DNA of 38,314 nt, from NCBI GenBank assembly GCA_903936565.1, contig CAIZVZ010000005.1, forward strand, positions 1 through 38,314. The letters are read 5' to 3'. Below, one piece after another: positions 1 to 38,314 of the stretch; position 1 is the first letter of the stretch; each line of letters opens with the position of its first letter. The notes below the pieces were generated by a model. It saw nothing but the letters and a program-made list of their open reading frames with translations, searched no databases and was not told the DNA's origin. The translations under genes and the position numbers were made by a program. This stretch comes from an uncultured bacterium (GTDB taxonomy: Bacteria > Patescibacteriota > Minisyncoccia > Phycocordibacterales > CAIZLB01).

Positions 1-198
1 ATATTCCGAGCAATAAAATATCTCTTTTTTTGTATATTTTATTGATTAATATTTTTCTCATATACTAGTACAAAAATCGCTCGTGTGAATAGAGGATTTA
101 TGTATATATAATACTATTTTTATGGGTTATATGTAAGGAAAAGGTGGAATAAGTTGGGGATAACCCATTTATTAAAACAGGATTTTGATTTATGAAAT

Positions 199-903
199 TT
201 ATTTAAAATTTGGACCTACAATTACAACAAATTCCCCTCTTGTTTTGTTGCTATCTTCTGCAATTTTTTGCATCAATTCTTCCACATTTCCAACCAAACA
301 CTCTTCAAACATTTTAGTTAATTCACGTGCCAAATACACCCGCCGATTTTGTGTCTCTACTTTTTCAAAATGCTCCTTCAGTGACTCTAAGGTCTTTTCT
401 ATTCTGTGTGTTGATTCATAAAATACAAATGATTCTTTCTCAGCATCTGCAATCTTATTAAAAATTGTTTCTCGTCCCTTTTTGTGCGGTAAAAATCCAA
501 TAAAAGTGAATTGATGGTCTGGTAGTCCAACAATCGATAGTGCTGCGGTCAGAGCCGAAGGTCCGGGGATGGTCTTTATTTCCGCATCCTCTCCTAATTC
601 TTCTCTAACTTTGGAGACAAGGAGAGATCCTGGATCTGAGATTGCTGGGGTTCCCGCATCAGTTATAAGAGCCAGATTCTTCCCTTCCTTGAGCATTTCA
701 ATGATTTTATCTATCTTGGCTAGCCCACTATGTGTATGAAAAGACATCGTTGGTGTTTTAATATCATATTTATTCAAAAGAGTTCTGCTTGTGCGGGTAT
801 CTTCACATAAAATCAAATCAACTTCACCCAAAATACGCACCGCTCTAAAGGTGATATCCTCTAAGTTCCCTATTGGAGTTCCAACAACATAAAGTGTAGA
901 CAT
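199..903 (-). CDS. rsmI: 16S rRNA (cytidine1402-2'-O)-methyltransferase RsmI
   Basis: RsmI uses SAM to 2'-O-methylate C1402 of 16S rRNA in the decoding centre. The 234-residue protein opens with the family signature TLYVVGTPIGNLEDIT, followed by LCEDTRTSRTLL (about residues 33-44), the SAM-site segment ALITDAGTPAISDPG (about 78-92) and IPGPSALTAALSIVGLP. It is shorter than the roughly 280-residue E. coli protein and lacks most of the C-terminal domain. It begins with ATG and has only an AT-rich stretch upstream, with no Shine-Dalgarno. The target nucleotide lies a few positions from the site where this genome's 16S gene is interrupted by a 551-nt insertion, so the substrate context here is unusual. 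Confidence 0.95.
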   Translation of the reverse strand: MSTLYVVGTPIGNLEDITFRAVRILGEVDLILCEDTRTSRTLLNKYDIKTPTMSFHTHSGLAKIDKIIEMLKEGKNLALITDAGTPAISDPGSLLVSKVREELGEDAEIKTIPGPSALTAALSIVGLPDHQFTFIGFLPHKKGRETIFNKIADAEKESFVFYESTHRIEKTLESLKEHFEKVETQNRRVYLARELTKMFEECLVGNVEELMQKIAEDSNKTRGEFVVIVGPNFK

Positions 904-946
904 CTTATTTTTTATATTTTTAAATAATTTTCGTCGAGATCTGCTG

Positions 947-990
947 CCAAAATCTGCTGATTTTGGCCCGATTTTTACGCTTAAAAATCG
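947..990 (-). terminator. Tandem hairpins after the radC-like gene
   Basis: Two perfect 8-bp stem-loops lie back to back: CCAAAATC/GATTTTGG (947-966) and CGATTTTT/AAAAATCG (969-990). They fall between the radC-like stop and rsmI. There is no clean U-tract after either, so they may be mRNA 3'-end or processing structures rather than strong intrinsic terminators. Confidence 0.45.
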
Positions 991-996
991 AATCGC

Positions 997-1770
997 TTAT
1001 TGATAATCAACATCAACGCTTTGAAATCCAGTCTTGGTTATAATAACATGATCCAAAACATGAATACCAATCATTTTGCCAGCTTGAACTAACTGCTTAG
1101 TTATTTCAATATCGGCTGTGCTTGGACTAACAATACCAGATGGATGATTATGAGCAAGCACCACTGCCACAGCCCCATATTCTAAGGCAGGCCTAAACAC
1201 CTCTCTGGGGTGAACTATATTTGTGTTAACCGTACCAATCGAGATGACTTCATCGTGAATTACTCTATTGTGAGTGTCTAAATATATACCTCGAAGTTGC
1301 TCCTTAGGTAGCGAATGTATGTCTTTCAAGTAATCATAGGCATCTTTTGCAGTTCTAATTACTGCCAAGCCAATATCATTTTTCTTATGAAGACGTTGAC
1401 CTATTTCACTACAAGCTATGATCTGACAGGCTTTACCTATTGGAATATTCAAATCATCTACTAACTGTTGAGGATTAAGTTGAGAAGATAGTGCACTAGC
1501 TCCATATTCTTTTACAAGACGCTTTGACATCGACAAAACATCCTCATTTTTAGTTCCAACATTTAGGACAACAGCCACCAATTCAGCTAAAGAAAGACCT
1601 GCGGAGCCATAAGTTAGCATTTTTTCTCTAGGCTTTTCTTCTTGTGGTAAATCACGTAGGCGTAAATCATAAACTCGCGATACACCACCAACCCCCTCTC
1701 CACTAGAAGACATGAATAAATCTGTATCCCTAATTACATATGAATTTGTTTTGATTGATGTTTGTTGCAT
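997..1770 (-). CDS. radC: RadC-like JAB/MPN domain protein
   Basis: RadC family (UPF0758), a putative Zn-dependent JAMM-fold protein of unsettled function; its historical link to DNA repair is weak. The N-terminal part carries the helix-hairpin-helix-like region (LRDLPQEEKPREKMLTYG, then SLAELVAVVLNVGT). The C-terminal part has the JAMM signature AHNHPSG...S..D with an upstream conserved Glu in HDEVISIG. A longer reading frame runs to 1857, but it would overlap the pyk terminator. I chose the ATG at 1770 (257 aa) because a -10-like TATACT sits 9 nt upstream, which suggests a very short leader. The sequence between this start and the conserved domain (about 30 residues) is not conserved-looking. 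Confidence 0.85.
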   Translation of the reverse strand: MQQTSIKTNSYVIRDTDLFMSSSGEGVGGVSRVYDLRLRDLPQEEKPREKMLTYGSAGLSLAELVAVVLNVGTKNEDVLSMSKRLVKEYGASALSSQLNPQQLVDDLNIPIGKACQIIACSEIGQRLHKKNDIGLAVIRTAKDAYDYLKDIHSLPKEQLRGIYLDTHNRVIHDEVISIGTVNTNIVHPREVFRPALEYGAVAVVLAHNHPSGIVSPSTADIEITKQLVQAGKMIGIHVLDHVIITKTGFQSVDVDYQ

Positions 1771-1851
1771 GGTGAAAGCAGTATAACAAATTAAGATAAT
1801 GCTTCTATAAATAAATTCTAAAGAATTACTGGAGATTATATGTAGATAACG

Positions 1852-1886
1852 CCCCAAAACAAAAGGTCCTCCACCAAAGGAAGACC
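1852..1886 (-). terminator. Intrinsic terminator of pyk
   Basis: Downstream of pyk the minus strand reads a G+C-containing stem (GGTCTTCC pairing with GGAGGACC, one mismatch) followed by TTTTGTTTT. It overlaps the 5' extension of the longer radC frame, which supports the shorter radC start. Confidence 0.75.
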
Positions 1887-1920
1887 GCTTTGCTTATCTT
1901 TCTATTAGATTCCAATAATA

Positions 1921-3339
1921 TTAGACCGTCTCGATCAACATTACGTTAGACTCTTCCGTTTTGCCAAATGGAGCACCGGACACAATAACAACCTTATCCC
2001 CCTTCTTAACCAGCTTCTCTTTCACAAGCATTGGTCGTACCTTTGTAAGTGCCTCATCAAAACTCTTGTATTTATCATGCATTACAGGATAACACCCGTA
2101 CATCAAACATGCTTGATTAAACAATACTGGGTTTGGAGTAACAACCAAGATTGGCTGGTGGCCTCTATTTCTTGAAACCATTCTTGCGGCATAGCCATAT
2201 TCTGTCAAGGCAACAATATATTTTGCATCAACTTTTTCAGCGGCCTCCATCGCAGCAAGTGTGGTTGAGTGACCAACACCAATATGGTGCGCATGCATTC
2301 CCCACAACACCTCTGCGTGATGTTCAGAGTTCTCTACCTTAAGTGCAATACTAGACATCATCTCAACTGCAGCAATAGGATAATCACCAAGTGTTGATTC
2401 CTCAGAAAGCATGACAGCATCTGTTCCATCAAGAATAGCGTTTGCAATATCAGAAACCTCAGCTCTTGTTGGCACAGGAGCTTTAATCATTGATTCCAAC
2501 ATTTGAGTCGCGGTGATGACTGGCTTTCCAGCTTCATTGGCCTTCTTGATAATCATCTTTTGTATAAGTGGAGTGTTTTCATATCCAATTTCAACCGCTA
2601 GATCCCCTCTTGCCACCATCACAGAGTCAGACAGAGCAATAATTTCATCTATATTGTCTACAGCCTCTTGTGTCTCAATCTTTGCCATAATCATAGCTTT
2701 TGATTTTGCCTTATCAAGAATTTCTCTCAGTTCTTTAACATCAGCGCCTGTTCTAACGAAAGAGAAGGCGACAATATCAACCTTATTCTTTATTCCAAAA
2801 GCAATGTCTCTTTTATCTTTGTCAGTTAAAGAACTAACCTTAAGATAAGCGCCTGGTAGGTTAACACCACGTCTTCCTTTTGTGTCTCCACCGATTAGAA
2901 TCTCACACTTAATTTCTTTTCCCTTTATTTCTACAACCTTGAATTGTTTCTTACCATCATCAACCATTACAATATTTCCAACCTTAAGTTCATTGTGAAG
3001 TGTTGGATAGTTTATAGAAACACGCTTCTCATCACCAACTATTTTATCTGGAGTAAGAGTTATAAATTCACCCTTCTTCAGATTCACACGCTCTTGATAG
3101 AAATCTCCAATTCTGAATTTTGGACCAGACAAGTCCTGCATTACAGCACAAGGTATTCCGGTTTCTTTAATTGCCTTCTTAAGATTATCGAACTTTGCTT
3201 GATGCTCAGCAAAATCACCATGAGAGAAGTTCATTCTCATCACGTTCATTCCAGCTTTAAGCATCTTTTTTAATTGTTCTGTCGATTCCGTTACGGGACC
3301 AATTGTAGCCACTATTTTCGTCTTTTTACCAAGGTGCAT
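1921..3339 (-). CDS. pyk: Pyruvate kinase
   Basis: Pyruvate kinase makes pyruvate and ATP from phosphoenolpyruvate and ADP, the last step of glycolysis. The 472-residue protein has standard architecture: KTKIVATIGP at the N-terminus, MNFSHG, the small beta-barrel B domain (about residues 70-165), the active-site segment IMAKIETQEAVDNIDEI, the signature MVARGDLAVEIG, and PVITATQMLESMI...PTRAEVSDIANAILDGTDAVMLSEEST. The C-terminal allosteric-type domain is present (about 345-472). It is a single-gene unit with its own promoter (3373-3401) and terminator. The leader is AT-rich and has no Shine-Dalgarno. Confidence 0.97.
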   Translation of the reverse strand: MHLGKKTKIVATIGPVTESTEQLKKMLKAGMNVMRMNFSHGDFAEHQAKFDNLKKAIKETGIPCAVMQDLSGPKFRIGDFYQERVNLKKGEFITLTPDKIVGDEKRVSINYPTLHNELKVGNIVMVDDGKKQFKVVEIKGKEIKCEILIGGDTKGRRGVNLPGAYLKVSSLTDKDKRDIAFGIKNKVDIVAFSFVRTGADVKELREILDKAKSKAMIMAKIETQEAVDNIDEIIALSDSVMVARGDLAVEIGYENTPLIQKMIIKKANEAGKPVITATQMLESMIKAPVPTRAEVSDIANAILDGTDAVMLSEESTLGDYPIAAVEMMSSIALKVENSEHHAEVLWGMHAHHIGVGHSTTLAAMEAAEKVDAKYIVALTEYGYAARMVSRNRGHQPILVVTPNPVLFNQACLMYGCYPVMHDKYKSFDEALTKVRPMLVKEKLVKKGDKVVIVSGAPFGKTEESNVMLIETV

Positions 3340-3372
3340 ATATTTGATTTAATTTAATTTGTTTAGGGATAT

Positions 3373-3401
3373 ATCCTAGCACAGGTTGGGGTTTTTTCCA
3401 A
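3373..3401 (-). promoter_or_regulatory. Putative pyk promoter
   Basis: On the minus strand TTGGAA is followed after 17 nt by TAGGAT, about 33 nt upstream of the pyk ATG. It fits a sigma-70-type promoter with moderate consensus. Confidence 0.5.
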
Positions 3402-3421
3402 AAACTCGTTCCAGCTAATAA

Positions 3422-3436
3422 TAAACGGCACCCAAC
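3422..3436 (+). repeat. Left inverted repeat of the IS
   Basis: 15-nt terminal inverted repeat, 13/15 identical to the reverse complement of 4688-4702. The core GGyACCCAAC is shared. Confidence 0.55.
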
Positions 3437-3476
3437 CACTACTGGATATCTAATAATTAAGGTACCGTATTTCCAT

Positions 3477-4673
3477 ATGAAAATGGAGACAAAAAAGGAG
3501 ATATTTGATAAATACAAAGATAAATACTATGAAGCAAAAGCAGCCTTGGGAAAGAGGAAGGTTTTAACAAAAATAATAGATACTGTCAGGGATGTCACTG
3601 GTATGGGGAGAAAAGCAATCATCCGAGCATTTAATCGCAAGCAAAAGCAAGATCCATGCCATGAAGAAAAACGTGGACGCAAGGTGTACTACAAACCAGA
3701 CGTCACTGCAGCCCTCAAAGATATCTGGGAAATAGGAAGTGAAGTCTGTGGAGAATTATTGCATCCAATGATTAAGGAATATGTCAGTATTCTAATTAAA
3801 GATAAGATGTGGAAACATGGTGATGTTGCAACTGGAAAACTTCTTGCCATGAGCGCGGGTACTGTAAAGAATAGAGTTGGTAATTTCTTGAAAGCAAGAA
3901 GAAAAGGTAGAGGAGTATCTTCAACTTCCCCATCATTGTTGAAACACATCATTCCAATATTTCATGGAGACTGGAATACCAAACCAGTTGGAACTGGTCA
4001 AATTGATACAGTGGTACACTGTGGACACTCTCTGGTTGGAGACTTGGCTTTCACCCTTAATTATACTGATGTATCCACGCTGTGGGTCCTGATGAGGGCA
4101 CAGTGGAACAAGGGACAGCATGCAACGCAAGAGAGCTTGGAATACATCAAATCGAAGTTGCCGTGGCCGATGATTGAGGTGCATCCAGATACAGGAAGTG
4201 AGTTCATCAATTGGTTGATGAAGACCTGGTGTGATTTGAACAATATTAAAATGAGTAGAAGCAGACCTGACCACAAGAATGACAACATGCATGTGGAAGA
4301 AAGAAATGGTCATGTTAACAGAAAGTTTGTTGGGTATATCAGATTGGATTGTATAGAGACTGTTCCAGTATTAAATGATTTGTATGAAGTGCTGTGTCTA
4401 TACCTCAATCACTTTGTCGCATCAAAGCGTGTGATTGAAAAATATGAGATTGATGGAAAGTGGAAGAAGAGGTATGAAAAAGTTGGCAAGACTCCGTATC
4501 AGAGAGTGTTGGAGCATGATGGCATAGATGAGATTATCAAAGAGAAATTAAGACAGGAACATGAAAAACTCAATCCTCTTGTTATGAAGAACGAAATTGA
4601 CCGTCTGAAGAAAGCCGTTTATGATGTACAGAAGAAATACGGGAAAAGCAGAGATTTGGTCAAAATTTCCTAA
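3477..4673 (+). CDS. IS transposase, integrase-core (DDE) family
   Basis: A 398-residue transposase with an N-terminal DNA-binding region and an RNase H-like rve catalytic core. Likely catalytic residues are D177 in GTGQIDTVVHCG, D238 in VHPDTGSEFIN and E274 or E275 in HVEERNGHVNRKFVGY, giving a D-D-E layout. Residues 40-140 carry helix-turn-helix-like segments (MGRKAIIRAF; LAMSAGTVKNRVGNFL). The C-terminus is Lys-rich and alpha-helical, ending near the right inverted repeat. The frame is intact and uninterrupted, so the element could still be active. Two Met codons (3477 and 3483) could start translation; neither has a Shine-Dalgarno. The IS family (IS481- or ISNCY-like) is my inference from the motif pattern. 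Confidence 0.85.
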   Translation: MKMETKKEIFDKYKDKYYEAKAALGKRKVLTKIIDTVRDVTGMGRKAIIRAFNRKQKQDPCHEEKRGRKVYYKPDVTAALKDIWEIGSEVCGELLHPMIKEYVSILIKDKMWKHGDVATGKLLAMSAGTVKNRVGNFLKARRKGRGVSSTSPSLLKHIIPIFHGDWNTKPVGTGQIDTVVHCGHSLVGDLAFTLNYTDVSTLWVLMRAQWNKGQHATQESLEYIKSKLPWPMIEVHPDTGSEFINWLMKTWCDLNNIKMSRSRPDHKNDNMHVEERNGHVNRKFVGYIRLDCIETVPVLNDLYEVLCLYLNHFVASKRVIEKYEIDGKWKKRYEKVGKTPYQRVLEHDGIDEIIKEKLRQEHEKLNPLVMKNEIDRLKKAVYDVQKKYGKSRDLVKIS

Positions 4674-4687
4674 AAACGTCCGGGTCA

Positions 4688-4702
4688 GTTGGGTACCATT
4701 TA
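4688..4702 (+). repeat. Right inverted repeat of the IS
   Basis: Partner of 3422-3436; it ends 29 nt beyond the transposase stop codon. Confidence 0.55.
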
Positions 4703-4809
4703 ATTTTTAGCTATTACGAAACTGCACGATTTTTGGGTTCTATAAACATTAGTGTGGTGGATAAACAGATGACGGCTTTCCAAGCTCCAAGATTTATACC
4801 TCAATATGG

Positions 4810-4836
4810 AAAATTGACCGTTTTTTGGTCAATTTT
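4810..4836 (+). terminator. Perfect 10-bp stem-loop downstream of the IS
   Basis: AAAATTGACC and GGTCAATTTT flank a 7-nt loop. The U-rich 3' arm could terminate transcription in either direction. The remaining DNA from 4703 to 4900 shows no gene. Confidence 0.4.
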
Positions 4837-4900
4837 GCTAATAGAGGTAGAAAGTTCTGGTTGTGGTTTGTAAAAATTCCTAAAATCTTTGGGAATTCTT

Positions 4901-4939
4901 TATAATCTCTTTATGAAAACTTTGGGTTGGATTTGCTAG
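4901..4939 (+). promoter_or_regulatory. -10 element and 8-codon upstream ORF of the PemK-like gene
   Basis: A perfect TATAAT (4901-4906) is followed after 6 nt by an ATG (4913) that opens the peptide MKTLGWIC and stops at TAG (4937-4939). This ATG is in frame with the pemK-like start at 4949, so the toxin frame is preceded by an in-frame start plus one stop codon. It could be a leader peptide or a nonsense mutation in a once longer N-terminus. Confidence 0.4.
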
Positions 4940-4948
4940 ACTCTTTGG

Positions 4949-5347
4949 ATGTTCAAAAGATTTTTAGATTGGATACACGCAAAGATTTATATAGATTCTC
5001 AACCAAGAACAGGAACAGTTATCAATGAGAGGGAGGTTTATTGGTGTTCTTTGGGTGAAAATGTTGGTGATGAGGAAAACGGAAAGGGTGATGTTTTTCG
5101 TAGGCCTGTTTTAGTGTTCAAAAAATTCAATAACAATATATTTTGGGGAATGCCCATGAGCACCAAAAGCAAAGAAAGTATATATTATATGAAAGTGACA
5201 CTTAAGGATGTAGAACAATCGGTTATACTTTCCCAACTTAGGTTGTTGGACACAAAGAGGTTGGACACAAAAATTGGATTCTTGTCAGAGATAGATTTCT
5301 TAAGAGTTCAAGATTCAATAGTAGATATTATAAGATTTAAACGTTAA
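4949..5347 (+). CDS. PemK/MazF-like toxin (putative mRNA endoribonuclease)
   Basis: The 132-residue protein carries the PemK/MazF-fold signature: VYWCSLGENVGDEENGKGDVFRRPVLVFKK-type strand-loop-strand (about residues 29-58), then FWGMPMSTK, and a hydrophobic strand followed by QLRLLDTKRL near the C-terminus. Family members cleave mRNA or block translation. No antitoxin gene is evident directly upstream or downstream on the same strand, so it is solitary, or its antitoxin has been lost or lies elsewhere. The first 20 residues (MFKRFLDWIHAKIYID) form an extension upstream of the usual toxin start. It lies immediately after the insertion sequence. The name is inferred from motif resemblance. Confidence 0.7.
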   Translation: MFKRFLDWIHAKIYIDSQPRTGTVINEREVYWCSLGENVGDEENGKGDVFRRPVLVFKKFNNNIFWGMPMSTKSKESIYYMKVTLKDVEQSVILSQLRLLDTKRLDTKIGFLSEIDFLRVQDSIVDIIRFKR

Positions 5348-5372
5348 GTCCGAGCTCTTTTGGAGCTCGGAC
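5348..5372 (+). terminator. Strong stem-loop at the end of the PemK-like gene
   Basis: GTCCGAGCTC pairs perfectly with GAGCTCGGAC around a 5-nt loop, starting at the stop codon of the toxin gene. No U-tract follows, so it may protect the 3' end rather than terminate by itself. Confidence 0.5.
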
Positions 5373-5428
5373 GTACGGGATAACCCATTTGTATCTATAT
5401 AATATCAAAATCAAATTGATTGTCAAAT

Positions 5429-5688
5429 TTAGTAGACTTCATCATGCTTACCTAAATCAATAAGTAAAACAAGAACATAACCGTTTTCTTCTTTGAATAT
5501 AATTCTTAAATCAAAACCGGCTCTTATTGATTAAAACCTTTCAATTTACCTTGTAAATTATGGTTAAACAAAGACGGATCGAGAGGGTTTTTCATGAACC
5601 TTTCCAAAATAGAATCCACTCTGTTCTTCAAGTCAATACTTAGTTTCTTATATTTTTTATCATACTTAACCGTAGTAACTATTTTCAT
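5429..5688 (-). pseudogene. Frameshifted RelE/YafQ-like toxin
   Basis: The ATG at 5688 opens a frame reading MKIVTTVKYDKKYKKLS...LQGKLKGFNQ and then TAA at 5524-5526. In the -1 frame the expected continuation resumes at once: IRAGFDLRIIFKEE... and then IDLGKHDEVY before TAA at 5429. LKGF-SIRAG and GKHDEVY are typical of the RelE/ParE superfamily ribosome-dependent RNases, so one base appears to be missing near 5528-5533. The start lies 2 nt downstream of the antitoxin stop, the normal layout for an antitoxin-toxin operon. It is either a real inactivating mutation, a sequencing error in an AT-rich stretch, or a frameshift-expressed gene. Confidence 0.75.
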
Positions 5689-5690
5689 TT

Positions 5691-5966
5691 TTATTGAGAT
5701 CTTAAATGCTTAATTAATTCTTTGGCACTTTTGAACTCTTTTGACCTTTTGCTATTTTTGTAAGCATCTAATATTTCATCCTCCTGTTCCTTTGTATAAT
5801 TAAAATAGCCATCAGTATTAACCGCAAAAGGTATTCCCCCTGAAACATTAATTTTATTTAGAAATATTCTAAAAGCCGTAGGTAAATCAAGACCTATTCT
5901 ATTTAAAGTCTTTTCAGCATCATTCTTTAATTTAGTATCTACTCTTATTTGAACGTTTGTAGTCAT
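5691..5966 (-). CDS. relB: RelB/DinJ-like antitoxin
   Basis: Ribbon-helix-helix antitoxin. The protein from ATG 5966 (91 aa) begins MTTNVQIRVDTKLKNDAEKTL, the DinJ/RelB N-terminal strand and helix, then GLDLPTAFRIFLNKI and GGIPFAVN. A longer frame starts at 6020 but would overlap the promoter; TATAAT lies exactly 6 nt upstream of the 5966 ATG, so this start is strongly preferred and the mRNA is probably leaderless. It would neutralise the RelE-like toxin encoded 2 nt downstream and repress its own promoter through the palindrome at 5979-6000. The toxin partner is frameshifted. Confidence 0.85.
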   Translation of the reverse strand: MTTNVQIRVDTKLKNDAEKTLNRIGLDLPTAFRIFLNKINVSGGIPFAVNTDGYFNYTKEQEDEILDAYKNSKRSKEFKSAKELIKHLRSQ

Positions 5967-5972
5967 GTCTGT

Positions 5973-6001
5973 ATTATATGCAAAATACATGCATTTTGCA
6001 A
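5973..6001 (-). promoter_or_regulatory. relB promoter with embedded operator
   Basis: On the minus strand TTGCAA is followed after 17 nt by TATAAT, and the ATG begins 6 nt later. The spacer is almost entirely a perfect inverted repeat, TGCAAAAT with ATTTTGCA (5979-6000, 6-nt centre), well placed for autorepression by a ribbon-helix-helix antitoxin. Confidence 0.7.
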
Positions 6002-6075
6002 GCATGATAATAATGACCAAGTTTAAAGCTTAAAATAGCGACTGAGGGCGGCGACATGAGGCAAAGCCTCTTCGT

Positions 6076-7665
6076 CTAGATCTCCTTTATAACCTTAATA
6101 TCCGCACCAATCCCATTCAAACGCTCTGCGATATCCTCATACCCTCTACTAATTGGGTAAATACTCCTCAAGATTGATTTGCCTTTTGCTGCGAGCATGG
6201 CAACCATAATTATCATCGCAGGCCTAAGAGCTAATGGACAAACAATCTGCGCACCCTTAAGTGGAGTCTCCCCTTGAATAAAAACTCTATGAGGATCAGC
6301 AAGATTAATATTTGCCCCAAGCCTATTTAGCTCTGCAAAGTATATCGCCCTATTCTCCCACATCCAATCATGTATTAGAGTTGTACCTTTTGCTTGAGTT
6401 GCGATAGGGACAAAAAATGGCAAATTGTCAGTGTTAATTCCAGGATATGGTTGAGCATGAATTTTATCGATTGGCGCAATGAGTTTTGACGGATAAATTG
6501 TAATATCCACCAATTTTGTTCTACCATTTTTTGCAAGGTAAACTGCGGTCTGCTTATATCTCAATCCCATTTTTTTAAGCTTCAACATTTCAAGGGCCAA
6601 GAAGTCAATTGGGCATCTTGTTATAGTTAGTGTAGATTGCGTAACAACACCAGCAGAAATAAACATCATGGATTCTGTCGGGTCTTCGCTGTTGTAGTAA
6701 TCAATATCCATATTTATCTCGTCGATTCCATGTACAACAAGCGTAGTTGTTCCAATTCCATCAATCTTCACACCCAGTGTCTCTAGAAAAAAACAGACTT
6801 CTTGAACCTGATAATTAGGTGGAGCGAATTGAATAGTTGTCTCCCCTTTTATTAACGATGCCGCCATTACCAAGTTCTCTGCCGCAGTATCGCTAGATTC
6901 TGACATAATAATATGAGCGGGCTTTAGCTTTTTTGATTCAATCAAATAGTGATCTGACTTAGTTTCGATTTTAACACCCAAATCTTCAAGACCATAGCGA
7001 TGAGCTGAGATTGTTCTCTGCCCCATCTTACACCCTCCGGCATGAGGAATTTTGAAAATAGATTCTCTATGAATTAATGGACCAATTATCATAAGACCTG
7101 ATCTAATTCTTCCAGCCGCAACTTGATCCAATTTTTCTACCTTCAGTTTTTTAGGCGCAACAATTTCCAAGGTGTTTTTATCGATCCATTTTATAGAAAC
7201 GCCAATACTCTCCATTAATTCAATGATTCTTTGAACCTCTTCAATTCTTGGAATTCCATGAAGTCTTGTTTTTCCTTTATTTAATAACGATGCGCAAATT
7301 AAACCAAGCGCCCCATTCTTTGAGGTATTAGTTGTTATTGTTCCAGATAATTTTCTTCCACCTTCAATCTCAACATCAATAGAATCAGAAATTGCTACAA
7401 TCTTTCTACCAAGCGCAGCGCTGATTCTATTTAATTCATCCGTCGTCATATTCTGTCCCCCACTTTCAATACGAGCGACAGCACTCTGTGAAGTCTTGAG
7501 TAGTTTCGCAAAATCATTTTGAGTTAGATTTCTATCTTCACGAAGTTTCTTGATAAAGAATCCAAGGTTCTTGTTGCTGTCAGTTCCCGCACTTACTCGT
7601 ACGCCCTTTTTACCAGGCTTACCTGCATCTGTAGTTTTTTCTTTTTTGATTGATGGCATTTTCAT
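6076..7665 (-). CDS. murA: MurA-type enolpyruvyltransferase with N-terminal HTH domain
   Basis: MurA transfers enolpyruvate from PEP to UDP-GlcNAc, the first committed step of peptidoglycan synthesis. Residues 1-30 are a basic tail. Residues about 34-88 form an XRE-type helix-turn-helix (FIKKLREDRNLTQNDFAKLLKTSQSAVARIESG, split across two helices). Residues about 95-529 are the EPSP-synthase fold. Catalytic features are conserved: K116-N117 in TSKNGAL, C212 in AGGCKMGQR (equivalent to E. coli Cys115), R217, D413 in INTDNLPF and R481 in ALRPAM. The usual MurA is about 420 aa; the extra 100 residues are the DNA-binding module. A near-perfect dyad directly upstream suggests autoregulation. The ATG at 7665 is preferred because a -10 hexamer lies 6 nt upstream. 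Confidence 0.88.
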   Translation of the reverse strand: MKMPSIKKEKTTDAGKPGKKGVRVSAGTDSNKNLGFFIKKLREDRNLTQNDFAKLLKTSQSAVARIESGGQNMTTDELNRISAALGRKIVAISDSIDVEIEGGRKLSGTITTNTSKNGALGLICASLLNKGKTRLHGIPRIEEVQRIIELMESIGVSIKWIDKNTLEIVAPKKLKVEKLDQVAAGRIRSGLMIIGPLIHRESIFKIPHAGGCKMGQRTISAHRYGLEDLGVKIETKSDHYLIESKKLKPAHIIMSESSDTAAENLVMAASLIKGETTIQFAPPNYQVQEVCFFLETLGVKIDGIGTTTLVVHGIDEINMDIDYYNSEDPTESMMFISAGVVTQSTLTITRCPIDFLALEMLKLKKMGLRYKQTAVYLAKNGRTKLVDITIYPSKLIAPIDKIHAQPYPGINTDNLPFFVPIATQAKGTTLIHDWMWENRAIYFAELNRLGANINLADPHRVFIQGETPLKGAQIVCPLALRPAMIIMVAMLAAKGKSILRSIYPISRGYEDIAERLNGIGADIKVIKEI

Positions 7666-7666
7666 A

Positions 7667-7699
7667 CATATATCATATACGATATATGGCGAAAATCAA
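7667..7699 (-). promoter_or_regulatory. murA promoter overlapped by a 22-bp dyad
   Basis: On the minus strand TTGATT (7699-7694) and TATGAT (7677-7672) are 16 nt apart, and the ATG follows after 6 nt. Positions 7667-7688 form a dyad of two 11-nt arms (CATATATCATA / CATATATCGTA, 10 of 11 matching) covering the -10 and start region. It is a candidate operator for the HTH domain of the encoded protein; AT-richness lowers its significance. Confidence 0.5.
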
Positions 7700-7757
7700 A
7701 TACCAAAATTTACAGGTCGATATCACCTACTAACTTAAACAGATTAACTTCTATCTT

Positions 7758-10427
7758 TTATAATTCTTTTGAAATGGCAGCTTGAGTTTTTGGTCCAAAA
7801 TACCCCACAGCCGGTGTAATCTTGTTCGCCTTCTGAAACCTAACAAGTGCAGCTTTTGTTGCAGGGCCAAAGGTTGTATTCTCTCTTCCTTTTGATCCAA
7901 CACCTTTCTTTGATACTGGGAAGCCGTTGTTGTTTAGGAATTGCTGTAGGAGTTTAACATCTAATCCTTTCATGCCAAGCTTGAGATTGCGTGTGAAGGA
8001 AGAGGATGAGAGTATTGAGTTTGTTGGATTTGGTTTGGTTGTAGTCTGTGGAAGTGTATTTGAAGGTATTGTAATACCATACTGCTTTGCTATCTCCCCT
8101 GCTAGGGTGTAGTTACCCATAGCAATTAGGTTGTTGACTTGGCTTTGTGTGCTGCCACCAGAAGAGGAGTGAGATGTTGGAGTAGTGGGTGTGGTGACCG
8201 CTTGTGTGGTTGGTGCAACAGGTGAGATATCAAAGAGTACAGTTGAGTATCCTCCCGTGTAGGTGAAGGTGATTTTGCCATCCTGATCAGCTTGGAGGCT
8301 GGCAAGTGTGGTTGTTCCTGCACTGTTGTGGTTGTAGTTGATGGTGTAGTAGGTGTTAGGTGTTAGATCACCTATTGTGTAGATGGTGGATGTAGCAATT
8401 GATGAAGAAGCTGTGAATTGTTTGCTTGTTCCCCATGTGATGTCTGAGATGTTTAGATATTCTGGACGAGTGGTTGATGCACTATATGTTGGATAACCTC
8501 CCACAGGTGTTACAGAGAGATTGGCAGCTGAGGAAGATGTGGTTGCTGTGGTGTATCTATATTTACCATCTCCGTATATTCTGATGTTGCTTCCGTATTG
8601 TGGGTGATCTGTAGTTATTGTGTATGGTGGTTGATATTCATATGCTCCGATGTCTGGGGTGCCGTAGATGGGGTGGTTGGCGTAGTCTGTGGTGGTGGAG
8701 GTCATCCAGGAGGTGGTGGTACCGGAGTCGATTGCTGGGGAAGTAGCAAGAAGCGAAAAATCACTTCCCGTAGAGTCTGTAAACAAAGGATTTGTATTAA
8801 AAGAATTTTCTTCCCTTGTTGAATGATAAGTATTCCATGTTATGTAACCCGTACCATTTGCCAAATTTGTATAAAATTTATCGCCATATTCAGGATTTTG
8901 ATAATATAAATTTTTATCAAGGTTATTGTGATTTTGACCAACTGTTTCTAGGAACTCAGCTGGATAATTTCCTGATACAATATTATTTCTAACAATGAAA
9001 CCAGGGTTAGCGTTTGTAGTTAGATACAAACCAGCACGGTTCTGTTTAGCTGGATCCAAAGGGCTACCATTATTTACAATAATACTATTGTAAATAAGTC
9101 CACCACTAGAACCGGTATGTGCCATACCAGTATTTTTGTTATTAAAAGACTTAACGTAATAATAATTTGCTGTGCAAGTATTATGAATTGAAAAACCATC
9201 ACCAGTAGCGCTATCGACACCGTTATTATAACCATTAAAACTAGACTCGGTATATCTAATTATCCAACCCTTTGGACAATTATCATCTGTATTTTGAGTA
9301 GCTCCATCGATACCATCGTTTCTGTTATAACTAGCAGTAACATATTCTGTAATTAAATTAGTTGTAGAAGAACCATAAGCTGTGATACCTTGATTTTTAT
9401 TATAACTCGCAGTACCATTTTGAATGGTTAGATTTGAAGCATTAATTATTGTGATTCCATCACCCGTGACTGAACTATTGGCAGTAAAATTTTTTAAAAT
9501 ACTTCCTTCAGTCAAAGTAGAGTTACTTATAAGAATATTTGCTGCACCATTATTACTTGAATAAATTCTGTCAGCATTTAAAGATACATTATTAATACCA
9601 CGTATATATAAACCGATAGCAACACTAGTGCCGGTACCATTACCAGCCGCCACACCCTGTCTCGTGACTCCTGAATATATATTTGTAAGAGATAAATTAC
9701 CAGACGTCATACCATTTATATCTATAACGTTATAATTATCCCCACCACTAATTGCCTCTACGTTATTCAAGGTAACATTTGAGGTAAGTGAAGAATATAT
9801 AGCGCCTCTGTTAGAACCAGATATTGTTGTAGACGAGATAGAAACATCTGTACCTGGCGCATAAAATCCCATAGCAGCTTCATAACCAGAAGCATCAGTA
9901 CTGGAAGACGTAAAATTACTTATAGTAATATAAGAAGAACCAGCACTTGCCCTCAACATACCCTTTCCAGAAATTGAGACGTTGTCAATATTTATATACG
10001 AGGAGCTATTTATATAAATAGTAAAATACATACAATTTCTAACGTTTAAATTTGACAATGAAATATAGTTTTTTGAGTTAGTTTTAACACACTGTTGTAC
10101 AACACCCTGACCATCTATAGTAGCATTCTGAATTATAATTGGGTGACCAGACGTTCCACTGCCGTTTATAATCCAGTTCTCATTAAATGTGTTTCCACCT
10201 CCGTCAACAATATCATCTGGCTGAAGAGTTTTCGCAGCTACTAATGCGGTGAATGTTGTATAGGTTTGCCCGGGTCCAATATTATACGTCGCAGCACTCG
10301 CCTTATCCGCCAATCCAAAAAACAAAAAGCCGAAGCAGAAAAAAACCGTAACGGCCCTTACTCTAAAATTAAAAATTCGCGACAGCCCCCCCCCACTATA
10401 CCTCGATTCATCGAAAAATCTTATCAT
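7758..10427 (-). CDS. Secreted right-handed beta-helix protein with C-terminal peptidoglycan-binding domain
   Basis: 889 residues. A signal peptide (about 24-45, VTVFFCFGFLFFGLADKASA) is followed by a parallel beta-helix (about 48-590) with many N/S/T-rich rungs of the PbH1 type, such as NISLSNLNV-like and ITIINASNLTIQNG repeats. Next come a Ser/Thr-rich segment with a fibronectin-like stretch (about 600-740), a linker with an LIAMGNYTLAGEIAKQYGI helix, and a PG_binding_1 domain (about 812-889, LGMKGLDVKLLQQFL...FGPATKAALVRFQK...GYFGPKTQAAI). It is probably exported by Sec and attached to the wall, presenting a carbohydrate-binding or -cleaving helix; no catalytic residues are evident. A run of nine G's encodes residues 12-14, upstream of the signal peptide. 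A -10-like TACAAT lies 6 nt before the ATG. Confidence 0.85.
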   Translation of the reverse strand: MIRFFDESRYSGGGLSRIFNFRVRAVTVFFCFGFLFFGLADKASAATYNIGPGQTYTTFTALVAAKTLQPDDIVDGGGNTFNENWIINGSGTSGHPIIIQNATIDGQGVVQQCVKTNSKNYISLSNLNVRNCMYFTIYINSSSYINIDNVSISGKGMLRASAGSSYITISNFTSSSTDASGYEAAMGFYAPGTDVSISSTTISGSNRGAIYSSLTSNVTLNNVEAISGGDNYNVIDINGMTSGNLSLTNIYSGVTRQGVAAGNGTGTSVAIGLYIRGINNVSLNADRIYSSNNGAANILISNSTLTEGSILKNFTANSSVTGDGITIINASNLTIQNGTASYNKNQGITAYGSSTTNLITEYVTASYNRNDGIDGATQNTDDNCPKGWIIRYTESSFNGYNNGVDSATGDGFSIHNTCTANYYYVKSFNNKNTGMAHTGSSGGLIYNSIIVNNGSPLDPAKQNRAGLYLTTNANPGFIVRNNIVSGNYPAEFLETVGQNHNNLDKNLYYQNPEYGDKFYTNLANGTGYITWNTYHSTREENSFNTNPLFTDSTGSDFSLLATSPAIDSGTTTSWMTSTTTDYANHPIYGTPDIGAYEYQPPYTITTDHPQYGSNIRIYGDGKYRYTTATTSSSAANLSVTPVGGYPTYSASTTRPEYLNISDITWGTSKQFTASSSIATSTIYTIGDLTPNTYYTINYNHNSAGTTTLASLQADQDGKITFTYTGGYSTVLFDISPVAPTTQAVTTPTTPTSHSSSGGSTQSQVNNLIAMGNYTLAGEIAKQYGITIPSNTLPQTTTKPNPTNSILSSSSFTRNLKLGMKGLDVKLLQQFLNNNGFPVSKKGVGSKGRENTTFGPATKAALVRFQKANKITPAVGYFGPKTQAAISKEL

Positions 10428-10557
10428 AATATTATTGTAATTTTATTACCAAAATTAGATCTTATTAACTAATCTTAGATTATTACTATTCTATCACACT
10501 TAAACAATATGCAACACACATACATGTAACACACTCTCTCGTTGTAATTTTATTCTG

Positions 10558-10631
10558 TGCGTGTGGCAGGACTCGAACCTGCGACCTCTTCATTATCAGT
10601 GAAGTGCTCTAACCAGCTGAGCTACACACGC
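10558..10631 (-). tRNA. tRNA-Ile(GAU)
   Basis: A regular 74-nt cloverleaf: acceptor GCGTGTG/CACACGC, D stem GCTC/GAGC with an AGCTGGTTA loop, anticodon stem CTTCA/TGAAG with loop CTGATAA (anticodon GAT), variable loop AGGTC, T arm GCAGG-TTCGAGT-CCTGC, discriminator A. No CCA is encoded. It lies downstream of the 16S terminator on the same strand, so it is probably transcribed separately. Confidence 0.95.
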
Positions 10632-10799
10632 ATTTTTACAAACATTCATATATTGAGCCAAAAGCTCTGGAAATACCCTTTCTTGCCCTGTTTGTGGTTT
10701 ATAATGTATCAAATTATCCCATTAAAAACAAGTCTAAATCAAACTAAGTACACTCCACTGCCCACACCAAATTCAGGCGGGACGGATTTTTAAGCAAAT

Positions 10800-10818
10800 A
10801 AAAAAACCGCGCTAGCGG
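10800..10818 (-). terminator. Intrinsic terminator of the 16S transcription unit
   Basis: On the minus strand CCGC-TAGC-GCGG is followed by seven T's. It lies about 30 nt beyond the pre-16S processing stem, so 16S is transcribed as a single-gene unit. Confidence 0.75.
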
Positions 10819-10845
10819 AGATTTTATCATATTAAATATGTTTCT

Positions 10846-10896
10846 CTTTGGCGACTAAATGACAACCTCAAACATCCTTATTTCTGTTCTGTTTGG
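10846..10896 (-). repeat. 3' arm of the pre-16S processing stem
   Basis: This stretch pairs along about 50 nt, with few mismatches, with 13071-13123 on the other side of 16S; shared blocks include CTAAATGACAACC and TGTTCTGTTTG. It would form the long RNase III substrate of precursor 16S. It fixes the 16S 3' end to just inside 10897. Confidence 0.85.
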
Positions 10897-10920
10897 CCTG
10901 GCCTTGTTCCCAGGAGGCAG

Positions 10921-11045
10921 TATATTTAGGTTATACCTTCCGTATGCATACATGAGGCATACTCTCTTGAGCTTAATTGCTTAAGTTCGATCAACCGTAT
11001 TCAGCTAATACATGAAATTCATGTACGCATTTTTCAAATTGAATT
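10921..11045 (-). other. Second 16S insertion, between helix 45 and the anti-Shine-Dalgarno
   Basis: Helix 45 is intact (a 9-bp stem around GGAA) and is followed by GTGGAAC where GGATCACCTCC is expected. The expected CCTCCT appears only about 125 nt later. The intervening RNA is rich in hairpins, for example TACATGAA/TTCATGTA, and has no reading frame. It may be an excised intervening sequence or, less likely, an altered 3' tail. Exact boundaries cannot be set by eye. Confidence 0.65.
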
Positions 11046-11166
11046 GTTCCACGACCAGCTTCCGCTAGCCGTGCCTTGTTACGACTTACTCCCTGTCGAT
11101 GAACTTACCGTAGGCCCGCGCTAGGCGAGACTTCGGGTACTCCCATCTCCCTTGAGTTGACGGGCG

Positions 11167-11717
11167 AATATTTTTGAAAAACTTCAAATTGATGTTCCCA
11201 CGCAGCGAGCGGATTTCCCGCACTGCGCGAGCTCAATGCATTTTTTGCTTCGTTAAATACATTTTATGAAGACCTTGAGTAGTTAAATATTTTCAATTTA
11301 ACTAGTATTTCCCTATCATCTTAATTTTTTATTTAACATCATATGCATTGAGAGAGTCCTTCCCTAGATAAATACACTAGGTACTATGACTCAGCTGACT
11401 TCTGACGCTGCGTAAGTTTTATTATACACTATGTTGTTACAATGTGTAACAACGTCAGATCTCCACAGGTAAGTTATATTCCTTTTCCATACATTACTGA
11501 ACGATTTTATATTTCAGACCTTCGTCACGCTCACCGCCCATCCGTGACTCGGACATCGTATAGTCATTTAGACTATTAATCCGCACTGTATTTTGTTTCC
11601 AGATCCTCCTCCTTAAACCTCGCGGTCTACGGATATCTTTCAACTACGCTCTAAGAGACGATCTTAGAGGAATCGATTTTAACGATTTAGCAATATAACC
11701 AGCTGCGCGCTTTTATT
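11167..11717 (-). other. 551-nt structured insertion in 16S (intron or intervening sequence)
   Basis: The universal segment CTTGTACACACCGCCCGTC is split: CTTGTACTCAC ends at 11718 and CGCCCGTC resumes at 11166. The insert has no long reading frame. It has many perfect hairpins, such as GTTGTTACA/TGTAACAAC, CTCTAAGA/TCTTAGAG and GTCACG/CGTGAC. Its ends can pair (AATA with TATT; GCGCAGC with GCTGCGT). A P7/P8-like arrangement (GAGTC, CCTAG/CTAGG, GACTC) hints at a group I core, but the 5' exon does not end in U and the insert does not end in G. A group II GUGYG start is also absent. The class is unresolved. Established knowledge: CPR 16S genes often carry introns. Confidence 0.85.
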
Positions 11718-11783
11718 GTGAGTACAAGACTTGAGAACGTATTCACCGCGGTATGTCTGACCCGCGATTACTAGTAATTCCAA

Positions 11784-11820
<37 letters not shown>

Positions 11821-12715
11821 GCGCCACTTTTATAACGATTTGCTCCACCTCGCGGTATTGCGTCGTGTTGTAGTGGCGATTGTATTATGTGTGTAGCCCA
11901 GGGCATCAAAGGGCCATGCTGATCTGGCGTCATCCTCACCTTCCTCCCCCGAGAGGGGGCAGTCTCGTGTGACACTTGTAACACACGACGAGGGTTGCGC
12001 TCGTTACCCCACTGAAGGGAACAGTTCAAACCACGAGCTGACGACGACCATGCAGCACCTGTCTAATTGTCTTGCGAGGGCTTCCGTTTCTGGAAGCTTT
12101 CAATTAAATTTCCAGCCCTGGTGAGGTTCTTCGTTTGACATCGAATTAAACCACATAATCCACTACTTGTGCAAGTCCCCGTCTATTCCTTTGAGTTTTA
12201 ACCTTGCGGTCGTACTACCCAGGTGGTTCATTTAACGCGTTAGCTACGCCTCTCAGAGGGTCGATACTCCGAAAAGCAAATGAACATCGTTTAGGGCGTG
12301 GACTACTGGGGTATCTAATCCCATTCGCTACCCACGCTTTCGTTCCTCAGTGTCAGGAATGTGCCAGTCTGCTGCCTTCGCTTTTGGTGTTCCCCATGAT
12401 ATCAACGGATTTCACCCCTACACCATGAGTTCCACAGACCTCTCACATCCTCTAGTCTTACCGTTTCCTACGCATTTCTGGAGTTAAGCTCCAGGCTTTA
12501 ACATAAGACTAATAAGACCACCTACGAACCCTTTACACCCAATAATTCCGGATAACGCTTGGGGCACTCGTATTACCGCTGCTGCTGGCACGAGTTTAGC
12601 AACCCCTTATTCTTGAGGTACTATCAATTACTTTCTCCCTCACAAAAGATCTTTACATCCCAAAGGACTTCATCGATCACGCGACGTCGCTCCGTCAGGC
12701 TTTCGCCCATTGCGG

Positions 12716-12746
<31 letters not shown>

Positions 12747-13070
12747 ATGGACCGTGTCTCAGTTCCATCGGTGGGGGTCAGGCTCTCACCTCCCCTAGAC
12801 GTCATAGCCTTGGTAGTCTTTTACACTACCAACTAGCTGATATCCCGCAGGCCGCTCCCTTAGCGAAAAACTTTACTCCGAAGAGACTATCATGTATTAG
12901 CTTATCTTTCGATAAGTTATTCATGACTAAGGGGTGCGTACCTACGTGTTACTACCTCGTTCGCCACTGGAAGAATCTTGATGTAATCGCAAAGCTTCCC
13001 GTTTGACTTGCATGCCTTATCCACGTCGCCAGCGTTCATCCTGAGCTAGGATCAAACTCTAAAATTAAAC

Positions 13071-13123
13071 TCAAACAGAACAAAAAAAAGGACGTTTGTT
13101 GGTTGTCATTTAGTTGTCAAAGA
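13071..13123 (-). repeat. 5' arm of the pre-16S processing stem
   Basis: Complement of 10846-10896. On the minus strand a boxA-like TTCTTTGACAA (13114-13124) begins the arm, possibly aiding antitermination (Nus factors) across the rRNA gene. Confidence 0.8.
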
Positions 13124-13236
13124 AGTCTTCGGAAATTGCCTTAAAAAAAATTAGCTTGAAATATCAGACTAATGTTTTTTGGACAATCTCCGGGACAGCC
13201 GTTAGATTTTCATAAATCGTCGGTGGCGTGGTCGTA

Positions 13237-13264
13237 ATTATAGTCATAAATCGCTCGGAGTCAA
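13237..13264 (-). promoter_or_regulatory. 16S rRNA promoter
   Basis: TTGACT, 16 nt, TATAAT, then TTACGACCAC on the minus strand, about 165 nt upstream of mature 16S. The -10 and downstream bases match those of the 23S promoter (23668-23695), indicating co-regulation of the unlinked genes. Confidence 0.85.
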
Positions 13265-13349
13265 GTGTTTTTAGCGTGACTTTTTATGGTCTATTTCAAA
13301 GGATGTTAAATAACCATTTAAGGCCTATAAATAAGGATATAATGAGCGC

Positions 13350-13377
13350 AAAAGACCCCCATATTTGGAGGTCTTTT
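13350..13377 (-). terminator. Bidirectional-type terminator after the 264-aa membrane protein gene
   Basis: AAAAGACCTCC pairs with GGGGGTCTTTT around an AAATAT loop. It separates the membrane protein gene from the 16S promoter. Confidence 0.8.
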
Positions 13378-13451
13378 AAATTTAAATTTTGGGAATTTTG
13401 AAATCCCTTCGATTTTCAACAATTTTTACTTCAATTTTGTACATAATACAC

Positions 13452-14246
13452 CTATTTATCTGAGTCCTTTGATATATCATGAAAATCCAATTGGCCTCCC
13501 TCATCCCCCTCTTGAACCTCCATAACCGACTCATTTAACAGCCTCTTATACAGATGGAAAATAGCCAGATTTGATATTGCTAAAGCAGCAATGACACACG
13601 CCAACACAATCAGTATGATTACAAATATTGTAACCGAAGAGGAAGATGCAAACAGTAAGCTGGGGGTCTTGATGGATGAATAAACAAGACCTGCGCCAAT
13701 TAAAAAGAAGAAAACTAGAATTCCATAAATCACATAATAAATAAGCATTTTTAGCCTATTTCCAACCGCCATTTCCTTCGCCCTGGTAAAAGCATCTGAA
13801 ATACCAAGTCCCTTATCTAACACTAAAATCGGTGCGAAACAATACGTTAAAATGACGTAAATTCCAGGAATAATGAAGAATATAAATCCGCCCAAGGTGC
13901 ACAGCCCAAGTAAAATTGATACCACCAAAAAAGTTAAATAATCCCTTTTTGGATTGAATAATTCAGAATATTTTGCGCTTTTACCATCCACTAACTGTAG
14001 ATTAATCCTAAATTTTCCAATTTTAAACATCGTATCTATTAGGAATTTAACAACATAAAACAGAGCTATTGGGCCTAAGTAATATATACTATAATTTGTC
14101 TTATCAATCGTACCAACATGATAAAACTGATCAATAAACAGCGCAAACAATACAGGAAAAATTGTGGCATAAACCAATATTATCCAATTCTTTTTAAAGA
14201 TATCCTTGCTGATTTTTAAGGACTTTATGACTGATATGTTATTCAT
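13452..14246 (-). CDS. Multi-pass integral membrane protein, unknown function
   Basis: 264 residues with about six hydrophobic segments: about 22-38, 53-72, 108-132 (a glycine-rich FIIPGIYVILTYCFAPILVLDKGLG motif, split by turns), 165-190 and 205-232, ending in an acidic cytoplasmic tail (VMEVQEGDEGGQLDFHDISKDSDK-like). The motif PGIYV...F..PILVLDKG..DAFTRAKEM resembles the DUF975 / glycerophosphodiester-phosphodiesterase membrane-domain superfamily, common in Gram-positives and CPR; this is family-level inference only. It lies downstream of secF with its own promoter (TATAAT at 14305-14310) and a terminator before the 16S promoter. No Shine-Dalgarno precedes the ATG. Confidence 0.8.
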   Translation of the reverse strand: MNNISVIKSLKISKDIFKKNWIILVYATIFPVLFALFIDQFYHVGTIDKTNYSIYYLGPIALFYVVKFLIDTMFKIGKFRINLQLVDGKSAKYSELFNPKRDYLTFLVVSILLGLCTLGGFIFFIIPGIYVILTYCFAPILVLDKGLGISDAFTRAKEMAVGNRLKMLIYYVIYGILVFFFLIGAGLVYSSIKTPSLLFASSSSVTIFVIILIVLACVIAALAISNLAIFHLYKRLLNESVMEVQEGDEGGQLDFHDISKDSDK

Positions 14247-14275
14247 CTATTTCAATAGTTAAGTAATTAAACAAT

Positions 14276-14310
14276 AAACACCAAACGGATGTTTGATGTT
14301 TATCATTATA
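14276..14310 (-). promoter_or_regulatory. -10 element and 5'-terminal hairpin of the membrane protein mRNA
   Basis: TATAAT (14310-14305) on the minus strand is followed about 4 nt later by a stem-loop (AAACATCAAAC with GTTTGGTGTTT, loop ATCC). The predicted transcript would begin almost at the base of the hairpin, which may protect its 5' end or act as an attenuator. Confidence 0.45.
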
Positions 14311-14340
14311 TCACCCAGTGGGCGATTTTGCTAAGCTGGC

Positions 14341-15288
14341 TTACTTATTCTTCTGTGCCTTCCAGAAAGTAACTAGAAGTGGGGATCCTAGGAAAATTGA
14401 TGAGTATGTTCCAAGAACGATACCAATGATCAATATAAGTGAGAAGTTTCTAGTTGCATCAGCTCCAAAGATAAATAGCGCAATTAGGGCCAAAATTGTC
14501 GTTAGGGATGTGTTGATTGAACGAGCAAAGGTTTGGCTAATACTCTTTCCAACAGTCTTATCAAATGCCTCTTTGTGATGATCATCGATCTTCAGGTTCT
14601 CTCTTGTTCTGTCGAATACCACAATGGTATCGTGAACAGAGAAACCAAGAATAACTAGAATTGCTGTAACAAAGAGTGCATCAACTTCATACCCGCCATT
14701 TCTACCCAAGAATGCGTAGATTCCTGTTGGAACCAAAACATCGTGAGCAAGAGCGGCAATTGCAGCAAGTCCATATTTCCAAGAAGAAACAGGCTTTGAA
14801 ACGTGTCTGAATGCGAATGTGATAAATAGAACAATCGCTAAGATAACTAGGATGATTGATGTTATAGACTTTGATTGAAGTTCAGCTCCTAAAATAGGTC
14901 CAACGGTGTCCATTCTCTTTATCGTTGCGCCCGTTGTCGACGCGCTAACAGTAGAGCTGACTGTTGATGTCCCAACTGTAGATGTAGCAGACAGCAAGTT
15001 TGCAGTAACGACATTTACAGTACTTGATGCCAAACTAGCTGTTCTAATAATGTACCCCTTATCCCCTGTTGGTCTTACAACAATCTCACTTGTCACTCCA
15101 GAGTTTTTAACAATTGATGTTATGTCATCGTGTGATGGACGAGCACCATTGTATTCAACTTCTATGATTGAACCTCCTTTAAAATCAATACCGTAGTTTA
15201 TTCCCCATTTTGATATAGTGAAGATTGAGAACAAAACCAATAGAATTGATAGTGTGTAAAAAATTTTTCTGTATTTAACTACAAACAT
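14341..15288 (-). CDS. secF: Protein translocase subunit SecF
   Basis: SecF works with SecD as an RND-type, proton-driven complex that helps pull proteins out of the SecYEG channel. The 315-residue protein has TM1 (about 9-27), the signature INYGIDFKGGSIIEVEY (split: GIDFKGG), a periplasmic loop with an unusual Ser/Thr/Val-rich stretch (about 95-120), and TM2-TM6 with ALAHDVLVPTGIYAF, VILGFSVHDTIVVFDRTREN and FARSINTSLTTILALIALFIFG. All core motifs are present. It is 24 nt downstream of secD and shares its transcript. The many exported proteins in this window are plausible clients. Confidence 0.96.
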   Translation of the reverse strand: MFVVKYRKIFYTLSILLVLFSIFTISKWGINYGIDFKGGSIIEVEYNGARPSHDDITSIVKNSGVTSEIVVRPTGDKGYIIRTASLASSTVNVVTANLLSATSTVGTSTVSSTVSASTTGATIKRMDTVGPILGAELQSKSITSIILVILAIVLFITFAFRHVSKPVSSWKYGLAAIAALAHDVLVPTGIYAFLGRNGGYEVDALFVTAILVILGFSVHDTIVVFDRTRENLKIDDHHKEAFDKTVGKSISQTFARSINTSLTTILALIALFIFGADATRNFSLILIIGIVLGTYSSIFLGSPLLVTFWKAQKNK

Positions 15289-15312
15289 AATATTATTTTT
15301 AGTCTTTTAAAC

Positions 15313-16812
15313 TTAGCGTTTTAGGCCATTACTGAATAAAAACTTTACAATCCCCTTGTGATGCTTTACACCAAGCGCAAGCAAGAATGTTCTTGAAACT
15401 GTAATAGCTGTAAACATTGAAACCAAAACTCCAATTAGGAATACCAAAGCGAATCCCTTAATCAACGCAGATGTTGCAAAGAAATAAAGAATTACCGCTG
15501 TAATAATACTTGATAGGTTTGAGTCTCTGATAGATAGCCATGCACGAGCAAAACCTTCACGTATTCCGTCCTCAAGTGAGTGACCTTTTGCAAGCTCTTC
15601 TCTCATTCTTTCAAAAATTAGAATGTTACCATCTACCGCCATTCCTATGGAGAGGATAAAAGCAGCCAAACCTGCTGATGTCAGAACAACAGGAATCAGT
15701 TTAAATATAGCGAGACTAAATATTGTGTACATCACAAGAGACACAACAGCAACAAGACCAGGTAGTCGATACCATAATATCAAGAAGATTGCGATAATTA
15801 AGAATCCCCACATACCAGCATCAACACTAGCCTTCAGGGCGTTTTCTCCAAGTGATGCACCGATTGATTGAGTACCAATAAGATTAATCGGAACTGGCAA
15901 TGCACCGTACCTTAGATCTCTTGCTAAAGTTCTTGCCTCATCAGGTGTAAAGTTTCCAGATATTACAGCACTTCCGTCCTTGATTTGGTCTCTAATTACA
16001 GGTATAGAAATTGGTTGTCCGTCTAGAAAGATAGCCAAGACTTTTCCAACATTATTTCCAGTAATTTCTGCGAACTTTTCTTTTCCAGTATTATCAAATG
16101 TAATTGAAACAAGAGGTTGTCTTGTACTTGAATCAAATTGTACTGATGCTGACTTTAGATATTGTCCAGTTAGACCAGTATCTGAATATAGCTTTGAATA
16201 GTCAATACTTGCAGCTACAGTTGAAGTTGACTTTTTAGCGGTTGAAGTTGAATTCAACATCGATATCAGTGAACTTGTCGCATCGCCATTAGCGCCAGAC
16301 ACATCCGTCGTAACAGCACCGTCTCCCACAAAAGCAGCAGCTTCTAGCTTGGCCTGCTCCATTTTTGTAGCATTCAATACAGCTTCAGAACTAGTTCCCT
16401 CTTTCTGAATCTTAAATTCAAGAACTGGAGTCTTTCCGATTGTGTCGATAGCTTTTTGTAAATCTGTTACACCAGGAAGCTCTACAACCAATTTACGAAC
16501 CTCTGCTCCGCCAATTGTAGTCTTTTCTGTTTGAATAATTGGCTCAGAAACTCCGAAGGCATTGATTCTTGATTCAATAACACCTCTTAAACTTTCCATT
16601 GCCCCATCCAAATCTTTAATTCCTCCGACAGCACCAGATTGTGAAAGGTCTGCCTGATAAACTAAGTGTGAACCGCCGCTAAGATCTAGACCAAGTTTGA
16701 AAGGAAAATTAGAAATAAATCCTTGGCCCGGAACTTGTGAATAATAATTGAACGAAAGTACTGCAAAACCGAATATTAGCAGTAAAATCGCGCTAATTCT
16801 GACTTTTTTCAT
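15313..16812 (-). CDS. secD: Protein translocase subunit SecD
   Basis: 499 residues from the ATG at 16812; an upstream TTG at 16824 is inside the promoter and unlikely to be used. TM1 (about 6-22) is followed by FKLGLDLSGGSHLVYQ (DLSGG motif), the P1 head domain (about 50-300) with VVELPGV and RDLRYGALPVPI, then TM2-6 with GMAVDGNILIFERMREE, GFARAWLSIRDSNLSSIITAVILYFF and GFALVFLIGVLVSMFTAI. A Ser/Thr/Ala-rich insertion lies at about 160-200. Promoter TTGTCA-16-TATAAT ends 11 nt before the ATG, so the leader is only about 4-5 nt. Operon with secF. Confidence 0.96.
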   Translation of the reverse strand: MKKVRISAILLLIFGFAVLSFNYYSQVPGQGFISNFPFKLGLDLSGGSHLVYQADLSQSGAVGGIKDLDGAMESLRGVIESRINAFGVSEPIIQTEKTTIGGAEVRKLVVELPGVTDLQKAIDTIGKTPVLEFKIQKEGTSSEAVLNATKMEQAKLEAAAFVGDGAVTTDVSGANGDATSSLISMLNSTSTAKKSTSTVAASIDYSKLYSDTGLTGQYLKSASVQFDSSTRQPLVSITFDNTGKEKFAEITGNNVGKVLAIFLDGQPISIPVIRDQIKDGSAVISGNFTPDEARTLARDLRYGALPVPINLIGTQSIGASLGENALKASVDAGMWGFLIIAIFLILWYRLPGLVAVVSLVMYTIFSLAIFKLIPVVLTSAGLAAFILSIGMAVDGNILIFERMREELAKGHSLEDGIREGFARAWLSIRDSNLSSIITAVILYFFATSALIKGFALVFLIGVLVSMFTAITVSRTFLLALGVKHHKGIVKFLFSNGLKR

Positions 16813-16823
16813 ATAGTAATGCA

Positions 16824-16851
16824 ATTATACTCACTTAGAGCATTGTGACAA
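16824..16851 (-). promoter_or_regulatory. secDF promoter
   Basis: TTGTCA, 16 nt, TATAAT on the minus strand. The predicted start of transcription is about 5 nt upstream of the secD ATG. Confidence 0.75.
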
Positions 16852-16885
16852 GGGGTACAATGTGGGGAAAATATTGTTTAAGTAT

Positions 16886-16922
16886 TTAAAAAAACAGAAC
16901 CCCCGGGCACAATGCGCGGGGG
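16886..16922 (-). terminator. Terminator of the GC-rich orphan gene
   Basis: CCCCCGCGC...GCCCGGGGG stem followed by TTCTGTTTTTTT on the minus strand, about 110 nt beyond the orphan stop codon. Confidence 0.8.
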
Positions 16923-17032
16923 TGGAAGATTTTTTCGCTCACAGCGACAGATGTATCTTACCTTAACTTATTTTGAATTCTCCAAGTGTTTGGGCCGGGG
17001 GTCTAGGAAATAGACCCGGTTGACCGAAACAC

Positions 17033-17599
17033 TCAGGACTTCGGGGCGAATGCAAGGGATGCCTGGGCTGGGAGGCGCTCGGCATTGTGATAGCGAAAAC
17101 CAAGTTCCCACATCGCATCCTTATCGGATGTCTCCCACAGGAACATGGCGCCACGTCGCCCACTCGGATTCACAATAGTAGCCTGGTCAAATGCAATCCA
17201 CCTGACCTTAAACGTAGCCCTAAGGAAACGAAGGGTTTTCTGCCCTTCTTCCATGAGAAGACTGAGTCCAAGTTCAGGACCAGCAAGGCATCTGTTGGCT
17301 AGCGCCACCAGACAGACCTCGCCAGTGAAGACTGTTTTTCCTTGAGCGAGCCCCGTCGGCAGGAGAAGCTCTAGGGCTTCATCCATCTTATCGAGGGACA
17401 TGGCGACGGCTTTGGCGAGGGTCTTGGCAAAACCTGCACTGTCCCCAAGGAAACCATTGCGGGGTTCCTCCAACTTCCAACCCGACTCTCCATAAACAGC
17501 GACCGGGTCGAATTTGAGGACGTTAAGGTTGAGTTTGAATGGTTCAGGCCGAGGCTGAGAAGTCAGAGAAGGCAGTTTGATAGTTGCTTTAAGTTTCAT
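17033..17599 (-). CDS. GC-rich orphan gene, unknown function
   Basis: 188 residues, no family recognised and no signal peptide or membrane segment. It looks like a soluble alpha/beta protein: a strand-rich N-terminus (LKATIKLPSL, FKLNLNVLKFDPVAVYG), a helical middle (AGFAKTLAKAVAMSLDKMDEALELLLP) and a C-terminal strand region (VRWIAFDQATIVN, MFLWETSDKDAMWELGFRY). Sampled lines are about 58-62% G+C against roughly 35-40% for neighbours, with C/G-ending codons and a TGA stop. It is an autonomous unit with its own promoter, a hairpin leader and a strong terminator, inserted between rodA and secD. Recent horizontal acquisition is likely. The intact frame, promoter and terminator argue that it is real. 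Confidence 0.7.
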   Translation of the reverse strand: MKLKATIKLPSLTSQPRPEPFKLNLNVLKFDPVAVYGESGWKLEEPRNGFLGDSAGFAKTLAKAVAMSLDKMDEALELLLPTGLAQGKTVFTGEVCLVALANRCLAGPELGLSLLMEEGQKTLRFLRATFKVRWIAFDQATIVNPSGRRGAMFLWETSDKDAMWELGFRYHNAERLPAQASLAFAPKS

Positions 17600-17623
17600 A
17601 TTGGTGTTGTTGGTTTGCTTTTC

Positions 17624-17670
17624 AGAAGGCCATCAAATAGCTATGAAAAATAACTAACTGGTGGCCTTCT
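17624..17670 (-). repeat. Inverted repeat in the leader of the orphan gene
   Basis: AGAAGGCCA and TGGCCTTCT form a perfect 9-bp stem with a 29-nt loop, within the predicted 5' leader of about 110 nt. Confidence 0.6.
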
Positions 17671-17714
17671 AAAAGAACCTGCAACTAACCTGATTTAAAG
17701 AACATTCGTATAAT

Positions 17715-17743
17715 ATAGTACACTTATTATACAGGTCTGTCAA
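17715..17743 (-). promoter_or_regulatory. Promoter of the GC-rich orphan gene
   Basis: A perfect TTGACA overlapping the rodA stop codon, 17 nt, TACTAT on the minus strand. TATAAT also occurs inside the spacer, so the exact -10 is uncertain. Confidence 0.55.
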
Positions 17744-18882
17744 TACCCTAGAAACTCGTTATTGATTCTATCCTTATGTGTAGCCCTAGAATATCTCCTC
17801 ATGGACATCAGAAGTCCAAGACCCACAAATTCAGTTACCAAGTGAGACCCGCCATAGCTCATAAACGGAACGGGAATTCCCGTAACAGGCATGAGTCCAA
17901 TGTTCATTCCAATATTAATTATTAAGTGAGAAACAAAGAATATTGCCAATCCCATTCCAAAAAGTATCTCAAAGTTAGTCTCCCCCTTAGACGCACTATA
18001 TAGAATCCTTGCGATAATTAATGAAAATAGACCAATAAGAATAATCACACCAACAAAACCCCACTCTTCAGCGAAGGCAGCAAAGATAAAGTCTGTTTGG
18101 TATTCAGGCAAGAACTGTAACCTAGACTGCGTTCCATACCCAATCCCCCTACCAAACACTTGCCCTGAGCCGATTGTAATCATGGCTTGTCTTGCATTAT
18201 ATCCACTTCCCCGAATATCTGCAGATGGTGTTATAAAATTTAGAATTCTTTTCTTTTGATAATCCTTGAATCCAAATTGCCATGCACCCGCAAATATTAC
18301 AGCCCCCATTATAAACACAAGTGCCAAGTGCTTTTTAGAAATTCCAGAGAAAAGAACCATACCAAACCAAATGAAGAATATTGTGATTGCAGATCCAAAG
18401 TCAGGAAGTAGGGCTACAATGACAAAAACTATACCGGCGTACGCTCCAGAGACAATTATGTGACGAATATTTGCAATATCCATATGCCTTCGTGAAAAAT
18501 ACTTTGCCAATAATAGTATTAAAATTATCTTAGCAGGATCTGAAGGTTGAATAGAAAATGGTCCAAAGTCAATCCATGATTTTGCCCCATTTGTAATTGA
18601 ACCAAATACAAAAAGAGAAAACAGAGAGAGTATAGAAAGACCATATAGAGTCACAATAACAGGTGTTCGCTTTAAAAATCTAAAATCCACTCGACTAGCT
18701 ATGTACATCGCGATAAAAGCGACGCATATCCACATCATTTGCCGACCAAAGAAGTTTCCATTTCCAACAAAAGACTTCATGGTTATAAGTCCTGCGCCCA
18801 TTATAGGTAAAAGAGCCCCGATAATATAAAAATCTGGATACCACTTTCTTCTAGTTTTAGATGACTCTTCTATTGCAATCAT
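17740..18882 (-). CDS. rodA: Peptidoglycan polymerase RodA (SEDS family)
   Basis: SEDS glycosyltransferase that polymerises lipid II during cell elongation with a class B PBP. 380 residues from ATG 18882; a TTG at 18897 is an unlikely start. About ten TM segments. Signatures: SWIDFGPFSIQPSDPAKI (the usual QPSE is QPSD here), LLPDFGSAI, SGYNARQAMITIGSGQVFGRGIGYGTQS, LQFLPEYQTDFIFAAFAEEWGF, and MPVTGIPVPFMSYGGS near the C-terminus. Length fits RodA rather than FtsW with long tails. It lies 36 nt downstream of the Cys-motif membrane protein and probably shares its transcript. No Shine-Dalgarno. Confidence 0.93.
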   Translation of the reverse strand: MIAIEESSKTRRKWYPDFYIIGALLPIMGAGLITMKSFVGNGNFFGRQMMWICVAFIAMYIASRVDFRFLKRTPVIVTLYGLSILSLFSLFVFGSITNGAKSWIDFGPFSIQPSDPAKIILILLLAKYFSRRHMDIANIRHIIVSGAYAGIVFVIVALLPDFGSAITIFFIWFGMVLFSGISKKHLALVFIMGAVIFAGAWQFGFKDYQKKRILNFITPSADIRGSGYNARQAMITIGSGQVFGRGIGYGTQSRLQFLPEYQTDFIFAAFAEEWGFVGVIILIGLFSLIIARILYSASKGETNFEILFGMGLAIFFVSHLIINIGMNIGLMPVTGIPVPFMSYGGSHLVTEFVGLGLLMSMRRYSRATHKDRINNEFLGY

Positions 18883-18918
18883 TTTATTTGAAATCAACCC
18901 GCCAATTATGTAGACCCG

Positions 18919-19674
18919 TTATATCCTTGGTATTAGCTCTATTTTGGAATACTTAAATTCTTCCAAGTGAGGCCAAGTGAACACAACCACAGCCTTACCT
19001 TTTGGTTGTAATTCATCAACAAGAGTTCTTGAGACAACCATTGCGTTACCTTCAACATCATAGACAATAGCAACGACATAGAAGTTTTGGAATCTTTCGA
19101 CGGTCTTATTGGTTATCGAAGAAGTCAGAGTTGGTGTACCGGCAACCAAAACTATTTGATCGGACGAAATACTAAATTTTGATTTTTCTTCCACACTCTT
19201 AATCCAAGTAACCTTCGACGCTATTTCAAACGTGACCTTTCCAATCGTCCTTTGATTAGCATCGAACGCTTGCTCAAATACAACAAAGTTTTTATTGTAT
19301 GGCGCACTCGTTACTCCCTCTCGTGTTCCAATCAAAACATTTTTATCATCATAAACACTCAAAACATAATTGAAACGCTCTGAAACATAATTAATATTAG
19401 GATTCTGTAAATACGCAACTAGATTATACTTACCATTTGCAATCGGAAATGCACGAGACCATAAGATAAGTGGGTCTTCAACAACATCAGCCGAACAGGC
19501 ACGAGAACACACTCCCCCACAATCGATTCCCGTTTCATTTTGATTTTGCCTTTTATCAAAGCAGGTTGGGGTTTTATTAAAGAAATAAAAATATACAGGT
19601 AAGCCAATTATGATTGCTATAATTAAAATCAGAACAAAACCGTAGGTAAGTTGTTTTTGAGTAGACCATTCCAT
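18919..19674 (-). CDS. Single-pass membrane protein with Cys motif, unknown function
   Basis: 251 residues: TM helix about 11-32, then an external Cys motif CFDKRQNQNETGIDCGGVCSRAC (four to five Cys within about 25 residues, shown here in part: CFDKRQNQNE, DCGGVC), and a C-terminal beta-rich domain (about 65-251) with WSRAF, YNLVAYLQNPN and VVVFTWPHLEEF. The pattern is one I associate with Parcubacteria-type hypotheticals; no catalytic motif is seen. It directly precedes rodA, so a role in the envelope is plausible but unproven. A TATCAT -10 hexamer lies 7 nt before the ATG, implying a leaderless message. Confidence 0.8.
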   Translation of the reverse strand: MEWSTQKQLTYGFVLILIIAIIIGLPVYFYFFNKTPTCFDKRQNQNETGIDCGGVCSRACSADVVEDPLILWSRAFPIANGKYNLVAYLQNPNINYVSERFNYVLSVYDDKNVLIGTREGVTSAPYNKNFVVFEQAFDANQRTIGKVTFEIASKVTWIKSVEEKSKFSISSDQIVLVAGTPTLTSSITNKTVERFQNFYVVAIVYDVEGNAMVVSRTLVDELQPKGKAVVVFTWPHLEEFKYSKIELIPRI

Positions 19675-19721
19675 GTGGTATATGATAGCAGATTAAGAGA
19701 TAAAGATAAACAAAAACAATA

Positions 19722-19749
19722 CAAAAAATAACCCGCATTTTCATGTGGG
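19722..19749 (-). terminator. Terminator of the 23S-tRNA-5S operon
   Basis: CCCACAT-GAAA-ATGCGGG stem, then TTATTTTTTG, on the minus strand just after 5S. Confidence 0.8.
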
Positions 19750-19779
19750 CATTTTTCCGTATCTAAATTAACCGCTATG

Positions 19780-19889
19780 TTCTGGCGACGAGCTACTTTC
19801 CCCAACAAGTGAGTATCATCGCCTCTGGAGGTCTTAACTTCTGAGTTCGGAATGAGATCAGGTGTGGCCCCTCCGACGAGTCACCAGAA
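19780..19889 (-). rRNA. rrf: 5S rRNA
   Basis: The ends TTCTGGTGAC and GTCGCCAGAA pair. The conserved internal segment CACACCTGATCTCATTCCGAACTC and GAAGTTAAG are present (seen at about 19838-19870). About 110 nt, last gene of the 23S operon. Ends are approximate by a few bases. Confidence 0.93.
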
Positions 19890-19906
19890 CGCAATGGTCA
19901 ATTTAT

Positions 19907-19925
19907 TTTTGAAAACTATGAAGGA
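19907..19925 (-). repeat. 3' arm of a stem enclosing the two tRNA-like genes
   Basis: Matches the reverse complement of 20172-20190 at 17 of 19 positions (core TTTTGAAAA.TATGAAGG). The two arms would fold the 23S-5S spacer into a loop carrying both tRNA-like elements. Confidence 0.65.
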
Positions 19926-19974
19926 AGGCCGTGATTGCAAGAAGATTGCGTCGGCCAGAATTTGCTTTACGAAG

Positions 19975-20051
19975 TGGACACACCGGGACTTGAACCCAGA
20001 TAAACTCTGTGCCCGAAACGGGCTAGTTGCTCTGTATTGAGCTATGTGTCC
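19975..20051 (-). tRNA. tRNA-like gene with no readable anticodon loop
   Basis: Acceptor GGACACA/TGTGTCC and T arm CTGGG-TTCAAGT-CCCGG are perfect, and a D stem GCTC/GAGC is present but with a 6-nt loop lacking the usual GG. The 29 nt between the D and T stems fold as AACT/AGTT around a GCCCG-TTT-CGGGC hairpin, leaving no 7-nt anticodon loop. It may be a degenerate tRNA, an unusual one, or a tRNA-like processing signal in the rRNA spacer. Confidence 0.5.
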
Positions 20052-20073
20052 TTTGTAATTTCGTAAACAAACA

Positions 20074-20148
20074 TACCGTCGGAAGGATTTGAACCTTCGA
20101 CCTCAGGAACTAAAGAGCCCGTGTGCTACCAGACTGCACCACGACGGT
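20074..20148 (-). tRNA. tRNA-like gene with weak anticodon stem, identity uncertain
   Basis: Acceptor ACCGTCG/CGACGGT, D arm GTGC-AGTCTGGTA-GCAC and T arm GAAGG-TTCAAAT-CCTTC are regular. The anticodon arm, CGGGC-TCTTTAG-TTCCT, is poorly paired; read as a 7-nt loop it gives anticodon TTT (Lys) but with C rather than U at position 33. Shifting by one gives a better 4-bp stem and an over-long loop. Anticodon assignment needs a covariance model. Confidence 0.6.
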
Positions 20149-20171
20149 TTGTGTTCACAGGGATTTTATCT

Positions 20172-20190
20172 CCCTTCATAATTTTCAAAA
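20172..20190 (-). repeat. 5' arm of the stem enclosing the two tRNA-like genes
   Basis: Pairs with 19907-19925 across about 245 nt. It lies between the 23S 3' processing arm and the first tRNA-like gene. Confidence 0.65.
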
Positions 20191-20207
20191 GTCTTTTCAT
20201 TCTAACA

Positions 20208-20229
20208 AGTAACAAACAAAAGTGATCGT
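20208..20229 (-). repeat. 3' arm of the pre-23S processing stem
   Basis: 20 of 22 positions complementary to 23283-23304; core AACAAACAAAAGTGAT. RNase III-type substrate bracketing 23S. Confidence 0.8.
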
Positions 20230-20246
20230 AAATCTTCATATTTCCT

Positions 20247-23275
<3,029 letters not shown>

Positions 23276-23282
23276 AAAGACC

Positions 23283-23304
23283 ACAATCACTTTTGTTTGT
23301 TACC
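23283..23304 (-). repeat. 5' arm of the pre-23S processing stem
   Basis: Partner of 20208-20229. The remaining 23S leader (23305-23667) holds no gene. Confidence 0.8.
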
Positions 23305-23566
23305 TGTTTGCTACGTACACTCCTTGAGAGTAAGTGCACGTAACTTCTTCAAGCGATAATATATTCCGTCAAGATTATATTACCTTCATGAAGCTCTGTC
23401 TCCAGTATTGAAAAGACCAAACAGAATACGTATCACACAACCTTAGCCACTTGGCATCAGATCATGTGAATGTTATCCACTAAAACTGGGACAGAATTTA
23501 ATTTTCAAATATCAGGAATGCTGTGTTCGTCTTCTCTTTGACTTGAGCGTTTTTTCAAAAGAAAAG

Positions 23567-23589
23567 CCGCTCTCGTTTCAAGAGAGCGG
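23567..23589 (-). terminator. Hairpin/attenuator-like element in the 23S leader
   Basis: CCGCTCTC-TTGAAAC-GAGAGCGG, an 8-bp perfect stem, followed by CTTTTCTTTTG on the minus strand. It lies about 80 nt after the rRNA promoter, so it may attenuate or be overridden by antitermination. Confidence 0.55.
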
Positions 23590-23667
23590 TCTTTCTTAAT
23601 AAGCCTATTTAGTAGACGTTATTAGGAATTGCGCTCTTAAGACGATTAACATATTCAGGTGTTCGTA

Positions 23668-23695
23668 ATTATACTCATGGAAGGTTTGTTGTCAA
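23668..23695 (-). promoter_or_regulatory. 23S-tRNA-5S operon promoter
   Basis: TTGACA, 16 nt, TATAAT, then TTACGAACAC on the minus strand. Close to the 16S promoter in spacer length and in the bases after the -10. Confidence 0.85.
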
Positions 23696-23874
23696 CTATG
23701 GTCAGTTTGGGGGAGGCATTGATTATACGGCTTTGTAGAGCGGTTTTTTGATGGTCATTTTTTTTATTTTTTAAAAGGCACATCAGACCTCATTTTTCTT
23801 ACAATTGGCAAGCAAAAAAGCCACCTATATGATGGCTTTTTTGCTTAATCAAACCCACACACTACCCCACCTTA

Positions 23875-24567
23875 CTATTTTGTTCTTGAAATTTTCTCCC
23901 AAGCCACACCAATAGCCCTTGAAGCATGGTCTCTCCCACCGAGTCCGAATGCTAAGCCAAAAGCCAAAGAGAGGGCTGAAACTATACCTATAAACAATAT
24001 CTGAATTAGCTCTGGAGCTATATTTAATTGAACCAAAACTGCTAATATTGCAAATATTATAATCGCCCACTTTGCCAATGTTCCAAGCATTTTAGAAGAT
24101 CTAAGGTGTGCTGAGGATGATACCGCTACCACAAACTTCTCTATCACCTCACTTAATATAATCGAAACCAAAAGTATCAGTACCGCAATTATTACCTTAG
24201 GGAAATAACCGACAAGTACAGTTTGAATAAACTCCGCCACAGCATCTAGCCCCAAGACGTGTAGTGACATCATAAAGAACATGGCAATAATGAACCATTT
24301 TACTAGACCGTCAACAAAACCCGCGCTGTTTAATCTAACGTTTCCTTTGTTTAGCATTTTTTCAATGCCAACCTTTCTTAATAGGCTATCCAATTTTAGC
24401 GTTCCAATAATCTTCCCAACAATTTTTCCTATAAAAATTGCTACTGCCCATCCAATAGAAAAAATAATGATTGCAACAACGACGTTTAAAAAAACATAAA
24501 CGACGTTGGAGGCGGTGTTGATCCACACATCTCTCATTGCGTCACTCCAAGTTTGTATTTGAATCAT
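23875..24567 (-). CDS. Small membrane protein with mechanosensitive-channel TM-helix repeats
   Basis: 230 residues, mostly hydrophobic, with about five TM segments: about 21-45 (VVYVFLNVVVAIIIFSIGWAV, seen in part), 90-108, 120-142, 165-182 and 186-215. It contains the conserved TM-helix pattern of the MscS-related Pfam TM_helix family (GW..A..IGK..GK....LKLDSLLRKVG) and a glycine-rich C-terminal helix, SLAFGLAFGLGGRDHASRAI, typical of MscS pores. The beta-domain of full MscS is missing; the protein ends just after the pore-like helix. Probably a membrane tension or osmotic channel-like protein; function is inferred. Confidence 0.8.
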   Translation of the reverse strand: MIQIQTWSDAMRDVWINTASNVVYVFLNVVVAIIIFSIGWAVAIFIGKIVGKIIGTLKLDSLLRKVGIEKMLNKGNVRLNSAGFVDGLVKWFIIAMFFMMSLHVLGLDAVAEFIQTVLVGYFPKVIIAVLILLVSIILSEVIEKFVVAVSSSAHLRSSKMLGTLAKWAIIIFAILAVLVQLNIAPELIQILFIGIVSALSLAFGLAFGLGGRDHASRAIGVAWEKISRTK

Positions 24568-24619
24568 AATATGAAGAAATAAAAAATATTATCTACTTAA
24601 TAATATCTTAATTTAATAA

Positions 24620-24647
24620 AAGGGTGACCACCCTTGTATATATTATA
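24620..24647 (-). promoter_or_regulatory. Promoter -10 and dyad at the start of the channel-like mRNA
   Basis: TATAAT (24647-24642) on the minus strand. AAGGGTG-GT-CACCCTT (24620-24635) begins at the predicted start of transcription, giving either a 5'-terminal hairpin or a repressor site. The leader is about 65 nt and lacks a Shine-Dalgarno. Confidence 0.5.
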
Positions 24648-24696
24648 CCATGAAGAAAAATTAAGTTGTAAACAACCAGTCTGAATCAAATAGCAA

Positions 24697-24730
24697 AATT
24701 TCCTAACCACAACTAGATGGTCAGGAAATT
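24697..24730 (-). terminator. Terminator of the wHTH/nucleotidyltransferase-like gene
   Basis: AATTTCCTGACC pairs with GGTTAGGAAATT (one wobble) and is followed by TTGC; stable 12-bp stem just after the stop codon. Confidence 0.6.
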
Positions 24731-24751
24731 CTGATTAACTTATTTGAAAAG

Positions 24752-25330
24752 CTATCTAAACAAATTCAGCTTATCCAAAACAACTTCGTGTGGATAATCT
24801 AGGACATCTCTAACCAACCTATCCCCCACCCCCAACCTATATTTAAGATCAGTACTATTCAAAACAGCAAATCTAATTTCCTTTCCAACTTCGGCTTCAA
24901 TGTTAGACATTATAGAATCCGTTGAAGCCTTCTTGGCATTGTCAGCAACAATCAGGATATCCAATCTACTATCCGCTTGCTCTTTAAACAGACCAGATAA
25001 AACAACTAGTTTTAACTTACCAATCTTTGACAACTTCTTGATAATTGATTGAGGAGTAATCAAACTCGTTTGCAATAGTAGCCTTTGGAACTCAACAAGA
25101 TAAGGAAATTTTTCATTTATTGTCCAGACAATTTTTCCGTTGCTTCTGGTTGCCTTTTTAATTAATCCAACCTTTAGTAAAAAATTTAATTCTTTTCTAG
25201 CGCGAGAGGCTTCAACTTTTGTTCGAGCAAAAACTTCATTGGGAAGAAAAGCTGTCGTCTCATTAAACAAAAAGAGGCGCATTAACTTGACTCTTGGGGC
25301 CCCACCAAATATTTTTTCTAAGTAATCCAT
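24752..25330 (-). CDS. wHTH protein with degenerate nucleotidyltransferase-like domain
   Basis: 192 residues from ATG 25330 (a longer frame reaches 25378). Residues about 1-80 form a winged helix of ArsR-like type (RVKLMRLFLFNETTAFLPNEVFARTKVEASRARKELNFLLKVGLIKK, seen in segments). Residues about 100-192 resemble a MNT-type nucleotidyltransferase: LVVLSGLFKEQADSRLDILIVAD aligns to GS...SD.DLLV, but the GS is changed and the first catalytic Asp is Arg, so catalysis is doubtful. It may be a regulator with a sensing domain. TACAGT lies 6 nt before the ATG, suggesting a leaderless transcript. Confidence 0.75.
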   Translation of the reverse strand: MDYLEKIFGGAPRVKLMRLFLFNETTAFLPNEVFARTKVEASRARKELNFLLKVGLIKKATRSNGKIVWTINEKFPYLVEFQRLLLQTSLITPQSIIKKLSKIGKLKLVVLSGLFKEQADSRLDILIVADNAKKASTDSIMSNIEAEVGKEIRFAVLNSTDLKYRLGVGDRLVRDVLDYPHEVVLDKLNLFR

Positions 25331-25387
25331 ATATATACTGTACCAAAGTACAGCAAAAATACAATAATAAGTAAACACACCTAAAAT

Positions 25388-25418
25388 AAAACACCCAAGG
25401 TTTTGACTTGAGTGTTTT
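25388..25418 (-). terminator. Terminator of the rplJ-rplL operon
   Basis: AAAACACTCAAG...CTTGGGTGTTTT stem followed by ATTTTAG on the minus strand, about 65 nt after rplL. Confidence 0.8.
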
Positions 25419-25482
25419 ATTTATTAGCGTTTAAGATTATACCTTAACGGCAAATCTTAATAGACACTGGTTGAATAAGGGC

Positions 25483-25998
25483 TTATTTAAGCTCTACAGT
25501 TCCTCCAGCCTCTTCTATTTGCTTCTTAAGTGCCTCAGCATCCTCTTTCTTCATTCCAGACTTAATTGTTGAAGGAGCGGCGTCAACTAGATCCTTTGCC
25601 TCTTTAAGACCAAGACCTAGAACTTCCTTAACTACCTTAATGATAGAAATCTTGTTTGCTCCAGCATCCTTTAGATTAACATCAAAAGATGTCTTCTCCT
25701 CAGCTGCAGGACCAGCTGCAGGACCAGCAACAGCAACCGCTGCGGCTGATACTCCAAACTTCTTCTCTAGGAATTTCACAAGCTCGTGAAGTTCTAGAAC
25801 TGTCATTTTCTCAATTGAGTCAACTAGAGCCTTGAAGTGTGCAGGTGTTTCCACTGATACCTCTTCTTTAGCTTCTGCCTTAGCCTCAGCCTTAACTGGA
25901 GCTGCTTCTACAGCACGAGTTCCTTCGGAATCGCCTGTTGCTACTGTAGTCTCTTCTGCTGCAACGTCTGTTGCTACTGATGTTATTGAATCATCCAT
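25483..25998 (-). CDS. rplL: Ribosomal protein bL12 (L7/L12) with N-terminal extension
   Basis: bL12 forms the ribosomal stalk that recruits translation GTPases. The 171-residue protein has a normal dimerisation helix region ([29 protein letters not shown]), the Ala/Pro hinge ([17 protein letters not shown]) and the globular domain ([38 protein letters not shown]...). It is about 50 residues longer than usual because of an acidic, Ala/Glu/Thr-rich N-terminal stretch (residues 1-50) with [11 protein letters not shown]. The start at 25998 follows an AT-rich leader without a Shine-Dalgarno; internal Met is absent before the core, so the extension is likely real. Second gene of the rplJ-rplL operon. 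Confidence 0.96.
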
Positions 25999-26069
25999 AT
26001 ATTTATTTTAATTATTTTTAATTTTGTGATTAATTTAATCTTAAATCTTAATGATTTAGAATTACCGAC

Positions 26070-26564
26070 TTAGTTGGATCCTTTCTTTTCTGCTATAGCA
26101 TTGATTGCGACAACAAAACCTTGAATTGGAGAGTTGATAACGTTGAGGAACATAGACAAGAGACCTTCTCTTGAAGGAATGGTAGCAATAGACTCCATTT
26201 CTTCCTTGTTCTTATATTCTCCATCAAAGATACCACCCAAGATTGAAACCTTTTTATCCATCTTCTTTTGAAAGGCGTAAATCTCTCTGGCTGGTGCCAA
26301 AAGATCTTTACCATAAACTAGCGCAAGCTCGCCATCTAATGATGGTTGCTCGCCTTTAATACCAGCGTCAGCAAGAGCCTTTTTTACAAGGGTCTTTTTT
26401 GCTACATAGTATCCAAGTTCATGTGCGCGAAGCTCGCGTCTAACCTCACCTGTTTCAACAACTGGTAGTTTGTGAAAATTCACGAACACCAAGCTTTTTT
26501 GTGAATCAAGTATCCCCTTAACTTTTGAAACTATTTCTTCTTTTTTTGCTCTTTGTATAGGCAT
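26070..26564 (-). CDS. rplJ: Ribosomal protein uL10
   Basis: uL10 anchors the bL12 dimers to 23S rRNA and in many bacteria represses its own operon. The 164-residue protein has the usual features: MPIQRAKKEEIVSKVKGIL, SLVFVNFHKLPVVETGEVRRELR, YVAKKTLVKKAL and a C-terminal helix for bL12 binding (LLSMFLNVINSPIQGFVVAINAIAEKK). It is preceded by a roughly 300-nt structured leader with an attenuator-like hairpin and is 71 nt upstream of rplL. Confidence 0.96.
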   Translation of the reverse strand: MPIQRAKKEEIVSKVKGILDSQKSLVFVNFHKLPVVETGEVRRELRAHELGYYVAKKTLVKKALADAGIKGEQPSLDGELALVYGKDLLAPAREIYAFQKKMDKKVSILGGIFDGEYKNKEEMESIATIPSREGLLSMFLNVINSPIQGFVVAINAIAEKKGSN

Positions 26565-26870
26565 AATAAGTTACGCTTTGCGTTTTATTTTTAATTTGAA
26601 ACGATCTGATTTCGACCTGATTTTGCCGAGGCCGGTCCGTATCAAGACTTGGACTAAACAAAAAGCCTGACATTTAAGCTTTTGAGGCTTATTTGCTAGG
26701 CTTCAGTTTGGAGTGTAGAAAAGTTGGGTGTTTCAGTTTTGGTGATTGACTCACCTTTAGGGTGTCAATCAACTTAGCTAAAAATAACCTTATTTTTCAA
26801 CCTCTGCACAGGATTTATGATTTCAGGCTTGCGAGCAAGCCCTTACCACCTATGGTATCTGAAGTCTTAG
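26565..26870 (-). promoter_or_regulatory. rplJ leader RNA with attenuator
   Basis: The leader of about 300 nt contains a hairpin GGCTTGC/GCAAGCC, a stem-loop GATTGAC...GTCAATC (26744-26770), and AAGCCT...AGGCTT followed by TTTTGTTT (26663-26690), which looks like an intrinsic terminator upstream of the start codon. The layout fits L10-type autogenous control by attenuation, known in Firmicutes; the L10-binding kink-turn was not identified by eye. Confidence 0.6.
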
Positions 26871-26875
26871 CCAAG

Positions 26876-26904
26876 ATACTACATTATGTATGCATAAAAA
26901 TCAA
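26876..26904 (-). promoter_or_regulatory. rplJ-rplL promoter
   Basis: TTGATT, 17 nt, TAGTAT on the minus strand, about 310 nt upstream of rplJ. Confidence 0.7.
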
Positions 26905-26920
26905 GGGCTAAAAATCTATA

Positions 26921-29900
26921 CTACAACCCCCTACCCACCCCCTGAATCAACTCAGAAAGAGCATCGTGAATTTCTATATATAACAAAATCTCTTCTCTAA
27001 TTTCCGTCTGACGTTTACTTAGTGTTTGAACTTTTTTGTTCGTGCTGAGGAAATTATTAAGAGAATAGAAATTTCGTTCTTTGTTGTACTTTAGTATTAA
27101 CTTAGAAACCGTATCCATATTAGATTCCAGAATTCCATAGAATGAATTTAGTATGTTCAACGATTGTAATACACCAGTTTTTTGATACTTTCTTTTTGCA
27201 ATATCTATTTTTTCTATATATTTATCTGCTAAATACACCGACGATGAAAAGAATGAAGATATAGTCGAAGTGGATACCTGGATAGTTACAGAGAGGGTTG
27301 ATGTTGAAGACGTGGATACCGCGTATCTAATTCTCTCTTTCGCTTTTTCAAATAATTCATCAATTGATTCTCTGTTTAAACTATCACCTAAATCAGTTGA
27401 TGTTCCAGTCGTTGTGCTGGTATTAATTTGAATAGGTTTAATACCCTTATCGATTAGACCGTCACCGTTGTTATCAACAGAAATTGTTGTTGTTGAATAA
27501 TTAATATCAATGTTTGTGGCTGGAGTCACAGAAATATTTGGGTAAATTATTTCAGTACCGTCCATTTTTGTAACAATCTGCGCAACACCCACAGCAGAGC
27601 CTTGACCAAAAAAATTTATGTTACTGCCCATCACTCCACCTTGAGATTCTTCACTACCCCCTGAGCTACCACCATACACTACGGAAACAATTCCCGACCT
27701 GTTACCATCAGAATAATTAGTGTAATTCACTACTCTGTTTTCCAAATTCAGCTGATCAAACGGCTTGTTCTGCAAATCAGCAATTGTCTGAAAATTAGGA
27801 GTTAGTATTATTGGACCATATGCATCGACAATCAAAATTTTACTATTATTGAATCTATTTACAAAATCAGAATCGGACGCATCATCAGAAATTTTTGATA
27901 TTCCCGAAAGAACCGATGAATCACCGTAACTCCCCAAAATTGGGCCGGGTTTAGAAAGCGAACCCGACACATAAGAAACGTAAGGACTTGAAAGTAGACC
28001 GAACGAATTCACCATATCACCCTCTTTTTTTGACCTACTTAATATTGCATGAACAATATCCCTGACTCCTGAAGATCTAAATATATCTTTATGCGCAATG
28101 GGATCTTCTCTAAAGAATGCGGGAGCAGTCTTTTTCACTTCATTCTCTTTACCAATATCGACTGTAAAAACAGAGCCTGTCCTTTCTGCTAAATTGTGCG
28201 CAACAACAACACCATCCCCCATCAAGGAATACTTCCTGGTAAAATCAGGAAGAACAACGTTGTTGGTAAAGCAAAAAAGTAAACCGCGGCACTTTGGTTT
28301 AATAAAATTCATTCCAGCAAGAGTAGGTATTCCAACAGGAACGATAGAATAGGTCTTACCAGACAGCGCTGACGAATAATTATCGATTGAATCATGTTCA
28401 GAATTTGCCTTATTAAGCACAAAATCATTCATCGAGAAATTGATGTTTTTGTTTTTCAGAAAGCCATTCAGTAATGGAAATGAATCGACTTTACTAGCCC
28501 CTAGCTTAAATTGAGAAACCGTCCAATCATCAAAGCTAATTATATTTTTCTGATTATAAGCACCACTTGATTCAGTAAAATATGAGTTAGAAGGCAAAAG
28601 CAAATGCACAGAGGACATATTCCTAGCAAGCCCCACCGCCGTTTTCTTGGTCAAAATCAAACCACCAAGCAGATCCTGATTATCACCATAAAGTATCGCT
28701 GGTATTGATTGTGGAGTCCCATACTCCGGTACAGAGACTAGAACAGAAGATTCAATCAAGGAATCATTTCCCTCTTTTTCCAAATCCTCCATAAGAGCCT
28801 TTGCGAGTAGACCTCCATAGCTATGGGCAATAACAATAACCTTACCTGATGGCGACTTATCAGCCATCTCTTTAATTTTATTCTTCAACATCAGCGTGTA
28901 TGAATTCATCTTAATTCCTGAAATGAGTATGTCGGATGGTAAAAATCGCCAATCATATGAGAGCGTCTGAAAGTCAGCAATATTTCCATCTGCCTTTTCT
29001 CGAAACAACAAATCCACCAGACTTTGATAAATATCAATCGAACCAACAGGTCCCAAGAAATTTGTTTTAGTAATAATATCTCTGGTGTAAATCCTAGTAT
29101 CCAAGCTTATGCCGTTGGAATTGAGAAATAGACTCTCCACATCAGCATTCCTATTAGGCTCCCATAATTGATTTTCAGTACCGAGAACCCCATTCCGATA
29201 CAATCTACTTCCTTGAATCCCTGGGATAAATAATACCGAGGAACAACATGGTGAAGATTCTTTAAATGGAACCGCGGAGAACGGAATACTTATCACTCCC
29301 TGAGAATAATCTTCTATTCCGTTTTGATTTCTAATTACATTTGCATAATCATCGGCAGTGTAATTATCATTAGAGCCTAGCGTCGACAAATCGGTTGACT
29401 TAGGACCACTGGCGTTCCCCCACCAATTATCCTTAAAATCAGAAAATGGGCTAAAATTAATAACAACATCACCATTACTCGAAAAATTATTCTGATTAAT
29501 CTTAAAATTACCATTACCACTCAAATTAAAACCGATAAAACATGGACCGATATCAGAGCCTAAAACATTAAGGGTGGTATTAGAAAATCCTTCAATGCAA
29601 GTACCGGAGCTAAAGCTTGAGAGCGACAGAGGTTTTGCAGAAATTGATGATTTCTGAAAGTTTAAGACACTGCCAGAGAAAACATTTATTCCAGAGTTTA
29701 TCTTGACGTCGTTTATTTTTGTCCTATGCACAGCGAGAATGGAGTTTTTAAAAATATCTGCAAACGTATTTCCTGAATAATTATTAATATTCGTTCTATA
29801 CAGCACAGCTCGACTGTCATTTGAATAAAAGGCATTTGACCCTTCAATTTTTATATTATTGATATTGGTTTCAAAAAGGTTAATTTTAGACTTCTTATAT

Positions 29901-30535
29901 AACCCCACCAAAGTTCTTTGTAAATCCACTCCGGCTGGGCCTTGAATATCAATTTTTCTGCCATTAACCACCCCAGCATTATTTATATAGAAAAGATTTT
30001 CATATCCGGATCCTGATATAGATATTTGAGTTGATAGCAAACCCAATACTTTGTATGGCGAGGATGAGTACAATCCGTCAATTATCGCCAGACTAGATGA
30101 TGCGCTAAGTGTTGCGCTACTTAATAAATTCAGACTATACAAAATATCACCAGACGTCGAAATCTTAAATGGATTTGAAATTGGATCAAAATCGTAATTC
30201 GCTTTTTTAGCTATAGTTTCCGAACCGATATTAAGTACTCCCCCATTCACGTAAAATGAACCGTTATCAATTATATCCACAACAGCACCGTTCTCGATAC
30301 TCAAGGATGAACCAGATGAAATTGTTACAACGGCAGAGACCTTGTATTCATAATCAGCTGGCCAAAATTGATGGTCGGTGATTATAAATGGAGTATCAAT
30401 AACCTTTATGAGTTTTGTGCCACCATCAGGTGCACCACCAGACGCAGCCCTCACTACATCAGCATCAAAAACAATACTTGTGATTATTAAAATTAAAACA
30501 GCTAGTTTTACCAACAAATTATATCTTTTATTCAT
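26921..30535 (-). CDS. Large secreted beta-helix / LCAT-like lipase protein
   Basis: 1204 residues from ATG 30535 (numbering below is from a GTG two codons upstream). Signal peptide about 10-33. Residues about 50-400 form beta-solenoid rungs ending in the DNWWGNASGP motif (371-380). An alpha/beta-hydrolase of the lecithin:cholesterol acyltransferase family follows: PGIQGS (440-445, oxyanion loop), YDWR (529-532, an LCAT hallmark), nucleophile S574 in AHSYGG, likely acid D776 in MGDGVV and likely base H817. Near residue 1000 DNNGDGLID looks like a calcium-binding loop; the C-terminus is coiled-coil-like. It probably acts on lipids or esters outside the cell; such an enzyme could help a small symbiont obtain host lipids (inference). 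-10 TATACT lies 7 nt before the ATG. Confidence 0.8.
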   Translation of the reverse strand: MNKRYNLLVKLAVLILIITSIVFDADVVRAASGGAPDGGTKLIKVIDTPFIITDHQFWPADYEYKVSAVVTISSGSSLSIENGAVVDIIDNGSFYVNGGVLNIGSETIAKKANYDFDPISNPFKISTSGDILYSLNLLSSATLSASSSLAIIDGLYSSSPYKVLGLLSTQISISGSGYENLFYINNAGVVNGRKIDIQGPAGVDLQRTLVGLYKKSKINLFETNINNIKIEGSNAFYSNDSRAVLYRTNINNYSGNTFADIFKNSILAVHRTKINDVKINSGINVFSGSVLNFQKSSISAKPLSLSSFSSGTCIEGFSNTTLNVLGSDIGPCFIGFNLSGNGNFKINQNNFSSNGDVVINFSPFSDFKDNWWGNASGPKSTDLSTLGSNDNYTADDYANVIRNQNGIEDYSQGVISIPFSAVPFKESSPCCSSVLFIPGIQGSRLYRNGVLGTENQLWEPNRNADVESLFLNSNGISLDTRIYTRDIITKTNFLGPVGSIDIYQSLVDLLFREKADGNIADFQTLSYDWRFLPSDILISGIKMNSYTLMLKNKIKEMADKSPSGKVIVIAHSYGGLLAKALMEDLEKEGNDSLIESSVLVSVPEYGTPQSIPAILYGDNQDLLGGLILTKKTAVGLARNMSSVHLLLPSNSYFTESSGAYNQKNIISFDDWTVSQFKLGASKVDSFPLLNGFLKNKNINFSMNDFVLNKANSEHDSIDNYSSALSGKTYSIVPVGIPTLAGMNFIKPKCRGLLFCFTNNVVLPDFTRKYSLMGDGVVVAHNLAERTGSVFTVDIGKENEVKKTAPAFFREDPIAHKDIFRSSGVRDIVHAILSRSKKEGDMVNSFGLLSSPYVSYVSGSLSKPGPILGSYGDSSVLSGISKISDDASDSDFVNRFNNSKILIVDAYGPIILTPNFQTIADLQNKPFDQLNLENRVVNYTNYSDGNRSGIVSVVYGGSSGGSEESQGGVMGSNINFFGQGSAVGVAQIVTKMDGTEIIYPNISVTPATNIDINYSTTTISVDNNGDGLIDKGIKPIQINTSTTTGTSTDLGDSLNRESIDELFEKAKERIRYAVSTSSTSTLSVTIQVSTSTISSFFSSSVYLADKYIEKIDIAKRKYQKTGVLQSLNILNSFYGILESNMDTVSKLILKYNKERNFYSLNNFLSTNKKVQTLSKRQTEIREEILLYIEIHDALSELIQGVGRGL

Positions 30536-30623
30536 ACGCACAAGTATAAATAAACAACATAATGCCTCTATAAATATTTTATAGAGAATTGCAGAAGATT
30601 GTTTATAGACTACTTTTTTATTT

Positions 30624-30725
30624 TTACTTAGTTAAGATGTGTGCTGAGATAACAAAAACCGCAAAACCAACTATTAGAATCAAGAGGAAACCGACTATCA
30701 ACTTAAAAGAATTTTTGTCGAACAT
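30624..30725 (-). CDS. 33-residue single-TM peptide
   Basis: ATG 30725 to TAA 30624 encodes MFDKNSFKLIVGFLL-type sequence: a short basic-polar N-terminus, one clear hydrophobic helix (about 9-28) and a basic end (AHILTK). TAATAT lies 7 nt upstream of the ATG, matching the leaderless pattern of its neighbours. It sits alone between the lipase and the S-layer terminator. Function unknown; small size makes it a tentative call. Confidence 0.45.
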   Translation of the reverse strand: MFDKNSFKLIVGFLLILIVGFAVFVISAHILTK

Positions 30726-30846
30726 TATCTATATATTAGCATCCCTTCTGCAATTATCCAAAATCACCTACTACTAGGCGATTTTATTGAATCGTCCGCT
30801 AAAATAAATCATCAACTAAATATGATTTGATTAAATTTTATCCAAA

Positions 30847-30876
30847 CAAAAACCACCTCTTGCGAGGTGGTTTTTG
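30847..30876 (-). terminator. Strong terminator of the S-layer-like gene
   Basis: CAAAAACCACCTC and GAGGTGGTTTTTG form a perfect 13-bp stem with a 4-nt loop and U-rich flanks on both strands. Confidence 0.9.
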
Positions 30877-30928
30877 TTTTAGCTTAACTCATTACTGAGT
30901 CAATCAAGCTAAAATTAAGATACTATGA

Positions 30929-32743
30929 TTAGTAACTTATTACGGCCTTTAGAGTACTACCAATTGTAGAAGCACTTAGTGTTCCGTCACCTGTAATAGC
31001 ACCACCTACGTAATTTGTTCCATATTTCAATCCAGTGATTGAGTATGTTCCAGAAACAGTAGTTGGAGCTCCAGATGATTTAAATGAAGCTGTAAATACC
31101 TTTGTTGCTCCTGGAGCAATATAGAAGTAATTATTAGCTAGATCATTTGTACTATCGTTATCACTAAAGTTGCTCAATGCAATTGTACCAACTGATGCGC
31201 CTGATGTGGCTACTGTCAACGCATTTGTTGATGTAGCACTTACATAAATTGGATTGTTACCCGCTGTCAAACTGTAAGTAAACGTAAATGCCGCTGTTGA
31301 GCTAGCACCTGTGTTTGCTGTTACAGTAACTGGGCTAACAGAAAGGGCACTAACTGTTACACCTGAAGATGTAAAAGCTAGAACATTTGACCTCAAAACA
31401 ACACTGTTTGCTGAAACACTATTATATGTTGAGTCAATTACAGACAGCTTTGTTGAATCCAAAGTTGTATATACTGTTGAGTTGTCATATGTATTGCCTG
31501 CTGTGTTAGCAGCAAGAGTTGCTTGGACAGTAATAGGTGTGTAAACATCAGCAGCTAGAGGTATTGTCAAGTTTGTGAATACCGCTGAAGTTGCTGTTAA
31601 TGTACTTGCTGAATATGTTAATCCACCAACCTTGATTTGAACATTAGCAAACATAGTTGCTACTGTTCCTGTTCCCGAAGTTGTCAAACCAACTGTCAAA
31701 CCTTGAAGTGTTGAAGCTTGATTTTGTGACTTAATGTCATAAATAGCTAAAGGAACATTTTGTGTTTGAGCCGCTGTTGAAACTTGAACAACTGACGCTG
31801 CTGGTGAAGCAGAGTTGTTTGTTACAACCAATTGTCCAATGTTTGTACTTTGGTAACCAAATGGTCGAGATCCTCCAGTAGGAATTGATGTGTCTGTAAC
31901 ACCTGTTCCGTCAACCGCACGAACTTGCGCTGAAAGAACATTGAGTCCTAGACCTACTACAGAAGCACGATCAGTTACAGGTGTAAACGATGCATTAAGT
32001 GTCAAGTATTTAGCTTGAGTTGCCTTAATAACAAGTCCTGTAACAGGAACATTGATTCTGTATTGTGTACCAACTGTAAGCTCAGTGAAGTTTGAAGCAT
32101 TTAGGTTTGAAACTGTTCCCACAACCCTTCCTGTCTCATCCTTAACTGTGACTGCATTAGCGTATAACCAGAAACGAGTATCAAAATCAAATGAAAGATT
32201 TGTTACTGCCATGTCTGATGCTGCTGCTTGCAATTTATAACTAGCCAAGTCATATGCTTGACCCTTGTAAGCTGTAACTCCTGATGGTGTTGTCCATAGA
32301 GATGTTGCAAGTGTTCCTGCAACTCCTGGAGTTGCAATTCCTGCTGTAGCTGTTGTTCCACCAGTTGTTGTAGTTGTTGTACAAGCTTGACCAGTTACTG
32401 AACTGAACAATGCGCCTGCTCCACAACCTGCAACACCAGTTGAAACTGTTGTTCCCTCAAGATTCAAAGCTGCACGAGTAGCTGGACCAACTTGTCCAAC
32501 TGCTGAGATTTGCTTTGAAACTTGATATGCCTTAACTGCGGCAACTGTTAAATTACCAAAGTATCCTGTAGGTTGAACTGACAGTAATCCCTTTGATGCA
32601 AGAAGAGTCTGAAGTGCAGTTACTTCTGGACCTGTTGAACCCTTCTTAAGTGTCTTTGTAAATGTGTCCCCTGCTGCTGATGCTGTTGTTGCAACAAGAG
32701 CGAAAGCAAGAGCCAACATTAATACTGTTGAAATTTTCTTCAT
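30929..32743 (-). CDS. S-layer-like surface protein with N-terminal peptidoglycan-binding domain
   Basis: 604 residues. Signal peptide 1-23 (KKISTVLMLALAFALVATTASA). PG_binding_1 domain about 27-95 (LKKGSTGPEVTALQTLLASKG...GYFGNLTVAAVKAYQ...VGPATRAAL). Then a Cys pair (VAGCGAGALF, GQAC), a Thr-rich linker, and a long Ser/Thr/Ala/Val-rich beta-sandwich region to the end. Composition is typical of S-layer or abundant surface proteins; charged residues are few. Strong promoter, leader of about 500 nt with stem-loops, and a very strong terminator suggest high expression. It is probably the main surface-layer protein, fixed to the wall by its PG domain and exported through Sec. The next upstream gene is a wHTH regulator. 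Confidence 0.85.
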   Translation of the reverse strand: MKKISTVLMLALAFALVATTASAAGDTFTKTLKKGSTGPEVTALQTLLASKGLLSVQPTGYFGNLTVAAVKAYQVSKQISAVGQVGPATRAALNLEGTTVSTGVAGCGAGALFSSVTGQACTTTTTTGGTTATAGIATPGVAGTLATSLWTTPSGVTAYKGQAYDLASYKLQAAASDMAVTNLSFDFDTRFWLYANAVTVKDETGRVVGTVSNLNASNFTELTVGTQYRINVPVTGLVIKATQAKYLTLNASFTPVTDRASVVGLGLNVLSAQVRAVDGTGVTDTSIPTGGSRPFGYQSTNIGQLVVTNNSASPAASVVQVSTAAQTQNVPLAIYDIKSQNQASTLQGLTVGLTTSGTGTVATMFANVQIKVGGLTYSASTLTATSAVFTNLTIPLAADVYTPITVQATLAANTAGNTYDNSTVYTTLDSTKLSVIDSTYNSVSANSVVLRSNVLAFTSSGVTVSALSVSPVTVTANTGASSTAAFTFTYSLTAGNNPIYVSATSTNALTVATSGASVGTIALSNFSDNDSTNDLANNYFYIAPGATKVFTASFKSSGAPTTVSGTYSITGLKYGTNYVGGAITGDGTLSASTIGSTLKAVISY

Positions 32744-33248
32744 ATGAATTTTTATAAAATTATTTTAAAGATATTGTCATCCGCTTAACTTTTAAAATTA
32801 TTAATGTGCGGAATCAAATACCCTCGGGTTTTTAATACTAACCGTACGAACCCGTAGAGAAATTCAATCTTGTATTCCATTAATGAATATTCGATTGAAC
32901 ACCTTTATGGGTTCGTACTTGTTGACTGTGAACAATCAACGGAATAACGGGAATTTGTGACGCCCTAATCTTTCAATTAAGGAATCACGATTACTTCCCC
33001 ATCTCAATTTCTTCCTAACGGTTTTAAGGTTAAAAAGTCGACTCAAGATAAGGTGGAAGCACATAAGCTATTGGGAGTCAGACGTTCAGGATTAAGGGAT
33101 AATTGGCGGAATTACAGGTTTATGCCGAATCTATCAATTTAGTTGTCAAAGTGCCGTCTATTTCAGTATAGTATTTAGAGCCTTATTTAGCAACATATTG
33201 CCAAAAAACACTCAAATCTACGCCTGTACACATAATGACGGTGTACAG
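32744..33248 (-). promoter_or_regulatory. Long structured 5' leader of the S-layer-like mRNA
   Basis: About 500 nt without a gene. Its 5' end is a stem-loop (TGTACAC/GTGTACA, 33225-33247) at the predicted first transcribed bases. Closer to the gene a nested stem spans 32845-32917: outer TACGAACCC/GGGTTCGTA, inner TTCAATC/GATTGAA. Such leaders commonly stabilise abundant mRNAs. No Shine-Dalgarno precedes the ATG. Confidence 0.65.
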
Positions 33249-33254
33249 TCAGTA

Positions 33255-33283
33255 ATATTACAGAAAAACCCCTCTTTAGTCAA
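33255..33283 (-). promoter_or_regulatory. Promoter of the S-layer-like gene
   Basis: TTGACT, 17 nt, TAATAT on the minus strand, the strongest promoter match in the intergenic region of 650 nt. About 505 nt upstream of the start codon. Confidence 0.65.
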
Positions 33284-33396
33284 TAACTAAACAAAATCGT
33301 CAAATCCCATTTGAGCTTTTTAATTAAAGACTATTTATGATTTTGTGTGTCCTTTTTTATGTCTTTTAGATGACTCTTTTTGTTATAAAAGACACA

Positions 33397-34329
33397 CTAA
33401 GCTAATATGTATTTACTCCACCTTCTTTCCCCTATTTTTTTCAGTACCCCATCATATATAAGCGTGTTAAGCTCTCTCTGAATTGTCTTCTCACTACAAT
33501 CCTTAATGTTATCGGAAATGTCTTTAATAGATGATTCTCCTATCTCCCTTATTATACCGAGTATAAGCTGTTGTCTTTCATTCTTTTGCATCACAGATTT
33601 TGCCACACCAACGGTTTCAACTGCTACTGTTATATTTTGCAATTCTCCAACCTCAGTATTTTCCATAACCTTAGTCTTAACCCCAGCATAACTTGCAGAC
33701 CTAAGATCTGATGATGTCGGAGCAATTATGGTATTTTCAATAACAACCTCCTCTTTGGTTTTTTTGTCTGTAGAAACTTTTTCTGATGTAAATATTTTAC
33801 CTGGAACACTTGAAGTAGCTGGAGTTGACATTGTGGTAGATATAGATGAATTCAAATTTGTCTTAAATCCAAGAACCTCATCATTAAGGACAAAACCTTG
33901 TCCTGTTGTACTTGGTCTATCCCTGTCCTCTATAACCGAAATAAAATTCTTAACTTCAGACTCAAGGACGTTATGATTAGGAATCGATGTCATACCAACA
34001 TTTGACGCCACCTTAGATAAGGAAACAATTTCAACACAAAGGCGACTGATTTGATTTAGTATCTCTTTCCTATATGGAGATGACGATGTTATTAAGGACA
34101 ATGAAACCCTCAACAGCTCGGTACCTGATTTTCTTAGGTTGTCCTTTATGGAATCCCCTAGTGGGAAGAAGTCTGTTATTAGGTATATTGCCATACAAAG
34201 TCTCTCTGATTTCTTGTGTACAAAATTAAAATACGGATCGGAATTAAAGAAACTGAGCGACGCCAAATCGAACGCCTGGCCCACATCATTATTCTCATTA
34301 TTTAATTCATTGTCTCTTAGGTTATTCAT
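33397..34329 (-). CDS. Regulator-like protein with C-terminal winged helix
   Basis: 310 residues. The N-terminal third (about 20-130) is helical, with SERLCMAIYLITDFFP and LNQISRLCVEIVSLSKVAS. The middle (about 130-240) is a Ser/Thr-rich linker. The C-terminal 65 residues form a DeoR-type winged helix: NERQQLILGIIREIGESSIKDISDNI, then CSEKTIQRELNTLIYDGVLKKIGERRWSKYIL. It is probably a DNA-binding protein; its position directly upstream of the S-layer promoter makes that gene a candidate target (inference). It is divergent from ftsK. No family name beyond the HTH type is supported. Confidence 0.75.
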   Translation of the reverse strand: MNNLRDNELNNENNDVGQAFDLASLSFFNSDPYFNFVHKKSERLCMAIYLITDFFPLGDSIKDNLRKSGTELLRVSLSLITSSSPYRKEILNQISRLCVEIVSLSKVASNVGMTSIPNHNVLESEVKNFISVIEDRDRPSTTGQGFVLNDEVLGFKTNLNSSISTTMSTPATSSVPGKIFTSEKVSTDKKTKEEVVIENTIIAPTSSDLRSASYAGVKTKVMENTEVGELQNITVAVETVGVAKSVMQKNERQQLILGIIREIGESSIKDISDNIKDCSEKTIQRELNTLIYDGVLKKIGERRWSKYILA

Positions 34330-34536
34330 GGTCTTTTATGTTGTCTTTTAACTACCCCCATTCTTTTCTTCCCTTTTGTCCTTGATAGATTTGCCCCAAA
34401 AAGTCAAAGCTGGGTGGCAAGTTCAAAGACATTATATATAAGTCAGCACCAATTACAAGTCCCAGAGTATAGGACAGTGTGTTTTAATTTGCACTAATTT
34501 TTAACCTTGGATAATACATGTTAAAATAAAGGGAAT

Positions 34537-36987
34537 ATGGCAAACAGAGACAAGAAAAAACACAAGAAAGAGAAGGAGGTGGTAAAAGAATACAAACGAG
34601 GACCCTACAAATTATCCACTGAAGAAGGTGTGATTGAGCAAAAAGTACTCAAATCAAGCACTGTACAAAGTGTCTGGGGAATAGCTACGTTTGTATTAGC
34701 AATCTTTTTCCTTTTTGCATCACTTAATAGAGGTGGTTATATCGGCAATGCGGTGTATGGGGCATTTTCCAATCTCCTCGGTCTTGGATACTACCTAATA
34801 CCACTAGCTTGTCTTCTATTATCAATCGCCTTCTTTGGGGAGAGAAACAAGAAATTCTACCTTTCAAAATCACTAGGCGCCCTACTTTTCCTACTGTCGT
34901 CCCTTGGAATCATTAGTCTAATAAATCTAGACAGCGGGGGGTTTGTAGGAAAGGAAATCGTAGCGCGACCATTAATTAAACTTTTTGACTATCCAACCAG
35001 CTACGTTATTACCATAGCACTTTCGATTATATCAATACTTATTATATATGACTCATCAATCCGAAAGGAACATCTGATGTTTTGGAGACTGTTTGGTAAG
35101 AAGGCCAATACCGAGGATGAAGAATCAGAGAACGACGGCAGTATAAAAGAGACAGAGGATGAAAAGATTTCAAAATCTATTAAGGAAGCTGAGGCTAGTG
35201 CTGCAGGAAACAGACCTACTGTTGACTCGGTGACGACCTCTAAACTTGCTGGCAAGGAAGCTGAAAATGCGAATGTTAAGATAGACCAAAACAAAACCGG
35301 AACACCTGATGGAAAATCTTCAAAAGAGAAGGATGACGAATCAATCGACCTTAAGGCAAAGAGCACTTGGAGTGGAAAAACTTTTGTACCTCCCCCACTA
35401 TCAATACTAGAACAAGACAAAGGAAAGCCAGGTGTCGGAGACATCAAAGCAAATGCCAACATCATCAAAAGAACTCTGCAGAACTTCGGTATCGATGTTG
35501 AGATGGATGAAGTTTCAATTGGACCATCAGTTACAAGATATGCCCTTAAGCCAGCAGAGGGGGTTAAGCTTTCAAAAATCCTTGGACTTCAAAACAATTT
35601 ATCACTTGCACTTGCCGCTCACCCGATTAGAATTGAGGCACCAATTCCAGGAAAGTCACTTGTTGGAATTGAAATTCCAAACACAATCAAAACCACAGTT
35701 GGTCTTGGTTCTCTTCTTGCGCAAGAAGAATATCAAAAATCAGAGAAGCCTTTGATGGTTGCGCTTGGAAAAGGAATCTCTGGAAGATCATATTTTACAA
35801 ACCTTGCAAAGGCCCCCCACATGCTTATCGCCGGAGCAACAGGCTCAGGAAAGTCAGTTACAATTCACGCCATTATTGCATCTCTGTTATACAAGAACTC
35901 ATCGGACAATCTTAAATTCATCATGATTGACCCAAAGAGAGTTGAGCTGACAATGTATAACAAGATACCCCACCTTCTAACGCCTGTTATTACAGATGCT
36001 AAGAAATCTATTCTCTCACTAAAATGGGCAGCAAAGGAAATGGAAAGAAGATACAATATCCTTGAAAAGCATGGGATTCGCGATATTGATTCGTATCACA
36101 AGAATATCCTCAAGCCATTGCTAGAGAAGCGAAAGAATGATGGTTTTGTTCAAGGTGAAGAAGCACCTGAGACAATGCCATATATTGTTATTGTCTTGGA
36201 CGAGTTGGCAGATATTATGCAGGCCTATCCAAGAGAATTGGAATCTGGAATTGTTAAACTAGCTCAAATGTCTAGAGCTGTTGGAATTCACCTTATCATT
36301 TCCACTCAACGTCCTTCTGTTAATGTTATTACTGGCCTTATTAAAGCAAACGTTCCGGCCCGTATCGCCCTTCAAGTTGCTTCTCAAATTGACTCGCGAA
36401 CAATTCTTGACATGAGAGGAGCGGAGGAGCTATTGGGGGCTGGAGATATGCTATTCCTTTCAGGTGATATTCCAACACCTATTAGAATTCAATGTGCCTA
36501 TGTCACAGAGAACGAAACAAAGAAATTGGTAAAGTATTTGATAGACTCAGCTGATTCATTACCGCAAGAGATATCATTCAACGGCGATCAAGATGCTTCC
36601 CCTACCCCTGACCCAGTGTTTAGCTCATCCTTTGGTGGAAGTGATGATGAAGACGAGGATGATTTGTATGATGAAGCAAAGCAGCTTGTTATTGAAGCTG
36701 GTCGTGCATCAACTTCGTATTTACAAAGAAAACTACGTGTTGGATATGCCCGCGCAGCAAGATTAATGGACATTCTTGAAGATAAGGGTGTTATTGGACC
36801 ATCTGATGGTTCAAAGCCAAGAGAAATATTGAGCTATAGTGGAAATCAAGGCGGAAACCCATCAAGTAATGGAAAAAATAATGCCGATAATGATATACTA
36901 TATAGCGGATCAAACACTAGCACATCTGAATATAACACCGGAAGTGAAAATTCTGATATAATAGACAACAAGGTCGAGGAAGATTAA
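34537..36987 (+). CDS. ftsK: DNA translocase FtsK/SpoIIIE
   Basis: FtsK pumps chromosomal DNA at the division septum and links segregation to cell division. The 816-residue protein has a basic N-terminal tail, four TM segments (about 44-62, 78-99, 112-130, 157-172), an acidic/charged linker (about 190-285), the alpha domain, the RecA-like beta domain with Walker A GATGSGKS (433-440) and Walker B IVIVLDELADIM (about 548-560), and the STQRPSVNVITGLIKANVPARIA segment. A gamma winged helix follows (about 695-765, DEAKQLVIEAGRASTSYLQRKLRVGYARAARLMDILE, in parts) and then an Asn/Ser-rich tail. Complete. First gene of the plus-strand block. Confidence 0.97.
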   Translation: MANRDKKKHKKEKEVVKEYKRGPYKLSTEEGVIEQKVLKSSTVQSVWGIATFVLAIFFLFASLNRGGYIGNAVYGAFSNLLGLGYYLIPLACLLLSIAFFGERNKKFYLSKSLGALLFLLSSLGIISLINLDSGGFVGKEIVARPLIKLFDYPTSYVITIALSIISILIIYDSSIRKEHLMFWRLFGKKANTEDEESENDGSIKETEDEKISKSIKEAEASAAGNRPTVDSVTTSKLAGKEAENANVKIDQNKTGTPDGKSSKEKDDESIDLKAKSTWSGKTFVPPPLSILEQDKGKPGVGDIKANANIIKRTLQNFGIDVEMDEVSIGPSVTRYALKPAEGVKLSKILGLQNNLSLALAAHPIRIEAPIPGKSLVGIEIPNTIKTTVGLGSLLAQEEYQKSEKPLMVALGKGISGRSYFTNLAKAPHMLIAGATGSGKSVTIHAIIASLLYKNSSDNLKFIMIDPKRVELTMYNKIPHLLTPVITDAKKSILSLKWAAKEMERRYNILEKHGIRDIDSYHKNILKPLLEKRKNDGFVQGEEAPETMPYIVIVLDELADIMQAYPRELESGIVKLAQMSRAVGIHLIISTQRPSVNVITGLIKANVPARIALQVASQIDSRTILDMRGAEELLGAGDMLFLSGDIPTPIRIQCAYVTENETKKLVKYLIDSADSLPQEISFNGDQDASPTPDPVFSSSFGGSDDEDEDDLYDEAKQLVIEAGRASTSYLQRKLRVGYARAARLMDILEDKGVIGPSDGSKPREILSYSGNQGGNPSSNGKNNADNDILYSGSNTSTSEYNTGSENSDIIDNKVEED

Positions 36988-37055
36988 TTATTACCATATT
37001 TTAAATTTGGAATTTCTTTAGAAATTCTTTACAGAAACATTAACTCAATAATTGT

Positions 37056-37547
37056 ATGATAGGATCGCGCAAAAACATTAGAGAAGGAAAAACGATAATT
37101 AGAAACACTCTTATCGTTATTATAATTTGCGCAATTGGCGGATACGCAGGATTTCAATCAAAAAAAATAATTAGTGGTCCTCAAATCACAATACAAAGCC
37201 CTAGCACAACGAGTGCAAACGATAGTGCCGTAGATGTGTCAGGAGTTGTCAAAAATGTTTCCGTCGTTACGTTGAACGATCGATTAATACCAATAGATGA
37301 GACTGGTCAATTTAAAGAGAAGATTCTTCTTTATCCAGGCTACAATGTTATCAAACTAAAGGCGACGGATAAATTTGGAGCCTGTGTGACAAAGGAACTT
37401 CAATTGGTTTATACTGACAAAAAGGACATCGCCGCTGACCAGGGTGACCAAGAAAAATTGGGCACTACGACCACATCGACAGCCACAACTACAGCAAGTA
37501 CAACTATTGCGACGACCGGCACAACAAGTAGCACCCGCAGTAAATAG
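37056..37547 (+). CDS. Membrane-anchored protein with Ig-like domain and Thr-rich tail
   Basis: 163 residues: TM helix about 17-36 (RNTLIVIIICAIGGYAGF), then a single beta-sandwich-like domain (about 40-120) with ITIQSPSTTSANDSAVDVSGVVKNV... and the FKEKILLYPGYNVIKLKATDKFG motif seen in bacterial Ig/glucodextranase-type domains, and a C-terminal low-complexity Thr/Ser tail (about 135-163). Predicted to face outward. Located between ftsK and recA on the same strand; role unknown. An ATG at 37056 follows AATTGT, with no Shine-Dalgarno. Confidence 0.75.
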   Translation: MIGSRKNIREGKTIIRNTLIVIIICAIGGYAGFQSKKIISGPQITIQSPSTTSANDSAVDVSGVVKNVSVVTLNDRLIPIDETGQFKEKILLYPGYNVIKLKATDKFGACVTKELQLVYTDKKDIAADQGDQEKLGTTTTSTATTTASTTIATTGTTSSTRSK

Positions 37548-37646
37548 CTTTATTGATTGAACACTTGTAAAAATTATCTCATTACCAAAATTAGAATCGG
37601 TGTTATTCGGTTTTATATAAATTAAATAAATAATTTTATTAATATT

Positions 37647-38314
37647 ATGGCAAATAAAAAAGTAGAATCTAGTAAGAAAGCAGCAGCAAAAAAAGTGGAT
37701 GAAAAAATCACAAAAAAAGTAGCGATTAAAGAGCTTGGCGAAAAACCCGCAAGAAAAGAAATGGATGAATTAGAAGATGTGAAGAAGGCACTCTCAGAAG
37801 CTCCCGAGGAATCAGTACCTGAGGATGAAGAAGACGATGGAGATGATGAGTCCCCCACTTCTAAGTCATCATCAAAATCTTCTTTTGGTTCTAAGAAAAA
37901 AGGGTCAAAGGGAAAAGAAGAAAACGCATCAATTAAAGACACCATCGCACAAATCAAAACAAAATTCGGTGATGATGCAATCATGCGACTTGGAGAAAAA
38001 CCAAGAGTAGATGTTAATGCAATTTCAACAGGATCAATCGGGCTTGATGCTGCACTTGGTGTTGGTGGTCTTCCTCGTGGACGTATCATAGAAATATTTG
38101 GACCAGAATCTTCTGGTAAGACAACTCTTTCCCTTCATGTCATTGCGGAAGCACAGAAGAAGGATGGAATCTGTGCATTTATTGATGCAGAGCACGCAAT
38201 GGACCCCGAATATGCAAAACGTCTCGGTGTAAAGATCGATGAACTTCTAATTTCACAACCAGACACCGGTGAACAGGCCCTAGAGATTGTGGAAAGTCTA
38301 GTCAGATCAGGAAA
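37647..38314 (+). CDS. recA: RecA recombinase, 5' part (runs off the window), with charged N-terminal extension
   Basis: RecA forms filaments on ssDNA and catalyses strand exchange and SOS activation. The frame opens at ATG 37647 and is still open at the window end (222 codons). The core aligns from [23 protein letters not shown]; Walker A GPESSGKT is at about residues 151-158, followed by [20 protein letters not shown] and [15 protein letters not shown]. Relative to E. coli RecA the protein has about 85 extra N-terminal residues: a Lys/Ala-rich part (1-40), an acidic run (about 52-68) and a Ser/Lys-rich linker (70-92). No Met near the core start would give the usual length. The leader is AU-rich with no Shine-Dalgarno. 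Confidence 0.95.

Follow-up and report, generated by a model that had tools for sequence, protein, structure and literature searches.

The MurA of the bacterium studied here carries a DNA-binding domain at its N-terminus, and this HTH-MurA is very probably a bifunctional enzyme-repressor of the BirA/PutA kind, which would bind an operator at its own gene and repress it; this judgement covers binding and repression, and leaves ligand sensing aside. The gene lies in the window, i.e., the whole stretch of 38,314 nucleotides that was analysed. At the level of sequence, comparison with homologues demonstrates the fusion, the conservation of the catalytic residues and of the operator, the joint loss of HTH and operator, the covariation of one residue with one base, and the presence of operators at other mur genes. 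The gene and its protein comprise the following features:

6076..7665, minus strand: murA, encoding the HTH-MurA fusion of 529 aa; ORF with an ATG start, stop codon included.
7399..7581, minus strand: N-terminal XRE/HTH_3 domain, residues 29-89 (Pfam HTH_3 and AlphaFold2 helices).
7465..7494, minus strand: recognition-helix stretch T58-S59-Q60-S61-A62-V63-A64-R65-I66-E67 (alignment, AlphaFold2 and covariation).
7489-7491, minus strand: codon of S59, the residue covarying with operator base 5.
6085..7374, minus strand: MurA (enolpyruvyl transferase) domain, residues 98-527 (Pfam, NCBIfam, Foldseek and phmmer).
7030-7032, minus strand: codon of the catalytic C212.

Pfam places HTH_3 at residues 38-89 of the 529-aa ORF (E 1.4e-11) and EPSP_synthase (PF00275) at residues 101-516, in agreement with the preliminary description, which had recognized an XRE-type HTH at the N-terminus of a catalytically complete MurA. 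K116, N117, C212, D413 and R481, the residues on which that description relied, are all present in the MurA domain and invariant in 146 fused homologues. The AlphaFold2 model, built with 47 family members, has a confident HTH (residues 29-89; helices 29-44, 49-55, 60-67 and 75-85, with mostly high pLDDT), a weak linker (residues 90-93) and a confident MurA domain; Foldseek retrieves MurA structures with this model, the best match being 5ujs (E 3.4e-40), and phmmer relates the protein to canonical MurA with an E of 1.2e-62. Pfam, the residue alignment and AlphaFold2 therefore concur on a single chain that joins a DNA-binding domain to an intact enzyme domain. As for its family, the protein passes the NCBIfam NF006873 MurA cut-off (337 bits, cut-off 297) and fails that of the TIGR01072 murA equivalog (321.2 vs 392.7 bits); judged by these profiles, it belongs to a divergent subfamily, and we call it a member of the MurA family and not a certified equivalog. 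No other PF00275 protein occurs in the window's genome (G000; about 1.04 Mb, 98.4% complete).

The HTH has weak sequence similarity to proteins in the PDB (best match E 6e-4). Its reading as part of a toxin-antitoxin pair was rejected: the score against TIGR03070 (Y4mF/HipB-type antitoxin) is 41 bits for a cut-off of 71.65, the domain is joined to MurA, and the nearby RelB-like and PemK-like ORFs are genes of their own. These lie on opposite strands, the PemK/MazF-like toxin ORF at 4949-5347 (plus) and the RelB/DinJ-like antitoxin ORF at 5691-6020 (minus), and a transposase-like ORF occupies 3477-4673. Directly upstream of murA is an 889-aa beta-helix protein with a C-terminal peptidoglycan-binding domain (7758-10427, minus strand); farther away, a 1206-aa protein has an LCAT-like domain (26921-30541, minus strand).

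A scan of genome contigs returned 71 loci, nearly all from Patescibacteria (among them Zambryskibacteria, Uhrbacteria, Jorgensenbacteria, Yanofskybacteria, Campbellbacteria, Nomurabacteria and others), and whole-genome searches gave further ones. The non-redundant set has 203 proteins, 148 of which contain the HTH according to a purpose-built HTH profile, and many proteins of the same MurA family are devoid of it; operators were counted on 200 non-redundant homologues, 147 HTH-MurA and 53 HTH-less MurA. In the alignment, K116, N117, R188, C212, R217, D328, D413, R439, R481 and R507 show no variation among 146 fused and 53 unfused proteins; we take this set to correspond to K22, N23, R91, C115, R120, D231, D305, R331, R371 and R397 in E. 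coli numbering. Regarding the recognition helix, Q60, S61 and R65 are near-invariant in the fused homologues, and the helix covaries with the operator; an HTH devoid of DNA-contact residues, which would have counted against the preliminary description, is thus not what the homologues show. Finally, the linker between HTH and MurA is very short in the window protein, and E67 and K116 are 49-51 residues apart in 145 of the 147 fused proteins; such a near-fixed linker points to a set placement of the HTH with respect to MurA.

The region upstream of murA contains the following elements:

7667..7688, minus strand: 22-bp dyad upstream of murA (inverted-repeat search, homologue comparison and shuffles).
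7669-7686, read on the minus strand: conserved operator core of 18 bp, TATATC-GTATAT-GATATA.
7672..7699, minus strand: likely murA promoter (consensus match and family profile).
7699-7694, minus strand: murA -35, TTGATT, with a 16-nt spacer to the -10.
7677-7672, minus strand: murA -10, TATGAT, inside the dyad.

The dyad, already described as a 22-bp repeat with 10 of 11 arm matches, was found again as two arms of 11 nt (7667-7677 and 7678-7688) that are 91% complementary and have no spacer; its core is an 18-bp palindrome of the form TATATC-N6-GATATA, overlapping the -10 region of murA. Of the earlier statement that it covers both the -10 and the start codon, the first half stands, and the second needs amendment: the dyad stops one base before the ATG (7665-7663). 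Within the 38-kb window the core has no other match at two mismatches or fewer, and none occurs in 100 shuffles; a chance palindrome is ruled out by the shuffles of the window and of the homologues' upstream regions. The murA transcript is probably leaderless because the ATG is about 7 nt past the -10, the exact register of which is uncertain, the family profile placing TATAnT five bases farther on than TATGAT. A generic promoter scan found promoter-like sites in the window to be no commoner than in shuffles, so that the murA promoter call rests on the family profile.

TATATC-N6-GATATA recurs just upstream of the fused genes, in regions that are otherwise unconserved. With a relaxed operator (TATANC-N6-GNTATA, at least 9 of the 10 fixed bases), a site occurs within about 150 nt upstream (159-nt window) in 126 of the 147 fused genes vs 2 of the 53 HTH-less ones (Fisher 6e-28), and in about 2% of dinucleotide-shuffled upstream regions. 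Extension to 230 nt raises the fused count to 130/147, including G400, whose operator is 208 nt from the match start, and leaves the HTH-less count at 2/53 (L050 and L202). At this threshold and in this 230-nt window 17 fused genes have no operator; it is also missing upstream of L095 and L157, both fused, whose helix motif is not recognized. On a FastTree phylogeny of the MurA domains, used for independent contrasts, HTH presence changes 21 times; across 17 independent pairs on supported branches, HTH and operator are concordant in 13 on average and almost never discordant (0; p 2.4e-4). A likelihood-ratio test of their correlated evolution gives p 7e-19, with the reservation that the test was purpose-written and that both FastTree and the asymptotic chi-square are approximations. 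By these comparisons, the HTH and the palindrome are evidently lost together. The preliminary description had suggested that the dyad should be conserved upstream of HTH-MurA homologues and that MurA could repress its own synthesis; the former is borne out by the counts above, and the latter, autoregulation, is strongly supported by them together with the covariation of helix and operator. It should be noted that the operator consensus and residue 59 were picked post hoc, a bias that the controls and the phylogenetic tests lessen and do not remove.

As for specificity, the residue that precedes Q-S in the helix (S59 in the window) tracks base 5 of each half-site. Sites paired with Ser at this position lack G at base 5 in 87 cases (mostly T or C) and have it in 4, while Thr is paired with G in 31 sites and with another base in one; Ser accordingly goes with TATA[T/C]C and Thr with TATAGC, and Ala (L043, L045) and Lys (L052, L054) are found mostly with TATAAC. 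The exceptions are L238, L247, L262 and L103 (Ser with G at base 5), L261 (Thr with TATCTC as left and GCTATA as right half-site), and L049 and L239 (Ala with TATATC/TATCTC). A tree-aware likelihood-ratio test of Ser/Thr against base 5 gives p 4e-7; supported independent Ser/Thr contrasts number only 4, about 3 of them concordant, so the code rests on few events. On the FastTree phylogeny, Thr with TATAGC arises within Ser/TATATC groups (L104, L210/L212); the Thr group in turn contains renewed cases of Ser with TATATC or TATCTC (L229/L233/L230/L237, L214/L250). The fused HTH itself is the likely reader of the operator, because residue 59 tracks base 5 and because L095 and L157, without the helix motif, lack the site.

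The dyad could instead be an AT-rich extended -10 or leaderless promoter element and nothing else, the HTH having another target or none. In the site-aligned profile a -10-like TATAnT does lie within the right half of the operator, and the start codon follows closely: the first in-frame one is 8-11 nt past the operator in 43 of 98 cases, the most frequent spacing, which suggests leaderless transcripts across the fused family. However, the same profile shows conservation of both half-sites and of the centre, and not of the positions 5' of the operator; the right half is no better conserved than the centre and the left half, TATATC. Moreover, only 2/53 HTH-less genes have the site, one half-site base that is not part of the -10 changes with the recognition helix, and the palindrome recurs at other mur genes. 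Given the left half, the dependence on the HTH and the covariation, a promoter element was rejected as the sole explanation, and we consider this account very improbable.

Through copies of this operator, HTH-MurA would also control a small number of other cell-wall genes, which the preliminary description did not foresee. The strict site was found in 11 of 40 genomes chosen for having the fusion and in 2 of 40 chosen for lacking HTH-MurA, in the latter with off-consensus centres; outside the window's genus the strict pattern mostly marks murA alone. The window's genome has three operators, at murA, C1:115517 and C13:2673, and in its genus the predicted further targets are a PF00144 hydrolase/Mur-ligase cluster and a locus for a small membrane protein. 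The C1:115517 operator is 98 nt upstream of a PF00144 beta-lactamase/DD-peptidase-like gene, a position kept in the sister genomes G003 and G004; this gene is followed by the sole Mur ligase found in the genome, which is nearest to Mpl and then to MurC, below both cut-offs. RRF, an M50 protease, MreB, MreC and PBPs come next on the same strand. The cell-wall and shape cluster at L303:616-18992 (G000 C1) holds MraZ, MraW, two PBPs, MreC, MreB, the Mur ligase, the PF00144 hydrolase and an ABC transporter.

The C13:2673 operator lies beyond a D-Ala-D-Ala carboxypeptidase-like gene and is followed by a conserved leader of about 200-300 nt and by a 75-aa ORF, an arrangement present in 6/6 genomes of the window's genus. 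The leader (L187:2714-2985 in G000 C13, and likewise L178, L180, L182, L184 and L185) is a candidate structured leader or small RNA, with a GGGGGGAU/AUCCCCC stem around two hairpins and some compensatory changes in the second hairpin among the 6 sequences; Rfam returned no match for it. In the Thr-type genomes G465 and G561, TATAGC operators are 8-9 nt before murC, and murC and murD (named from sequence, not by family scan) adjoin the operator; in G566, also of the Thr group, a TATAGC operator precedes a 70-aa ORF with 31% identity to the 75-aa ORF. These 70-75-aa small membrane-like proteins (L187:2986-3213; L287:1095-1307, minus strand) are uncharacterized and have an HTH-MurA operator upstream in both distant clades. 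The predicted targets of distant clades are thus alike, while the operator base is particular to each clade.

The position of these sites bears on the sign of the regulation, given that HTH-MurA might be an activator at some or all of them. Such a role would suit the C13:2673-type operator of the window's genus, which is just upstream of a TTGACA -35 (TAAAAT -10 17 nt on), where activation is possible and repression is less obvious. Yet repressors usually bind over the -10 or the -35/-10 spacer, and the operator overlaps one or the other at murA, at the PF00144 gene and in front of murC in G465 and G561; activation is accordingly an unlikely reading.

The remainder of the peptidoglycan pathway was surveyed in the same genome. 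MurA, RodA/FtsW, PBPs, MreB, MreC and the single Mpl/MurC-like ligase are present, and PF02873, the C-terminal domain of MurB, has no match in this assembly (98.4% complete, 21 contigs); the pathway is a candidate for being incomplete or unusual, although MurB may be too divergent to be matched or may lie in a stretch missing from the assembly. If the absence is real, the product of MurA would meet an unusual fate in this organism. Among the 15 family genomes searched, 7 (G006 and G008-G013, most above 90% complete) have no PF00275 protein, so murA appears to be absent near a lineage that would regulate it.

In the enzyme-repressor model, the C-terminal MurA would be an active UDP-GlcNAc enolpyruvyl transferase, and the HTHs of two HTH-MurA molecules would bind both half-sites of TATATC-N6-GATATA, with S59 of the recognition helix reading base 5. 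With 12 bp, or about one helical turn, between the centres of the half-sites, two HTHs can lie on much the same face of the DNA; since descriptions of MurA usually have it as a monomer, dimeric binding is an assumption of the model. Because the site overlaps the -10, bound HTH-MurA should block RNA polymerase and hence murA transcription, which would place the only murA of the cell under negative feedback. We infer binding, dimeric binding, repression and catalytic activity alike.

Whether the enzyme domain also governs DNA binding is a separate matter. HTH-MurA may be a plain concentration-dependent autorepressor that binds DNA irrespective of ligands and whose MurA domain senses nothing, an account with close to an even chance of being right: simple negative autoregulation fully explains the single dedicated operator usual outside the window's genus, and the catalytic residues are all as in ordinary MurA; being equally expected of a plain enzyme, they lend nothing to the sensing of PEP or UDP-GlcNAc through the active site that the preliminary description put forward. 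Against it, the near-fixed spacing of 49-51 residues between E67 and K116 hints at a mechanical coupling of HTH and MurA. DNA binding by BirA and PutA is controlled by ligands. These analogues of HTH-MurA are bifunctional enzyme-repressors (PMC6978683), which also speaks against a MurA domain without a sensory role. Ligand control is plausible because MurA closes on UDP-GlcNAc and E. coli MurA binds UDP-MurNAc tightly; that DNA binding is tuned by the ligand state of MurA (UDP-GlcNAc, PEP or UDP-MurNAc) is speculative. In its broadest form, which we advance tentatively and rate somewhat short of an even chance, MurA, an essential and active cell-wall enzyme, would itself be a ligand-responsive transcription factor for cell-wall precursor genes over much of Patescibacteria: its occupancy by substrate or product (UDP-GlcNAc/PEP or UDP-MurNAc) would set the affinity of the HTH for murA and, in some lineages, for murC and other targets, and the one-residue/one-base code would let each lineage retune its operator.

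MurA catalyzes the first committed step of peptidoglycan synthesis and is the target of fosfomycin; to our knowledge, it is not known as a transcription factor anywhere, and, as far as we know, little has been learned about the control of cell-wall synthesis in bacteria whose genomes are tiny and hold few regulators. Here the enzyme and the gene switch appear to be one molecule across Patescibacteria. A regulator, its operator, the residue that determines its specificity and further targets were predicted from sequence across more than 100 genomes, and this prediction lends itself to direct tests on short DNA with the purified protein. In addition, the natural series of HTH-operator pairs and the repeated natural losses of the HTH are useful to study how enzymes become regulators (compare BzdR, PMC3602430). 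No description of HTH-MurA was found in the titles and abstracts of the openly licensed literature.

Regarding known systems, HTH-MurA has the fold and the active site of canonical MurA (E. coli, C. jejuni), from which it differs by the N-terminal HTH of about 60 residues and by the operator at its own gene. With XRE-like repressors (YdaT, the C proteins of restriction-modification systems, and the HipB/Y4mF antitoxins) it shares the helix-turn-helix fold, and with YdaT also a palindrome with an N6 spacer, TTGATT-N6-AATCAA in the latter (PMC9986795); these are standalone regulators or antitoxins, whereas the HTH described here is fused to MurA and only weakly similar in sequence. BzdR from Azoarcus, which regulates benzoate degradation, is built in a similar way: its N-terminal XRE HTH is joined to a domain of an enzyme type from small-molecule metabolism, in its case a shikimate-kinase-like domain that has lost catalysis (PMC3602430). 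In HTH-MurA, instead, no catalytic residue varies among 146 homologues, and the window's genome has no MurA other than the fusion. The nearest working analogues are the "trigger enzymes" BirA (biotin ligase and repressor of the biotin operon) and PutA (proline dehydrogenase and put repressor), in which one polypeptide combines a DNA-binding and a catalytic domain and represses genes of its own pathway (PMC6978683), as HTH-MurA is predicted to do. Unlike them, HTH-MurA pertains to another enzyme and pathway, MurA and peptidoglycan, and its operator follows a one-residue/one-base code across many lineages.
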